Source of the DNA: Leucothrix pacifica
GTDB lineage: Bacteria; Pseudomonadota; Gammaproteobacteria; Thiotrichales; Thiotrichaceae
Assembly (NCBI RefSeq): GCF_003172875.1
Contig: NZ_QGKM01000019.1
Location: 1 to 64,000, forward strand
Direction of reading: 5' to 3'
DNA: 64,000 nucleotides
Within the stretch, counting starts at the first letter, position 1, and each line of letters opens with the position of its first letter. Positions 1-64,000 of this stretch are shown piece by piece. The translations under genes were made by a program, and so were the position numbers. The notes beneath the pieces were generated by a model. The model did no database searches. It saw only the letters and a program-made list of their open reading frames with translations, and was not told where the DNA came from.

Positions 1-177
1 TTTCAAGCGATTGCCCTGGGCGTTGCTGAAATCAATGCGCTGCTGCAAGCCAAGCCACAACTATTCGCTGATAAAGTCGGTGAAGGCTATTGCCTGTATC
101 GTTGTGGTGATGCGGTGTCGAGTCGCGGAATTCATGAGGCGATTCGCGATGGTTTGCGACTCGGCCTAAGCGTGTAG
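1..177 (+). CDS. FAD/NAD(P)-binding oxidoreductase, C-terminal fragment
   Basis: The window opens inside a gene; frame 1 reads 58 codons to a TAG at 175-177. The visible C-terminus contains RCGDAVSSRGIHEAIRDG, which resembles the last FAD-contacting segment (GDAxxxRxIxxAIxxG) of flavin oxidoreductases of the 2,4-dienoyl-CoA reductase/trimethylamine dehydrogenase class. The flavin and Fe-S parts lie outside the window, so the substrate cannot be inferred. Frame and stop are certain; the family call rests on this one motif. Confidence 0.6.
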   Translation, partial: FQAIALGVAEINALLQAKPQLFADKVGEGYCLYRCGDAVSSRGIHEAIRDGLRLGLSV

Positions 178-229
178 CCACTCAGAAATTCTTGCAGCAA
201 GAGCCGAAATAATACTCAGTCGTTTCGGC

Positions 230-550
230 TCAGGCGCATTTTATGCACTTGCTCGCATAAGGAAGAGTCTCCAGTCGTGCGGGCGCAATGTCTTCGCCGC
301 ATTGTTCGCACTCCCCGTAGTGGCCTGATTCAATGGCGGACAAGGCGTGTTTCACCTGAATTAACTCATCCTGCGTTTCATGGGCAAGTTGCTCTACCAC
401 TTCGTCATTTTCCCGCTCAACCACTTGCTCTGAGGAGTCCTGATCGTGAGGTTTCATCATATCCGCTTGCAGGCTTACCAAGCGCTCTGACAGCTCTGCT
501 TCTCGTGTCAGTAACGTCGCTTTTTGTGTATCCAGCATGTCTTGGTTCAT
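230..550 (-). CDS. DksA/TraR family C4 zinc-finger protein
   Basis: A 106-residue protein with an acidic, coiled-coil-like N-terminal two thirds and a C-terminal C4 zinc finger (CEQCG at about residues 81-85, CIKCA at the very end). This is the layout of DksA/TraR proteins, which enter the RNA polymerase secondary channel and modulate initiation. It is shorter than DksA proper (about 150 residues) and closer in size to the YbiI/TraR-like members. The ATG at 548-550 is preceded by a good GGAGG eight bases upstream. It stands alone between unrelated genes. Confidence 0.85.
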   Translation of the reverse strand: MNQDMLDTQKATLLTREAELSERLVSLQADMMKPHDQDSSEQVVERENDEVVEQLAHETQDELIQVKHALSAIESGHYGECEQCGEDIAPARLETLPYASKCIKCA

Positions 551-669
551 GTCGGAGTCCTCCGCTATTTGTCGTGCTTTACAGCATAATGCGGTTGGTG
601 GATTTGGAGTTGATGTGTGTCAGGTTTGTGGTGGTTGTTAGGAGAAAATGACCGTGAAAAAAGGCACTA

Positions 670-1509
670 TCACGAAGGATTCACCCCTGATAACTCGGTT
701 CTTATGGCAATTAATAATGCTCTGCACTGGGAGGCCTGATTAGAATCAGCATGTCTGGGCAGCATATTTCGTACCAAGACTGATTCATTAGAGTCGTCAG
801 TTTCTCTGTCTAAAATCGTTTTCACTGTGGATAAGGTCTGAGGACTGCAAAGTGCTAATAGGTCTCTTCCCAGCAAACGCGCATGCGCCGTATCAATGTC
901 ATCAAACAAATCTTCGTGATTAGTTTGCAAATTTTCCTGATTGCCAAGATCAATATAATGACGGATGAGAAAGTACAGGTCTTCTGCATCTTTTGTGATG
1001 CTTGCTTTGCGACTTTCCCATGCAAGCAGCTTGAGTAACGCTATACCAGTGGATGACGCAACGTTTATGTCCAACGCCTCTGGGGAGTTTGTTATTGGCA
1101 GGCTAAGCGAGGCATCAAAAACGTCTGTCATGCCTGCAACAGACATCAAAATGACATGATCTGGTGGCCATGAAATTTCAGCATTAGTTTCAATAGCACC
1201 GTAAGGCACAAGGTCTATCGGCAGATGATCTTCAAATATAACCCTTTGCATCGCTTTGTCTGGCTTAAACGATTTAGTCTCAATCAGTGCTGCTTTTAAT
1301 TCCCCGAAGCGTTCCCAGTTAGCAATTTCTATTGCCAGGTCAACATCGCGAGTTGCACGGATTGGTGAAATATTTGAAGCATCGAGGAGTATGTCGCGTG
1401 CTGACGCCCCAATAACCATAAAAGGAATATCAAGATGATCTGCCTGTTTCTTAATGATACTCAATGCTGAAATCCAGTCTGGATCAAGATGGTTAGTGGT
1501 GGTCATCAA
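670..1509 (-). CDS. AbiEii-like nucleotidyltransferase toxin (type IV TA)
   Basis: A 279-residue protein with a polymerase-beta-type nucleotidyltransferase core: VIGASARD at about residue 32, then TRDVDLAI about 20 residues later, supplying the GSxxD-like helix start and the DxD metal-binding pair. It is the second gene of a two-gene minus-strand operon, overlapping the end of the AbiEi-like gene by 17 bp, the classic order antitoxin then toxin. In characterised AbiE systems AbiEii is a GTP-binding nucleotidyltransferase that causes reversible growth arrest and phage abortive infection, while AbiEi acts only as repressor. Function here is inferred from the family and from the pairing. Confidence 0.75.
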   Translation of the reverse strand: MMTTTNHLDPDWISALSIIKKQADHLDIPFMVIGASARDILLDASNISPIRATRDVDLAIEIANWERFGELKAALIETKSFKPDKAMQRVIFEDHLPIDLVPYGAIETNAEISWPPDHVILMSVAGMTDVFDASLSLPITNSPEALDINVASSTGIALLKLLAWESRKASITKDAEDLYFLIRHYIDLGNQENLQTNHEDLFDDIDTAHARLLGRDLLALCSPQTLSTVKTILDRETDDSNESVLVRNMLPRHADSNQASQCRALLIAIRTELSGVNPS

Positions 1510-2548
1510 GAAATTCCCTGTAGATGATATTTGCAGTTTCCATATTTCTGGAATCCCCCGAAGCGATTAGATCAGCATAAACAAGTAGTGGCGGAACCAA
1601 GTCTGGTGTCTTAGGATTGTCAAAGTGCCAAAACTTCTGAAGCACCTCAACATTGGCAGTGCTTTTCTCCGGCACTTCCTTCAGACCATTCAAAAGAACC
1701 AATTTGCCAAGGCTCTCATCAGTGTAGATCGTTGAAAACTCTGATTTTAAATAATGAGTCAAATGATCAGCGGCAACTTCACCGCCCCATGATGCAGAAA
1801 AAGACTTAGGATCAACGGTTTTATACCAGTCCCGCTGAAGTGATTTGTAGTAACCCAATAGCAGTTTAGGCCTAAGCTTTTCAGCGTAAGCAACAACCCA
1901 GCGTTGTATCAGGCCATTTCGATCCGCCCATTTTCGTTGGTCGTTTTCTGTTAAGGACAAATACCCTGCTGCTTTTAAATCATTGATAATCCAGCCGATA
2001 GAGCCTAATGAGACGCCACAAATTTCACTGAGATCCCGATAGCTGCGATTGAGGATGTCATCGGGGTGGCAGAGCAGATTAAATATTAACTTTAGCCCCG
2101 TACTTTGAAATGCCCTTGATGGCTTTGATTCGGCAGGTTTTTTAGGTGCTTTATTGCCAGTTATATAAACAAATACAGAACCGAAATTGAGATAGGCGTT
2201 ACCGACACTGTCTATAAAGTGACACTGGTGATTCTTCAAAAACTCTGAAGCTTTGGTATCCACATAATCGGCGACTAACAACGTTTTTGCACCGTCGTTG
2301 CGTGTGGTTGTATCGTTTACGATATCTTCTTTGTCATTATCAATTAACAAGGCGAGCTGAACTAATGAAGGCCGTTGTTTTATGAGCACATGGTAGTGTT
2401 GAATTGCATCACGCTGTTTTAAGGTAAGTGCGAAATCATAGTGTAATTCATTGCCGTTTTTGTTAATGGCGTTCGTCTTCCCGGACTCTATATCGGTATT
2501 ATTTTTAAGTGCCAGTAAGGCTTCATCTAGTATGGCATTCTCGTTCAT
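1493..2548 (-). CDS. AbiEi-like antitoxin/autorepressor (type IV TA)
   Basis: A 351-residue protein. A winged-helix segment lies around residues 165-200 (SYRDLSEICGVSLGSIGWII), followed by the alpha/beta C-terminal region usual in AbiEi antitoxins, with a GGEVAADHLT stretch near residue 250 that recurs in the family. It is the first gene of the operon and overlaps the nucleotidyltransferase gene by 17 bp. AbiEi proteins repress their own promoter by binding paired inverted repeats; a large inverted repeat lies just upstream of the ATG (2571-2621). About 350 residues is longer than streptococcal AbiEi but usual for the proteobacterial branch. Confidence 0.75.
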   Translation of the reverse strand: MNENAILDEALLALKNNTDIESGKTNAINKNGNELHYDFALTLKQRDAIQHYHVLIKQRPSLVQLALLIDNDKEDIVNDTTTRNDGAKTLLVADYVDTKASEFLKNHQCHFIDSVGNAYLNFGSVFVYITGNKAPKKPAESKPSRAFQSTGLKLIFNLLCHPDDILNRSYRDLSEICGVSLGSIGWIINDLKAAGYLSLTENDQRKWADRNGLIQRWVVAYAEKLRPKLLLGYYKSLQRDWYKTVDPKSFSASWGGEVAADHLTHYLKSEFSTIYTDESLGKLVLLNGLKEVPEKSTANVEVLQKFWHFDNPKTPDLVPPLLVYADLIASGDSRNMETANIIYREFLDDHH

Positions 2549-2570
2549 AGCGGTAGCTCGAATAGTTCAC

Positions 2571-2621
2571 GTTCACTATTTTACAGAGTTCAAAAAAAAT
2601 GAACAGAGTAAAATAATGAAC
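2571..2621. promoter_or_regulatory. Inverted-repeat operator upstream of the abiE-like operon
   Basis: Two 22-bp arms (2571-2592 and 2600-2621) form an imperfect inverted repeat around a 7-nt A-run. Each arm carries TGAAC/GTTCA at both ends and the shared core GTAAAATA (TATTTTAC). The centre is about 48 bp upstream of the AbiEi-like start codon. Size, pairing and position fit the two inverted repeats bound by AbiEi antitoxins in characterised systems. A further GTTCA at 2565-2569 extends the array. Confidence 0.65.
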
Positions 2622-2670
2622 AGTGGGGTGATCTTCGAATGACTGGTTTATTACCAAACTCTTGCGCATA

Positions 2671-2701
2671 GACAAACAAAAGCCCGCTGAAATAGCGGGC
2701 T
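2671..2701 (-). terminator. Rho-independent terminator
   Basis: AGCCCGCT / AGCGGGCT (2681-2701, 5-nt loop) followed on the minus strand by TTTTGTTTGTC. It lies 23 bp after the stop codon of the small secreted protein and insulates the toxin-antitoxin operon downstream. Confidence 0.75.
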
Positions 2702-2723
2702 GGGTGATAGCGGTGTAGTGAAA

Positions 2724-3101
2724 TTATTTAGTACAAGGCGTAGCCGTCACCGTACAACGCGTCAAACCTCGACCCTCACCCTTACAGTTAACCACCACAC
2801 CCTTAGCATTATCCAAATCAGCAAAGCGTGAACCCAAGCCAAAAGAAGAATGATTAGTGCTGGTGAAGCTAGATAGAATCGATGGGCCTGACTGACCGGT
2901 AACATAAGCTTCCCATGCACGTTTGGCGCGGCGGGTAGCACGGCGCTCTCTGGCTCCGGCAAAAGCACCTGCTGCTGCGATTCCGCTGACGGTCACTCGT
3001 GCCGCACATTGTTGAGCGGCAGCGGCAGCGGCAGTGCCTGAAAACATAACAGTGCTTAGTAAAGTAGCGATAGTCATTGTGATAATAGTTGCGTTTTTCA
3101 T
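2724..3101 (-). CDS. Small secreted Cys-containing protein, unknown function
   Basis: The chosen ATG (3099-3101) has an AGAGGA ribosome site seven bases upstream; an upstream in-frame start at 3185 would place 28 polar residues before the signal peptide and is unlikely. The 125-residue product starts MKNATIITMTIATLLS and has a hydrophobic core and an Ala-rich end (GTAAAAAAQQ), a Sec signal peptide. The mature part has four cysteines, a very basic stretch (ARERRATRRAKRAW) and a Gly/Ser-rich region. I do not recognise the family. Its upstream region shares an 11-bp-phased array (3184-3211) with the SulP gene, so the two may be co-regulated. Confidence 0.6.
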   Translation of the reverse strand: MKNATIITMTIATLLSTVMFSGTAAAAAAQQCAARVTVSGIAAAGAFAGARERRATRRAKRAWEAYVTGQSGPSILSSFTSTNHSSFGLGSRFADLDNAKGVVVNCKGEGRGLTRCTVTATPCTK

Positions 3102-3183
3102 GGTCGTATCCTCTATGGTTTGATTGGTAGTCGCTGTGTTGTTAAGCGATGGTTGTAGATTAACGAGCTGCCGAAAATCAGTC

Positions 3184-3211
3184 ATAAGGAAACGGTAAGG
3201 GTTTGGTAAAG
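3184..3211 (-). promoter_or_regulatory. 11-bp-phased direct-repeat array (GTAARG), copy 1
   Basis: Three hexamers at exact 11-bp steps: ATAAGG at 3184, GTAAGG at 3195 and GTAAAG at 3206. The array sits 83-110 bp upstream of the secreted-protein ATG. The surrounding sequence from 3179 is nearly the same as that from 5504, upstream of the SulP gene. Eleven-bp-phased direct repeats are the usual binding pattern of OmpR/PhoB-type winged helices. Confidence 0.55.
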
Positions 3212-3239
3212 GTTGATTGTTGCCTGACTTTTACATTTT

Positions 3240-3269
3240 TGGTGTATAGGTGTATTATTTAGGTGTATT
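3240..3269 (+). repeat. Direct repeats upstream of vapB, possible operator
   Basis: Three near-identical octamers, TGGTGTAT (3240), AGGTGTAT (3248) and AGGTGTAT (3261), lie 25-50 bp before the vapB start. VapBC operons are autoregulated, so these repeats may be the operator or overlap the promoter. No symmetry like that of most VapB operators is evident. Confidence 0.35.
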
Positions 3270-3292
3270 GGTGTTTTTAAGAGGCGTAGAGA

Positions 3293-3538
3293 GTGAGAAC
3301 TAATATTGTGTTGGATGATGACCTCACGAATGAGGCATTTGCTTTAACGGGCTTGAAAACCAAGCGCGAGCTGATCAATTTTGCGCTCTTAGAATTAGTG
3401 CGTCATAAAAAGCAGTCTGCGAAGAAAAGTTTGTGTGATGCTTTCGAGGTACTACATAAGCTTGGCTTAGACGATGATCCATTTCCTGAGATTAAGCGTG
3501 AGAATCGCCCGAACCCTTTTGCGGACCAATTACAATAA
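3293..3538 (+). CDS. vapB: VapB-type antitoxin (DUF2191-like)
   Basis: An 81-residue protein starting with GTG at 3293. The N-terminus MRTNIVLDDDLTNEAF followed by TKRELINFALLELV is the ribbon-helix-helix signature of DUF2191-type VapB antitoxins. The C-terminal acidic/Pro-rich tail (DDDPFPEIKRENRPNPF) would wrap the toxin. Its TAA overlaps the vapC ATG by one base (TAATG), implying translational coupling. Expected role: neutralise VapC and repress the operon. Confidence 0.85.
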   Translation: MRTNIVLDDDLTNEAFALTGLKTKRELINFALLELVRHKKQSAKKSLCDAFEVLHKLGLDDDPFPEIKRENRPNPFADQLQ

Positions 3539-3927
3539 TGCTGTGCGATACAAATATTATTAGTGAGTTAGCCAAACCACAACCGAATGCGGGCGTTTGG
3601 ACTTGGGCCAGCCAGCATCAAAATATCCAAATCAGCACAATTACACTCGATGAGCTTTACTTTGGTCTTTCATGGCGACCAAACCCAAGGATTCGTTTGT
3701 GGCTGGATGGCTTTCTCAAGGACTACTGCACCGTGTTGCCAGTAACAGATCAAATCGCATGCTATGCAGGTGAGGTTAGGGGGGCACTTCAGGCACAGGG
3801 GCAGCCTCGTACTCAAGCAGATATGATTATTGCAGCGACCGCTGCGGTGCATAACCTGACGTTAGTGACCAGAAATGAAAAAGACTTTCTATCCTGTGGT
3901 ATTACGGTGATCAATCCCTTTTCATAA
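3538..3927 (+). CDS. vapC: VapC-type PIN-domain toxin
   Basis: A 129-residue PIN-domain protein. The acidic metal-binding set is visible: D4 in LCDTNIISEL, E39 in TLDELYFGL, D95 in TQADMIIAA, plus the RNEKDF motif near 112-117. PIN toxins of this kind cleave RNA, often initiator tRNA or the rRNA sarcin-ricin loop, when the antitoxin is degraded. The full acidic set suggests an intact toxin. It is translationally coupled to vapB. Confidence 0.9.
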   Translation: MLCDTNIISELAKPQPNAGVWTWASQHQNIQISTITLDELYFGLSWRPNPRIRLWLDGFLKDYCTVLPVTDQIACYAGEVRGALQAQGQPRTQADMIIAATAAVHNLTLVTRNEKDFLSCGITVINPFS

Positions 3928-3952
3928 ACCCCAATAGCTAAGGATTTCTCTC

Positions 3953-4159
3953 ATGTCAGACAACACTTCATTTCCACCAAAAAATCAATTCTCTGAATCA
4001 GTCGATCCAGCTGAAGATGAAAAAGCATGGTTGCAATCTGGAATTTATGCGCTAAAAGACGCAGAGCAAAACGGCTATGCTTGCACGGCAGAAGAGCTGG
4101 ATCAAAAAATTACAAAGCTCAAAAAATCCGATTGGGCTAGTCATAACAACAATGACTAA
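3953..4159 (+). CDS. Small acidic protein of unknown function
   Basis: A 68-residue acidic, hydrophilic protein with a possible AAGGATTTCTCTC ribosome site upstream. It begins 25 bp after vapC and may belong to that transcript. The helical middle (WLQSGIYALKDAEQNGY) and the end (TAEELDQKITKL) recall the C-terminal tail of some ParD/CopG-type antitoxins, but no DNA-binding part is present and I do not recognise the family. Its TAA overlaps the end of the convergent SulP gene by 4 bp. Confidence 0.5.
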   Translation: MSDNTSFPPKNQFSESVDPAEDEKAWLQSGIYALKDAEQNGYACTAEELDQKITKLKKSDWASHNNND

Positions 4160-5430
4160 ACACCCAAAACCACCACTCCCACCATCACACAAACCACTAC
4201 CGAAAACGCCTTCCAGGAAAGACGCTTAACCGGAAATACCACCCAGTCAAACAAAAAACTCACCCCCACATAAGCCACTGCCGAGCCAACCACAAAGCGC
4301 GGAATATACGCTAAAAAATCAGCCGCAAACCAAAGGATCAAACCGCTCAACACTGCCACTAGAATGCCGGTTAGTGGCAACTGGCGACCCTGTTTGGTGT
4401 TCAGTGAAGACCACGCTGGCGACATATAACCGGGCCATCCACCAACCATGCCTGCTAGTAGATTCGCGATGCCAGTGGTGCGTAAGTCTTTGTCATGATC
4501 CAGCTTTCGACCGACGAACAGTTCAAAACCGCTATTATTCAGCAGCATAGAAATCACTGATGCGATTACTAAAATCAGCAAATGATGAGATTGTGAAAAG
4601 ATCACTGACCACTGGATTCCATGGAGTTGTTTTGGCTTAAGTAAGCTGAAGTCATCCGCTACAACCGCTGCGTTAAATAACCAGCCCTCTGCCATCAGTT
4701 CACCCACTGACACGCCCATCAAGCCACTAATGGCGAACAGTAATAGCGAGGCGGCTAACATGCTGGCTGGTATCAACAGGGAGTGTTTAATGCGTCGTCC
4801 GGCGACGTAGATGAATAAGGCCAGAGCCACACAGGGTAACCAGCGTATGACGGCGTCAGTGGCAAGTAAGTCGCCTGAGGCTAGATCGCCCGTTGCACTT
4901 TTGATGCCGCCCAGTAGTAGCAGGCAGCCGGTGCCGCCGAGGAATCCGGCAACCACTGGCATTGGTAGCAGATTGACAAATTTACCGAGTTTTAAGCTGC
5001 CCGCCAGATACATGCCCAGTCCTGTCAACATGGAGGCGATGGCAAAGCTGACGATCACCGTGGCAAATTTGCTGTCCATGCTCACACTCCCGGGCATCTC
5101 GGCCAGCATTTTGCCTGAGATTAAGACCAGCATGGCGGTGGGCACATCCTGAGGAATCCAGATAGCGCCTTTCCATGAGCTAAAGTAAGCGACGATTGTC
5201 ATGGAGATGACTGACCCCGCGATTAAATACACCGACCCCAGACCAAGGTAAGCTTGCAGCGGGCCAGCAAAAACCAAGGTCAACATGGCGATCCACCAAG
5301 GCGCTTCGATCAGGCTAATGGTGACGCTATTGCACACGGAGTCCAGCAGTTTTGAGGGCTTAGCGGTTTTGGTTTTTGTGGTTAGCGAAGCGGGCAATGG
5401 CTGTGGTTTGCTGCGGGTGATGGTATCCAT
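4156..5430 (-). CDS. SulP-family anion carrier, membrane domain only
   Basis: A 424-residue polytopic membrane protein. It has the SulP/SLC26 hallmarks GPLQAYLGLG near residue 57, IPQDVPTAML near 93 and LLPMPVVAGFLGGTGCLLL near 155, and about 12 predicted membrane segments. It ends soon after the last segment, so the cytoplasmic STAS domain of standard SulP carriers is missing. The substrate (sulfate, bicarbonate, other anions) cannot be read from the sequence. ATG at 5428-5430 has GAGG eight bases upstream. It is divergent from a large OmpR-type regulator and carries a phased repeat array in the intergenic region. Confidence 0.75.
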   Translation of the reverse strand: MDTITRSKPQPLPASLTTKTKTAKPSKLLDSVCNSVTISLIEAPWWIAMLTLVFAGPLQAYLGLGSVYLIAGSVISMTIVAYFSSWKGAIWIPQDVPTAMLVLISGKMLAEMPGSVSMDSKFATVIVSFAIASMLTGLGMYLAGSLKLGKFVNLLPMPVVAGFLGGTGCLLLLGGIKSATGDLASGDLLATDAVIRWLPCVALALFIYVAGRRIKHSLLIPASMLAASLLLFAISGLMGVSVGELMAEGWLFNAAVVADDFSLLKPKQLHGIQWSVIFSQSHHLLILVIASVISMLLNNSGFELFVGRKLDHDKDLRTTGIANLLAGMVGGWPGYMSPAWSSLNTKQGRQLPLTGILVAVLSGLILWFAADFLAYIPRFVVGSAVAYVGVSFLFDWVVFPVKRLSWKAFSVVVCVMVGVVVLGV

Positions 5431-5508
5431 ATGAACGTCCTCGGTCAGTGTGAATGTGCCACTTCTTTTGAAGCTGAGTTCAGTGTAGGTAGCGGAGGTT
5501 TTTCAGTC

Positions 5509-5548
5509 ATAAGGAAGCGGTAAAGCTTTGGTAAGGATTGCGGTAAAG
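5509..5548. promoter_or_regulatory. 11-bp-phased direct-repeat array (GTAARG), copy 2
   Basis: Four hexamers at 11-, 11- and 12-bp steps: ATAAGG at 5509, GTAAAG at 5520, GTAAGG at 5531 and GTAAAG at 5543. They lie 79-118 bp upstream of the SulP ATG and 110-150 bp upstream of the divergent regulator. The block from 5504 closely matches that from 3179 over about 37 bp. Confidence 0.6.
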
Positions 5549-5663
5549 GGCTTTAGGGTTTGATAAGCAGGACTGCTCGCGTAATTAGCGGCCAATTACT
5601 CAAAGTAAGTGGCCTGCCGTGTGCTAGTCTTAGTGAACCTAGGCTTGCTTCAGAGGGATGGGA

Positions 5664-8600
5664 ATGGCGCAAACAATCGTGTTCGATCCGGCAAATCAAA
5701 TACTCGAAATAGCGGGTAAGCGGGCGCAAGTGTCGCCCAAGGCGTTTGCCGTGCTGACCTATCTGCACCAGCACCATCAGCAGTTGGTGACCAAGGAAGA
5801 TTTACTCACGGCCGTGTGGCCCAAGGTGTTTGTGACGGATGCAGTGTTAAAAGTCGCGGTCGGTGAGTTGCGCAAAGTACTCAATGACCATCCTAAGCAG
5901 CCGCAATTTATCGAGACGGTACATCGGCGGGGCTATCGTTTTATTGGTGAACTGCAGACTGCTCAGGCCGCGCAAACTACCCTTGAAAACTCCGTACCTG
6001 CGCCGGTTATTTCCACGCAAGCTACCACCTTGATTGCGCGTGATGATGCGCTGCAAACCATCAGTGAACATTGGGCGCTGGCGCAATCGGGTCAAAAGCA
6101 ATTGTTGTTCATCTCGGCTGAGGCGGGCGTGGGCAAAACAGCATTGGTGCAGGCGTGGTTGAAGCAGCAGTTTTTTGAAGCGGATAATCCCTCGCCGTGT
6201 TTATTAGCCAATGCGGTGTGTTTTGATCAACACGGCAGTGGTGAGCCGTACTGGCCCGTGTTGAGTGCTTTGGGGACTTTGCTGCAAAGTGCGCAGGCGG
6301 ATGCCGTGAAGCAATGTCTGCGTCGGTATGCGCCGAGTTGGTTATTGCAAATCCCGTCGTTGATTCCGGAGCAGGATCAGGCGCAGTTAAAGCAGGAATT
6401 ATTCGGTGTCACCAGTCAGCGCATGCTGCGCGAGTTTGTCGACTTTGTGGATGCGCTCAGTCTAAGTACGCCGTTACTCCTGTGTATTGAGGATTTGCAT
6501 TGGTGCGATGCGGCAAGTCTGGATTTGATCATGGCTTTGGCGCAGCGGCAGTCCAGTGCGCGGTTTATGCTGCTGGGCAGTTTTCGTTCCTCAGCCTTAC
6601 AACAGGATGAGTCTGCGTTGAAGGTGGTTTACAGCCAGTTAACACTCCATCAGCAATGCCAGACGTTACCGCTAACTAATTTGGATGAAGCTGGCGTCGC
6701 TCAGTGGATGGCGCGGGCACTGCCTGAAACATTGCGAAGTGAGGTTTATACCCAGCTATTTTACCGTTACACCGAGGGCAATCCTTTATTGCTGACGGCC
6801 GTATCTGATCATTTACAGCAGATGGGCTTGATGGATGAGCAGGCCGCTGCGATTACGCCAGAGCAGATCGAGCAGGGGATATCCGGTGGGCTAAAGCAGT
6901 TACTGAGTCTGAAGACGGCTAAGCTGAGTAAGCAGGATCGACAAGTATTGGAGGCGGCTAGTGTGTCTTCTGCGGCATTTGCCACGGAAAGTCTCGCAGC
7001 GGTGATGCAGCAGGATGTGCTGGAAATCGAGGAGGTCTGCGAGGATCAGTTACTTCATGAGCAGTGGTTAGCACCGGAAGGTTCGCAAAGCTGGCCGGAT
7101 GGGTCGATTTCTGAGTCTTACCGCTTTTGGCATCAGCTGTATCGCCAGTATTTTTATGAAAACCTCTCGGCGGCGCGTTGCCGTCATTATCACCTGCGGT
7201 TTGCGGAGCGTTTGCTATCAGGCTATTTGGGTAAGGTCAGCGAGTTGGCTTCGCAATTAGCCTATCACTTTGAAGCCGGTGGCGACTTGCCGCGGGCGTT
7301 GGCGTTTTCTAAGGAAGCTAGTCAACATGCCGCGCAGTGCTTTGCTTATCGGGAGGCGATTGCGCATATCAGCAACGTCATCGCGCTGAGTGAGCGTCTG
7401 GAACAGCCTGAGTTACAGTTGGCGTCACGAAAAAGACGCTGTACCTATTTGCTGGCCAGTGGGCAGCTGGGCGAGACGGTAAAGGAGTACAAATCGTTAA
7501 TTGAGGCTAGTCAAGCGCTGGCGGATTCCAAGGCTGAAATCGATGCCACACTGGGTATGGCGGATGCTTTGTTTTGGATTGACCGGCAGGCTTGTTTAGA
7601 TGCAGGAAAACGCGCGGTAGCATTGGCCGAAGCCAGTGATGATGAGGCTAGTAAAATCCATACCAAAGGCAAGCTCGCTCATTTTTCCAGTGTGGTTGAA
7701 GGCTATCAACCGGCTTATGCGGCGGATTATGAGGCGGCGTTTAAGCTTGCAGAGGATAGCGGTGATGTCGCTTTGCAGTGTGTGCATTATCCGCGTCATT
7801 TGTATTATCTGATTATTCGTTCACGCTATCAGCAGGCGAATGATTTAGCCGCTAGAGCCATGCAGCTGGCACTGGATAATGGCGATGCGGTGAGCTATTT
7901 AAGCTGTGAATTCTTCCATGCCTGGGCGCTGTTTTATCAGGGGCAGTGGGGGGAGATGCTGGAAGTGATCGAGGCTGCATTGGCGCTGGCGACTAAGAAT
8001 GAACATCGCCCTTGGGTGGCACATTTTACGATTCAGAAAGCCTGGTTACTGTTGCAGGCGGGTGATTTTGAAGGTGCGAAAGCGTTATGTCAGCCGGTGT
8101 ATGATCAGGCGAAATTAATGCCCACAGGGAGTTTGTACTTTTTTAGTGTGATTATTTTGCTGCAGCTGGAAGTGGCGCTGGGTGGTGAGGTGAGCGAAGA
8201 GGTTGGCGATCTGGTAGGCGAAGAGGTGAGCGATCAGGTAGGTGAGGATGTGGACAAAGCGCAGGCTTATGTCACAGAAATCACGCAGCGATTAAATGCT
8301 GAGCCGAATGCCATTGACTGGGTACTTCGTTTTCCCCTGCAACAAGGCTTGGCGGCTTTTTACCTTGCGCGGGAGCAATGGTCGGATGCGGCGTCTGCGG
8401 CGATAGAATTAAAAACACAGGCAGACAGCTCTGGCGAGCTAACGTATTCGGTCATGGCGGATTATTTCTTAGCACAAAGCAGAATAGGGCAGGGGAATCA
8501 TGATGAGGCGCAGACGGTTTTAGAGGGTGCAGTTGAGGTGTTGCAGAAGGAAGATCTGCCTGTGATTAGCTGGCGAACTTATGCTTTAAAGCAAGATCAA

Positions 8601-8705
8601 AAACGTTGTGATGCTGTGATTCAAGCGCGTTTGAAGGCGCTGGAGTCAGCGCCGGATTTGCAGCGGTGTTTCCAGAGACTCTATACAAAATCCAGCTCGT
8701 CATAA
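5664..8705 (+). CDS. OmpR-type winged-helix / AAA ATPase / TPR regulator
   Basis: About 1013 residues. The ATG at 5664 is preferred over 5658 because GAGGG lies six bases before it. Residues about 1-100 are a Trans_reg_C (OmpR/PhoB-like) winged helix, with HRRGYRFIGE at its end as in CadC-type proteins. Residues about 150-400 form an AAA_16/STAND-like ATPase (Walker A AEAGVGKTA near 153; Walker B LLLCIEDLHW near 270). The rest is helical and TPR-like. Such proteins are cytoplasmic one-component regulators. It is divergent from the SulP carrier and shares its intergenic region with the phased array. A small repetitive acidic insert lies near residues 842-865. Confidence 0.8.
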   Translation: MAQTIVFDPANQILEIAGKRAQVSPKAFAVLTYLHQHHQQLVTKEDLLTAVWPKVFVTDAVLKVAVGELRKVLNDHPKQPQFIETVHRRGYRFIGELQTAQAAQTTLENSVPAPVISTQATTLIARDDALQTISEHWALAQSGQKQLLFISAEAGVGKTALVQAWLKQQFFEADNPSPCLLANAVCFDQHGSGEPYWPVLSALGTLLQSAQADAVKQCLRRYAPSWLLQIPSLIPEQDQAQLKQELFGVTSQRMLREFVDFVDALSLSTPLLLCIEDLHWCDAASLDLIMALAQRQSSARFMLLGSFRSSALQQDESALKVVYSQLTLHQQCQTLPLTNLDEAGVAQWMARALPETLRSEVYTQLFYRYTEGNPLLLTAVSDHLQQMGLMDEQAAAITPEQIEQGISGGLKQLLSLKTAKLSKQDRQVLEAASVSSAAFATESLAAVMQQDVLEIEEVCEDQLLHEQWLAPEGSQSWPDGSISESYRFWHQLYRQYFYENLSAARCRHYHLRFAERLLSGYLGKVSELASQLAYHFEAGGDLPRALAFSKEASQHAAQCFAYREAIAHISNVIALSERLEQPELQLASRKRRCTYLLASGQLGETVKEYKSLIEASQALADSKAEIDATLGMADALFWIDRQACLDAGKRAVALAEASDDEASKIHTKGKLAHFSSVVEGYQPAYAADYEAAFKLAEDSGDVALQCVHYPRHLYYLIIRSRYQQANDLAARAMQLALDNGDAVSYLSCEFFHAWALFYQGQWGEMLEVIEAALALATKNEHRPWVAHFTIQKAWLLLQAGDFEGAKALCQPVYDQAKLMPTGSLYFFSVIILLQLEVALGGEVSEEVGDLVGEEVSDQVGEDVDKAQAYVTEITQRLNAEPNAIDWVLRFPLQQGLAAFYLAREQWSDAASAAIELKTQADSSGELTYSVMADYFLAQSRIGQGNHDEAQTVLEGAVEVLQKEDLPVISWRTYALKQDQKRCDAVIQARLKALESAPDLQRCFQRLYTKSSSS

Positions 8706-9490
8706 TACGAGCCAAAGCGTGTTGTTGGGTGGATGAATAAGAAGTACAGGCTAAGCACCGCGCTGTAAATAATCACGCCGGTGTAGACATAAAGGCTGAG
8801 CTGGTGCTCGGCTTTGACGGTATTTAAGTGCTCGATAAATGGCAGGATCAATACCAGATCGTAAGCGAGAAAACCCACTAGCTGACCGCGGAAATTTCCC
8901 CAAACTGGTTTGATCGAACCATACAGAAAATACATTGCTGCACCTAAGAAAACCCATCCAAATACGACTGAGCTTTGCGGCTGCAGTGGCCACGGGAATA
9001 TCGCTGGCATGCGCATAATGAGTGTGACGCCGACGCCAATGAGTAATAAGGTGAAGATAATAAATGACAGGCGAACCAATGCCGGAACAGGGCGTCGGTC
9101 TTTGAATTCAAAGTGCTCGCTAATCCAAAATAATACGAGGTTGAACAGAGTGGCCGCGACTACAGCAACAAGTGTTTGCGGCATGGGAACCAGCTCACTC
9201 GCGGCAACACCGGCGAGTAATAGTGTGCCGGTTAAGCCGAGATAAGTTGTGGCAAAGTCCAGTGCCCCACCGCGCATGGCGGCCAGTTCTCCGCTAAGAC
9301 CCATCCAGATCACCGGCGTGGCGATGGCGGCTAAAATGGAGGCGATGAATATGTAGGAGAGTCGTCCGTCCGGCCATGGCCAGAGAGCCAGCGCAGCTTC
9401 ATGTTGTAGGTAAAAGCCAGCGCATACCGCCAGTAGTGCGATGCCTGTGATGACCAGAAAAAAGCGGATGATGAGTTGTGTGATATTCAT
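8681..9490 (-). CDS. Polytopic membrane protein, unknown function
   Basis: A 269-residue protein with about 7-8 hydrophobic segments spread along its length, starting MNITQLIIRFFLVITG. A family name is not evident. It converges with the regulator gene and overlaps its 3' end by 25 bp. Frame is clear from the uninterrupted hydrophobic periodicity; no catalytic motif is visible. Confidence 0.6.
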   Translation of the reverse strand: MNITQLIIRFFLVITGIALLAVCAGFYLQHEAALALWPWPDGRLSYIFIASILAAIATPVIWMGLSGELAAMRGGALDFATTYLGLTGTLLLAGVAASELVPMPQTLVAVVAATLFNLVLFWISEHFEFKDRRPVPALVRLSFIIFTLLLIGVGVTLIMRMPAIFPWPLQPQSSVVFGWVFLGAAMYFLYGSIKPVWGNFRGQLVGFLAYDLVLILPFIEHLNTVKAEHQLSLYVYTGVIIYSAVLSLYFLFIHPTTRFGSYYDELDFV

Positions 9491-9668
9491 TGCTTAACTA
9501 TAGAACGATGTCATCGTTTTTTCCGGAATTAGTTGTCAGTGTGAAGCCTTGTGAGACATCAAGCTTAGGCACATCGTAATGGTGAGTGAAATACTGACGT
9601 GTTGTGATTGGGGATTACCACGCAATGCGCTAAGCTGTTAGTGAAGAGGACAAAAAGGAGAGGTTATC

Positions 9669-10457
9669 ATGAGTGATCTACGAGAAGAGGATATGCTTCC
9701 CATGATTGCGCCATCCAGAACCATCGGTTTGGATGCACCTTTGCGCTGGCTAAAACTCGGCTGGCAAGACTTCAAAAGTATCCCGAAACTGAGCCTTGGC
9801 TATGGCTTGGTCATGCTAATTATCGCCCTGTTAATCGCCTGGGTCGCGTGGAAGGCACAGAGCCTGGTGGTGGCCATCGCATTAACAGGTGGTTTCTTTT
9901 TTATCGGGCCGGCATTAGCGATTGGCCTTTACTCCATGAGTCGTCAGCTGGACAGCGGTGTCAAACCGATGTTGATGCGCTGTATCCGTGAAGGGCGTAA
10001 GAATATGGGCAATGAGTTGGTCTTATCGCTGATGTTCTTAATCGTATTTTTGCTATGGGCAAGGGCGGCGTCGATGGTGCATATTTTCTTTCCTAGCTTT
10101 GGCAATGCGACTTTTTCAGACCTCGCTCAGTTTCTGGGGATTGGCACGATTGTAGGGGCGATTTTTGCAGCGGTAGTGTTTTGTGTTGGTGCGTTCTCGA
10201 TTCCGATGTTGATGGATCGCACGGTGGATGCGGTGACAGCGGTGCTTTCCTCTATTGCTGCGGTACTGAAAAATAAGTTCACAATGGCGGTATGGGGACT
10301 GGTGATTATCGGCAGTGTATTATTGGGTATTGTCACGGGCTTTATCGGCTTGGTGGTGATATTGCCGGTGATTGGTCATGCCACTTGGCATGCGTATCAG
10401 GAAGTGATTGATGCCAGTGCGTGGGAGCGTAATCCGGGTGTTGGTCCATCAGTTTAA
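9669..10457 (+). CDS. DUF2189-family integral membrane protein
   Basis: A 262-residue protein preceded by AAAGGAGAGG. The N-terminus LDAPLRWLKLGWQDFKSIP followed by SLGYGLVM, and the segment GGFFFIGPALAIGLYSMSRQL, are typical of DUF2189 inner-membrane proteins, which often neighbour cytochrome oxidase or unrelated genes. About six membrane segments; the end (GHATWHAYQEVIDAS) is also conserved in the family. The function of the family is unknown to me. Confidence 0.8.
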   Translation: MSDLREEDMLPMIAPSRTIGLDAPLRWLKLGWQDFKSIPKLSLGYGLVMLIIALLIAWVAWKAQSLVVAIALTGGFFFIGPALAIGLYSMSRQLDSGVKPMLMRCIREGRKNMGNELVLSLMFLIVFLLWARAASMVHIFFPSFGNATFSDLAQFLGIGTIVGAIFAAVVFCVGAFSIPMLMDRTVDAVTAVLSSIAAVLKNKFTMAVWGLVIIGSVLLGIVTGFIGLVVILPVIGHATWHAYQEVIDASAWERNPGVGPSV

Positions 10458-10464
10458 GTCGGGC

Positions 10465-11367
10465 TTAAAACTCCAAGCTAAGCTGACTCTCAAACCGTCG
10501 CAATTCGCCGGATACCGGATCAACAAATTCAATCGATTTGGCTAGTAATTGCAACGGTTGCGAGTAGTCATCGTCCTTGCTGGGCAACAGCTCGGGATAA
10601 AACGGGTCATTTAAAATAGGGCAGCCAATTGATGCCATATGCACCCGTAATTGATGCTGCTTGCCACTGACTGGTTTCAGCAAATAACGCGCTAATTCAC
10701 CCTTGGTTTCCAGAATATCCATTAGCGTTTCTGAGTTTGCTTCGCCGTCTGACTCCTGCATTCGGAAAAAAGGATCACCTTTCACCATACGACTGCGGTG
10801 TGTATAGGGGAAGTCCAGCGTAGAGCGCGGTGCAATGGCTTCGTAGGTTTTGCTGACCTGGCGATTCTGAAACAGGCTTTGATAACCCGCGCGTACTTCT
10901 TTACTGCAGCTAAATAACATGACTCCGGCTGTTTCACGATCCAGTCGGTGAATGGGGCTGATGTCTTCGAGTTGGAAGCGGTGTTTCAGGCGTGATAATA
11001 AGCTTTCTTTCACATAGCGTCCGGTGGGTGTGACGGGGATAAAATGCGGCTTATCCACTACGATAATGTCGGAGTCTTTATATAAAACCGTTTCGGTAAA
11101 CGGGATGGTGGGTTCGCCCGGAATTTCCCGATAATAAAACAGAAAACTCTCTGCAACATAGGGGCTGTCAGCGCGGTAAGGGGTGCCGGATTCATTGACA
11201 ATATCCCCACGTTTCAGGCGATCCCGAAAAATATCTTCTGAGATAAACGGAAAGCGCTCGACCAAAAACTCCAGAATTGTCTCCCAGCTGCCATACACCT
11301 CCGTGGCATTTTTTGAGCTACCGGATTTTGGCAGCCAAGTACGGCTTGCTGAGACACCATCGCGCAT
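10465..11367 (-). CDS. RluA-family pseudouridine synthase
   Basis: The catalytic motif HRLDRETAGVMLF with its conserved Asp, and the KPHFIPVTPTG and GKQHQLRVHMA segments, identify an RluA-type rRNA/tRNA pseudouridine synthase. The closest subgroup by eye is the one whose proteins begin near DGVxxSRxWLP, with an S4-like region (ISEDIFRDRLKRGDI) before the catalytic core. The frame stays open back to 11556, but that would run across the divergent nucleotidyltransferase start. I use the ATG at 11367, though it lacks a good ribosome site and a short N-terminal extension from a non-ATG start is possible. Confidence 0.8.
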   Translation of the reverse strand: MRDGVSASRTWLPKSGSSKNATEVYGSWETILEFLVERFPFISEDIFRDRLKRGDIVNESGTPYRADSPYVAESFLFYYREIPGEPTIPFTETVLYKDSDIIVVDKPHFIPVTPTGRYVKESLLSRLKHRFQLEDISPIHRLDRETAGVMLFSCSKEVRAGYQSLFQNRQVSKTYEAIAPRSTLDFPYTHRSRMVKGDPFFRMQESDGEANSETLMDILETKGELARYLLKPVSGKQHQLRVHMASIGCPILNDPFYPELLPSKDDDYSQPLQLLAKSIEFVDPVSGELRRFESQLSLEF

Positions 11368-11503
11368 GGGGAGTGGTGACTTTACCGGTTCGCGTTTTGC
11401 TTTGGGTGTGTAGTTGGAAATGACCGGATGCCTCTGAGGGTAAAATTGACGAATCGCGTTTGCGTGGCGATTATAGCGTAATATATTCAACGAGGAATTG
11501 TTC

Positions 11504-12127
11504 GTGGCGCAATCAAGCGGAATAGTCGGCATTTTGCTGGCAGCAGGTGCTGGCACGCGTTTTGGCGGCGATAAGTGTTTGGCGAGACTGCCAGACGGTG
11601 TGCCAATGGCAGTGCGCAGTGCTGAGAACTTGTCGACAATCGTTGATGAGGTGCTCTGTGTGGTGCGGCCTCAAGATGAATGGCTGCGTGGTCTTTTGCA
11701 CAAAGCTTCCTTTAGCACGGTGATCTGTGATGATGCTGAGGAAGGCATGGGCGCAAGCATACGGGCAGGCGTTGCAGCGCGTTCACTAGCGGCGGAATGG
11801 GTGATTGCGCTGGCGGATATGCCGGTGATTCGTGAGAGGACGTATAAACGAATGATGCTGCGGCTGACCGATGATCATATTGTCAGGCCTGAGTTCAATG
11901 GACAGGCCGGTCATCCGGTGTGCTTCCCCATGCGCTACCGCGAGGATCTCCTGGCATTACAAGGTGATCAGGGGGCTAAGGGAGTGATTCAGCAATATCC
12001 TGACCAAGTGCAGGCATTTGAATCGATGGACCCCGGTGTGCTGAAGGACTTCGACACCCCCGAAGCGCTGGAGGCTTATTTCAATCAGGATCATGCTTCA
12101 TTAGCGTATTTGCTGGGACAAGCTTAG
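11504..12127 (+). CDS. MocA/MobA-like nucleotidyltransferase
   Basis: A 207-residue protein read from GTG 11504, which has GAGGA seven bases upstream. The N-terminal GILLAAGAGTRFGGDKCL is the NTP-binding loop of the MobA-like transferase fold, and ALADMPVI is the metal-binding Asp segment of MocA/CoxC-like enzymes. MocA cytidylylates the molybdopterin cofactor for xanthine-dehydrogenase-type enzymes; whether this protein does so, or transfers to another substrate, cannot be told here. No molybdoenzyme gene is nearby in the window. Confidence 0.75.
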   Translation: MAQSSGIVGILLAAGAGTRFGGDKCLARLPDGVPMAVRSAENLSTIVDEVLCVVRPQDEWLRGLLHKASFSTVICDDAEEGMGASIRAGVAARSLAAEWVIALADMPVIRERTYKRMMLRLTDDHIVRPEFNGQAGHPVCFPMRYREDLLALQGDQGAKGVIQQYPDQVQAFESMDPGVLKDFDTPEALEAYFNQDHASLAYLLGQA

Positions 12128-12333
12128 TGTTGGACTGTCTTGCCCCAGGAGATACGTTGCCATAATTTTTCATGAAAAATATAACTCACCGAGCTGATAA
12201 GCACAGTGCTGCCTGCTAATGACAGCGCGGTAGTCAGTGAGCCGGTGTGAAGATAGCCGATGATGCTCATTACGATGATACCGAGGCTTTGCCAGCTGAT
12301 GGTCTTAACAATAGTGCGCTGTGTGGTTTCCAT
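12124..12333 (-). CDS. DUF2061-family small membrane protein
   Basis: A 69-residue protein read from ATG 12331-12333 with AAGGA upstream; a longer open frame to 12408 lacks support. The start TIVKTISWQSLGIIVM and the end FHEKLWQRISWG are typical of DUF2061 proteins, which have two membrane segments and unknown function. It converges with the MocA-like gene, overlapping by 4 bp. Confidence 0.75.
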   Translation of the reverse strand: METTQRTIVKTISWQSLGIIVMSIIGYLHTGSLTTALSLAGSTVLISSVSYIFHEKLWQRISWGKTVQH

Positions 12334-12506
12334 GGTTTTCCTTATTCGATGCTGAGGTGTGGTGATAATGCTTATCCGTAGTTTTCGTGCTGCTTTGTCA
12401 TGCTGCAAAGTCTATCAAGAGAATATAGGTCACGGTAATTCTGAACATTGGCAACAAAATCCGTTAAAGTTGATTAAAGTAAACTTGGGTTATTTTAGTC
12501 ACCACT

Positions 12507-13358
12507 ATGAAAAAGCAACAAAGAACACTGATGTTTCGCGAACGCCTGCTGTCACGCATGATGGAGCTAGGCATGAGCCGCAGCGAGTTAGCGCGCCAGT
12601 GTTTGGTTGATCGCTCGACCATTGCGCAGTTACTCAATACGGATGATGTGCGCCTACCAAATGCACACCTGGCCGCAGAATGTGCTTCAGCATTGCAGGT
12701 CAGTACCGACTGGTTATTGGGACTGACAGAGCGCAGTGAGACCAGTGCGGGATTATTATCAACAGCCTGTGAAATTGCCGATGCAGAGCGTACTCCCTCC
12801 GACGATAAAATTCTGGAATGGCATCGTGAGGCATCGGGTTACAAAATTCGTCATGTGCCAGCCACGTTTCCTGATCTGTTAAAAACTGAAGCGGTTTTGA
12901 GTTTTGAATACGCGCAGTTCCTCGACAAAACACCCGAGCAAGCCAGTAGTGCCATGCATGAAACCTTGCAGTGGTTGCGCGCGCCCGGTTCGGATTATGA
13001 GATCTGTATTTCTACGCATATGGTGGAATCGCTCATCAACGGTGTGGGCTATTGGCAAGGTTTGCCGTTGGCGGCCCGAAAAGAGCAGATCGAACACCTG
13101 ATTAAGAGTTGCCGAGAGTTATACCCGTCTCTGCGCGTGTATTTGTGTGATAACAAGAAAGTCTATTCCTCACCGATTTCGGTCTTTGGCCACTTTTTGG
13201 CGGTGGTGTATATCGGACGTTATTACATGGTGTTTAGGGAGCGTAAGCAGATTCAGGCGCTGACTCAACACTTCGATTATTTGATTCGCGAAGCAGATAC
13301 CGGTGCGCGCACTGCCGCTAATGTTATTGAGGAAATGGCAGAGGGCTTGTTTGATTGA
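12507..13358 (+). CDS. XRE-family transcriptional regulator with large C-terminal domain
   Basis: A 283-residue protein. Residues about 10-70 are a lambda-repressor-type helix-turn-helix (MSRSELARQCLVDRSTIAQLL), ending in VSTDWLLGLTE as in many XRE proteins. The C-terminal two thirds (about 90-283) resemble no ligand domain I can name. Its VYIGRYYMVFRER segment recalls regulators with a sensory beta-sheet domain. Possible targets include the divergent DUF2061 gene or the dehydrogenase downstream. Confidence 0.75.
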   Translation: MKKQQRTLMFRERLLSRMMELGMSRSELARQCLVDRSTIAQLLNTDDVRLPNAHLAAECASALQVSTDWLLGLTERSETSAGLLSTACEIADAERTPSDDKILEWHREASGYKIRHVPATFPDLLKTEAVLSFEYAQFLDKTPEQASSAMHETLQWLRAPGSDYEICISTHMVESLINGVGYWQGLPLAARKEQIEHLIKSCRELYPSLRVYLCDNKKVYSSPISVFGHFLAVVYIGRYYMVFRERKQIQALTQHFDYLIREADTGARTAANVIEEMAEGLFD

Positions 13359-13518
13359 GTGCTATTCATCGTTGCTCTGTGCGTGATACATTTTACTGAC
13401 GAACCAGTTATCAATACTCACATTAATCAGCCTACAGTCGAGTGCTGTGATCCGTTATTAATCCGTGTATAAACTTGCGTTTCAATCCATGACTCATCAA
13501 CCTATCAAAGAGGCCGCC

Positions 13519-14481
13519 ATGTCTGAAAAAATCGTCTTTCTGGATGCATCAACCATCGGTCCCGGTGTTACTGTCGGTCGGCCTGACTTTGCTCACGAGT
13601 GGCAGGAATATGACCGCACTGCGGCCGAAGAGGTCGTGTCCCGTTTATCTGATGCGACTATTTGTATCAGTAATAAAGTCGCGATTACGCCTGATATGCT
13701 TAAGCAATTGCCTCAGCTAAAAATTATCGCCGTGGCAGCGACAGGTTACAACATCGTGGACTTAGAAGCCTGTAAATCGCAGGGTGTTGCCGTTTGCAAT
13801 ATACGGGGTTATGCGGTGAATACCGTGCCGGAACACACGTTTTCACTCATTCTGGCGCTAAGACGCAACCTTATTGAATACCGCGAGCAAGTGCTGGATG
13901 GTGAGTGGGTGCGCACAGGTCAATTCTGCTTTTTCAATCGTCCCATTCGTGATTTAGCAGGGTCTAACCTTGGCATTATTGGTGCAGGTGCTTTGGGGCA
14001 GTCTGTCGGCCGCATCGGCTTGGCGTTTGGCATGAAGGTGATGTATCTGAATCAACACATCCGAACTGCGCCTGATCATGGGCAGTTGGTATCGCTGGAG
14101 CAAATGCGTGATGAGGCGGATATTCTGACTTTGCACTGTCCGCTTACGCGGGAAACACAGAATATCATTGATGCTGATTTCTTAGCGGGTATGAAAGAGT
14201 CCGCATTGGTGATCAATACCGGGCGTGGTGGTTTGGTGGATGAAGAAGCCTTAGCGCAAGCACTCAAGCAAGGCCAGATTGCCGGAGCGGGAATTGATGT
14301 GACTGAGGTTGAGCCTGCACCGATTGATTCACCGATGATGCAGGTGGCGGGTCTGCCGAATGTCTTGCTGACCCCACATGTGGCTTGGGCAAGTGTGGGC
14401 GGTATGCAAACACTGGTGGATCAATTGATTGGGAATATTGAGGCGTTTGTGGCGGGTAAGCCGAGGAATTTGTTGACGTAA
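13519..14481 (+). CDS. D-2-hydroxyacid dehydrogenase (glycerate/hydroxypyruvate reductase-like)
   Basis: A 320-residue NAD(P)-dependent enzyme. The ATG at 13519 has GAGG five bases before it. Visible motifs: the nucleotide-binding GIIGAGALGQSVGRIG (about 150-165), the catalytic Arg region NTGRGGLVDEEAL, the Glu in IDVTEVEPAP and the catalytic His in LTPHVAWAS. The substrate-binding N-terminal half (AVAATGYNIVDLEAC) fits the HprA/glycerate dehydrogenase subgroup, which interconverts D-glycerate and hydroxypyruvate. The window does not resolve which 2-hydroxyacid is used. Confidence 0.85.
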   Translation: MSEKIVFLDASTIGPGVTVGRPDFAHEWQEYDRTAAEEVVSRLSDATICISNKVAITPDMLKQLPQLKIIAVAATGYNIVDLEACKSQGVAVCNIRGYAVNTVPEHTFSLILALRRNLIEYREQVLDGEWVRTGQFCFFNRPIRDLAGSNLGIIGAGALGQSVGRIGLAFGMKVMYLNQHIRTAPDHGQLVSLEQMRDEADILTLHCPLTRETQNIIDADFLAGMKESALVINTGRGGLVDEEALAQALKQGQIAGAGIDVTEVEPAPIDSPMMQVAGLPNVLLTPHVAWASVGGMQTLVDQLIGNIEAFVAGKPRNLLT

Positions 14482-14642
14482 GTTATTTTGGTTAACTAGT
14501 TTTTTCTTGTCGTGAGACAGGGTGGTGGTGGTGATATCTGAATTCCCATTAATAAATCTTGTACTGGGTTTATAAGGAAGTTCTCTATTTTTTGTATTAC
14601 AATACTAAAAAATTAGAGTTTAATCTATATCTGAGTACAAAA

Positions 14643-15833
14643 ATGTTAACCCCACTATTACAGCTCTCCGCACAAATTCAATCGCAGCCAGTGCCGGAAT
14701 ATCAGCGATTCCTTTTCTCGAAAATCAATTTTACGCAGCGCCTCATTGGAGTAATGGGAGCGCGTGGTGCTGGTAAAACTACATTGTTGCTTCAGTATTT
14801 AAAGTCTCTGAATGCTGCAACAAAGTCCCTGTATATTATCTCGGATCATCCCTTAGTAGGACAGCATGGTCTATTTGAAATCGCCAATGCGTTTCAGCAA
14901 ATTGGTGGGGAGGTATTGATCATTGATGAGATTCATAAATCGTCTAACTTTGAAACGGATCTTAAACTCATCTATGACAGTTTCTTTAATCTAAAAATAA
15001 TTTTCACTGGCTCATCTGCAGCCGCGATTAACCATGCCAGAGCTGATCTCAGTCGTCGTGCGGCAATTTATCACTTGCCCGTTTTGTCATTCAGAGAATA
15101 CCTAGAGCTGGAAACCGGTCAGCAATTTGATGTGATTTCACTTGAGGACGTTATTAAGGATCACCCACAAAAAGCGATTGATGTCGTTAGTGAGATCAAG
15201 CCACTGGCTCATTTCCCTTCCTACCTTGAGCACGGTGCTTATCCTTTCTATAAAGAGGCTGGCGATACCTATCTGTCACGCTTGCTTAGTGCATCAATGC
15301 AAGTGATTGAGACTGATATACCTGCACTTTATCCCATTGATTTTGACAAGGTGAATGCACTGAAAAAGCTCATGGTCATGCTTTGCCAGAGTGAACCGTT
15401 TGATCTTAATATTTCTAAGCTTTGCGGTGCAGTTGAGCTAAATCAGAAGACGTTATACAAGTATCTGGGCTTACTGCAGGCTGCTGGTTTGTTGCGCGTA
15501 CTTGGAGCTAAATCGAGCGGAATTAGTATTATTTCCAAGCCTGAAAAACTGTATCTGGATAACACAAATTTGTTTTCAGTTTTTTGTGGGGAGTCAAAAG
15601 CGGGAACACGCAGAGAGACCTTTTTTGCGTCTATGCTGAGTTATCAGCACATGCTCAATTACCCTAAGGGCGGTGATTTTATGGTGGATGAGCGTTACGT
15701 TTTTGAGGTTGGAGGCAGGTCGAAGTCGATGCGACAAATTAAAGATCTGGAAAATGCATGGGTTGTTGCCGATAACATTGAAATCGGCGCACAACAAAAA
15801 ATCCCGCTGTGGCTATTTGGTTTTCTGTACTAG
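14643..15833 (+). CDS. AAA_14-type ATP-binding protein
   Basis: A 396-residue protein from ATG 14643; an upstream TTG at 14559 is less likely. Walker A GARGAGKTTLL at about residue 38, Walker B VLIIDEIHKS near 100 and the sensor-like IFTGSSAAAI near 122 define an AAA_14 ATPase. The C-terminal half has a winged-helix-like part and a segment with FEVGGRSKS that resembles the restriction-nuclease-like (DUF4143) tail of these proteins. Such stand-alone ATPases are common accessory genes of unknown role. A second, distant relative is at 27448-28689. Confidence 0.75.
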   Translation: MLTPLLQLSAQIQSQPVPEYQRFLFSKINFTQRLIGVMGARGAGKTTLLLQYLKSLNAATKSLYIISDHPLVGQHGLFEIANAFQQIGGEVLIIDEIHKSSNFETDLKLIYDSFFNLKIIFTGSSAAAINHARADLSRRAAIYHLPVLSFREYLELETGQQFDVISLEDVIKDHPQKAIDVVSEIKPLAHFPSYLEHGAYPFYKEAGDTYLSRLLSASMQVIETDIPALYPIDFDKVNALKKLMVMLCQSEPFDLNISKLCGAVELNQKTLYKYLGLLQAAGLLRVLGAKSSGISIISKPEKLYLDNTNLFSVFCGESKAGTRRETFFASMLSYQHMLNYPKGGDFMVDERYVFEVGGRSKSMRQIKDLENAWVVADNIEIGAQQKIPLWLFGFLY

Positions 15834-15841
15834 CCAAAACA

Positions 15842-15877
15842 ATTGGCACAATAGTCATGATTAACTATCGTGCCAAT
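15842..15877. other. Hairpin with adjacent TGCCAA triplicate
   Basis: ATTGGCAC (15842-15849) pairs with GTGCCAAT (15870-15877), and the stem continues inward through ATAGT/ACTAT after one mismatch. TGCCAA then occurs three times in a row, followed by a second small dyad (GGCTAG/CTAGCC). It lies between convergent genes, so it may terminate transcription, but no T-run follows on either strand. Confidence 0.4.
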
Positions 15878-15912
15878 GCCAATGCCAATAGGGCTAGGCT
15901 GGCGCTAGCCGC

Positions 15913-17583
15913 TTAAGACGGAATCAAAAAGATATGATGAATCCCTTGAGTACGCGTCAGGTTAATCGTCGCTGTCACTGACTTACCACCAGAGTGCGCT
16001 TTCACCTGATACTGTCCGGCAGGAATGCGGAACAGCGAAGTCGTAGTGTCAGCAGAGGTATCCACCAACTTACCGCTCATATCCTGTATCAGGAAGTCAG
16101 CAGACAGTGGGCGTCGCGTAATTTTATCGGAGGCTGATAAACGCAGACTTCCCATGCCGGCAGTGCTAGGTGTTGGCGTCGGTGTAGGGCTTGGTGTCGA
16201 GGGAGACGAGCCAGCAGTCGGCACCAGGAATATATGGTGAATTCCCTGAGTTGCTGTCAGTGTTATCTCATTACTTACACTTTCACCACCCACTATTGCA
16301 CTCACCTGATAGCTGGCAGGCGGTAAACGGAATAACTGACTGGTGGTGCTGGTCGCGCTTTGAATCAACTTGCCGGATAAATCCTGAATCAGGAAGTCGG
16401 CTTTGATTGGACGACGGGTCTGCTTCTCAGACGCTGACAAACGCAGGCTTCCCTGTGCGCCAGTCACTGAAGGCGGCGGTGTTGACGGCGTCGTCGGTGT
16501 ACTTCCTGAACCGCCAGACGCTGCCGAAATCATAAAGATATGATGCAGCCCTTTGGCTCTGGTAAGCTCCAGTTCTTTAGTTTCCGTTTTACCAAGCGCT
16601 GTTGCACTTACCCGGTATTTGCCAACCGGAATAATAAATTGCTTAGTGGTCAGATTATTCGCTGAGTCAACCAGCTGGCCAGTGATTTTCTGAACCTTGA
16701 AGTTAGCTTTAAGCGGACGTCTGCTAGGTGACTCCGACGCAGACAGGCGTAAGCTACCGGTTTCAGTGGTAGGCGTTGTTGGTGGTGTGCTGCCACCGGT
16801 TCCGGAGCCACCAGAGCCACTTCCACCTGGCCCGCTTCCACCCGTGCCGGTACCGCCACCGCTGCCACCGTTGGATGGGGCGTCATTAAAGTCCTCAGCC
16901 ATTGCATCGAAGTAAGGCAATGCCTGCAAGCGTTGAGCCTTTACTTCTGTCACAAAGGTATCAAAAATTTTCTTTTTCGTCGTGCCGGGTGCAAGTTCAC
17001 TGGTGTGTAGAAACAGCGTCGAGGTTAAGCCCGCCGCATTTCTCTCGGTCGTATAGTCAAATGCACGCTGAACTGAATTTAATGGCATAACCGGCGTGTC
17101 TAAGCGGTTACCCGTACCCGGTGTCCAGCTACTGCCAATCCCTCTGGCGTACTTAATTCCCGGAAAGCTGATGCCCGGCATCGGGCCTGCACCACTGCCG
17201 TGGTAAGACAGCACCTGAGGCTTTTTCCCTGTCACCGTTTGAATGATGCCGCTGAGCACATTGAACACTCTTGTCTGGTCTGCCTGAGTATTACCTTTTG
17301 GTAAAGGATGCACTCCGAGTGTGACTAAATGCGGCGCGAGGTTATAGATTAAACGGGCGTTGTCACGATCAAACTCATAGTCATGACTCGGGCTGGTGGC
17401 CTGAAAGAAAACCACCACAGGAATACCATGATCCACCAAATATTTGACTACTTCATAGGTGCTGGAAATACTTTGACTTCCGGCATGAATATGGTCGAGT
17501 GTGAATACGACTTTGTCGAGCACCGGGGGATTCGCCGAATTTTGGTAGCGATCACTAACACTTGAGAGTCTGTAAGTTGGCAT
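15913..17583 (-). CDS. Polysaccharide-deacetylase-like protein with three C-terminal repeats
   Basis: About 556 residues from ATG 17581-17583, with GAGG six bases upstream. Residues about 20-225 look like a NodB-type deacetylase fold: VVFTLDHIHAG near the start, VVVFFQATSP, LGVHPLPKG, and LSYHGSGAGP. The second metal-ligand pattern is incomplete to my eye, so activity is uncertain. A Gly/Ser/Thr/Pro linker follows, then three copies of a 79-residue module (about 276-354, 378-456, 478-556), each starting GSLRLSAS and ending HHIF. Linkers between copies are Pro/Thr-rich. No signal peptide is visible, which is odd for such an architecture. Confidence 0.65.
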   Translation of the reverse strand: MPTYRLSSVSDRYQNSANPPVLDKVVFTLDHIHAGSQSISSTYEVVKYLVDHGIPVVVFFQATSPSHDYEFDRDNARLIYNLAPHLVTLGVHPLPKGNTQADQTRVFNVLSGIIQTVTGKKPQVLSYHGSGAGPMPGISFPGIKYARGIGSSWTPGTGNRLDTPVMPLNSVQRAFDYTTERNAAGLTSTLFLHTSELAPGTTKKKIFDTFVTEVKAQRLQALPYFDAMAEDFNDAPSNGGSGGGTGTGGSGPGGSGSGGSGTGGSTPPTTPTTETGSLRLSASESPSRRPLKANFKVQKITGQLVDSANNLTTKQFIIPVGKYRVSATALGKTETKELELTRAKGLHHIFMISAASGGSGSTPTTPSTPPPSVTGAQGSLRLSASEKQTRRPIKADFLIQDLSGKLIQSATSTTSQLFRLPPASYQVSAIVGGESVSNEITLTATQGIHHIFLVPTAGSSPSTPSPTPTPTPSTAGMGSLRLSASDKITRRPLSADFLIQDMSGKLVDTSADTTTSLFRIPAGQYQVKAHSGGKSVTATINLTRTQGIHHIFLIPS

Positions 17584-17825
17584 AAGTAACCTCAACAGCC
17601 TTTATTTTTACCAGCAAACTAAAATGGGTTTACTTTAATTTGCAGACACTGATTATGGTGAGCAATAGCCAAGGGGGATGCTATTGGCACGTTTAAGTGA
17701 GTATTGTGCCTTAATTTTAGTGAGGAATCGCGGTTTATGCTCGGTTAATACGATAGTTTTTTTTATTGAGTAGATAAGAGAGGGCGACAAAAGTGAGATG
17801 AAATGATGGCTCAGTTGAGGGGAAA

Positions 17826-17853
17826 AGCGCCTCTCATACAAAACAGAGGCGCT
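17826..17853 (-). terminator. Hairpin terminator after lipoprotein gene
   Basis: AGCGCCTCT/AGAGGCGCT with a 10-nt loop, followed on the minus strand by a short TTTT. It lies 10 bp beyond the lipoprotein stop codon. Confidence 0.6.
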
Positions 17854-17862
17854 GAATATTAC

Positions 17863-18546
17863 TTAGTAAGTCTTGTCTGTTTTGCCTGAATTGATATCGT
17901 GAGCGATTTGCATGACAACCTTATCCATAGCACTTTCGATGGCTACTTTCAGCTTGGAAGGGTTTGCAATAAGGTATTGCGTTGCGTTGATTTTCTTGTC
18001 GCCCAAATTCCCCATGTCAATGTTGGATATCGCAGAAAAGCCACGTTTATAGACAGCCGATTCTTTGGTTGGCTTAATCGCGGTAGTTGCCGATACTTTA
18101 ACCGACTGGTGGTTTGGCTGAATGGCGTAAGACGAGACAACGTTTAGCACATTGGTTGCACTCTCTTTTGGCTCAGTGGTTGCGTGAACGGTAATCGCAG
18201 GTGCAAAACTGTCTCCACGCATCGCTTTTAGCTTCTTAGCAAAGACTTCCCGTACATCGTAGTTTCCCATGGATGCCAGCACAGGGCCTAGTACTTTGGC
18301 ACGGTTGGCATTGACTGCCGCATCCACACCCGCACCAATTAAACTGCCAGCTAATCCGAATGCACCACCAGTGGTTGAGCCTCGGTTACTCGGTTCAAAG
18401 CCTAGCTTTTGTGATGAGCGTAAGTCTATAGCGGCGATTTTGTTTTGTTTAAGTGCTGCGCGATCCAGTGATGCAGGGTTGGATGAACAGCCCGCCGTGA
18501 ACAGCATGACGGCTGCAAGAAGATATGCGTGTATTTTATAGCCCAT
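17863..18546 (-). CDS. Putative lipoprotein, unknown function
   Basis: A 227-residue protein with a lipoprotein signal peptide: MGYKIHAYLLAAVMLFTAGC, with the lipidated Cys at residue 20 followed by SSNPAS, so outer-membrane sorting is likely. A Gly-rich segment (GSTTGGAFGLAGSLIGAGVDAAVN) could form a glycine-zipper membrane-inserting helix. I do not recognise the rest. A terminator follows directly, so it appears monocistronic. Confidence 0.7.
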   Translation of the reverse strand: MGYKIHAYLLAAVMLFTAGCSSNPASLDRAALKQNKIAAIDLRSSQKLGFEPSNRGSTTGGAFGLAGSLIGAGVDAAVNANRAKVLGPVLASMGNYDVREVFAKKLKAMRGDSFAPAITVHATTEPKESATNVLNVVSSYAIQPNHQSVKVSATTAIKPTKESAVYKRGFSAISNIDMGNLGDKKINATQYLIANPSKLKVAIESAMDKVVMQIAHDINSGKTDKTY

Positions 18547-18640
18547 AATAATATGTCCTCAATTGTTTGCAGTGTGTCGCAAGGTTAAGCGAAATGGTTC
18601 TGTTTTGGGCCATAAAAAATCAAGGAAAGCTGTGTGTAAA

Positions 18641-19582
18641 TCAGATCAATCCAAAGGCTCTAAGGAGGAATAAACCCAATGTAATTGCAACCACCGATGC
18701 CAACGAGGTACTGGCAATAATTGCAGCGGCCAGATAATGATTACCACCGACTGCCCTTAGCATGGGATAGCTCGCTCCAGCGGTTGGTGCGGCGCACATG
18801 AGGTAAAGCACACCTAACATTTCACCACGTAAACCAACCAGAATTCCCCCGAGTGTTATAAAGACAGGTACTGCAATTAGCTTGGCAAAGGTCGCCCAGT
18901 AAAGATTGGCAGAGACCCTGAAGTCACGCCAGCGAATGGCGGCACCACCGCATAAGAGCGCCAGCGGCATACTCATTGCACCCAGATAGCCCATGGTATC
19001 CAGTAATGGTTTTGGGATTTTTATATGCAATAAAGACAAAATGACTGCCAGTACAATCGCAACAATCAATGGGTTACGCACGATGCGATTTAGCGTTGAG
19101 GCAAAGGTCAGTTTATCAGTGTCTTTCAGGCCATGTTTCGTTAGCGTCATGAGTGACAACACGTTGAAGAGAATCGTTACAAAGGCCAGATAGATAGACA
19201 CGGTAGCGATTATCGAGTCACCGTAGGCATTCAAGCAAAAGGCGATACCAACGATCCCCATATTGCTGCGAAATGAGCCTTGTACAAATGCACCCCGGTC
19301 AGCTTTATCCAAGCGAGGCGCAATTAAATATTCGAGTATCAAATAGCTTAAAGTTGTCCCTATCAGGCCGCAGGCCACCAAGGTCAGAGGGATACTTTCA
19401 AAACTGACTTGCACTAATTTGACAAACAACATGCAGGGCAAGGTGACTTTGAATACCAGCTCAGAACCGATATCCGCAAACTCGTTATTGATGATGCCCG
19501 TACGTTTGAGGTAGATGCCGATACAAATCACCAAAAAGGTAGGAGCAGTGACTTCGAGCGCGAATAATAAGTTGGTTAGCAT
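18641..19582 (-). CDS. AEC-family (auxin efflux carrier-type) transporter
   Basis: About 313 residues from ATG 19580-19582; a TTG four codons upstream is not needed. There are ten hydrophobic segments in two halves. The first half has GIYLKRTGIIN and LVFKVTLPCMLF. The second has MPLALLCGGAAI and MCAAPTAGASYPMLRAVGG, the central-loop signature of bacterial AEC (malonate/carboxylate-type) permeases. The substrate is not predictable. A terminator separates it from the aldo/keto reductase upstream. Confidence 0.8.
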   Translation of the reverse strand: MLTNLLFALEVTAPTFLVICIGIYLKRTGIINNEFADIGSELVFKVTLPCMLFVKLVQVSFESIPLTLVACGLIGTTLSYLILEYLIAPRLDKADRGAFVQGSFRSNMGIVGIAFCLNAYGDSIIATVSIYLAFVTILFNVLSLMTLTKHGLKDTDKLTFASTLNRIVRNPLIVAIVLAVILSLLHIKIPKPLLDTMGYLGAMSMPLALLCGGAAIRWRDFRVSANLYWATFAKLIAVPVFITLGGILVGLRGEMLGVLYLMCAAPTAGASYPMLRAVGGNHYLAAAIIASTSLASVVAITLGLFLLRAFGLI

Positions 19583-19591
19583 GAGATGTCT

Positions 19592-19628
19592 CAAAAAAAA
19601 TGCCCGAAGCTAACATTGGCCACGGGCA
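19592..19628 (-). terminator. Rho-independent terminator after aldo/keto reductase
   Basis: TGCCCG (19601-19606) pairs with CGGGCA (19623-19628), followed on the minus strand by TTTTTTTTG. It ends the aldo/keto reductase transcript just before the AEC transporter. Confidence 0.75.
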
Positions 19629-19661
19629 GGTTTGGATGTACGGTGGAATAGCGATTAGCGC

Positions 19662-20678
19662 TTAGCGAACCGCCCAGATATTGATACCCATATCTTGTGC
19701 ATGCTTATCAATAGTGGTTAATTCAGCGTCACTAAATGATAACTGTTTTGTTGCTGCCAAACTATCCTCCAATTGCTTAACGCTACTGGCGCCGATCAGT
19801 GCTGAGGTAATGCGTTCATCACGTAATACCCAAGCGATAGCCATCTGCGCCAGCGTTTGTCCACGCTGTTGAGCGATGTCATTTAAGGCTCTGACATGTA
19901 CCAATTTATCGTCGCTGAGGAATTCATCAAGGAAGCTACCCGCCGTGACAGCACGTGATTTCTCAGGCACTCCATTGAGGTATTTATTGGTTAATAAGCC
20001 CTGAGCCAGTGGTGAAAAAGCGATGCAGCCTATGCCTTCTTCTTCCAGTACTTTGGTCAGTCCATCTTCAATCCAGCGGTTAAACATGGAGTAGGATGGT
20101 TGGTGGATCAGGCAAGGCGTACCAAGTTCTTTCAAAATGCGAGCGGCTTCTTTGGTTTGTTCCGGTGGATAGGATGAGATGCCAACATACAGCGCTTTAC
20201 CTGAGCGGACTGCGGTGTCTAATGCGCCCATGGTTTCTTCCAGTGGAGTGTGCGGGTCATAGCGATGTGAATAGAAAATATCGACGTAATCTAGTCCCAT
20301 TCTTTTCAGGCTTTGGTCGAGGCTAGCGAGTAGATATTTGCGGGAACCGCGCTCACCGTAAGGGCCAGGCCACATTCTGTAACCTGCTTTGCTGGAGATG
20401 ATTAGCTCATCACGGTAGGGCAGAAAGTCTTCTCTCATCAGACGGCCAAAGTTTTCCTCGGATGATCCCGGAGGTGGGCCGTAGTTATTGGCGAGGTCAA
20501 AGTGAGTGACACCAAGATCAAAGGCACGACGCAACATGGCGCGTTGGTTTTCCAGTGAGTCTACACCACCAAAGTTGTGCCAGAGGCCGAGTGAGATTAA
20601 GGGAAGTTGCAGGCCGCTATTTCCGGTATAACGGTATTGACCTTGTTCGTAACGGTCTTCAGCTGCTGAATAGGGCAT
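19662..20678 (-). CDS. Aldo/keto reductase, YghZ-like
   Basis: A 338-residue TIM-barrel reductase. The catalytic tetrad is visible: Asp in THFDLANNYGPPPGSSEENFG, Tyr in the same segment, Lys in IISSKAGYRMWPGPYG and His in FYSHRYDPHTP. The NADPH-binding end is LIGASSVKQLEDSL. The PGSSEENFG and GPYGERGSRKYL segments are characteristic of the YghZ/L-glyceraldehyde-3-phosphate reductase branch (also the Kv-beta-like group), which detoxifies small aldehydes such as methylglyoxal. It is monocistronic with its own terminator. Confidence 0.85.
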   Translation of the reverse strand: MPYSAAEDRYEQGQYRYTGNSGLQLPLISLGLWHNFGGVDSLENQRAMLRRAFDLGVTHFDLANNYGPPPGSSEENFGRLMREDFLPYRDELIISSKAGYRMWPGPYGERGSRKYLLASLDQSLKRMGLDYVDIFYSHRYDPHTPLEETMGALDTAVRSGKALYVGISSYPPEQTKEAARILKELGTPCLIHQPSYSMFNRWIEDGLTKVLEEEGIGCIAFSPLAQGLLTNKYLNGVPEKSRAVTAGSFLDEFLSDDKLVHVRALNDIAQQRGQTLAQMAIAWVLRDERITSALIGASSVKQLEDSLAATKQLSFSDAELTTIDKHAQDMGINIWAVR

Positions 20679-20865
20679 TGTGATCTCCTTTTTTTAGGGT
20701 GCTCTGATGGTGTCATTGGGCTGCAGGAGTGGCAAGTGGAGAACCGTGGTTAAATAGAATTATTTGGCCACTTGATATCGCCATCGGTGCATTGTTTCGT
20801 CATAGGTCTTGCGTGGCAGGAAATTTAGTTCTGGTTTATGATGGTTAAAACCAAAGGAAATAACC

Positions 20866-21432
20866 ATGCAAGCGATAAAGTCAGATATTGGTAGAGAAGA
20901 ATACCTTGAGTACGACCATGCTTCGGAATTGAAGCATGAGTTCTACAAGGGTGAAATATTCGCTATGTCTGGTGGTACGTTCAGCCATGCCAAAATAAGC
21001 TTGAATATTGCCACATCATTACAAAACCAACTTCGTGGCAAACCTTGTGAGCCAATGAATAGTGATATGCGAGTTCACACACCTTCTGGCCTTGATACTT
21101 ATCCCGATATTTCGGTGTTTTGTGGTGAGCCAGAATTAACGGATAAGGACAGAACCCTAAATAATCCCTCCGTTATCATCGAGGTACTATCTCCCTCGAC
21201 TAGAAACTATGATCGCGGTGATAAGTTCTGGCACTACCGCTCAATTACAAGCTTACAAGACTTTCTGTTAGTTGATTCTGAGTCTGTTTATATCGAGCAT
21301 TATAGCCGACAGAATAAGGATGAGTGGCTGTTACATGAATACCGCGAACCAGATGCGACGATCAGCCTAGGTTCGTTAGAGCTTGAGTTGTCAGTAGCTG
21401 AGCTTTATGAGGGTGTGAATATCAAGCAATAG
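20866..21432 (+). CDS. Uma2-family (DUF820) putative endonuclease
   Basis: A 188-residue protein with an AAAGGAA ribosome site. Conserved Uma2 landmarks are EYLEYDHASELKHEFYKGEIFAMSGG at the start, YPDISVFCG, and the PD-(D/E)xK-type VIIEVLSPSTRNYDRGDKF near residue 105. The fold is restriction-endonuclease-like; the biological role of these widespread accessory proteins is unknown. Confidence 0.85.
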   Translation: MQAIKSDIGREEYLEYDHASELKHEFYKGEIFAMSGGTFSHAKISLNIATSLQNQLRGKPCEPMNSDMRVHTPSGLDTYPDISVFCGEPELTDKDRTLNNPSVIIEVLSPSTRNYDRGDKFWHYRSITSLQDFLLVDSESVYIEHYSRQNKDEWLLHEYREPDATISLGSLELELSVAELYEGVNIKQ

Positions 21433-21445
21433 GTTTGATGGGGCA

Positions 21446-22297
21446 TTACAAAGCAGGCCCATACCAAACCGAAATATTCCCAAGCTGATCACTCACCCGC
21501 ACATGACGCCAGCCATTCGATGAAGCATTCAACACAATCACGGGAGTAATCACATCATCCCACTGAGTAATCAGCGACGCATCAGCAACTGGTGGAGCTT
21601 TTCCCAGCTCTTCGTTCTCAAGCCGGATATCCGTGAACTGATTAATTTTCTGCTGTGTCGTTTGAATTAACCAAACTTGGCAGGTGGCTTCAATGCACTT
21701 AACCGGCTCCTTTTCAGAAACCAATAACTCAATCGTTGCCGAGTTATTATCAACCTCCACACGCAGGCTTTCCTGAAGCACATCTGATGAACACTGCTCA
21801 ATTTGCTTATGCTGCTTTAGAAAAGCACACGCCAATCCTGAATCATGAAGACTCTCCACTTTATCAGCGAGCTTCCCTGTGATACTGCTAAACCGACCTC
21901 TGCGAAGGCCTCTTGTTGCGGCCTTGGCTTCGTCACTTTCTTTTGTTGCTTCTGGGGCAGGGTGCGGATCTGTACTGCTAAAGTATTCGGGGTCTGTGGT
22001 TTCGTACAAAGCAATTTGAGGTGGTTCGGGCGTAGATTCATCGAAATAGATATAGGCAGCCATCAGCCAGGCGATTACAAGCAAAAGCAAACCAGTGCTT
22101 GAGTCGCCTAATTCGCCGCGCTTTTTCAGATAGCGACGCCAGAGAACGTTTGCCAGAAAATAGGAAAGGACTAGAAATATCAGCACAGAAATGATGAGTG
22201 ATGCGGGCAACAGGAATGCTGCAGCGATAAGCAACACGTAGATGCCGAGCGGGATGTTAAGTCTCAGCTGGTGCCTGATTTTATTGACTAATGTCAT
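21446..22297 (-). CDS. Membrane-anchored protein of unknown function (paralogue A)
   Basis: A 283-residue protein with about three N-terminal membrane segments (residues about 15-105) and a soluble C-terminal domain. Shared with the upstream gene are LHDSGLACAFLK, a Cys-Ser-Ser motif, WLIQTTQQKI, ITQWDDVITPVIV and a final GNISVWYG strand, so the two are paralogues. The 5' end overlaps the upstream gene by 17 bp, so they are co-transcribed. Two conserved cysteines in each suggest a periplasmic disulfide. I do not recognise the family. Confidence 0.6.
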   Translation of the reverse strand: MTLVNKIRHQLRLNIPLGIYVLLIAAAFLLPASLIISVLIFLVLSYFLANVLWRRYLKKRGELGDSSTGLLLLVIAWLMAAYIYFDESTPEPPQIALYETTDPEYFSSTDPHPAPEATKESDEAKAATRGLRRGRFSSITGKLADKVESLHDSGLACAFLKQHKQIEQCSSDVLQESLRVEVDNNSATIELLVSEKEPVKCIEATCQVWLIQTTQQKINQFTDIRLENEELGKAPPVADASLITQWDDVITPVIVLNASSNGWRHVRVSDQLGNISVWYGPAL

Positions 22298-22877
22298 TGT
22301 CTGGCCACCTTATTTCACCGCCATCTATATCAGTCAACAGCAAATCTCTCCAGTCACCTGTTATGGTAAGCATGACCTTAACAGGAGGTATAATATTTTC
22401 CCATGACCCAATAATCACGGCATCAACCGGTGGCTTCTCACTGTCGCCAACCTGCTGCTCTTTTGCCTCCATGAACGTATCAATTTTCTGCTGTGTCGTT
22501 TGTATTAACCAAATATTGCAAGCGGAGGCGATGCACTCTTCGAGCGTTTTATCGGTCAACAATAACTCTTGAGTATCCTTGTGTTTATCAAGCCCATAGC
22601 GAATATTATCAGGTATGTTTGATGAGCAATCATACGTTGGTTTTTGCTGCTGCATAAAAGCACAGGCGTATGCGCTGTCATGGAGTGGATTGCCGAGCTG
22701 CGGGGGAGTGAGTCGGTTTATGTTGTTGAATCTGTGTGGCGGCGATATTTGATAAACGACTAGATCGGGCGGTTCAGGGAGCGCGATATAAGTCCCGAAA
22801 GTGAGAACGAATAAACCGAAGATATAGGAGCCGGGATACTGCTTTACGTGTTTTTTTATCCTGTGGAGTCGTTTCAT
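22281..22877 (-). CDS. Membrane-anchored protein of unknown function (paralogue B)
   Basis: A 198-residue protein from ATG 22875-22877 with AGAGGA just upstream. One N-terminal membrane segment (YIFGLFVLTFGTYIAL) is followed by a domain paralogous to that of the downstream gene: LHDSAYACAFMQ, DCSSN, IWLIQTTQQKID and IIGSWENIIPPVKV. It differs in lacking the extra membrane segments. Probably both are inner-membrane proteins with periplasmic domains; function unknown. Confidence 0.6.
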   Translation of the reverse strand: MKRLHRIKKHVKQYPGSYIFGLFVLTFGTYIALPEPPDLVVYQISPPHRFNNINRLTPPQLGNPLHDSAYACAFMQQQKPTYDCSSNIPDNIRYGLDKHKDTQELLLTDKTLEECIASACNIWLIQTTQQKIDTFMEAKEQQVGDSEKPPVDAVIIGSWENIIPPVKVMLTITGDWRDLLLTDIDGGEIRWPDNDISQ

Positions 22878-22990
22878 AGTTCCTCTTGAGGGCGGCGGCA
22901 ACTGATTTAATCAAAACGCTTCGCCTCCTGCTAATTCAGTCGTAGATGCGATAGAAGTTAGCGGTGTCGGAAGGCGCTTATTTGCTTAAA

Positions 22991-23522
22991 TCAGTTGCCT
23001 TGTTTGGTAAGTTTTATGAATGACTCTGCTTTCTTAACAAACTCTTCTGGTTTTAAAGCAATTCCACCATGACCCACATTTTTCATTGTTACACCAAAAC
23101 CGTTTGGCAAATACTTTGCTAGCGCATCTGATCCCATGGCGTAAAACGGTAGTGACAGCTCCCCACCACCCAATAATGCGGGAGTTTTCATCTTTGCTAT
23201 ACGCTCTCGTGTGAGAGGAGTAGCAGAGTGAGTTAGGTTAAAAAACGGCTTCACAATCGAGTGTTTCGATAAATTGGCAAAGATCCTCAATGTGTTCGTC
23301 CACGCTCATTATTATATTGTCTGCATTAGCAAGGTTCGGCTCAAAGTATCTTTGTGTGTATGCGATACATCGAAAGCTATCGGAAAAAAGATCAAATAAT
23401 TCAACCCAAGTTCTATAGTCTGACAGATGACCGTGGACGAAAATGATAGGTGCGCCTTCTCCCGTGTCCACATATTCGAGTTGGGTTCCATTTACGGAGG
23501 TGAGTGTCGGTTCTAAATTCAT
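22991..23522 (-). pseudogene. Alpha/beta hydrolase with internal deletion
   Basis: The N-terminal half (from about 23522 down to the TAA at 23238-23240) has the hydrolase start PIIFVHGHLSDYRTWVELF with the oxyanion-hole HG. The C-terminal half (to 22991) lies in another frame and has PLTRERIAKMKTPALL, LPFYAMGSDALA and the catalytic-His-like VGHGG. The two halves meet near 23235-23250. The whole middle, including the nucleophile elbow (GxSxG) that should follow ETLDCEAVF, is absent. So an internal deletion with frameshift has destroyed the enzyme. Confidence 0.75.
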
Positions 23523-23675
23523 AACCATTTCTTTGTATTGCAAACCAAACTAAGCTCCGGACAAAGTGAGGCAGTTGGTCTGGCCTCAGGTAGATGCTTA
23601 TTGCTAATACACTAATTATCCATCGTACCTGCTATGCTACGAAATCACTTTAATCATAAAATAACGGATGTGACA

Positions 23676-24509
23676 ATGAATGGATTCATAGCACGTGTAT
23701 CCGGGCCTGCTCTGGCAAGTATAGTGCTCCTGACCTCGGTAGGGACTGCTAATGCTGGTGGGCTGCGCCAGGAATTAATTAACTACTCCAATCCCAACTA
23801 CAGCGGCGAGTATACATTTCGCCACTGCAAGGCGATTACCAAACAACCTTTCGACCTCAAAGCGCCCAAACGCAAGGTGTTGATCATTGGTGATAGTCAG
23901 GCTTGTGATTTCTACAACGGCATTGTCGAAACAGGCAGTCTCAATAATTACCAAGTTAGCTTGCGCTACATCCCGTATAGTTGCTAGCCAACGTTTGATC
24001 ACAATGTGATCGCGCCCAAAGACCGGTCGCTTTGTGCTCAGGAAGCCCGTGTTGATAATCTGAGATTGGCGGCAGATCAGATAAAAAACGCTGATGTCAT
24101 CATTTTCGCTGCACGCTGGAAACCAAAAGCGGCTCAGGCCTTGCCGCATACTTTGAAGTATATGAAGCTGCGGGCAAACCAACGGGTGATTGTGTTGGGG
24201 AATAAAAACTTCGGCAAGATTAGCATCCGGAAATATTTACGCATGTCACCGGAAAAATTGCTGGAGCAAAACAACGATGTGCCTCGCCATATTCGTACCG
24301 TGAATGCGACCTTAAAAAACGGACTCACAGGTACACGGGCGCGCTTTATCGATCAGCAAAAAGTCTTGTGCAATGGTTCAGATAAGCAGTGTCAGGTGTT
24401 TACCAATAATCGTAAATTGATCTCTTATGACGGTTGGCATTTAACAGAGCCTGGGGCGCGCTATGCCGGTGCTTTGTTGTTCAGAAAGACGATACTGAGA
24501 GAGTTGTAA
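23676..24509 (+). pseudogene. SGNH-type secreted esterase/acyltransferase domain with in-frame amber stop
   Basis: The ATG at 23676 opens a Sec signal peptide (core ALASIVLLTSVGTANA). The catalytic Ser block is VLIIGDSQACDFYNG. After RYIPYSC a TAG (23985-23987) interrupts, yet the same frame continues for 173 sense codons and ends with DGWHLTEPGARYAG, the Asp-His block of SGNH enzymes. The two parts together make one complete SGNH domain like those fused to acyltransferase-3 proteins. A single CAG-to-TAG change would explain the stop. Without suppression, Ser and Asp/His are on separate polypeptides, so the gene is probably inactive. Confidence 0.75.
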
Positions 24510-24667
24510 TCAGTCAGATTCCAGTATAGCTGATTGATTTATCGTGCTTTTCCAATTCGTGGCTCACTGCGTCACGAATTGCGCCGGGTGGATGATCGTT
24601 TGCTTCAATTGCGCATCTGGTCTGCATTCTTTATCGATGATCTCTCAGCAAAGCTTGATTTTAATCA

Positions 24668-24693
24668 ATTGAATTGCTCAGATTTCCCCACAT
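24668..24693 (+). promoter_or_regulatory. Sigma32-type heat-shock promoter of clpB
   Basis: ATTGAA (24668-24673), a 12-nt spacer and CCCCACAT (24686-24693) closely match the sigma32 consensus (CTTGAA, then CCCCATNT). The predicted start near 24700 leaves a leader of about 30 nt. Confidence 0.7.
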
Positions 24694-24731
24694 AGTTAGG
24701 GTATATCAGAAATTTATTAGGGTACATCCTT

Positions 24732-27314
24732 ATGAGAATGGACAAACTAACCAGCAAGTTTCAGCTGGCATTACAAGATGCGCAATCGCTCGCATTGCGC
24801 CATGATCATCAGCACATGGAGCCGGTACACGTCATGGTCGCATTGCTCGATCAGGAAGGCGGTTCGGCGCGTGGTTTACTCGGCAAAGCCGGTGTGAACA
24901 TTAATGCACTGCGCTCACAATTGGGCGAGCAAGTCGATAATTTACCGGTTGTCACAGGTGGCGATGCAGGTGACGTGCATGTTTCAAGTGATTTGAATCG
25001 CTTATTAAACATCACCGATAAGCTCGCGCAAAAGCGTGATGATCAATATATTTCTAGCGAGATTTTTATTCTGGCGGCGTCAGAAGATAAAGGAAAACTG
25101 GGGCAAGTCCTCAAAGCCAATGGCGGCACCAAGGAAATCTTGGAAAAAGCGATTGATGATATTCGTGGTGGTCAGAATGTGGACGATCCCAATGCGGAAG
25201 ATCAGCGCGAAGCTTTGGATAAATACACTACCGATTTAACCGAACGCGCCGAGCAGGGAAAGATTGACCCAATTATCGGGCGTGATGCGGAGATTCGTCG
25301 TGCGGTGCAGATTTTGCAGCGTCGTACTAAGAATAATCCGGTCATTATCGGTGAGCCGGGTGTTGGTAAAACAGCGATTGCTGAAGGTTTGGCGCAGCGC
25401 ATTGTGAATGGTGAAGTGCCGGAGGGTGTGAAGGGCAAGCGCCTGTTATCACTGGACTTGGCGTCATTATTAGCCGGTGCAAAGTTCCGTGGTGACTTTG
25501 AAGAGCGCCTAAAAGCAGTGCTGAATGACTTGGCTAAAACCAATGGCAATGTGATTCTGTTTATTGATGAATTGCACACTTTGGTGGGTGCGGGAGCGGC
25601 TGAAGGCGCGATGGATGCCGGTAATATGCTGAAGCCTGCGCTGGCGCGTGGTGAGTTGCATTGTATCGGCGCGACCACTTTGGATGAGTATCGCCAGTTC
25701 ATTGAGAAAGATGCTGCGCTGGAGCGTCGTTTCCAGAAAATTCAGGTGGATGAGCCTTCGGTTGAAGACACCGTCGCGATTTTGCGTGGACTAAAAGAGC
25801 GTTACGAAGTGCATCACGGGGTGGATATTACGGACCCAGCGATTGTCGCGGCGGCAACCTTATCGCACCGTTATATTACGGATCGTCAGCTGCCGGATAA
25901 GGCTATCGACTTGGTGGATGAGGCGGCTTCACGCATTCGTTTGGAGATCGATTCCAAGCCGGAGTCAATGGACAAGCTGGATCGTCGCACCATCAAACTG
26001 AAAATCGAACGTGAGTCTTTGAAGAACGAAGATGATGATGCGTCTAAAAAACGTCTGGCTGATTTAGAAGAGCAGATTGAACAGCTGGAGCGTGAGTATT
26101 CGGATCTGGAAGAAATCTGGAATGCGGAGAAAGCTGCGGTTCAAGGCACTCAGCACATCAAAGAAGAGCTGGATCAGATTCGTATCGAGATGGAAACTGC
26201 ACGTCGTGCCGGTGACCTACAGCGTATGTCTGAGCTGCAATATGGACGTATTCCGGAACTTGAGAAGCAGCTAGAAGATGCCTCACAAGCCGAAGAAAGC
26301 GGCGAGCCAAATCAGCTGCTGCGTAATAAAGTCACGGAAAATGAAATCGCTGATGTCGTGTCTGCATGGACGGGTATTCCGGTGTCCAAAATGATGGAAG
26401 GCGAGCGCGACAAGCTGATGCAGATGGAAGAACTGCTGAAGAAGCGCGTGATTGGTCAGCAGGAAGCGATTCAGTCGGTGTCCAATGCGATCCGTCGTTC
26501 GCGCGCTGGTTTGTCTGACCCGAATCGTCCGATGGGCTCGTTTATGTTCCTCGGCCCAACCGGTGTGGGTAAGACGGAGTTATCCAAAGCGCTGGCGGAT
26601 TTCTTATTCGACGATGACGACGCGATGGTGCGTATCGATATGTCAGAGTTTATGGAAAAGCACGCGGTGTCACGCCTTGTCGGTGCGCCTCCGGGATACG
26701 TGGGTTATGAAGAAGGTGGTTATTTGACCGAAGCGGTTCGCCGTAAGCCTTACTCAGTGATTTTGCTGGATGAGGTGGAAAAAGCGCATCCTGATGTGTT
26801 CAATATCCTGCTTCAGGTATTGGATGATGGACGTTTGACTGACGGTCAGGGACGCACGGTTGATTTCACAAACTCGGTGATTATCATGACCTCGAACCTT
26901 GGTTCGGATGTGATTCAAACGCTGAATGGCGAAGAGAATTACGACGCTATGAAAACGGCGGTAATGGAAATTTTGGGACAGCATTTCCGTCCTGAATTCA
27001 TCAACCGTGTTGACGATGCTGTTGTATTCCATCCGCTGAATAAAGCTGAGATTCGTTTGATTGCTGAGATTCAGTTGAGTACCTTGGTTAAGCGCTTGGG
27101 CGAACGCGATATGACGATTAGCTTCTCTGATGAAGCGATGGATCTGATTGCGGAAGCAGGCTTTGATCCGGTGTACGGTGCGCGGCCATTGAAGCGTGCG
27201 ATTCAGCAGGAAATTGAGAATCCGCTGGCCAATAAGATTTTGTCAGGTGCCTTTATGAGTGGTGATGAAATCAAAGTTCACGTGCTGGAAGATCAGTTGA
27301 TTTTTGATAAGTAA
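24732..27314 (+). CDS. clpB: ATP-dependent disaggregase ClpB
   Basis: An 860-residue Hsp100 chaperone of full length. The start [20 protein letters not shown] aligns with E. coli ClpB. Domains in order: N domain (1-145), first AAA+ module (Walker [10 protein letters not shown] near 208, Walker [15 protein letters not shown] near 278), coiled-coil middle domain (about 410-525) and second AAA+ module (Walker [10 protein letters not shown] near 612, Walker [15 protein letters not shown] near 676). No ClpP-binding loop is expected. With DnaK it resolubilises heat-aggregated proteins. A sigma32-like promoter precedes it and a terminator follows. Confidence 0.97.
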
Positions 27315-27400
27315 ATTAGCTGGCAAAAGTTATTCTGTGAGAGGCTAGGTTCGACTCGGTGTATCGATAGTTTGAACTTAGCCAATGTCAGATAAACCGA

Positions 27401-27437
27401 AAAAGCTCCTCAGTCTTTAATCAGATTAGGAGCTTTT
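27401..27437. terminator. Terminator between clpB and the convergent ATPase gene
   Basis: AAAAGCTCCT (27401-27410) pairs with AGGAGCTTTTTT (27428-27439) around a 17-nt loop. With A-rich and T-rich flanks it can act in both directions; it lies between convergent genes. Confidence 0.75.
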
Positions 27438-27447
27438 TTGTTTCAGG

Positions 27448-28689
27448 TCATTTTTCTATAGCCCACCACATAGACAAAGGTACGGCAAACAGCTTTTCCC
27501 CGAACGGAATAATTTCGCGCCCACTGTAAAGCACGATGCCTCTTTTAAAGGCCTTAGCTTCCGTCTCCTGCAAATGCTTCAAGCCCTTAAAGTCTTTCCC
27601 ATCAACCGTGCTACTCGCTTTAACCTCAATCCCCGTAAGCTCACCTGCTCGGTTTTCAAGTATAAAATCAACTTCGATATTATTTTGGGTACGGTAGTGC
27701 CACAAAGTCAGGCTCTTTTCTGAAAAGGCTAAGTGCTTCAATAGCTCACTGAGTACAAAAGTTTCAACTAGTCCACCATGTAAGCCTGTGCCTGGTGATA
27801 AACGATCTTCTGACCAGCCTGCTAAATTAGCCATCAGACCAGAGTCGGGGATAAATACCTTGGGCGCTTTAACGAGTCGCTTCGTTGCATTACGTGACCA
27901 AGCTGGTAGCCGATAAACCAAAAACAATGTCTCTAGTAATGTGAAATAGCGCTTCAATGTCGTTTGAGTTATGTCGCTGGTTCTTGATAACTCAGCATGA
28001 TTGAGCAAATTACCACTGCGGTGTGCGATTAAGCTGAGTAAGTTTGGTAGTTCTGTCAGTTGCTCTATCTGTGCTAACTCCCGGACGTCTCGGTATAAAA
28101 TTGCCTGTAAGTAGTTATCAAACCAACCTGTTCGACGGCGTGGCGTTTTACGTTCGATGGCCTCTGGGTAGCCGCCAGAAATTAGCTTTTCAACCAACTC
28201 AGCTCTGTCACAAGGGAGCACGTTTAGAGCGTTTATGTCTCCATCAAACAACCAGTCAGCCAGGTTTGTTTGTGGTGAGTCATTTATTTCAGCGCAGGAT
28301 AAGGGCAACAGCGATAATACTTCCATACGACCTGCTAAGGACTCTGAGATGTTGGGTAATAACATAACATTGGCTGAGCCAGTCAGAAGGAAACGCCCAG
28401 CTTGTCTATCGCGATCTACAGAAGCTTTGATGGCAAGAAATAAATCAGGCGCACGCTGTACTTCGTCCAATATGACGGGGCCAGTTAAACCTGCGATAAA
28501 GCCATCAGGGTCACTGGTTGCTGCGGACAGAGTAACTTGGTCATCCAGTGTTAAATATCGGCGCGGAATGGCTTCATCAAGTGTTTGAGCTAAGGTGCTT
28601 TTACCTGCTTGTCTTGGTCCATTAAGCAATACGACAGGGGTATCGCTGAGCGCTTCTTTGATGAATGATGTGATATGTCGAATATGCAT
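27448..28689 (-). CDS. AAA_14/DUF4143 ATP-binding protein
   Basis: A 413-residue protein. Walker A LLNGPRQAGKSTLAQ is near residue 22, Walker B GPVILDEVQRAPDLF near 70, sensor FLLTGSANVMLLP near 100. The C-terminal DUF4143 region has a restriction-nuclease-like core (ENRAGELTGIEVKASSTVDGKDFKGL) with E and K of a PD-(D/E)xK pattern. Proteins of this type are abundant solitary accessory genes of unclear function. It is the last gene on the minus strand after the accessory block. Confidence 0.85.
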   Translation of the reverse strand: MHIRHITSFIKEALSDTPVVLLNGPRQAGKSTLAQTLDEAIPRRYLTLDDQVTLSAATSDPDGFIAGLTGPVILDEVQRAPDLFLAIKASVDRDRQAGRFLLTGSANVMLLPNISESLAGRMEVLSLLPLSCAEINDSPQTNLADWLFDGDINALNVLPCDRAELVEKLISGGYPEAIERKTPRRRTGWFDNYLQAILYRDVRELAQIEQLTELPNLLSLIAHRSGNLLNHAELSRTSDITQTTLKRYFTLLETLFLVYRLPAWSRNATKRLVKAPKVFIPDSGLMANLAGWSEDRLSPGTGLHGGLVETFVLSELLKHLAFSEKSLTLWHYRTQNNIEVDFILENRAGELTGIEVKASSTVDGKDFKGLKHLQETEAKAFKRGIVLYSGREIIPFGEKLFAVPLSMWWAIEK

Positions 28690-28790
28690 ATCGCCAGTTT
28701 AAATTATTAAATTCATCCATTCAAGAGTGTAAAATCGTCCACTAAGTGGATGATTTTACTAATATTTGGAGGCTCTAAGAAAATAACAGG

Positions 28791-28940
28791 CAAAAAAATG
28801 CGCCCTATGTCGGGGTAAACAAAGGGCGCTCGGGGTTGATGTTGTCGATGATCTTATTTTTATTATTAGTAGATCGATCCTCTCGGGGGCTTGCTGGTAA
28901 ATTTTATTGTTATGTTGTTATTTTTATTCTGTTGTTGTTG
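28791..28940 (-). ncRNA. Sigma54-dependent regulatory RNA, copy 1 (candidate)
   Basis: A predicted transcript of about 150 nt, running from about 28940 down to the T-run at 28792-28798. It contains no ATG or GTG, and a TTG only inside the terminator stem-loop. The 5' third is an A-rich single-stranded tract of AAC/AAU/AAA triplets, the kind bound by the Hfq distal face. A central stem (UCGAUCU with AGA..UCGA) displays a second AAU-rich tract in its loop. The terminator is GCGCCCU/AGGGCGC followed by AUUUUUUUG. CCCCGA occurs three times. A 65-nt block (28842-28906) matches copy 2 with only two substitutions. Confidence 0.75.
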
Positions 28941-28951
28941 AAAAGTAATAG

Positions 28952-28966
28952 GCAGATGACGTGCCA
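28952..28966 (-). promoter_or_regulatory. Sigma54 -24/-12 promoter of small RNA copy 1
   Basis: The minus strand reads TGGCACGTCATCTGC. GG and GC are separated exactly as in the sigma54 consensus TGGCACG-N4-TTGC, with one mismatch in the -12 element. Transcription would start near 28940, just before the A-rich tract. Confidence 0.8.
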
Positions 28967-29052
28967 ACTTTTCGGTTTAACCCTAAGTTATTGAATATGT
29001 TGTGAATTATGGTTTTTTTGGAGGTGCTGATGGGGAGGGTATATTGACAATA

Positions 29053-29097
29053 TGTCAGCAAGTGACGTAACGATTTGCTGCTATGTCATATATCAAC
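29053..29097 (-). promoter_or_regulatory. Candidate upstream activator region, copy 1
   Basis: A 45-bp segment whose ends (TGTCAGC and TGTCAnnTATCAAC) are conserved in the equivalent 45-bp segment of copy 2, at practically the same distance from the -24/-12 element (87 and 118 bp here). A palindrome TGACA-ATA-TGTCA spans 29045-29057. A bacterial enhancer-binding protein site is the expected companion of a sigma54 promoter. Confidence 0.5.
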
Positions 29098-29208
29098 CAA
29101 CTCTTGTCGGTTAATAATCAAGGCAAACTAACAACCACTAGCTAATGCAGGTGGTTGTTGAGTTATTTGAGCGATGAGGTAAGAACACCTCATGAAGCTA
29201 GTGATGCA

Positions 29209-30291
29209 TTAAGACTGAAATTCTACGGTTACATCGATGTAACTATAGTTTTGTCGGCCATAGGTATCTTCAATCACGTACCACACTCTATCCACTTGGC
29301 CTACTGGGCCACCGCTATACAAAATAGTGGGCCTATTCGGGTGGTTAGGAAGAATTTTTAGTCTGGCGCCTTTTTCAGAATAAGCGCTAGGAAGTTTGAT
29401 TATCAAGTCTTTGCCTATGTCATTCTTTAATACATCGAGCGTGTTTTCGAAATTGAATGGACTGATGGTAGCCACGGTTTCATCGGGTGACGCAGCAGGC
29501 CAAGGTCCCTTAGAAGAGCTACTAGCAACATTCAGCGTCACTTTAGTCCAACTTACAGTGTCATTGACGACTTCATCATTCCCATCTCGGGAGTCTTGTA
29601 CTGCATAGGTAAAGCTATCGGTTCCCACGAATCCGGCAGGAGGTGTGTATTTCAGTTGGTATTTAAAGGTATTTTCCACAAGAAACTGGCCATTTTGTAA
29701 GCCACCAATTTGCAAATAGTCCTCAGGGTAAACCTCTACCTTCTCTATTTTTCCGCCGTTTGCAGAAGAAAAATTATAGTCAACAATCTTGCCACGAAAT
29801 GTCTCCGAGATACGGGGAGTCATGTTGGTAAACAAGTCATGTGCCAGTGGGTTTATTCTGGTTGGTGTATCTTTCGGGATATCAATAAAATCTTGTAGGG
29901 AAGTCGGTAGAGGTAAGCTCGCAGGCTTTACTTCGACAGCAACCCTTGCTGCATTCTTCCGGCCTTGATCGTCCTCGATCACATACCAAAAGCCATCACT
30001 GCCAACAAAGTCAGCTGCAGGGTTATATGAAATATTGCCATATGCATAACTGCGGTTGTTAACAGCTGTTTCCCTCAGAGAAACTCGGGCTCCATTTTCT
30101 GACCATTCGTTAACAGAAACTATTTTTAAGTTGCTTCCAATATCGTTCTTAAGCAAATCAAGACGAGTTATACCGTAGCTTTGGTGCGTAACAAACTCAT
30201 CCACCACAGCGATAGGCCAATCTGCCATTGCGGGTGTAACCAAGATAATAGATGCCAAAGAAAGGAGAGTTTTCGGTACTGGTTTTACCAT
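29209..30291 (-). CDS. Secreted protein with cadherin/Ig-like repeats
   Basis: A 360-residue exported protein. The signal peptide MVKPVPKTLLSLASIILVTPAMA is probably cut before DWP. Three beta-sandwich repeats follow, recognisable by LDLLKNDIGSNL / NPLAHDLF / LDVLKNDIGKDL near their starts and by YTPPAGFVGTDSFTYAV-type ends (YNPAADFVGSDGFWYVI in the first). These are the Ig-like/cadherin-like domains found in large adhesins, here as a short free-standing protein without an anchor. Two small hairpins after the stop (29130-29159 and 29173-29193) may end transcription. It sits between the two DUF2161/small-RNA units. Confidence 0.75.
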   Translation of the reverse strand: MVKPVPKTLLSLASIILVTPAMADWPIAVVDEFVTHQSYGITRLDLLKNDIGSNLKIVSVNEWSENGARVSLRETAVNNRSYAYGNISYNPAADFVGSDGFWYVIEDDQGRKNAARVAVEVKPASLPLPTSLQDFIDIPKDTPTRINPLAHDLFTNMTPRISETFRGKIVDYNFSSANGGKIEKVEVYPEDYLQIGGLQNGQFLVENTFKYQLKYTPPAGFVGTDSFTYAVQDSRDGNDEVVNDTVSWTKVTLNVASSSSKGPWPAASPDETVATISPFNFENTLDVLKNDIGKDLIIKLPSAYSEKGARLKILPNHPNRPTILYSGGPVGQVDRVWYVIEDTYGRQNYSYIDVTVEFQS

Positions 30292-30485
30292 GATAATACA
30301 TCCTTGTAGTTGAATTTAGGCCAGCCCCGTTTCTTATGATATTGATGTAGTAGGGGGCGAGAGCCAACTCCATCCTAGTCTCTTGTCGGCAAACAGAAAC
30401 CTCGAGCAAGACCGTTGGTCTATAAATCCATGACCAGAGGTAGTGAATGATTATCCGGAATTCAATCTACAACGTTCTGATTCTA

Positions 30486-31178
30486 TTATTGATCTGGGCT
30501 AACGTCTGTCGTGGTGTGTCGCTGCACTAACCAATTGGGAATTTCTTCTTTGCCTCTGGGTGAGAGTTCGTAAACGCCTCGTGATACTTTTTCAAACCAG
30601 CCGTATACATTACGGTATAAAATATCCCGGGCTTTTGGCTCAGTCAGTGCTGCTGCAATCACCATGGGTTTGCTGGCTCCGTGCTGCATAAGATAATCTC
30701 CAATATTCAATACCTTTTGCCGATACGCTGTCATTAAGCCTTTGCGCATGGCTTGCCCACCTGTATTAGGGTCACCGACGCGCGCAGAAAATTCACCTAG
30801 TAAACGCTGCTGTTTGCGCTTCACCACACGAGGTTTGTATTCCTGCGGGTCTAACAGCGTGTCGACGCTACCTACTTTTGGATCGATAACGATCAGTCCC
30901 AATCCCAGCATTTTCAGGAGTTTCATAACGTGCTTGCGGCGAGTGCGGAGAATCGTGGTGTCCAGAGGAATACCGATATAAACCGTTGGGGTAAGTGACA
31001 GTCGCTCGACCACCTGTAGCAATATGCTGAGATTAAATGAAAGCTTCAGTTCAACGACTACAGGCAATTCATCGCTGCGCACGGCAACCACGTCACAGTG
31101 TTGGACTTCGCCTTTAACCGTATAACCCTGGCCTTCCAGATACTGCTTTAATGGCAGGTATAGGTCAGATTCCTTCAT
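30486..31178 (-). CDS. DUF2161 PD-(D/E)xK-type protein, copy 1
   Basis: A 230-residue protein from ATG 31176-31178, the start that matches the paralogue (MKESDLYLPLK). Asp in HCDVVAVRSDE and E-x-K in VVVELKLSF form the nuclease-like core. RLLGEFSARVGDPNTGG and the C-terminal winged-helix-like RDILYRNVYGWFEKVSRGVY are typical of DUF2161 proteins, a putative phosphodiesterase family of unknown role. It is very similar to the copy at 31746-32438; sRNA copy 2 lies 54 bp upstream of its TTG-extended frame. Confidence 0.8.
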   Translation of the reverse strand: MKESDLYLPLKQYLEGQGYTVKGEVQHCDVVAVRSDELPVVVELKLSFNLSILLQVVERLSLTPTVYIGIPLDTTILRTRRKHVMKLLKMLGLGLIVIDPKVGSVDTLLDPQEYKPRVVKRKQQRLLGEFSARVGDPNTGGQAMRKGLMTAYRQKVLNIGDYLMQHGASKPMVIAAALTEPKARDILYRNVYGWFEKVSRGVYELSPRGKEEIPNWLVQRHTTTDVSPDQ

Positions 31179-31264
31179 TCCATTTATTCCACACGTCAAT
31201 TATTCAGTCAGAAGGTCTTCTGCCGATAGTATGAGGGGATGATAGGGATTTATGTTTGACCAGG

Positions 31265-31411
31265 CAAAAAAATGCGCCCTTAGTCGGGGGAAACTAAGAG
31301 CGCTCGGGGTTGAGATTGTCGATGATCTTATTTTTATTATTGGTAGATCGATCTTCTCGGGGGCTTGCTGGTAAATTTTATTATTATGTTGTTATTTTTG
31401 TTTTGTTGTTG
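31265..31411 (-). ncRNA. Sigma54-dependent regulatory RNA, copy 2 (candidate)
   Basis: A paralogue of copy 1, about 147 nt, from about 31411 down to the T-run at 31266-31272, with no ATG, GTG or TTG before its terminator. It has the same order of parts: A-rich AAC/AAA/AAU tract, conserved 65-nt block (31316-31380), three C4GA motifs and a terminator. The terminator stem GCGCUCUUAG/CUAAGGGCGC differs from copy 1 but stays paired: C-G becomes U-G, and the stem is three pairs longer. This argues that the RNA structure is selected. Confidence 0.75.
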
Positions 31412-31422
31412 ATTAGTAGGTT

Positions 31423-31437
31423 GCAGATGCCGTGCCA
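31423..31437 (-). promoter_or_regulatory. Sigma54 -24/-12 promoter of small RNA copy 2
   Basis: The minus strand reads TGGCACGGCATCTGC followed by A. It has the same spacing as copy 1 and differs from it at one position. Predicted start near 31411. Confidence 0.8.
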
Positions 31438-31524
31438 ACTTTTCTTAAAATAATGTAAGTTATTAATTAATATGATTATTCATGTTTTTTAGTGATGGTG
31501 TTGTGTTAGCACATAATGGCTAAG

Positions 31525-31569
31525 TGTCAGCTAACGACGCGTTTATCTGTCACAGTGTCACTTATCAAC
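31525..31569 (-). promoter_or_regulatory. Candidate upstream activator region, copy 2
   Basis: The 45-bp equivalent of 29053-29097, at 88 and 119 bp from the promoter. TGTCAGC and TGTCACTTATCAAC are conserved with copy 1 while much between has diverged. GTTAGC and GCTAAC (31505-31534) form a further dyad, and AGTGACGTAA at 31580-31589 also occurs at 29061-29070. Confidence 0.5.
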
Positions 31570-31745
31570 GTGTCAAAACAGTGACGTAAATAAGAAAAGT
31601 GGTAACAAGAGGGAATAAAGTAGAGAGCACGAAGCAAGGCGGGAGCGGTGTGGGCGGAAGTTGACCAGAATTTACTAGCAGCGATTGTTGTCGGTGCAGG
31701 AAGAGAATGATGGAGAATGATGGTTTGGGGTTTAATGCGATCTTA

Positions 31746-32438
31746 TCAGGTGGTGCCATCAAGCTTAGCAGGTTTGTGTCGCTGTTCCAGCCAGACAGGG
31801 ATCTCCTCTTTGCCTCTGGGAGAGACGTCGTAAACACCCCGGGACACACTTTCAAACCAGCCATAAACGTTGCGGTACAAAATATCACGTGATTTTGGCT
31901 CTGCAATCGCTGCAGCGATTACTTTGGGTTGGCTGGCACCATGTTGTAATAAGTAGTCACCGATATTTAATGCTTTCTGCCGGTAGGCGGTCATGAGACC
32001 CTTTTTCATGGCTTGGCCACCGGTGTTCGGGTCACCGACGCGTGCGCTGAACTCACCCAGTAATCGCTGTTGCTTGCGCTTCACTACACGGGGTTTGTAT
32101 TCCTGCGGATCTAATAATGTATTTACACTGCCCGCTTTTGGGTCGATTACTATCAAACCGAGCCCCAACATTTTGACCAGCTTCAAGACGTGTTTGCGGC
32201 GAGTACGCAAAATAGTAGTGTCCAGCGGAATGCCGATATAAACAGTAGGAGTCAGGGATAAGCGCTCGACGACTTGTAGCAATATGCTGAGATTAAAAGA
32301 CAGTTTAAGTTCGACAACAACAGGGGATTCATCGGCGCGAACAGCGACTACATCGCAGTGGTGGACTTCACCTTTTACCTCATAGCCTTGGCCTTCGAGG
32401 TAGTGTTTTAGAGGGAGGTATAGGTCGGATTCTTTCAT
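31746..32438 (-). CDS. DUF2161 PD-(D/E)xK-type protein, copy 2
   Basis: A 230-residue paralogue of the 30486-31178 product, with nearly the same core (HCDVVAVRADESPVVVELKLSF) and the same DPNTGGQAM and YRNVYGWFE segments. Two ATGs lie three codons apart; I use the one matching copy 1. Differences are scattered and mostly conservative, so both copies appear functional. The unit of DUF2161 gene followed by small RNA gene is present twice on this strand, separated by the Ig-like protein gene. Confidence 0.8.
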   Translation of the reverse strand: MKESDLYLPLKHYLEGQGYEVKGEVHHCDVVAVRADESPVVVELKLSFNLSILLQVVERLSLTPTVYIGIPLDTTILRTRRKHVLKLVKMLGLGLIVIDPKAGSVNTLLDPQEYKPRVVKRKQQRLLGEFSARVGDPNTGGQAMKKGLMTAYRQKALNIGDYLLQHGASQPKVIAAAIAEPKSRDILYRNVYGWFESVSRGVYDVSPRGKEEIPVWLEQRHKPAKLDGTT

Positions 32439-32447
32439 TTTAATCAT

Positions 32448-32800
32448 TATAGATTTAATTTAAGTATTTAAGTTGTAGTGGCTTAAAAATTTCTCTTATG
32501 GCGAAATTGATGAAATAAAATGCCTCATCAATAGTAGTAGGGAGAATGTAAGGACTATGATGCGCGTGCCATTTTATCTAAGCCTGATAAGACAGGCGCT
32601 CCGGTTAATCCGGCGCGGAACTCATCGTGGAGCGGGAATGCAAAGGCGTCCCAACAAGGACTCCGAATACATTAGCGCAGACCCACTCCCGTCATCGAAA
32701 AATGTTCTTGCAACAACGGGACGAACCATACGTTTTGTATATATAATAGTGGTTTAATATCACTAGCCAGCTTAAAAATTCTCTGCTATTTTAAATAATA
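32448..32800. other. Intergenic stretch before the thi leader
   Basis: I find no gene I can support here. A 66-codon open frame (32557-32757) is Arg-rich, lacks a recognisable motif and is more GC-rich at its start than its surroundings; it could be a remnant. A TATAAT at 32742-32747 is a plausible -10 element for the thiC transcript, but no good -35 lies at the right distance. Confidence 0.3.
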
Positions 32801-32887
32801 CTTGTCGGGGTGCCCTCACGTTTTCGTGAAGGGCTGAGATTCATACCCGTTGCACCTGATACGGTTCGTACCGTCGTAGGAAACAAG
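32801..32887 (+). promoter_or_regulatory. TPP (THI-box) riboswitch
   Basis: The P1 arms CTTGT (32801-32805) and ACAAG (32883-32887) close a THI box containing CGGGGTGCC, GGGCTGAGA, ACCCGTTGCACCTGAT and GTCGTAGGAAAC, all hallmark conserved stretches of the TPP aptamer. It lies about 110 nt upstream of thiC and will shut the operon down when thiamine pyrophosphate is plentiful. Confidence 0.95.
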
Positions 32888-32951
32888 GCAGACGACTGCC
32901 ATGCCACCATCACACTGGAATAAATTTCTGGTGCGTCGCGCATGTTTTTCG

Positions 32952-36006
<3,055 letters not shown>

Positions 36007-36013
<7 letters not shown>

Positions 36014-36213
36014 AAGTCAGTGTTAATGGTGAGCGCGCAACCATCGCTCCCGCGCAAGTGCTTGAGCAAGCCATGCAGGAATGGGGATTTGATCCCAACG
36101 ATATGCTGGTGATTGCGGTGAATCAAACCTTTGTACCGCGTGATCGCTGGGCGGATACCGAAGTCAAAGCCGCAGATAAAATTGATATCTTGCAGCCCAT
36201 TGTCGGTGGTTGA
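36007..36213 (+). CDS. thiS: Sulfur carrier protein ThiS
   Basis: A 68-residue ubiquitin-like sulfur carrier with the obligatory C-terminal Gly-Gly (LQPIVGG), which is thiocarboxylated before donating sulfur to the thiazole. [17 protein letters not shown] is the typical central segment. The ATG overlaps the 3' end of thiO. Confidence 0.95.
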
Positions 36214-36259
36214 TATGGCTGTCGATAAGGAAATGGAAGCGACAGGAGCAGAGGACGCT

Positions 36260-37069
36260 ATGAGTGAAACTCAAGTTGAAATAAGTGACAGCTGGGACGT
36301 GTATGGCAAAACGCTCAGCAGCCGGTTTTTTATTGGCACGGCGTTATACCCATCGCCAGAGGTCATGCAACAGTCCATTGCTGCCTCCAAAGCCGAGGTA
36401 GTCACGGTGTCATTGCGTCGCCAATCCCCGCAGCAGCAAGGCGGTAATCATTACTGGGAATTGATTAAATCCAGTGGCTGCGAGTTGTTGCCCAATACAG
36501 CGGGCTGCCATACCGCCAAAGAAGCCGTGACCCTGGCACAAATGTCGCGGGAGCTATTTCAAACGGACTGGATAAAGCTGGAAGTGATTGGGGATGATTA
36601 CAATTTACAACCCGATCCATTCGCGACACTGGAAGCTGCTGAAACCTTGGTAAAAATGGGTTTTAAAGTGTTTCCATATTGCACGGATGATTTGGTGCTG
36701 TGTCAAAAACTGCGGGATGTCGGCTGCGAAGTATTGATGCCTTGGGGCTCGCCAATCGGCACAGGCTTGGGTCTGTTAAATCCGCATGCGCTGACCACGA
36801 TTCGCGAACGTTTGCCGGATATGACTCTGCTGGTTGATGCGGGGCTGGGTAAACCTTCAGATGCTTGTCGCGCGATGGAGCTGGGGTTTGATGCGGTGCT
36901 ATTAAACACTGCTGTGGCACAAGCGCATGATCCGGTGGTGATGGCGGAAGCGTTTGCCAATGCTATTGCTGCGGGACGAAGTGCCTGGTTAAGCGGAATG
37001 ATAGAAGCGCGTGCGGCAGCATCAGCCAGTACACCGACCTTGGGCATGCCGTTCTGGCATCAGAACTGA
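36260..37069 (+). CDS. thiG: Thiazole synthase ThiG
   Basis: A 269-residue TIM-barrel enzyme. The ATG 36260 has AGAGGA seven bases before it; ATG 36215, directly after thiS, is an alternative adding 15 residues. The Schiff-base Lys lies in WIKLEVIGD, and [14 protein letters not shown] and [12 protein letters not shown] are the phosphate-binding blocks. It combines deoxyxylulose phosphate, dehydroglycine and ThiS thiocarboxylate into thiazole phosphate. Confidence 0.95.
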
Positions 37070-37167
37070 TGAACCTGAAAAGATTAATGAGCCTGACAAA
37101 AGCTTGAAAATAGCCTGCGACCCCAGCGAACCCTCTGAATTAAAACCAACTCATTCTAGAGAAAACT

Positions 37168-38724
37168 ATGAGCACTTCATTATCCGTTTCCAAGCCACAA
37201 GCCGCAGCCTCGGTATTATTAATTGGCGGCACTGACCCAAGTGGTGCAGGGCTGCAGGCAGACTGGCGCGTAGTCCATGCGCTGGGCATGCATGCGTATA
37301 CGGTGGTGACCGCGGTGACCGCACAAAACACCACCAGTGTCAGCGATATGGGCGTGTTGGGTGCAACAAAGATAAGCGCGCAGTTCCAAAGCGTGCAACA
37401 AGCCTTGCTTAGAGAGGATGCTTTACCGCTCGCTGCGATTAAAATTGGTATGTTGGGGGATGAGTTTGCTATTGCGGCGGTGTGTGAAGGAATCGCAGCA
37501 TTGCAAGCGCAAGGTCAGCCGCCGCGTGTGATTGTTGATCCCCTGATAATGGCGAGCTCTGGTGCGCGTTTGCTCACGCAGCAAGGCGAAAATATGCTGC
37601 TTGAACGTCTGCTTCCTCTGGCAGATGTGGTGACGCCAAACCTGAATGAACTGGCGCAGTTAACGGGTATGCCAGTAACCGATATTGAAGAAATCGAGGC
37701 AGCGACAAAGCAATTATTATCCATCGGAGTCAGGTCTGTACTGCTCAAAGGCGGTCATTATTCTGCCGATAGCGAGGAATCCAGCGACTATTTTTACAGT
37801 CAGGAATTGCACTTCTGGCTCATCGGAAAGCGTTGGCCTGATAAGGCTAATGTGCTCGGCACTGGCTGTCTATTGGCCACCGCCATGGCGTGTGCAACTG
37901 CGCAAGGTTACGCCATTACTGATGCCATTGTCTTGGCCAAAACTTTAGTGAGTCGGGGTATTCGCAATGCTGTGCTTGCCAATGGCGCTTATCAGGCGCG
38001 TTTAGGTGATATCGACCCGAATGACTGGAGCGTGGATTATCAGGATTTTCCATTAATGACGCCGCAATCACCGGAAACACCGCGTCTGCAATTGCCAGCG
38101 TGTGACAGCCAAAGACTAGGCATTTATCCTGTCGTTGACTCCGTGGAATGGGTGGAGAAGCTGATTCATTGCGGTATCAAAACTATCCAACTGCGCTTAA
38201 AAACGGATGTTGAAAACCCTCCAACGTGGGATGAGTTGGATCAGCAAATTGCAGCCGCGGTGAAGGTTTGTGCAGGTCGCAATATTCGCCTGTTTATTAA
38301 TGATCACTGGCAGCTGGCGATTAAGCACGGTGCGTATGGCATTCATTTGGGGCAAGAGGATTTGTATGATGCGGACCATCAGGCAATCGCTGCATCAGGT
38401 TGTCATCTTGGCGTTTCCACACACAGTTATACCGAAGTGGCCCGAGCACGTTGGGTGAATCCCAGTTATATTGCACTGGGGCCGATTTATGCCACAACCA
38501 GCAAAGATATGCCGTGGGTTCCGCAAGGCCCTGCTGCGGTTGAGCGTTGGGTGAAGCTGCTGGACGGGCATTATCCATTGGTGGCGATTGGGGGAATTGA
38601 TCGGGAGCGGGCGAAAGCGTTAAAGCCAACTGGCGTGGGTTCGGTGGCGATGATTACGGCCATTACGAAAGCGGAGGATTATCAGGCTGCGACGTTGGAG
38701 TTAATCAAGATTTGGGAGGAGTAA
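37168..38724 (+). CDS. thiDE: Bifunctional ThiD-ThiE (HMP-P kinase / thiamine-phosphate synthase)
   Basis: A 518-residue fusion. Residues about 15-270 are ThiD (IGGTDPSGAGLQAD at the substrate loop, one Gly shorter than the usual DPSGGAG; VLGTGCLLATAMA near 230 with the anion hole and catalytic Cys region). Residues about 310-518 are ThiE (TIQLRLK, FINDHWQLAI, GIHLGQEDL, YIALGPIYATTSK, AIGGID). The enzyme would phosphorylate HMP phosphate and join it to thiazole phosphate. It starts 98 bp after thiG and is the last gene of the operon. Confidence 0.93.
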   Translation: MSTSLSVSKPQAAASVLLIGGTDPSGAGLQADWRVVHALGMHAYTVVTAVTAQNTTSVSDMGVLGATKISAQFQSVQQALLREDALPLAAIKIGMLGDEFAIAAVCEGIAALQAQGQPPRVIVDPLIMASSGARLLTQQGENMLLERLLPLADVVTPNLNELAQLTGMPVTDIEEIEAATKQLLSIGVRSVLLKGGHYSADSEESSDYFYSQELHFWLIGKRWPDKANVLGTGCLLATAMACATAQGYAITDAIVLAKTLVSRGIRNAVLANGAYQARLGDIDPNDWSVDYQDFPLMTPQSPETPRLQLPACDSQRLGIYPVVDSVEWVEKLIHCGIKTIQLRLKTDVENPPTWDELDQQIAAAVKVCAGRNIRLFINDHWQLAIKHGAYGIHLGQEDLYDADHQAIAASGCHLGVSTHSYTEVARARWVNPSYIALGPIYATTSKDMPWVPQGPAAVERWVKLLDGHYPLVAIGGIDRERAKALKPTGVGSVAMITAITKAEDYQAATLELIKIWEE

Positions 38725-38888
38725 GTTGGTATTAGAGTTGTGTTAGGTTGACGATAATAGCAACAGAGCAACCAGTCCTAAGCCTGAGATAAATAATTAA
38801 TGGTCAGGGCGCAGACTCACAAACCTCATACAACAACTAATTGCCGAATCACTTGTCCAAACTATATAAGGCAATACAAGGAGCGATT

Positions 38889-39272
38889 ATGTTTACAGTC
38901 ACGCCCAATGGCGACAACCGTGTCGATATCGAACTGAACGGCGACATCGACGCTGACATTATGAGGCAAGCGCTGGATGATTTGGCAGAGCACTCAGCCA
39001 ATATCAGCGGGGGCAAAATGTTGTACACCGTCAAAGATTTCCACTGGCCATCACTTGGGGCAATTGGTGTGGAGTTTTCACGCCTGCCATCATTATTTAG
39101 TCTGGCCTTTAAATTCAAAAAAGCCGCTGTTGTCACTGATGAAAAATGGATTAAAACCGTTAGTGGTTTCAAAGGTGTGGTGATTCCGGGCATGGAAATC
39201 AAAGCTTTTAGTCTTGATCAGGTGGCTGAGGCCGAGGCATGGCTGGCGCAGGAAAAAATAGAAAACGCCTAG
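38889..39272 (+). CDS. SpoIIAA-like (STAS-related) protein
   Basis: A 127-residue protein from ATG 38889 with AAGGAG seven bases upstream; a longer frame upstream is not needed. The pattern, starting with a beta strand (RVDIELNGDID) and including MLYTVKDFHWPSLGAI, FKFKKAAVVTDEKWIKTVSG and a closing EAEAWL helix, fits the SpoIIAA-like family (PF11964), small proteins related in fold to STAS and CRAL-TRIO. Their function is unknown. Confidence 0.75.
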   Translation: MFTVTPNGDNRVDIELNGDIDADIMRQALDDLAEHSANISGGKMLYTVKDFHWPSLGAIGVEFSRLPSLFSLAFKFKKAAVVTDEKWIKTVSGFKGVVIPGMEIKAFSLDQVAEAEAWLAQEKIENA

Positions 39273-39363
39273 ACCTTCAGCATGCCTTCGATAAGGAAAA
39301 CCCTTAGCAAGTCATGAAAATCACGTTACCATTGCGGGCTTATTCAATGGGGTGAGTTCCGCA

Positions 39364-40293
39364 ATGGACAATATGCAAGCGATACTGGATGACATTACCG
39401 CCAAAGTCACGGCTATGCCTGATAAAGGCAAAGTCGCCACTTATATTCCACAGCTGGCCTGTGTCGATCCGGATCAGTTCGGTATCTGCGTGGCCTTGCC
39501 AGACGGCACGGTGTTTAGTGCGGGCGATGCGCACACCTTGTTCTCTATTCAGAGTATTTCAAAAGTCTTTACCACCACAATGGCGCTTGGCAAACTGGGT
39601 GATGCTATCTGGAAACGGGTAGGGCGTGAGCCATCCGGCGATCCGTTTAACTCCGTCGTTCAGTTGGAAATGGAAAATGGTAAGCCGCGTAATCCGTTTA
39701 TTAATGCCGGTGCGATTACCGTCGTTGACGCCATTATGATGGGTCACCTGCCGAAAGAAACTATCGCAGAAATTTTAGAATTCGTGCGATTTATTGCCGA
39801 TGACAATACCATCGCTATCGATGAAAAAGTCGCGCAATCCGAGCTGCTGACTGGCGACAGAAATGCCTCGCTTGCGCACTTTATGGCGTCCTACGGTCAC
39901 TTTAAAAACCCGGTGGACTATGTACTGGGCGCGTATTTCCATCATTGTTCCATTGCCATGACCTGCGAGCAACTGGCAAAAGCCGCGCTGTTCTTGGTGA
40001 GTGATGGCGTGAACCTGAGCACCGGCGCACGTGTTGTGTCTGAGCAACGTGCCCGCCGCATCAACTCATTAATGATGATGTGCGGTCACTATGACGGCTC
40101 CGGCGAATTCGCGTTTCGGGTCGGCTTGCCCGGCAAAAGTGGCGTCGGTGGTGGCATTATGGCCGTTGCACCGGGCAAAGCCTCGATTTCCGTGTGGTCG
40201 CCCGGCTTAGATCGAGTTGGTAATAGTCACTTGGGCACCATCGCATTAGAAATGCTGACGCAGCGCACCGGCTGGTCGGTCTTTGGGCATTGA
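39364..40293 (+). CDS. glsA: Glutaminase A
   Basis: A 309-residue serine-type glutaminase converting glutamine to glutamate and ammonia. The beta-lactamase-like catalytic SxxK motif is in [11 protein letters not shown] near residue 64. [34 protein letters not shown] and [11 protein letters not shown] are conserved. ATG 39364 has GGGTGAG upstream and gives the standard length; a GTG four codons earlier is possible. Confidence 0.95.
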
Positions 40294-40334
40294 TTGCAAG
40301 GCCCATTACCGCGGTCAAATCCCACTCATAGCCT

Positions 40335-41402
40335 TTACTGACGACGTGCTCTGGCAAGTCTCTGTTGTTTAACACGCAGTCTGTTTTGATGCGCCAGTAA
40401 TGCACGCTGTTTTTGCAAACGTAGTCTAGCCAGTCGCTGCTGCATCAAATGCTTCTGCATCGCCAGTTTTTTTGCCTTAATCACGTTTAGCTGCTGTCGC
40501 TTGATTAATGCTTGCTTGCGTTGCTGATCGGCTCGTTGTTTAGCTACTTGTCTGAGTTTGGCCTCGCGGTTCGCTTGCTGCTTTGCTCTGATCTGTGCGT
40601 CACGTTTTGCCTGTCTTTGCGCTTTTTGCTGTGCGGTCAAACCCTGTTGAGCGGCAGCGTTGCGTTGAGCCTGCTGGGCTTTCTGTGGTGTTTTGTCTTC
40701 CTCCAGAAACAGCGCGGAATAAGCCTCTTTCGAAATCGCCATTTTAGTTTGCTTGGCCGCAACCGCTTGTTGAGGTGCTGGCGTAGTTGAGCGAGCCTGA
40801 GCGACTTGTGGTTGTCTGGAAGGTGCTGTTGTAGCAACCGGAGCAGTCTGTGCCTGAGGTTGTACTGCCGGAGCAGTATTGACAGCTGGCCTTACTTGCT
40901 GTGGTGTGGCTGATGCAACCGCTGCCATTTGCGGTGCATGCATTGCTTGTGGTTTCATCGCTGACGTTGTGGCAGGTGTTGGTTTCGCATTGGCAGCAGG
41001 TGCTACCGGTACAAATGCCGCTTCTGTTGTAACCGGATCATCCTTTGGAATCGCAATCGGTTTGGCTGCGGGTGTTGGTGTCGATTTTAATGCCCAAACC
41101 TGTCCTTGTTTTTGTTTTTTTATCAGTCGGGAACGGCTGGAAATAAAATCAATCATCTCCTTATCCTGTGCGCTGACGATATGCCTGCCACAAGCAGATG
41201 CTTGCCTAAGCTTGCGAACGCTATTGTCGAGTTTGGCCTGTAAGGTTTTACAGTTAGTGCGACATGCACCGTAGTTTTTTAGTAAATCACGCCCTTGCTC
41301 AATATCCATACCGACCGCACCAACGTGCTGCCACGGACACGCGGCATAAGCCCCTGTCGTTACCGAAAAAGTGAATAGAATAGAAAAAATCGCCCGTTTC
41401 AT
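40335..41402 (-). CDS. Secreted protein with Pro/Ala-rich linker and basic Gln/Arg tail
   Basis: A 355-residue protein with signal peptide MKRAIFSILFTFSVTTGAYA. The mature N-terminal domain (about 21-100) has five cysteines and may be a small disulfide-linked helical module. A low-complexity Pro/Ala/Thr/Gln region (about 105-220) follows, then a very basic Gln/Arg/Lys/Ala-rich helical tail (about 240-355). The tail could bind nucleic acid, polyphosphate or peptidoglycan; this is conjecture. I do not recognise the family. Confidence 0.6.
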   Translation of the reverse strand: MKRAIFSILFTFSVTTGAYAACPWQHVGAVGMDIEQGRDLLKNYGACRTNCKTLQAKLDNSVRKLRQASACGRHIVSAQDKEMIDFISSRSRLIKKQKQGQVWALKSTPTPAAKPIAIPKDDPVTTEAAFVPVAPAANAKPTPATTSAMKPQAMHAPQMAAVASATPQQVRPAVNTAPAVQPQAQTAPVATTAPSRQPQVAQARSTTPAPQQAVAAKQTKMAISKEAYSALFLEEDKTPQKAQQAQRNAAAQQGLTAQQKAQRQAKRDAQIRAKQQANREAKLRQVAKQRADQQRKQALIKRQQLNVIKAKKLAMQKHLMQQRLARLRLQKQRALLAHQNRLRVKQQRLARARRQ

Positions 41403-41654
41403 GTTTACCCCCTAGCAAAATGAAGCTGATGTTTCAGTCGCGGAGAATACTACGTTTATCAAGCACCTACCCTTAACATCACATGACAGATTAGTCACAT
41501 TTAATGGTTGTTAGGATATCTGTGCGTTGTTTATGCACCTGTTAGACTTATCGCTGCTAACTTAGATTGAATTATATCCTGCCTTTGTTTGATAAGCGTG
41601 TCACGGGGAGTCGTGATAAACTAAGGCTACTTACTTGAAGGTTAAGCAACAATC

Positions 41655-43205
41655 ATGGCATCACAAAAGCAGCTTCCTCTTGGGATTCAGTCACTCTCTA
41701 AAATTCGCCAGAAAGATTACTATTATATAGATAAAACTGATCTTGCTTTATCGTTGATAGAAAAAGGCACACATTACTTTCTGTCGCGCCCACGCCGTTT
41801 TGGAAAAAGCCTTCTCATTGACACTCTAAAAGAATTATTCGAAGGAAACGAGCCTCTGTTTCAAGGCTTAGCGGTACACCCACATTGGGACTGGTCGATC
41901 AAGTACCCTGTGCTTCGATTTAGTTTTGGTAGTAAGCACTACAGCAGCGAAACAGGCGTGCATGATTCAATACACTCTCAACTGACTCAGTTCGAGGAAT
42001 CATTTGGCACGGAGCGCCGGTTTGAGGATGCAAGTAGTCGCTTTTCAGACTTGATCTTGAAGATTCATAAACGAGTAGGTCAGCCTGTAGTCGTTCTTAT
42101 TGATGAATACGATAAGCCGATTTTAGACGCAATAAACCAGCCTGATTTAGCCAGAGAAAACCGTGACTTCCTGCGCGGCTTCTATAGCACCATCAAAGAC
42201 TACGATGCACACATCAAATTTAGCTTTTTAACGGGTGTCAGTAAGTTTTCAAAAGTGAGCTTGTTTTCAGGTCTGAATAATCTGAATGACATTACGATGG
42301 ACTCACGCTACTCCACTATTTGCGGATATACCGACAACGATATTGATACAGTGTTTGCTCCTGAGTTAGCAGGGCTGGATCGTCAACAAATCAAAGAGTG
42401 GTATAACGGCTATAACTGGTTGGGCGAAGGCGTTTATAACCCGTTTGATATTTTAAAGTTGTTTGATAATCGCAAGTTTGACAATTACTGGTTTGAAACC
42501 GGTACTCCAACGTTTTTGGTTGATCTACTTTTTAAGCGTCAGATCCCAACACTTAAACTCAATCATCTGTACAGCAGTAGCGCCATGCTTTCGAGTTTTG
42601 ATGTGGATGACATCACTACGGAGGCTCTGCTATTTCAAACTGGTTATCTGACAATCAAAGAGGAAGATAACTTAGGAGGGCAGCTCTATTACTCGTTGGG
42701 TTATCCCAACCGCGAAGTGTACCAAAGTCTTAACGAGAATTTGCTCTCCGCATTGGTTAAGGATAAATCCGGTCAAGCCGTGCAGAGTGGTCAGCTTTAC
42801 CGCTTATTATTGGCGAATGATTTTGATGGGTTGAAGCAACTGTTTCGCGGCTTCTTTGCGAGTATTCCACATCAGTGGTATTCGCGGAATGAGATTCAGA
42901 ACTATGAAGGGTATTACGCCAGTGTGTTTTATTCTTACTTTGCTGCACTAGGTCTGAATGTCACTGTTGAAGACAGCACTAACCTTGGACGTATTGATAT
43001 GACGCTTAAGTTTAATGATCAGGTGTATATCTTTGAATTTAAGGTCGTGGAATTAGTGCCAGAAGGTAATGCGCTTCAGCAAATTAAAGATAAAGCCTAT
43101 GCGGATAAGTATCGCCAGCTAAACCAACCGATTTACTTGATTGGGGTGGAATTTAGTAAAGATGAGCGCAATGTGGTGGGGTTTGAGGTGGAGAAAACCC
43201 ACTAA
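41655..43205 (+). CDS. AAA-ATPase-like / PD-(D/E)xK protein (PF09820 + PF08011 type)
   Basis: A 516-residue protein. The N-terminal ATPase-like half starts LPLGIQSLSKIRQKDYYYIDKT with RPRRFGKSLLIDTL as Walker A and VVVLIDEYDKPILDA as Walker B. The C-terminal PDDEXK_9-type nuclease-like region has GRIDMTLKFNDQVYIFEFKV (D...ExK) near residue 450. This is a very common family in bacteria with many copies per genome and no settled function; it is often linked to mobile or defence-like elements. Confidence 0.9.
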   Translation: MASQKQLPLGIQSLSKIRQKDYYYIDKTDLALSLIEKGTHYFLSRPRRFGKSLLIDTLKELFEGNEPLFQGLAVHPHWDWSIKYPVLRFSFGSKHYSSETGVHDSIHSQLTQFEESFGTERRFEDASSRFSDLILKIHKRVGQPVVVLIDEYDKPILDAINQPDLARENRDFLRGFYSTIKDYDAHIKFSFLTGVSKFSKVSLFSGLNNLNDITMDSRYSTICGYTDNDIDTVFAPELAGLDRQQIKEWYNGYNWLGEGVYNPFDILKLFDNRKFDNYWFETGTPTFLVDLLFKRQIPTLKLNHLYSSSAMLSSFDVDDITTEALLFQTGYLTIKEEDNLGGQLYYSLGYPNREVYQSLNENLLSALVKDKSGQAVQSGQLYRLLLANDFDGLKQLFRGFFASIPHQWYSRNEIQNYEGYYASVFYSYFAALGLNVTVEDSTNLGRIDMTLKFNDQVYIFEFKVVELVPEGNALQQIKDKAYADKYRQLNQPIYLIGVEFSKDERNVVGFEVEKTH

Positions 43206-43264
43206 TTCTTGCTCGTCTGAATAGCATCGAATAACCCATCAACGTAAGAGTTGCTTGATGTTTC

Positions 43265-45040
43265 CTACACCATGCCAAACCCAACAATACGCGCTGCTGT
43301 GCGGAATTTTTCCTCGTGTATCTGCTTCACCACCAGTTGTTTCTTACCAGTACGCTGGCACAGCTGTGCTGTCTCCTTATGCTCTGCCAGTGTTTTGGCG
43401 ATTGCCGTGGTACTACACTCTATGAGTAGGGCGGGGGCGAGCATTTTCAGCGCAGTGCCTTGTTTTCGGCACACAGTTAAAAAGGCCTCGACAGCTTCCG
43501 GTAACGGTTGATCATCCTTACCCTGCAAGAAAGTTTGCAAGGTATCAATATCATGCCCGCGTTCCAACGCCAGAATAGTTTTTGCCTTATCCAATTTCCA
43601 GCTATTGTCCGCCTCCTCGATCGCCCAAGTATCGAGGAGTAATTTATCTTCTGGTGTCGGTTGCCCGCTAGCCAGGTTCACATGCAAGCTGGGCAATACA
43701 TTGAATGTGCAATCCGACTTATTTTCCGGTGGTTCATAACTGCTAGCCAAACCCAGACAATAAGCACCAAGGTTATTCAGGCGGAAATAATACAGTCCGT
43801 CATAGCGGCTCAGGTAGTCCAGATCATCCGTACCCCAATTTCCTCGGAAGTCATCACGCGCATTATCCGGCGACACATAGGCCACATCGACCATGCCCAG
43901 TGTTGCAGCATATTCAAACAGCAGGCAGAGAATGTAACGGCCCTGTAGTAATGACCAATCGTGGAAGCCTGAATAACCTAACATGCCGTATTCACGATCG
44001 CAGATGTATAACTTCCACAAATCATGAGTGACTTCAAAATCTAACTCACAAGCAACCATGTAATTAAAGAAGTCATCAACATCTACCCACTTTCCGACTG
44101 GGCAGTGAGTCAATGCTTCAGCCACTACCTTACGTCGTGGTGCAACAGCTGTCATTACCCGACCTTTGGCGTTTTGGCCTTTGATTTCATCGATACGCTT
44201 GAACTCATCCAGCAAGGTGTTTTTTTGCCAACGCTGCCACAATAAACGCAGCGTGTCAGCGGAGTCGCGGGCGAGTTGGCGGGTACCTGTTTTACTGAGC
44301 TCCAGTTTACTACCACTGACCTGCGCGAGCTTGGCAGCTTGCAATAATAACGGCCAGGCAAAGGCTTTCTGCGCATCAGCTGCGGTTTCCGAATAAAAAT
44401 CACCGTTGTGCAGTGTATTTGCCAGTAATTTGCTAGTGGCTGCAGAGCCGCGACCGGTTTTTGCGCTGGCTTTCAGTTTGCCTTGTTGCAACAAATTGAA
44501 AATAGTTGGCAGATCAATTAAAGCCTCCTGTTCACAAAGACGAATGGTTAATTTTTCTTCGTCGTCATTAGCCGTGGGTAGTACCTGATAACTATTAAGT
44601 TTGAAGGCAGCCGGCTTTGCTACAAAGGCTCGTAACTGCTCTGCCAGATCATGAGGTATATACAGATTATCGGTACGATGAAAATTGTAACGGTCAGTAC
44701 CATATAGAAACAGGCGCAAGCGTGAGGGGATATAATTATAGGTACTATAACTCCGCCCTTCCGGTGCAATCGATAGTTCTGGTAAATCCTTGTATTTGGC
44801 ACTGAACCGATCTAGATTTAAACGCAGCTCTGAATCATACAGTGCCTCTGCAACTGCCAGCTTTTGCAGCTGATCCAGCTGTTGATATTGAGCCTGCAAT
44901 TTAGATCCGATCAATCCATTACTAATACGTTCTACCAGCTGGGCTTTTTTACTGCCGCCTTTTTCGTCAGGAACGAGATAGAGGTACTTTTTTAGCTCAT
45001 CGACTGTCAGACTGGATATTGCTTCATTTAGGGTATTCAT
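43265..45040 (-). CDS. Protein with XPB/Ssl2 N-terminal-like domain (PF13625 type)
   Basis: A 591-residue protein. The N-terminus (SLTVDELKKYLYLVPDEKGGSKKAQLVERI) resembles a SAP-like DNA-binding helix pair. The C-terminal part (LIECSTTAIAKTLAEHKETA, then LVVKQIHEEKFRTAARIVGFGM) resembles the XPB/Ssl2 N-terminal domain that in actinobacteria and others precedes or stands in for a helicase. No Walker A or helicase motif is present, so on its own it cannot be a motor. It may partner a helicase encoded elsewhere. Confidence 0.55.
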   Translation of the reverse strand: MNTLNEAISSLTVDELKKYLYLVPDEKGGSKKAQLVERISNGLIGSKLQAQYQQLDQLQKLAVAEALYDSELRLNLDRFSAKYKDLPELSIAPEGRSYSTYNYIPSRLRLFLYGTDRYNFHRTDNLYIPHDLAEQLRAFVAKPAAFKLNSYQVLPTANDDEEKLTIRLCEQEALIDLPTIFNLLQQGKLKASAKTGRGSAATSKLLANTLHNGDFYSETAADAQKAFAWPLLLQAAKLAQVSGSKLELSKTGTRQLARDSADTLRLLWQRWQKNTLLDEFKRIDEIKGQNAKGRVMTAVAPRRKVVAEALTHCPVGKWVDVDDFFNYMVACELDFEVTHDLWKLYICDREYGMLGYSGFHDWSLLQGRYILCLLFEYAATLGMVDVAYVSPDNARDDFRGNWGTDDLDYLSRYDGLYYFRLNNLGAYCLGLASSYEPPENKSDCTFNVLPSLHVNLASGQPTPEDKLLLDTWAIEEADNSWKLDKAKTILALERGHDIDTLQTFLQGKDDQPLPEAVEAFLTVCRKQGTALKMLAPALLIECSTTAIAKTLAEHKETAQLCQRTGKKQLVVKQIHEEKFRTAARIVGFGMV

Positions 45041-45199
45041 GGTGTATGCCGGGCTGGATTAGTGTGGGGTATTATAGCGAATGAGTTGTTGTTGGCTATC
45101 GTTAAGGCATGAGTTTTATGCCTCTCACGAAGATCATTCAAAGGACTTCAAAACATTTTCCACCAACTTGTAAACAGTGTAGGACTTACGCATTGGGTC

Positions 45200-45583
45200 A
45201 TGAGTTCAAGTCTGGAGCAGAATAAAAAAAGTGCTGTTGCCTTTTATAAAATGGCGTATTTGGGAGAGCCAGCGAAAGCGGTAGAGCTTTATGTAGGAGA
45301 TGACTATATCCAGCATAACCCCGTCGTTGCGGATGGCAAAAAAGGTTTTATAGATTACTTTGAACAGATGTCGCGAGAGTACCCAAATAAGGACATCGAA
45401 TTTTTGAGAACAATCGCAGAGGATAATCTGGTTGCGCTTCACACAAGGCAAATGTGGCCGGGTGGTGATGAATACGTCACAATGGATTTCTTTCGTTTTG
45501 ATTCAAAAGGAAAAATTGTAGAGCACTGGGATTCAATCCAAGAGGTTCCTAAAGAGTCAGCCAACAACAACACGATGTTCTAA
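45200..45583 (+). CDS. SnoaL-like / NTF2-fold protein
   Basis: A 127-residue protein. The pattern AVAFYKMAYLGEPAKAVELYVGDDYIQHNP and the closing FFRFDSKGKIVEHWDSIQEVP is typical of the predicted SnoaL-like aldol-condensation/cyclase proteins of the NTF2 fold. The His and Asp in YIQHNP and HWDSIQ would line the pocket. No substrate can be proposed. It converges with malG. Confidence 0.8.
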   Translation: MSSSLEQNKKSAVAFYKMAYLGEPAKAVELYVGDDYIQHNPVVADGKKGFIDYFEQMSREYPNKDIEFLRTIAEDNLVALHTRQMWPGGDEYVTMDFFRFDSKGKIVEHWDSIQEVPKESANNNTMF

Positions 45584-45630
45584 AAACCAGAAAAAACGTA
45601 TGTTGCTGGCAAGTGACCAGTGGGGGGCAT

Positions 45631-46521
45631 TCACCCCTTACTACCCCCAACAGTTAACCCTGAGACAATCCATTTCTGAGCAAGCAAAAACACCGCTGTA
45701 ATCGGTAAGCCACTAAGTACTGCAGCAGCTGCAAAGTCACCCCAGAGATAATTCTGCTCGTATAAGAAAAGCTTAGACCCAACGGCAAGCGTTAAGTTGT
45801 CTTCTTGGTGCAGTAAAATAGATGCTACGGGATACTCGATCAGTGTTCCAATAAATGCCAGAACAAAAACAACCATTAAAATTGGAACAGCCATCGGTAG
45901 CAATACATAAAGGAAGGTCTGAAAGGTATTCGCCCCATCAACGCTCGCTGCTTCCTCGATGTCTACTGGGATGCTCTCGAAGTAGCCTTTGATAGTCCAG
46001 ACATGTAGAGCAATACCACCTAGATAGGATAGGATTAAACCACCATGTGTATCGACTCCGAGCCAGGGTATATACTCTCCCAAGGTATCAAAAATAGAAA
46101 AGATAGCGATCAGTGTGAGTGCAGCAGGGAACATCTGAAGCAATAAAATGCTGTTTAGCACAGCGCCTTTAAAACGAAATTTCATGCGAGCAAAGGCGTA
46201 AGCCGATGTTGTCGATAAGGCGAGAATCAGGAATGCTGTGATTGTCGCTATCTTGACCGAGTTCCAGAGCCAGGTGAGTACCGGAAAAGGCGGGTTAATT
46301 AAGTTTCCATGTGCATCTTCATAAGAAATTCCCAGCGCAAGCTTCCAGTGTTCAAAGCTAATTTCGGGAGGGATTAAGCTACCGACTGCAAAATTTCCTG
46401 GTCTCAATGAGATTGAAATGATCATGAAGAAAGGAAAAAGCACCAGTGCCAGAAATATGAGAATTCCAGCATGTGCAGCAAGGTGGCTTAGTAAGTTTCT
46501 TTTACCTGTAACAATTGCCAT
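45631..46521 (-). CDS. malG: Maltose ABC transporter permease MalG
   Basis: A 296-residue inner-membrane permease with six membrane segments. The EAA loop that contacts MalK is [19 protein letters not shown], with E-A-A just before it. [27 protein letters not shown] and the tail LTVGGSKG are typical MalG features. Last gene of lamB-malK-malE-malF-malG, nine bases after malF. Confidence 0.93.
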
Positions 46522-46530
46522 TATGTACTC

Positions 46531-48087
46531 CTACGGTTTTCTGCCAGACTCATTTACACGAGCCATTCTGAGGTTAATGACTGACATTATCGCGACCATA
46601 ACGAAGATGATGGTTGAGATTGCTGCGGCTAAGCCAAAGTTTTGGCCAGAGTCTTCAAAGGCTATACGATAGGTGTAGGTGACTAATATATCGGTTGTTC
46701 CTGCGGGTACTTGTGAGTCCAGAAAGTCCGGGCGACCACCCGTCAGCAATGAAATCAGTACAAAGTTATTGAAATTAAATGCAAACGACGCAACCAACAG
46801 GGGTGAAAGCGGTTTGATGATCAGTGGTAAGGTAATGCTCCAGAAATTTCGAAGCGGACTGCATCCTTCGATAGCAGTTGCCTCATAGATTTCCCCTGAA
46901 ATGGATTTTAATAACCCTGTGCAGAGGATCATAATGTAGGGGTAGCCGAGCCAAGTGTTCACGAGAACCAGCATAACTTTGGCCAGCGTTGGGTCGCTAA
47001 ACCAACCCGGGCTAATTCCAAACAAGCTATTTAATATCAGGTTGATTTCACCAAAATTTTCATTAAAGAGCCCTTTGAAAACCAGAATTGAGATGAACCC
47101 TGGTACAGCGTAGGGTAGGAATAATAGTGTGCGATAAAGTGTACGGAATCTCAGTGCATCCCAGTTAAGCAGCACTGCAAGTAATACCCCAATCACTAGT
47201 GTGAACAGGACAGTCAATGCTGAAAATACGACGGTCCATAGAAAGATTTTTATGAAGGGTTCTTGAAAGTCTGCACTGCCAAATATTCGGTAATAGTTAT
47301 CTAATCCGATTGATACTTTAAATCCGGGTGTAAGCCGCTTTTTGTTCTCATCTTCAAAAAAACCAGTGTCAAAATTAGGTGTAAGAATGGCATTTGTTTG
47401 TGTGTTAATTAGTGTCTCACCTTCAAATACTTTATAAAGCGGGCTGCTCATAGCAAAACGACGCAGGCCTTGCATGCCAAGCTGTTGGCCGCTAGGTAGG
47501 GTTAAATTAAGCTGCTTTATTGATTCACGCAGTTTGATGATCTGGCCCATTGGTATTTCGTCACCGAGAGTAAATGACGAATTTTCATCTTGCTCTCTCA
47601 GTGTAATCTGCTGTGGCCCGCCCAACGAAATGGGTGGTGATGTGTAGACTTTGTCTTCACCACTCAACTTAAGTTGGTAGCCATCACTGTGTTTATGCAA
47701 GGTAAATGCAAGCTGATTGTCACTTGAGATATATCGCTCATCTAAGAAATACTGTTTTGCTCGTTGATAGTCTAAAAGGTTACTGGAGCTGAAGTTCGTC
47801 AGTCCCATATTGATGGTATGAACCAGTGGAAAAATAACAAACACGCTTATGCCGATCAGGCCTGGCAACAAGTAGCGGTAGGCTGTTAAAGGTTTGTGCA
47901 AGTAGACGTATAGCGTCAGACAGTATATGACTAATGTTATAAAAGCGAGTACGAAGTAACCCGTTAGGTAAATGATTGAAACGATGTATAGCAGTATCAG
48001 ACTACTAAAGAGTAGCGCAGACCACTTCAAAAGGTATTTACCAAACGGTACACGAGGTTGTAATGGAAAGGGGTGTACACTGCTCAT
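46531..48087 (-). CDS. malF: Maltose ABC transporter permease MalF
   Basis: A 518-residue permease with the large periplasmic P2 loop (about residues 95-270) between membrane segments 3 and 4, as in enterobacterial MalF, and FPLVHTINMGLTNFSS before it. The EAA loop reads ATAIEGCSPLRNFWSITLP. With MalG and MalK it forms the importer that accepts maltose or maltodextrin from MalE. A terminator-like hairpin separates it from malE upstream. Confidence 0.93.
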   Translation of the reverse strand: MSSVHPFPLQPRVPFGKYLLKWSALLFSSLILLYIVSIIYLTGYFVLAFITLVIYCLTLYVYLHKPLTAYRYLLPGLIGISVFVIFPLVHTINMGLTNFSSSNLLDYQRAKQYFLDERYISSDNQLAFTLHKHSDGYQLKLSGEDKVYTSPPISLGGPQQITLREQDENSSFTLGDEIPMGQIIKLRESIKQLNLTLPSGQQLGMQGLRRFAMSSPLYKVFEGETLINTQTNAILTPNFDTGFFEDENKKRLTPGFKVSIGLDNYYRIFGSADFQEPFIKIFLWTVVFSALTVLFTLVIGVLLAVLLNWDALRFRTLYRTLLFLPYAVPGFISILVFKGLFNENFGEINLILNSLFGISPGWFSDPTLAKVMLVLVNTWLGYPYIMILCTGLLKSISGEIYEATAIEGCSPLRNFWSITLPLIIKPLSPLLVASFAFNFNNFVLISLLTGGRPDFLDSQVPAGTTDILVTYTYRIAFEDSGQNFGLAAAISTIIFVMVAIMSVINLRMARVNESGRKP

Positions 48088-48102
48088 TTAGGGTGTTGCT
48101 CC

Positions 48103-48136
48103 AAAAAAAACGTGGCAGGCGAAAAGCACCTGCCAC
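48103..48136 (-). terminator. Attenuator-like terminator between malE and malF
   Basis: GTGGCAGG/CCTGCCAC (48112-48136, 9-nt loop) followed on the minus strand by G and TTTTTTTT. It lies in the 66-bp gap between malE and malF. Partial termination here would keep malE mRNA in excess over malFG, as known for intergenic structures in other mal operons. Confidence 0.75.
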
Positions 48137-48153
48137 CAAGTAGGGTTAAGTAG

Positions 48154-49362
48154 TTACTTCTTCGCGGTTTTTTCTGGTGAGGCACCAATACGTTTAGCTG
48201 CTTGGTCCATAGCTTCTTTTGCAGTTTGCCGTCCTTGTGTCAGGTTCTGTAGTGCGGATTCCATTGACGACCAGAACTTGCCCATTTCTGGCACGTTAGG
48301 CATCGGTTCGCCTAGTTCCACATTCTTCATGGTGGCGACTATGTTTTCATTGCCTGAAAGCTTTTCAAAAAATGCTTTGTTAGCCGGTGTACCCAATGCA
48401 ACATCATTATCAACTGTCGTTAAACCATCAACGGTAAGTAGTGAATTTTCTAAGAACTCAACGGCAAGTTCTTTATTCGGACTCGCACGATTCAGCATCG
48501 CACCGAGTACGCCAATAAAGGGTTTACCGGGTTGCTCTTTAACGGCTGGAATGGGTGCTACTCCAAAGTTAATACCGCTTTTCTCTAGGTTGGACCATGC
48601 CCACGGGCCGTTGATCATCATGGCAACCTTGCCTTGGTTGACGCCAGCTTCCATATCAGCGTAACTAGCGTTTTTGGGCATAACGCCATCTTTAATTAGT
48701 TGAGACAGAGCCGCTGCACCGGTGATGGCTCCATCGCTGTTTACACCAATATCGGTAGTGTCGTATCCGTCATCTGATTTCTTAAAAACGTAGCCACCCT
48801 CAGCAGCGAGCATTCCCCATGTGAAATAGGTGTTGTTGTAATCCCATAGAATTGCTTTTTTACCTTGTTTCATCAGCTCCTTATCAAGCTGACGCACTTC
48901 ATCGAAGTTAGTTGGTGGCGTGGAGACTAAGTCTTTATTGTAGATTAATCCTACCGCTTCAAAAGAGATCGGATAACCAAATACTTTGTCACCGATTGTG
49001 AAAGCATCCCAGCCTTTTTGGCTAATCGACGCTTTGAGTTCTTTGCTTGGGTTGATACTGGCAAGCAAGCCACTGCCGTTCCATTCTCCGATGCGATCGT
49101 GGGCAAAGATAAAGATATCAGGGCCTTTACCGGCACTAGCTGCTTGTTGGAACTTTGCAGTGACATTTTCAGGGTGTTCTACTTTGACTTCGATACCGGT
49201 TTCTTTGGTAAAGGCGTCACCAACTGCTTGAATTCCATTGTATCCTTTGTCGCCATTGACCCAGATAAGGAGTTTTCCTTCATCCAGTGCATATGCAGTA
49301 CTTGCGGTCGCCAGAGTGAAAGTAATTGCGATGGCGGATGCTATTTTCTTTAGTTTAATCAT
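48154..49362 (-). CDS. malE: Periplasmic maltose/maltodextrin-binding protein MalE
   Basis: A 402-residue protein from ATG 49360-49362 with AAGGAAA upstream. The signal peptide ends TASTAYA before LDEGKLLIWVNGDKGYNGI, closely like the MalE mature start (EGKLVIWINGDKGYNGL). FAHDRIGEWNGSGLL, MINGPWAWSNLEKSGINFGVAPIP and FWSSMESALQNLTQGRQT are MalE landmarks with the sugar-contacting aromatics. It delivers maltodextrin to MalFGK2. Confidence 0.95.
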   Translation of the reverse strand: MIKLKKIASAIAITFTLATASTAYALDEGKLLIWVNGDKGYNGIQAVGDAFTKETGIEVKVEHPENVTAKFQQAASAGKGPDIFIFAHDRIGEWNGSGLLASINPSKELKASISQKGWDAFTIGDKVFGYPISFEAVGLIYNKDLVSTPPTNFDEVRQLDKELMKQGKKAILWDYNNTYFTWGMLAAEGGYVFKKSDDGYDTTDIGVNSDGAITGAAALSQLIKDGVMPKNASYADMEAGVNQGKVAMMINGPWAWSNLEKSGINFGVAPIPAVKEQPGKPFIGVLGAMLNRASPNKELAVEFLENSLLTVDGLTTVDNDVALGTPANKAFFEKLSGNENIVATMKNVELGEPMPNVPEMGKFWSSMESALQNLTQGRQTAKEAMDQAAKRIGASPEKTAKK

Positions 49363-49409
49363 AGTGATTTCCTTCAATGATTGTCATGAATCGAACGGTG
49401 CTTAATCGC

Positions 49410-50519
49410 TTAAGTTTCATCGGGCAGTAAGCGATGACAAGCTTGTTCGTCTTTATCAAATAAGTGGTAATGGTGGCTTTTAACCTTGAGGTATACCGTA
49501 TCGCCAAGCTCAACTTTTGATTCTGCGGGTATACGAGCTATGCAGTGATCCGTCGAAGAGCTTGTTTTGACATGGATGAGCGTTTGATCACCTAGGCGTT
49601 CAACCATCAAGATGCATCCTTTGATGGTGTTGTCAGTGGCGGAGTCAACCAAGTCCAGACGTTCAGGGCGTACTCCTAAGGTTAGTTTCTCCCCCAATGA
49701 AAGCTTTGTGGCTTCGACTGAAACATGGTGTAGGGTTCCATCTTCATCGCGTACCATCGCTTCCTTCTCATTGGCACGCATCAACGTCACCTTTAAGAAG
49801 TTCATCTTAGGTGAGCCTATGAATCCCGCGACGAACTTGTTGCAAGGTCGACGGAATAAATCCATTGGCTTGCCGACTTGCTCGACCCGGCCTGCTCGTA
49901 ATACCACCATCCGGGTTGCCAGCGTCATTGCTTCCACCTGGTCATGTGTAACATAGACCATGGTGGCACCGAGCTTACGATGAAGCTGAGCAATCTCCAT
50001 GCGAGTCTGTACACGTAGCGCAGCATCAAGGTTTGATAGTGGTTCATCAAACAAGAACAAGTCGGGATTTCTGACAATTGCCCGGCCAATTGCCACTCGC
50101 TGGCGTTGACCTCCGGAGAGTGACTTTGGCTTGGCGTCCAGATATGAGTTAAGTCCCAATATATTTGAAGCCCAGTTCACCTTTTCATTTATTTCGGAAG
50201 TCGGCCTTTTCGCGATCTTCAGGCCGAATGCCATATTGCGGAACACGTCCATGTGAGGGTAGAGCGCGTACGATTGAAACACCATTGAGATACTACGCTC
50301 TGCTGGTGGCAATTCATTAACGCGCACACCTCCCATGTTTAAGTCGCCGCTGGTGATTTCTTCAAGTCCGGCGATCAGGCGAAGTATGGTTGATTTACCA
50401 CAGCCTGACGGGCCGACAAACACACAAAGATCACCTTTCTCAATGTCCAGATCAACATTGTGAATGGTCTCTATATCGCCAAATGATTTACAAATGTTGC
50501 GTAAGGTGACTTGGGCCAT
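49410..50519 (-). CDS. malK: Maltose ABC transporter ATPase MalK
   Basis: A 369-residue ATPase. Walker A VGPSGCGKST near residue 36, Q-loop VFQSYALYPHM, signature LSGGQRQRVAIGRAI, Walker B LFLFDEPLSNLDA and switch His in VTHDQVEAMTL are intact. The C-terminal regulatory domain has LGVRPERLDLV and a closing DTVYLKVKSHHYHLFD. It energises MalFG. It starts three bases after the lamB stop. Confidence 0.93.
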   Translation of the reverse strand: MAQVTLRNICKSFGDIETIHNVDLDIEKGDLCVFVGPSGCGKSTILRLIAGLEEITSGDLNMGGVRVNELPPAERSISMVFQSYALYPHMDVFRNMAFGLKIAKRPTSEINEKVNWASNILGLNSYLDAKPKSLSGGQRQRVAIGRAIVRNPDLFLFDEPLSNLDAALRVQTRMEIAQLHRKLGATMVYVTHDQVEAMTLATRMVVLRAGRVEQVGKPMDLFRRPCNKFVAGFIGSPKMNFLKVTLMRANEKEAMVRDEDGTLHHVSVEATKLSLGEKLTLGVRPERLDLVDSATDNTIKGCILMVERLGDQTLIHVKTSSSTDHCIARIPAESKVELGDTVYLKVKSHHYHLFDKDEQACHRLLPDET

Positions 50520-50522
50520 TTT

Positions 50523-51713
<1,191 letters not shown>

Positions 51714-51804
51714 TTATTTCTCCTCCTCACCCATAATCAATACTGGGGTTTCACATTGAAGGCATGAACAGACGTCACATGCCCGTACTATCAAATATTA
51801 ACTG

Positions 51805-51851
51805 TAACGTTTAAGTTAATATTCGTAAAAAATCTGTAACGATTAAGTTAA
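51805..51851. promoter_or_regulatory. Two LacI-type operators upstream of lamB
   Basis: TAACGTTTAAGTTAA (51805-51819) and TAACGATTAAGTTAA (51837-51851) differ at one base and are 32 bp apart, i.e. on the same helix face. They sit 92-138 bp upstream of lamB; the second overlaps the 3' end of the glucosidase gene. Confidence 0.7.
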
Positions 51852-53495
51852 TTGAGAAAAGTTTACCCAATTGTTGTCTCCGTCATGCTCCAACCAAGCA
51901 CCATCAAAAGCATGGATTGGCAGGCTTGCAGAGTAATCATCCAGTCCCCACTTGTGCAGTAACTCTTCGCCAATCAGCTTTGTCTGATTGCTTAGGTTAA
52001 ATACTAAAGTGACTCTGTGTTCGTCCAGATGACGATGAAATGCCAGTATCCCCTCAGGTGCTTCAAGTCGTTCAATCTCGCCTTTTACTAAGGTCGGGCT
52101 ACGCTGACGCCAGGAAAGTAATGCTTTGCAGTGATTTAGAACGGAGTCCTCGTGTGCAGACTGTTGTTCGACCGTTAAGTCCATGTGTTCCGATGGGATG
52201 GGAAGCCACGGTGTGTTCTGTGAAAATCCGGCGTGATTGTCGGTGGAATTCCACGGCATAGGCGTTCTGCAACCATCACGTCCTTTAAACTCGGGCCAGA
52301 AGGTTATGCCATAAGGGTCTTGAAGTTGCTCAAAGGGGATATCCGCTTCAGGAAGGCCAAGTTCTTCACCTTGATACAAGCAAACACTGCCTCTCAAGCT
52401 AAATAAAATTGCATGGAGTAGCTTGATAAGATGCTGCTGATTTTCTCCATCAGCCCAGCGAGTTGCTACTCTCATCACGTCGTGATTGCTCATGGCCCAA
52501 CAGGGCCAGCCGTCACCAATCATGGATTCAGTAGAGTCGATAACAGACTCAAGGTATTCCGCGCCAGAGTCGTGCGCTAATAAGTCAAAAGTATAGGCCA
52601 TGTGTAGTTTATCGCCACCAGAAGTGTACTCAGCCATCAGCTTTAGTGAGTGATCATCTCCGATTTCGCCGACAGTAGTACGGCCATCATATTCATTCAT
52701 GAGCGAACGAAGCTGTTTTAAGAATCCGATATTCTCTGGTCGTGATTTGTCATAAATATGCGACTGCATGCTGTACAAGTTCACATCATTTGACATATCG
52801 CCACCTGCCGCAAGGTTCTTGGGTCGTGGTGGGTTGTTCCGTAACTCGCTATCGTGAAAATAAAAGTTTGCTGTATCTAATCTGAAACCATCAACACCAC
52901 GCTCCAGCCAAAAGCGCATGTCATCCAGTAGTTGGCTGACGACCGCTGGGTTGTGAAAGTTAAGATCGGGTTGGCTATTCAGGAAGTTGTGCAGGTAGAA
53001 CTGTTTGCGTGCGGGCTCCCAGGTCCAGGCTGATCCTCCAAACACGGATAGCCAGTTATTGGGTGGTGTGCCATCTGCTTGTGGCTCTGCCCATACATAC
53101 CAGTCTGCTTTGTCATTGATAGTGTCTTTGCGTGACTCGATAAACCAAGGGTGTTGGTCGGATGTATGGCTGATGACTTGATCAATCATGACCTTGAGGT
53201 TGAGTGCATGTGCTTTACTGATCAGGTTGTCGAGGTCAGACAATGTACCAAACATTGGGTCAACATCACGATAGTCTGAAATGTCGTATCCAAAGTCTTT
53301 CATAGGAGAGGTGAAGAATGGCGATAGCCAAATACCATCGACACCGAGATCAGAGATGTAATCTAGCTTTTCTGTAATGCCATTAATATCGCCAATGCCG
53401 TCATGATTGCTGTCCGCAAAGCTTCTTGGGTAGATCTGATAAATGACAGCGCCACGCCACCAGCTACTTTCCGTAGTTGTACTTTGTAAAGTCAT
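51843..53495 (-). CDS. GH13 alpha-glucosidase
   Basis: A 550-residue GH13 enzyme with all four conserved regions: MIDQVISHTSDQHPWF, GFRLDTANFYF (nucleophile Asp), TVGEIGDD (acid/base Glu) and AMSNHDVMR (transition-state Asp). The start WWRGAVIYQIYPRSFADSN is typical of oligo-1,6-glucosidase/alpha-glucosidases (EC 3.2.1.10/20 group). No signal peptide, so it acts on imported maltodextrin or isomaltose in the cytoplasm. It lies between the LacI regulator and lamB and has its own operator-like sequences. Confidence 0.9.
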   Translation of the reverse strand: MTLQSTTTESSWWRGAVIYQIYPRSFADSNHDGIGDINGITEKLDYISDLGVDGIWLSPFFTSPMKDFGYDISDYRDVDPMFGTLSDLDNLISKAHALNLKVMIDQVISHTSDQHPWFIESRKDTINDKADWYVWAEPQADGTPPNNWLSVFGGSAWTWEPARKQFYLHNFLNSQPDLNFHNPAVVSQLLDDMRFWLERGVDGFRLDTANFYFHDSELRNNPPRPKNLAAGGDMSNDVNLYSMQSHIYDKSRPENIGFLKQLRSLMNEYDGRTTVGEIGDDHSLKLMAEYTSGGDKLHMAYTFDLLAHDSGAEYLESVIDSTESMIGDGWPCWAMSNHDVMRVATRWADGENQQHLIKLLHAILFSLRGSVCLYQGEELGLPEADIPFEQLQDPYGITFWPEFKGRDGCRTPMPWNSTDNHAGFSQNTPWLPIPSEHMDLTVEQQSAHEDSVLNHCKALLSWRQRSPTLVKGEIERLEAPEGILAFHRHLDEHRVTLVFNLSNQTKLIGEELLHKWGLDDYSASLPIHAFDGAWLEHDGDNNWVNFSQLT

Positions 53496-53518
53496 TTCCT
53501 TTCCTGTATGTGCTTCTT

Positions 53519-53567
53519 TATCGATTAAGATGAAAGCTAACAGTATTTTCTTTATCGTTCAAGTTAA
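53519..53567. promoter_or_regulatory. LacI-type operators upstream of the GH13 gene
   Basis: TATCGTTCAAGTTAA (53553-53567) and the weaker TATCGATTAAGATGA (53519-53533) match the lamB operators at about 12-13 of 15 positions and are 34 bp apart, nearly the same pair spacing. Confidence 0.6.
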
Positions 53568-53578
53568 TTCAAAGAGAA

Positions 53579-54631
53579 TTATTTCTTGGGTGGTTTGGTA
53601 GACTGACGAATGACAAGTTTGGCTGGCAGCTCGATACTTTCCGGCTGTTCATCGCTTATTGCTAGTTCTGCAGCCAGTTGGCCTTTTTCGTAACCGAGTT
53701 GTTCAATGGTCGTTAGTGGTGGTGTGCAGGTAGTTGCGGCTTCAATGTCATCAAAGCCGATAACCGATAGATCATCCGGAACTTGAATGCCAAGTTTATT
53801 GGCTGCTTTCATGAGACCGATGGCTAAACGATCACTCATACAGAGGATGGCGGTGGGTCGTTTTTTCTTAGTCAGAATTTCCAGGCTCACTTGATAGGCA
53901 GCGTCACCTGTGTTCTCTGCACACTCTTTGATCAGAATCTGTTGTTGCGGTATTTCCGCAGCTTTAAAAGCGCTTAAGTAACCTTCAAGGCGCTGTATCG
54001 CAACATAGTGTCTGGATTGATTTAGCTTCTCTAAGGAGAACAGATTGTCACGCTCTGTAGCATTTAGCTGAAAAGATAAGATGGCAAATTGCTCATGACC
54101 TTGGTCTAGCAGGTGTTTAGCAGCATTATGGGCAGAGGCTTTATCGCTGATCGTTACACGGGCGAGACCATCTATTTTTCCATCAACCATGATGGCTCGT
54201 GACCCTTGTGCTAAAACGCGTTTGACCAAGTCATCAGTAATGAAGCAACTTTGTATGATGAAGGTGTCAACCATCGCATCAAATGCAGGGAATTCTTTAT
54301 CAGAGCGACCAATACCCGGTAGTAACATCATACTCATGTTTTCACGGTCACAGACACTGGCAACGCCTTGCAAAAAACTCACTGCCAACGGATCTTTTAG
54401 GGCATAACTAAATTCGGCATGATTGATAATACCTATCGTATTGCTGCGGCCGGTTCTGAGAACTCTACCCGCAGCACTCGGACCGTAATACCCCAGCTCA
54501 TTCGCCGAAGACACGATATGATCCCGCAACTTAGCTGATAACTGATCCGGTCGGTTAAATGCATTAGAGACGGTTGTTGTCGATACACCGAGAGATTTAG
54601 CGATATCTTTTAAGGTGAGTTTTTTGGTCAA
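53579..54631 (-). CDS. LacI-family regulator of the mal cluster
   Basis: A 350-residue repressor. The LacI headpiece is LTLKDIAKSLGVSTTTVSNAF, with hinge helix SAAGRVLRTGRSNTIGII and a periplasmic-binding-type core (ILCMSDRLAIGLM, LSVIGFDDIEAATTCTPPLTTI). The start is TTG 54629-54631; no ATG fits. Its position and the repeated operators suggest it controls lamB-malKEFG and the glucosidase, in place of an MalT activator. AAAAGCGTTTT (54644-54654) just upstream is a possible autoregulatory site. Confidence 0.88.
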   Translation of the reverse strand: MTKKLTLKDIAKSLGVSTTTVSNAFNRPDQLSAKLRDHIVSSANELGYYGPSAAGRVLRTGRSNTIGIINHAEFSYALKDPLAVSFLQGVASVCDRENMSMMLLPGIGRSDKEFPAFDAMVDTFIIQSCFITDDLVKRVLAQGSRAIMVDGKIDGLARVTISDKASAHNAAKHLLDQGHEQFAILSFQLNATERDNLFSLEKLNQSRHYVAIQRLEGYLSAFKAAEIPQQQILIKECAENTGDAAYQVSLEILTKKKRPTAILCMSDRLAIGLMKAANKLGIQVPDDLSVIGFDDIEAATTCTPPLTTIEQLGYEKGQLAAELAISDEQPESIELPAKLVIRQSTKPPKK

Positions 54632-54737
54632 GGTCCAGTGTCCAAAAGCGTTTTAGGGATCGTTAACTTACCATGTTGTTGATTGATGGGCTACGCTACT
54701 CATGAACTGCGCTTTCTAGCGTTGTGCACTGAGTTGA

Positions 54738-55481
54738 TCAAACAATCCCCCCATTCACACGCAGCACCTGACCATTCACCCAGCGGCCGTCAGGGCCTGC
54801 CAGAAAAGTCACGGTGCGGGCAATATCCTCCGGTTCACCCAGTCGTTCTAATGGCGGCATTTTAGATAACTTCTCGATAAGTTGCGGTGGCTTACCCTCC
54901 AGAAAAAGATCCGTCGCCGTGGGGCCGGGCGCAACGGCGTTCACCGTAATATTCCGGCCCCGTAACTCCTTCGATAGGATCGCTGTCAGCGACTCAACCG
55001 CGGCCTTCGTCGCGGCATATACACCGTAAGTTTCCAGTTTCAGGCCCACCACGCTACTGGACAGATTAATCACGCGGCCTCCTTCTCTCAGGCGTTTAGC
55101 CGCAAGCTGTAAGGTATTCAATGTGCCTTTCAAATTCACGGCGATCTGTTGGTCGACGCTTGCTTCATCGGCTTCTGCGATAGGCGAGAGTTGCATAATG
55201 CCTGCGTTATTCACCAAGACATCCACACCACCAAAAAAAGCCGTGGTTTGATCAAATAATGCGGCCGCTTCGGCCAACACAGAGACATTTGCACGAATAG
55301 CAACCGCCCGGCCACCCTGGTGCTCAATGCTCGCCACGACTTGATGGGCCTCTGCTTCATTACTCACATAGTTTACCACCACACAGCAGCCATCCTGTGC
55401 GAGTGACGTTGCGATAGCCGCACCAATACCGCGGGATGCGCCGGTCACAATGGCGACCTTTGGGGAAGATTGAGCAGTCAT
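54738..55481 (-). CDS. SDR-family oxidoreductase
   Basis: A 247-residue short-chain dehydrogenase. NADP-binding VTGASRGIGAAIATSL is at residue 12, NNAGIM near 90, catalytic Ser in INLSSSVVG and Tyr-Lys in YGVYAATKAAVE; the end GQVLRVNGGIV is usual for the FabG-like class. Substrate unknown. It is divergent from a LysR regulator 100 bp away, which probably controls it. Confidence 0.88.
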   Translation of the reverse strand: MTAQSSPKVAIVTGASRGIGAAIATSLAQDGCCVVVNYVSNEAEAHQVVASIEHQGGRAVAIRANVSVLAEAAALFDQTTAFFGGVDVLVNNAGIMQLSPIAEADEASVDQQIAVNLKGTLNTLQLAAKRLREGGRVINLSSSVVGLKLETYGVYAATKAAVESLTAILSKELRGRNITVNAVAPGPTATDLFLEGKPPQLIEKLSKMPPLERLGEPEDIARTVTFLAGPDGRWVNGQVLRVNGGIV

Positions 55482-55581
55482 AGTTTCACCTCATCAGTGT
55501 GTGTATTCGGAGTAAAAATATCGCACGGAGAGTGGGTATTTAGAAGGTGCATGAAGCTAATAACTGATATACGCTTTTCGT

Positions 55582-56484
55582 ATGAATGTATTTGATCACA
55601 TCCCGTTATTACGAACGTTTGTCTGCGTTATTGAGAGTGGCAGCTTATCTGCTGCTGCAAGGCGGCTTAACACGACTCAGCCGACCATCAGCCGGCAGCT
55701 TAAAGCACTTGAGCAAGCCGCGGGCACGACCTTACTCAACCGCGATACCCGCCGGATGAAGCTTACGAGCGTGGGGCATCAGGTGCTGTCGGATGCAAAG
55801 TCAGTGATTGCATTGGTAGAAGCATCTGATGCAAGGTTGCAGGACGAGCAGGCGCAGATCAAAGGTCATATTCAATGTTTTTCCATCATCGACTTTGGAC
55901 AGTCTGTGGTGAGTCGCATGCTGGCCGGATTTATTGATGCCAACCCCCAAATCCGTATTGATCTGTCGTACTCAAACCGTCCGATTCGCATGATTGAAGA
56001 GGGCTATGACATGGGGATTATTGCCGGCGATGTGACGGATGACAGCATCATTGCGAGACCGCTTGGGCGGATTGAAAGGCTGATAGTCTGTGCGCCTGAG
56101 CGCTTAAATGGTCAGGTGCCTCAGTCCCCGCAAGACATCGCGTGCTGGCCTTGGGTATCTCTAAACACCCGTCAGTTTGGGGAAACCAGCCCACTGGTGT
56201 TGCATCACCAAAATGGCGACAAACAGACGATTACGGTGTCGCCCGTGTTGACCACTGAAGGCGTCACAAGTATTCGTGAGGCCGTTTGTATGGGCTTGGG
56301 TGTGGCGTTATTGCCAACGTGGTTAATTAAAGAAGATTTGCTGGCAAAACGACTAGTGCGTGTATTACCGGATTGGCAGCCGCAGGACATATCGGCTCAT
56401 GTGGTGTATCCATCCAGTCGCCATGTTCCCCGCCGCGTGCAGCACTTAATCAATTACACCACAGAGTACATGGCGTCCGTTTAG
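55582..56484 (+). CDS. LysR-family regulator
   Basis: A 300-residue LTTR: N-terminal winged helix (LSAAARRLNTTQPTISRQLKAL), linker and a co-inducer domain, including VSRMLAGFIDANPQIRIDLSYSN-type LysR_substrate segments. It belongs to the group with one C-terminal LVRVLPDW-type end often placed beside SDR genes. It is divergent from the SDR gene and is the likely regulator of it. Confidence 0.88.
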   Translation: MNVFDHIPLLRTFVCVIESGSLSAAARRLNTTQPTISRQLKALEQAAGTTLLNRDTRRMKLTSVGHQVLSDAKSVIALVEASDARLQDEQAQIKGHIQCFSIIDFGQSVVSRMLAGFIDANPQIRIDLSYSNRPIRMIEEGYDMGIIAGDVTDDSIIARPLGRIERLIVCAPERLNGQVPQSPQDIACWPWVSLNTRQFGETSPLVLHHQNGDKQTITVSPVLTTEGVTSIREAVCMGLGVALLPTWLIKEDLLAKRLVRVLPDWQPQDISAHVVYPSSRHVPRRVQHLINYTTEYMASV

Positions 56485-56501
56485 GTTTATGATGGGTATC
56501 A

Positions 56502-57362
56502 TTATTCAAACTCATTAAGTGTGTCATGAATGCGCTCGATGTTTTTCAAGTGCTTGCGCCCGGACTCCCCTGAGACCCGGAAGGTCTCGATCGCGAGTAA
56601 GCGGGTAAAGCTCATCAGCGCAGTGTAGCTATCGAATAAAAAGCTGCTGGAGACCGGGATTTTGATGGTCCAACGGGCGTAAGCGGAAGTTTTACCGGCG
56701 GTCGGGTCTGTTAAATACAGGATAGGGGCCTTGGTCTGTTTTATGGCTTGCATGATGTTGATGAGCGGGTCTACGCGACGGCGCACGCCAATCACAATCA
56801 CCATGTCATCCGGCCTCAAATCGGCAATGTACTCGGCCATTGTTTCACCGGCATTGGCAGGGAGCAGGTGCACGTCTGAACGAAATTGTATGAACTGCCA
56901 GCGTGCATACGACGCAATATAATGGCTGTTTCGAAATCCCAGCAACCACACGCGTTTGGCTTTTACGAGTTGCTCACAAATGACATCAAGCTCAGAGAGC
57001 GTTGCGCTGTGGTAGGTCTTTCTCAGGTTCTGCTGCTCTTCATCCAGATAGTGCGCGATCCGCTGATCCGCAGACTGAGGTTGCTCGTCTTTGGATTGCA
57101 GATACAGAGGAGACCCCCAGTTTTTTGAGTCTCTTGCCAAACGGCGGGCTTCTTCAAAGTGATTAAACCCCAGTCGCTTAAAAAATCGCGTGGCCGCTGC
57201 TTTTGACACGCCTGCAATTTCAGCAAGTTCAGTGGCCGTGTAAGCGGCCAATTCACCCGGGAATTCCAGCACCGTGTCGGCAAGTTTTCGCTCCGCCGTG
57301 GGAAGCGCATCGTAGTGTTTAGCGATAATGCTTTCGAGCGTAATGTGTTTTTTATGCGTCAT
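56502..57362 (-). CDS. MurR/RpiR-family regulator (HTH + SIS)
   Basis: A 286-residue protein from ATG 57360-57362. The N-terminal HTH_6 domain reads TATELAEIAGVSKAAATRFFKRLG and the C-terminal SIS domain starts VWLLGFRNSHYIASYARWQF. It is divergent from the purine permease. RpiR proteins of this type often control purine or allantoin catabolism; two palindromes in the shared intergenic region are candidate operators. Confidence 0.85.
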   Translation of the reverse strand: MTHKKHITLESIIAKHYDALPTAERKLADTVLEFPGELAAYTATELAEIAGVSKAAATRFFKRLGFNHFEEARRLARDSKNWGSPLYLQSKDEQPQSADQRIAHYLDEEQQNLRKTYHSATLSELDVICEQLVKAKRVWLLGFRNSHYIASYARWQFIQFRSDVHLLPANAGETMAEYIADLRPDDMVIVIGVRRRVDPLINIMQAIKQTKAPILYLTDPTAGKTSAYARWTIKIPVSSSFLFDSYTALMSFTRLLAIETFRVSGESGRKHLKNIERIHDTLNEFE

Positions 57363-57433
57363 GACTGTTTTTGTTATCTGGCCGGTCTGCAAGTTTACGA
57401 CATTCCGAGGCTGAACATGAGGCCAATAGTCAA

Positions 57434-57644
57434 TGAAATTAAAATTTCAGTAGAGTGTTATCGGTTATCGTTTAAATGCACTGTGTATGTGCTTGGTGTC
57501 GATGGGTGCGCACAAAGATAGTGCCAAATGAATCGTTTTTGTGATTTAATTAATGATTAAGGTGTGTTTTGTCGATGATTCAAGGTCGCTGACTGCGTTA
57601 AAAAATGTGTTTTAAAAGCTTGCTTATGTGAAATTCAAATTTTG
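57434..57644. promoter_or_regulatory. Two palindromes in the rpiR/permease intergenic region
   Basis: TGAAATT-AA-AATTTCA (57434-57449) is a perfect 7-2-7 palindrome and TGAAATT-CA-AATTTTG (57629-57644) is a near copy. They lie 72 bp upstream of the RpiR gene and 79 bp upstream of the permease ATG. The shape resembles operators of RpiR-type regulators such as HexR. The rest of the 360-bp intergenic region (57363-57722) shows no gene. Confidence 0.5.
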
Positions 57645-57722
57645 GCCTAGGTCTTGCTATGTATTACTCAGGTGATAACAGCCGAATGGTTTACGTGATA
57701 AATGACACTTGAGAGAGCAGAC

Positions 57723-59100
57723 ATGTCAAAAGCAGATGCAACGATAGGGACACCAGAGCAGCTAAAGGACCCCAACTATTTTCCTGGCTTTGCGCAAGCA
57801 ATCCCATTAGGTATTCAACACGTGCTGGCAATGTTTGTCAGTAATGTAACGCCCGCGATTATTATCGCCGGTGCCGCCGGGTTTGGTTTTGGCTCTAACT
57901 CTGCGGATTTTCCAAGCATGATCTACATGATCCAAATGTCCATGCTATTCGCGGGCCTAGCAACGTTGTTTCAAACGATTGGCTTTGGGCCGGTGGGTGC
58001 AAGGCTACCGATTGTGCAGGGAACGAGTTTTGCCTTTATTCCCATCATGATTCCGTTGGTCGCGGGTAAAGGTGTCGATGCCATGGGAGTGCTCATGTGT
58101 GGCGTCATCGCGGGTGGTTTGTTTCATACCCTGTTGGCCCCTTTTATTGGTCGCTTTAGATTTGCCTTGCCCCCGCTGGTGACGGGGCTTGTCGTCACCA
58201 TGATTGGTTTGTACTTACTTAAAGTGGGGATTCAATACGCCGCGGGTGGTGTGCCAGCGATTGGGACACCCGAGTACGGCAGCCTGAAAAACTGGTTTGT
58301 TGCGATTGTAGTGATTGTCACAACCTACGGACTGAAGTTCTTTGGCAAAGGTTTGTTGTCATCAACGTCGGTGTTAATTGGGTTGATCGTTGGTTACATC
58401 GTCGCGGCGATGATGGGCATGGTCAGCTTGGATAATGTGGGCCGCGCGGCCACCTTTGCCATGCCAGAGCCTTTTAAGTTTGGGTTTGCGTTTAGCATTG
58501 CGGCCGTGATTGGCTTCTGTCTGATGGCGATTATCTCTGCCATTGAAACGGTCGGCGACGTCTCGGGCATTACCAAAGGGGGTGCAGGGCGAGAGGCCAC
58601 GGAAGATGAGATCAAAGGCGCCACCTATGCGGATGGTTTAGGTTCGATGATCTCCGGCTTTTTTGGGGCGCTACCTAACACATCGTTTTCACAAAATGTG
58701 GGGCTCATTGCAATGACGGGCGTCATGAGTCGTCATGAGTCGTCATGTGGCGACCATAGGTGCGGTATTCCTGATCGTATGTGGGCTTATTCCAAAGGTA
58801 GGCGCGGTCATTTCATCCATTCCTATCGAGGTACTGGGTGGTGGTGTCATTGTCATGTTCGGAATGGTGGTCAGTGCGGGTGCGTCCATGCTGTCTGATG
58901 TTGAATGGAATAAGCGCAATATGATGATTTTTGCGCTATCCGTCTCACTCGGGTTCGGCCTTCAGCTGGAGCCGGGCGCGTTACAGCATTTACCTGAAAC
59001 CGCCAAAATATTACTGAGTTCTGGTCTGTTACCGGCGGCGTTTATTGCGATCGTCCTCAATTTGATACTGCCGGAAGAGGCCGCAGACGAAGCGGTTTAA
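57723..59100 (+). pseudogene. NCS2-type xanthine/uracil permease, frameshifted
   Basis: From ATG 57723 the frame encodes a nucleobase:cation symporter-2 (PGFAQAIPLGIQHVLAMFVSNVTPAIII, GARLPIVQGTSFAFI, MAIISAIETVGDVSGITKGG, GALPNTSFSQNVGLIAMTGV). A 10-bp duplication at 58721-58740 shifts the frame. The original frame then ends at 58898 in a Cys/His-rich artefact, while the true C-terminus (RHVATIGAVFLIVCGLIPKVG to EEAADEAV) continues in the other frame to TAA 59098-59100. The IS66 copy is inserted directly at that stop. Removing 10 bp restores a full-length protein. Confidence 0.85.
58721..58747 (+). repeat. 10-bp tandem duplication causing the frameshift
   Basis: CGTCATGAGT at 58721-58730 is repeated at 58731-58740 and followed by CGTCATG (58741-58747), 2.7 copies in all. 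One copy fewer gives a continuous TGVMSRHVATIG reading. Confidence 0.9.
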
Positions 59101-59102
59101 TT
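59095..59102. repeat. Target-site duplication, left
   Basis: GTTTAATT directly before the IS66 left end, identical to 60616-60623. Eight-bp duplications are characteristic of IS66 transposition. Confidence 0.9.
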
Positions 59103-60615
59103 GTAACTATTCACCCACCCCTATAGATAAAGCACTTGCACTCTTCATGAATATCGATTAAAAATCAAACATGGCAAAGCGTACTCTCCCTGAAACACCG
59201 CCCAAGGCACGTACTTTGGAAGAAGCACAACTTCTGATTGATGAATTATGGGAGCAGCTTGTTGAAAAAGATCAACAGACGAAGCAGAACTCAAAAAACT
59301 CATCCCGCCCACCCTCTTCAGATTCCCCGGCACACACACCACCTAAGGGTGTGATAAAGCGCAAAAAGAGTATTCGTTCACGTGGTGCACAGAAAGGCCA
59401 TAAAGGTCATCGCCGTGCGTTGTTACCTGAACAGGAGGCCGATGCTATTCATCAGCATTATTGCGCATCACACTGTGACTGCGGTGGCATCGTTCAACGT
59501 CATCAAGCACCGGACTATCGCCACCAGATATTTGACCTTCCTGATATTCAATACCGGATGGAGGAACATCAACTCTTTCACGGGCATTGTGAACACTGTG
59601 GTCAACGGCACCGGGCGATGTTACCTGATACGGTATCGCCCACGCAAATGGGGGCTGGTCTTCTCGGTTTGTGTAGTATCCTCTCAGGGCAATACCACTT
59701 AAGTATTGGCAAGATTAAAAGCCTCATGAAGGATGTATTTGGGATTTCCTTTAGTACCGGGGCATGGTCGCAAGCTCTATGGCAAGTCACCCCGATGCTC
59801 ACTCGCACTCATCAGTCCATTCATCATGCAGTGTGTCGTGACCCCGTTCTCCATGCCGATGAAACTCGCCATCAACGTGATAGTGAAAAGCGCTGGATGT
59901 GGCTAGCTACCAGTCAAAAATTTGCCTATTTCATGACACATTACTCTCGAGGGAAAGAGGCGGCGAAACGATTGCTTAAGAACCATCAACACGATACCGT
60001 CATTGTCAGTGACCAATATGCCAGTTATTACTGGTTACCAGACACCTCACATCAGCTGTGTTGGGCGCATATCTTAAGAAATCTGACGGCCATTGCGGAA
60101 TGTTCGGGAACGACAGGTCATGTAGGAAAGCGATTAGTGCTGATTAGCCTCGCCGTTTTTCGAACACGACATCGGTATGAACAAGAGCACCTGAAACCGT
60201 ACGAGTATCATCGCAGGATGAATAAACTGCGGCGCTACTTTGAAAATGAGTTAAAACAAGGAATGTCCTTGGCCATGCAAAAATATGCAGGGAGGTGTGA
60301 GCGCTTATTAAAAGACCAAGCCATGCTGTGGACGTTCTTACAGGCAGACAATATCCCACTAACCAACAACGATGCTGAGCGACGTTTGCGGGGGTATGTC
60401 CTGTGGCGCAAGGGAAGTTATGGAGTGCGTTCTCATCGTGGTGAGTTATTCAGAGCGCGCATTCTGTCATTTGTTGAGACTTGTAAACTTCAGAAGCTAT
60501 CTGTGTTTGCATCATTGCGAGAAATCATCTCTGCCGTGATCCAACGAAAACCTTATCCTGACATCTTTCAAACTGAAATTGCTACTCCGTCAAGATGGGG
60601 CGGGTGAATAGTTAC
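59103..60615 (+). mobile_element. IS66-family insertion sequence, complete
   Basis: A 1513-bp element. The left end GTAACTATTCACCCACCCC (59103-59121) and the reverse complement of 60597-60615 match at 18 of 19 positions. An 8-bp target duplication, GTTTAATT, flanks it on both sides. It holds a single transposase gene, as in the ISBst12-like branch of IS66 that lacks tnpA/tnpB. Intact ends, duplication and ORF suggest a recent insertion. It landed at the stop codon of the permease. Confidence 0.92.
59171..60607 (+). CDS. IS66-family transposase
   Basis: A 478-residue DDE transposase. It has an N-terminal leucine-zipper-like helix (LEEAQLLIDELWEQLVEKDQQ) followed by KNSSRPPSSDSP, a zinc-finger-like region (CDCGGIV, CEHCGQRH) and the catalytic domain: Asp in VLHADETRHQ, Asp in VIVSDQYASYYW and Glu in LTNNDAERRLRGYVLWRKGSYG. 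The catalytic set is complete, so the element is probably active. Confidence 0.93.
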   Translation: MAKRTLPETPPKARTLEEAQLLIDELWEQLVEKDQQTKQNSKNSSRPPSSDSPAHTPPKGVIKRKKSIRSRGAQKGHKGHRRALLPEQEADAIHQHYCASHCDCGGIVQRHQAPDYRHQIFDLPDIQYRMEEHQLFHGHCEHCGQRHRAMLPDTVSPTQMGAGLLGLCSILSGQYHLSIGKIKSLMKDVFGISFSTGAWSQALWQVTPMLTRTHQSIHHAVCRDPVLHADETRHQRDSEKRWMWLATSQKFAYFMTHYSRGKEAAKRLLKNHQHDTVIVSDQYASYYWLPDTSHQLCWAHILRNLTAIAECSGTTGHVGKRLVLISLAVFRTRHRYEQEHLKPYEYHRRMNKLRRYFENELKQGMSLAMQKYAGRCERLLKDQAMLWTFLQADNIPLTNNDAERRLRGYVLWRKGSYGVRSHRGELFRARILSFVETCKLQKLSVFASLREIISAVIQRKPYPDIFQTEIATPSRWGG

Positions 60616-60623
60616 GTTTAATT
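60616..60623. repeat. Target-site duplication, right
   Basis: GTTTAATT directly after the IS66 right end, identical to 59095-59102. Confidence 0.9.
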
Positions 60624-60826
60624 TACTCAGTCCATGCGCTCCACACGCGTTAGCCCGTGCGCCGGCAGGCTTTATCATGGATACGGAAGATCAGGTGATC
60701 GCATTGGCTCAAAGCATTCATCAGCAGATTGTGATGGCAAAGGTCATGCCCATTGGCAATATGACCAATATGACGGATGCAGAACGTGCGATGATCGGTG
60801 TCTGGTTTCAATCCCTTCAACCCTAG
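60624..60826 (+). pseudogene. Remnant of urate hydroxylase PuuD (C-terminal cytochrome c part)
   Basis: The frame ending at TAG 60824-60826 reads ARAPAGFIMDTEDQVI and then VMPIGNMTNMTDAERAMIGVW, which matches the tail of the cytochrome c domain at the C-terminus of the membrane-bound urate hydroxylase PuuD. Everything upstream, including the eight-helix membrane domain, is missing, and the heme CxxCH is not intact at the break. Because the IS66 target duplication is perfect, the deletion must have happened before the IS arrived. About 67 codons remain. Confidence 0.7.
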
Positions 60827-60835
60827 GAAACACGA

Positions 60836-61375
60836 GTGAATAAAACGTTTAAACAAGCGCCCTCTGACATGAGCAAAGCCCGCTTTATCGAGGTATTCGG
60901 GGGAGTTTACGAGCACTCCGCATGGCTGGCAGAAGCAGTGTATGAGCAAGGCCTTACCGCCAGCGATGACCACGTGGATGCATTGAGTCAACGCTTTCAG
61001 GCGGTGTTGGATGTCGCCACGAAAGCGCAGAAGCTGGCACTGATTAACGCGCATCCGGATTTGGCAGGAAAAGCAGCAGCGGAAGGCAGGCTAACCAAGG
61101 AGTCCACGTCCGAGCAATCCGGCGCGGGGATTGATCAGTGTACCGAAGAAGAATACGCGCGTTTTCAAACCCTGAATGCGGCGTACAAAGACAAGTTTCA
61201 GTTTCCATTTATTAAAGCTGTCAAAGGCAGTAATCGGCACATCATTTTGGCGGCATTTGAAACCCGTATCCATCATGACTGGGAGACCGAATACCAGCAA
61301 GCGATCACTGAGATCCACAAAATCGCGCGCTTCCGTTTAGAAGACATTGCCAGCACGCAAGCCCAAAACGACTAA
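60836..61375 (+). CDS. uraD: OHCU decarboxylase UraD
   Basis: A 179-residue protein from GTG 60836 with AGGA eight bases upstream. The catalytic His lies in KLALINAHPDLAGKAA; SEQSGAGIDQCTEEEYARFQTLNAAYKDKFQFPFI is the standard OHCU block. It converts the hydroxyisourate-derived OHCU to S-allantoin, the third step of urate breakdown. It begins nine bases after the PuuD remnant and precedes allantoicase. Confidence 0.93.
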   Translation: MNKTFKQAPSDMSKARFIEVFGGVYEHSAWLAEAVYEQGLTASDDHVDALSQRFQAVLDVATKAQKLALINAHPDLAGKAAAEGRLTKESTSEQSGAGIDQCTEEEYARFQTLNAAYKDKFQFPFIKAVKGSNRHIILAAFETRIHHDWETEYQQAITEIHKIARFRLEDIASTQAQND

Positions 61376-61396
61376 TACCAACCGGATACCTTATTT

Positions 61397-62407
61397 ATGA
61401 GCTCATCAACCAGTACGCTTATTTTTTCAGAACCGACCAACCTTGCAGACCCGCGTTTAGGGGCTGAAGTGATTTATGCGACCGATGATTTTTTTGCAGA
61501 TAAATCACGTCTTATCAATCCGGACCCTGCGGTGTTTATTGAAGGAAAGTTTGACGAGCACGGTAAGTGGATGGATGGCTGGGAAACACGTCGTAAGCGC
61601 CATGAAGGCTATGATTACTGCATTATCAAGTTGGGCGGTCACGCGACGATTAACGGGTTTTTGGTAGATACCTCACACTTTACCGGTAACTACCCCGCCG
61701 CGGCGTCCATCGATGCCTGTAGCTTCACCGATGACGTCGTACCCGGCCCTGATGTAGCGTGGACGGAGCTGGTCGCATCGACGGCCTTAGCAGGGAACTC
61801 GCAGCGTCAGTTTGAGGTGGATGCCACGCAAACCTTTACCCATATCCGTTTGAATATTTATCCGGATGGCGGCATCGCGAGACTCCGTGTTTACGGGCAG
61901 TTCCAGCACGATTGGGCGACATTCGCGACGGATGAGAGTATTGACCTGCTGGCGGCGCAAAACGGTGGCCGCGCCATTGTCGCTAATGATGAACACTATG
62001 GCACGATTACCAATATCATCAAGCCGGGCCGCGGTGTCAATATGGGGGATGGCTGGGAGACACGTCGTCGCCGTGAGCCGGGTAACGATTGGGCGATCTT
62101 TGAACTGGCTTGTGCCGGTGAAATCGATGCAATTGAGGTGGATACCGCGCACTTTAAAGGCAACTACCCCGACAAGTGCTCAATACAAGCGGCCTTCGTT
62201 GACTTTGGCACTGACGAATCCCTGGCGCCACAAAGTATTTTCTGGCGTGAGCTATTGCCGCCACAGTCCTTATCCATGGATGCTATCGCCCGCTTTGAGC
62301 GTGAAATTGTGGCACTCGGCAAGGTCACCCACATCCGCTTAAATACATTCCCGGATGGTGGGGTGAGCCGCTTGCGTGTTTTTGGTAAGCCTTACCCGTT
62401 GCGATAG
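61397..62407 (+). CDS. alc: Allantoicase
   Basis: A 336-residue protein of two homologous beta-sandwich halves, each with the allantoicase signature: DGWETRRKR near residue 58 and [15 protein letters not shown] near 217, then [11 protein letters not shown] and [11 protein letters not shown]. Each half also ends THIRLNxxPDGGxxRLRVxG. It hydrolyses allantoate to ureidoglycolate and urea. It follows uraD by 21 bp in one operon. Confidence 0.95.
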
Positions 62408-62500
62408 TATTGCGGCTAGCATCGATTAATTCGGCGGACTTGTAATATTGTTAGTGGTGCTATATATATAGTGTATATAGCACGTCACGAGGAGTATAAA

Positions 62501-62734
62501 ATGCCATTAGGTTCAGTATTCATCAATAACCGCACACAGGCTGTTCGATTGCCAGCAGACACCCGCTTCCCTGATACCGTAAAAAAAGTGTTTGTAAGAA
62601 TTGTCGGCAAAGACCGTATTTTGTCACCCCAAGGTAACAGGTGGGACAGCTTCTTTTTGTCTGACGACACAGTGAGTGATGACTTTATGGAAGAGCGTGC
62701 TTCGCAAGAGCAAGCTGAGCGGGAAAGCTTCTAA
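62501..62734 (+). CDS. vapB: VapB-type antitoxin (AbrB/MazE-like)
   Basis: A 77-residue protein from ATG 62501 with GAGGAG eight bases upstream; a longer in-frame start at 62471 is not needed. [17 protein letters not shown] is the swapped-hairpin AbrB start of VagC/VapB antitoxins. The tail ([18 protein letters not shown]) would bind the toxin. It is of a different family from the ribbon-helix-helix VapB at 3293. It overlaps vapC by one base. Confidence 0.9.
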
Positions 62735-63132
62735 TGCTGAAATACATGTTAGATACCAATATCGTTATCTATGTCATCAAACGTAAGCCGATCGAAGTGT
62801 TAGATACTTTTAACCAACACGCTGACCAACTCGCCATCAGTAGTATTACTTTGGCTGAACTCTTACACGGTGCAGAAAAGAGTGAATACGTGGAACGAAA
62901 CTTAAGAAAAATTGAAGACTTCGTTTCACGCTTGGAAGTGTTGGAATACACATCGAATGCTGCTGCGCATTATGGTGATATTCGGGCTGATCTTGAGCGC
63001 AAAGGCACACCCATTGGCGTGAATGATTTACACATAGCGGGTCATGCGCGCAGTGAGGGCTTGGTTGTGGTCACGAATAATTTGCGCGAATTTGAGCGCG
63101 TTGATGGTCTACGAACGGATAACTGGGTTTAA
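62734..63132 (+). CDS. vapC: VapC-type PIN-domain toxin
   Basis: A 132-residue PIN toxin with the acidic set D7 (YMLDTNIVIY), E42 (SITLAELLHGAEKS), D98 (IGVNDLHIAGHA) and the TNNLREF end. The form [16 protein letters not shown] is that of enterobacterial VapC/MvpT-type toxins, which cleave initiator tRNA-fMet; that target is inferred from the family. It is translationally coupled to vapB. Confidence 0.93.
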   Translation: MLKYMLDTNIVIYVIKRKPIEVLDTFNQHADQLAISSITLAELLHGAEKSEYVERNLRKIEDFVSRLEVLEYTSNAAAHYGDIRADLERKGTPIGVNDLHIAGHARSEGLVVVTNNLREFERVDGLRTDNWV

Positions 63133-63137
63133 GCCGC

Positions 63138-63191
63138 CTGACGCAACAAGAACTAGAAAAATATCTCTGGGGCGCAGCCACCACATTTTGA
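63138..63191 (+). pseudogene. Possible hsdM 5'-end scar
   Basis: Directly after vapC, 17 codons followed by TGA read LTQQELEKYLWGAATTF. This resembles the N-terminus of type I restriction-modification HsdM proteins (LxxLExxLWGAAxxLRG). It stops where a break would be expected. The match is short, so it is tentative. The rest of the gap to 63375 shows no gene; it may include the left end of the following IS, which I could not define. Confidence 0.35.
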
Positions 63192-63375
63192 TGTTAGTTT
63201 TATGTGGAAGCCGCCTCAAGTGTCGTTAGGAAGCGCCATCAACCATTTCGATAGGTAGTCGGCCCTGAATAATATTTAACTCTTTGATATTATTTGATAA
63301 AATACACGCTTGGCACAGCTAATCTCTCATTTTTTGCTGTGCTCAGCCCAATAAGTTGCAGAATGAGTGTGTTTT

Positions 63376-64000
63376 ATGAAGCCCAGACCCACGGTAAATG
63401 ATCCTCAAGACGACCTTTTCAAAACCCGGCTCAGTGATTTGGTCAATCCGAATCATGCGCTGTGTCGTCTAGCTCATCAAATAGACTGGGCGCAGCTGGA
63501 GAAGCATATTGCGCCTCACTTTAGTGATTTGGGCGCCGCTGCTTTACCGGTTCGTTTGATGGCAGGTCTGTTGTATCTGGAGCATGCCTTTAATGTCTCC
63601 GATGAGCGTGTGGTTGAGCAATGGTTAGAATCGCCTTACTGGCAGTATTTCTGCGGTGAAACCTTCTTCCAGCATGAATTCCCTTGCAACCCCAGTTCCT
63701 TGACGCGCTGGCGGCAGCGTCTGGGTGAAGAAGGTTGTGAGTGGTTACTAACAGCCACCATTGATGCGGGCCTCAAAAGCAAGCTGGTCAAACCTTCCAG
63801 TCTAAAACGGGTTGTGATTGACACCACGGTTCAGGAAAAAAACATTCGTTTCCCAACTGACAGCCAATTGCAGAATCAGTCACGTAAACAGTTAGTGACA
63901 TTGGCTCATGAACTCGGCATATCTTTACGACAAACCTATCAGAAACAAGCCCGTTTTTTGCTGCCGAAGATTGGTCGTTATGCGCATGCCAAACAGTTTA
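63376..64000 (+). CDS. IS5-family transposase, 5' part (runs off the window)
   Basis: From ATG 63376 the frame stays open to the end of the window (208 codons). DDLFKTRLSDLVNPNHALCRLA, ALPVRLMAGLLYLEHAFNVSDE, WQYFCGETFFQHEFPCNPSSLTRWRQRLG and VVIDTTVQEKNIRFPTD are typical of the IS5 group, with the first catalytic Asp in IDTTVQ. The remaining catalytic residues and the right end are beyond the window. Whether it is complete cannot be seen. Confidence 0.88.
   Translation, partial: MKPRPTVNDPQDDLFKTRLSDLVNPNHALCRLAHQIDWAQLEKHIAPHFSDLGAAALPVRLMAGLLYLEHAFNVSDERVVEQWLESPYWQYFCGETFFQHEFPCNPSSLTRWRQRLGEEGCEWLLTATIDAGLKSKLVKPSSLKRVVIDTTVQEKNIRFPTDSQLQNQSRKQLVTLAHELGISLRQTYQKQARFLLPKIGRYAHAKQF

Follow-up and report, generated by a model that had tools for sequence, protein, structure and literature searches.

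The 64,000-nt stretch of Leucothrix pacifica DNA analyzed here (the window) contains two related units on the minus strand, copy 1 at 28791-28966 and copy 2 at 31265-31437, which confirms the observation of two minus-strand units at these positions in the first-pass annotation. Their features are listed below in the order in which the units are read; the IHF-like sites were scored against what we take to be the IHF consensus.

29045..29088, minus strand: copy 1 upstream enhancer region, three TGACA/TGTCA sites
28984..28996, minus strand: copy 1 IHF-like site ATTCAATAACTTA, differing from the assumed consensus at one position
28952..28966, minus strand: copy 1 sigma54 promoter TGGCACGTCATCTGC, GG-N10-GC spacing
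28902..28940, minus strand: copy 1 A-rich leader CAACAACAACAGAATAAAAATAACAACATAACAATAAAA, AAN repeats
28800..28901, minus strand: copy 1 module (UUUACCAGCAAGCCCC single strand, A-loop hairpin, terminator hairpin), 98.2 bits against the R1 model, whose alignment includes copy 1
28792..28829, minus strand: copy 1 intrinsic terminator, stem 28800-28829, T7 28792-28798
31525..31575, minus strand: copy 2 upstream enhancer region, four TGACA sites in the minus-strand reading
31456..31468, minus strand: copy 2 IHF-like site AATTAATAACTTA, differing from the assumed consensus at one position
31423..31437, minus strand: copy 2 sigma54 promoter TGGCACGGCATCTGC, GG-N10-GC spacing
31376..31412 (approximate limits), minus strand: copy 2 A-rich leader, AAN repeats
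31274..31375, minus strand: copy 2 module, 108.3 bits against the R1 model, whose alignment includes copy 2
31266..31303, minus strand: copy 2 intrinsic terminator, stem 31274-31303, T7 31266-31272

The two copies match each other beyond chance (E=1.5e-64). Among blocks with two differences, the longest that both copies share is AATAAAATTTACC...GACAA (28842-28908 in copy 1); the block reported earlier is thus real, but its length is 67 nt rather than 65. Neither predicted RNA contains ATG or GTG, as had been claimed, and a small open reading frame was discarded on this basis. A TTG does occur in the copy 1 terminator hairpin, but it is not the only one, as there are three in all, the others lying just past the T-run of copy 1 and just past that of copy 2. 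Both terminators consist of a G+C stem and a 7-T run, and it was also correctly noted that the stems differ yet remain paired (GCGCCCT..AGGGCGC in copy 1 and GCGCTCTTAG..CTAAGGGCGC in copy 2). The folding z-scores were −2.9 for copy 1 and −5.2 for copy 2. A CsrA sponge was rejected, the RNAs being poor in G; copy 1 has a single GGA and copy 2 has none.

The units had been described as a pair. Both are real, but this genome holds six core-bearing loci rather than two, and four more loci in it were matched at 6e-61, 3e-42, 3e-16, and 1e-4. Conservation beyond this genome, which the first-pass annotation required, was found in 47 of 63 genomes and all eight genera of the bacterial family, the Thiotrichaceae, including Leucothrix, Cocleimonas, and Thiothrix; these counts are not independent, since the copies and genera are kin to each other. 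The remaining 16 genomes gave no match with the stricter filters in use. In a class-wide sample the RNA was present in 3 of 369 genomes, all three from the Thiotrichaceae. When all 4227 Rfam families were scanned across the window, the units matched none, in line with the earlier view that no such element is described in this lineage, and permissive scans gave subthreshold matches only. A TPP riboswitch was the sole above-threshold Rfam match in the window. The RNAs are about 150 nt long, or longer with more modules, and some predicted transcripts hold two to three modules. By a single-transcript test, the longest T-run lay in the last module for 8 of 12 tandem groups, while 4 (L038, L042, L054, and L064) did not fit the single-transcript pattern. 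The family is thus one of multicopy structured small RNAs of Thiotrichaceae, with the two window units as members. It provides a defined set of RNAs without an Rfam match for the filamentous sulfur bacteria, on which a literature search found no sRNA work.

The module combines the near-invariant single strand UUUACCAGCAAGCCCC (the core, also written CAGCAAGCCCC) with two covarying hairpins, the first of which has an A-rich loop. Alignment A1 comprised 33 modules, obtained from 55 distinct sequences by leaving out 9 that were nonmodules or had no A-loop hairpin and 13 that were Thiothrix-type or related. Both sides change in 15 of 20 pairs, and in none of the three pairs of the outermost helix. 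The covariation score was 0.492; shuffling lowered it to 0.219 and sliding to 0.131 or less. These compensatory changes argue against a hairpin-bearing mobile or repeat element without a regulatory role, an explanation suggested by the many copies, their differing gene neighborhoods, and their occasional tandem arrangement. The conservation of promoter, IHF-like site, and enhancers at similar distances does not fit such an element either. A mobile origin was rejected, as the core pattern had no match in viral contigs and copy 1 had none in plasmids and phages, and the mobile or repeat reading is strongly disfavored, with hardly any probability left to it.

The assignment of sigma54 promoters was well founded: all 40 deduplicated sRNA promoters found carry GG-N10-GC. 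For five loci no promoter was found for the core, namely, L024, L033, L050, L055, truncated at the sequence end, and L028, with a TGGCC variant. An IHF-like site, to which IHF may bind, was present in 33 of 41 promoters against 10.7 expected from first-order random sequences rather than exact shuffles. Control by an enhancer-binding protein (EBP) had also been proposed, and predicted EBP sites (TGACA/TGTCA) do lie upstream of the sRNA promoters. These sites and their crowding were absent from the first-pass annotation and are new here. The 220 nt before the promoter contained a mean of 3.92 sites (range, 2 to 7) for 39 of the 40 sRNA promoters, L038 having less than 220 nt upstream, compared to 0.59 (maximum, 2) for 27 other sigma54-like sites of the genome and 0.54 for 731 background windows. 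Most sites (114/157) lie 80 to 140 nt upstream, and their spacings recur among sRNA promoters, e.g., TGTCA-N5-TGACA.

Sites of this kind also precede pilin genes. Each of the 14 pilin genes with a strict sigma54 promoter (13 genomes, 6 genera) has 3 to 5 of them, and at least one of the commonest three spacing classes is present in 8 of the 14 promoters; the pilin promoter of this genome has none of the commonest spacings. Ten more pilin genes without a strict sigma54 promoter have 0 to 2 sites in 400 nt. This scoring left out L166, the sequence of which ends 169 nt upstream with no promoter or site seen, and L171, where no pilin start was found. In two genera, the pilin gene is preceded on its own strand by a PilR-like gene (∼0.2 kb away in G009 and 0.4 kb in G028), and the G009 protein is 62.7% identical, over the aligned part, to the PilR-like EBP of this genome. 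Since the enhancer sites are common to sRNA and sigma54-type pilin promoters, the EBP is more likely to be PilR than CbrB or NtrC. These shared sites, together with a by-eye reading of the EBPs, point to PilR as the likely activator of the sRNA promoters. The PilR consensus in use was an assumed one, and published PilR sites are described somewhat differently, as NifA-like TGT-N11-AGA and GTCT elements; PilR is described as working with sigma54 at pilA.

The earlier suggestion of a carbon- or nitrogen-status decoy is not upheld by these enhancers, which are those of sigma54-type pilin genes. A CrcZ/CrcY-like decoy under CbrB or NtrC, relieving Hfq/Crc repression, would have the working parts of CrcZ, i.e., a sigma54 promoter, repeated AAN tracts, and several copies, all of which are present, and NtrC is found in this genome. 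CbrB, however, was not among the seven EBPs found in the genome by a by-eye reading, and cbrAB was not adjacent to either window copy among the neighbor genes examined. No match to CrcZ (RF01675) was obtained in the window, nor did a search of this genome with the CrcZ model give any, although the 14 controls were likewise empty and this search carries no weight by itself. In loci of eight relatives there was one weak match (17.9 bits against a cutoff of 95), at an A-rich run of a Thiothrix locus. The Crc-like protein compared, one of four PF03372 matches in this genome, appears from its sequence to resemble an active exonuclease. It scores 345 bits against a solved exonuclease and 247 against Crc and retains the catalytic residues, its QETK, GDWN, and SDH corresponding to QDTR, GSLY, and SQH in Crc. 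The CbrAB-CrcZ system is moreover described as confined to Pseudomonadaceae. A carbon- or nitrogen-status decoy was therefore considered improbable.

The A-rich tracts were correctly recognized as being of the Hfq/Crc type. AAnAAnAA was observed 230 times against 28.2 expected in 38 predicted transcripts (41 less L017 and L026, with mis-set promoter/core pairs, and L022, which was too short). It occurs at least twice in all 38, and 34 exceed their shuffles at 0.05. Binding of Hfq by the RNAs is predicted from these tracts, and a search of 10 genomes found Hfq of typical sequence in 9, this one among them; G010 (genus g5) gave no Hfq match, although the RNA family is present. AAnAAnAA was also found in 13 of 14 pilin leaders compared to 39 of 274 long open frames of the loci, which are not checked genes (Fisher P = 6.7e-10). 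The pilin leader of this genome has no strict AAnAAnAA. Such an A-rich leader may be no more than the accessible ribosome-binding site of a gene with high expression.

The near-invariant single strand also allows a base-pairing role, which was absent from the first-pass annotation. The RNAs would then be chiefly trans-acting, Hfq-dependent base-pairing sRNAs (class II-like), with UUUACCAGCAAGCCCC as the seed and the AAN tracts serving only to load them onto Hfq. Such a role would suit the 16-nt core, which is the most conserved part of the module; 41 of 46 single-module folds leave its central nine bases unpaired, and tandem modules would give more seeds. Furthermore, certain tandem-array modules retain the core without having the A-rich loop, from which it was concluded that Hfq titration cannot be the whole story. 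The 13-nt complement GGGGCTTGCTGGT, however, occurs 13 times in the genome with at most one mismatch, and five of these are the RNAs themselves. The remaining eight represent no clear excess over the five obtained for a backwards control, and most lie within predicted open reading frames with no common position relative to the start. Long antisense targets were rejected for this lack of excess. Pairing of the core with the pilin leader is not proposed, as GGGGC was not seen in the pilin leaders by eye. In addition, a coreless predicted sigma54-type transcript preceding an ftsE-like gene has the same enhancers (4 sites) and AAN tracts (9 AAnAAnAA). Action chiefly by base pairing was judged to be quite possible but not the probable outcome. 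It is very probable that the core has a further partner, which either pairs with it or binds it.

The best reading is that these are Hfq-binding decoy and/or base-pairing RNAs that have CrcZ-like working parts and are not members of CrcZ. We favor, with a probability of about 0.6, a PilR/sigma54-activated, Hfq-binding RNA family of Thiotrichaceae whose level rises with pilA. A PilR-type EBP would activate the sRNA sigma54 promoters, aided by IHF-type DNA bending, so the RNAs would rise alongside the pilin gene pilA. Their most likely action would be as dose-tunable, Hfq-binding regulators that draw Hfq off A-rich ribosome-binding sites, with the pilA leader as the first candidate target. It is only tentatively suggested, as a rather doubtful extension, that PilR drives a coherent feed-forward loop comprising pilA and modular Hfq-titrating decoy RNAs, which would free pilA translation while the core addresses further targets; the pilA leader would bear its Hfq-type AAN motif near the ribosome-binding site. 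Such a loop would represent an Hfq decoy for surface pili instead of carbon catabolism, evolved separately from CrcZ. As judged from the sequences, the family appears to be switched on by the activator of a type IV pilus gene and to bind Hfq. If both are true, pilus control is tied to Hfq control, and the coupling of PilR to Hfq becomes directly testable through this RNA family.

To our knowledge, most Hfq-titrating RNAs are Crc RNAs under CbrB control in Pseudomonadaceae. A distinct family in Thiotrichaceae, structured, modular, and linked through its enhancers to the pilus gene, would point to more than one origin of sigma54-controlled Hfq decoys and to surface behavior as something they can serve. 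Among known systems, Qrr1-5 of Vibrio resemble this family in being sigma54-dependent sRNAs in several copies and in having a conserved single-stranded segment, but their enhancers are LuxO sites, while A-rich tracts are the main feature of the present family. GlmY/GlmZ of enterobacteria are paralogous sigma54-dependent sRNAs with look-alike enhancer half-sites, that of GlrR being TGTC/GACA, but they differ in spacing and anatomy. Neither the GlmY/GlmZ nor the Qrr Rfam models matched in the window, GlrR was not among the seven EBPs by eye, and three EBPs scanned against NCBIfam fell under the GlrR cutoff. CrcZ is described as having an EBP-dependent sigma54 promoter and A-rich tracts that suit the Hfq distal face, and some species hold several copies (PMC4063720, PMC8871633). 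CrcZ/CrcY/CrcX of Pseudomonadaceae thus share with this family the sigma54 promoter with an EBP, the copies, and the repeated A-rich tracts. The present family differs in being modular, with a conserved core and covarying hairpins, in its pilin-like enhancers and lack of an Rfam match, and in that neither CbrB nor a catalytically dead Crc was seen here (one Crc-like protein compared). With the PilSR-pilA regulon it has in common both the sigma54 promoter and the pilin-type upstream sites. A literature search found no noncoding RNA as a member of that regulon; here, noncoding RNAs appear to belong to it.

The pair of paralogous genes proposed in the first-pass annotation was found to belong to a larger family. 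Its two members in the window stand, but the Leucothrix pacifica genome holds six such loci (two on contig C58 and the others on C144, C70, C125 and C57), each with its own sigma54-type promoter. The two units in the window were delimited as follows.

28792-28966, minus strand: sRNA copy 1; GG-N10-GC sigma54 promoter, A-rich leader, terminator hairpin and 7-T run
31266-31437, minus strand: sRNA copy 2; GG-N10-GC sigma54 promoter, A-rich leader, terminator hairpin and 7-T run

A 67-nt block differing at two positions is common to both copies, and neither RNA contains ATG or GTG. Copy 1 is flanked by an AAA_14/DUF4143 gene and a bacterial Ig-domain gene, and copy 2 by two DUF2161 genes (paralogues at 30486-31199 and 31746-32447, putative PD-(D/E)XK phosphodiesterases). 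The interval separating copy 1 from the Ig-domain gene contains a strong hairpin (29123-29167, AACUAACAACCAC...GUGGUUGUUGAGUU), perhaps a two-way terminator, which gave a sub-threshold match to psRNA14 (27.1 bits versus 60). A TPP riboswitch (32796-32899, 70 bits) lies directly before a thiC-like gene at 32979.

The module of these RNAs comprises the nearly invariant core UUUACCAGCAAGCCCC, the central nine bases of which were predicted to be single-stranded in 41 of the 46 folds of single modules. The core is followed by a hairpin with a covarying inner stem and the loop AAUAAUAAAAAUAA or similar, and then by a second covarying hairpin. In the module alignment, 95.3% of cells pair and both sides had changed in 15 of 20 pairs, to which the 3-pair outer helix contributed none; the covariation score was 0.492, versus 0.219 for shuffled and at most 0.131 for slid controls. 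At some loci a single promoter is followed by two or three modules, and the longest T-run was in the last module in 8 of 12 tandem groups. Variants included modules that keep the core with a short hairpin lacking the A-rich loop, and longer stretches full of AAN repeats in Thiothrix and related loci. A-rich RNA-like stretches matching the leader alone, without the core, were also seen in two genomes of the genus (L030 and L018).

BLAST detected the RNA in 13 of the 57 genomes searched, this one included. Conservation beyond this genome was borne out by a covariance model of 33 modules, which located the RNA in 47 of 63 genomes and in all 8 genera of the bacterial family; among 369 genomes sampled across the class it was found in three, all members of that family and one of them the present genome, with both searches run under stricter filters that lose weak matches. 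The exact core pattern matched 34 stretches in a named genome collection; the titles of 29 give Leucothrix, Cocleimonas, Thiothrix or Thiotrichaceae. Two others, titled merely as proteobacterial or gammaproteobacterial MAGs, contained modules. No module was found around the core in a Geobacter match. Cocleimonas-like modules also occurred on two contigs labelled Aquificaceae MAG 28, which may be misbinned.

The control region had the following order in 40 de-duplicated promoters: enhancer sites (TGACA/TGTCA), an IHF-like site and the sigma54 promoter. The 220 nt before 39 sRNA promoters contained 2 to 7 enhancer sites (mean, 3.92). For comparison, 27 further sigma54-like sites in this genome were preceded by 0 to 2 (mean, 0.59), and 731 background windows averaged 0.54. 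Most sites (114 of 157) fell 80 to 140 nt upstream, with TGTCA-N5-TGACA (n = 14) and TGACA-N15-TGACA (n = 9) as recurrent spacings. Of 41 promoters, 33 had an IHF-like site (one mismatch or none), versus 10.7 expected.

Seven sigma54 activators were read in this genome: PilR-like, NtrC, AtoC-like, two DctD-like, RtcR and NtrX. When the first three were scanned, NtrC scored above its curated cut-off, while the PilR-like and AtoC-like proteins passed none among the 25 families listed for each. Pilin genes were present in this genome and 13 of 18 relatives. Three to five TGACA/TGTCA sites precede each of the 14 scored pilin genes that have a strict sigma54 promoter (13 genomes, 6 genera); 10 others, which lack such a promoter, had none to two. 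A PilR-like gene with the same orientation precedes the pilin gene by ~0.2 and ~0.4 kb in two genera, and the product of one of these two PilR-like genes (relative G009) was 62.7% identical to that of this genome over the aligned part. In Pseudomonas the action of PilR with sigma54 at pilA is established, and in Geobacter pilR lies directly before a sigma54-dependent pilA (PMC6058289, PMC2725144). On this basis, PilR is inferred to be the likeliest activator of the sRNA promoters.

The motif AAnAAnAA occurred 230 times in 38 transcripts versus 28.2 expected from dinucleotide shuffles, and the genome encodes a typical hfq. The motif was also found within 70 nt of the start in 13 of 14 pilin leaders versus 39 of 274 long ORFs (P = 6.7e-10, overstated owing to related sequences); the exception was the pilin gene of this genome itself. 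Given its presence in both sRNAs and pilin leaders, a feed-forward loop is possible, in which the sRNAs would release pilA from Hfq. The near invariance of the core calls for a further partner, RNA or protein; long complementarity to it in this genome gave no clear excess over the control. A separate core-less sigma54-type transcript (CAGCAAGCCCC absent) at ~87640 on the minus strand of C125 (L096) has four TGACA/TGTCA sites and nine AAnAAnAA motifs and lies directly before an ftsE-like gene, with hfq ~5 kb off on the same contig.

The earlier suggestion of a carbon- or nitrogen-status decoy was not upheld, as no CbrB was read among the seven activators and the Crc-like protein that was compared retains its catalytic residues and resembles a solved exonuclease more than it does Crc. 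Among the matches listed in the open-licence literature, titles and abstract openings on sigma54/Crc sRNAs, Thiothrix/Leucothrix sRNAs or pili, and PilR-sRNA contained no description of this RNA family. The CbrAB-CrcZ system is described as unique to Pseudomonadaceae (PMC8871633), which likewise speaks against the carbon- or nitrogen-status reading. CrcZ itself, an RNA of 407 nt, has six A-rich stretches; it attaches to the distal face of Hfq and titrates Hfq (PMC4063720).
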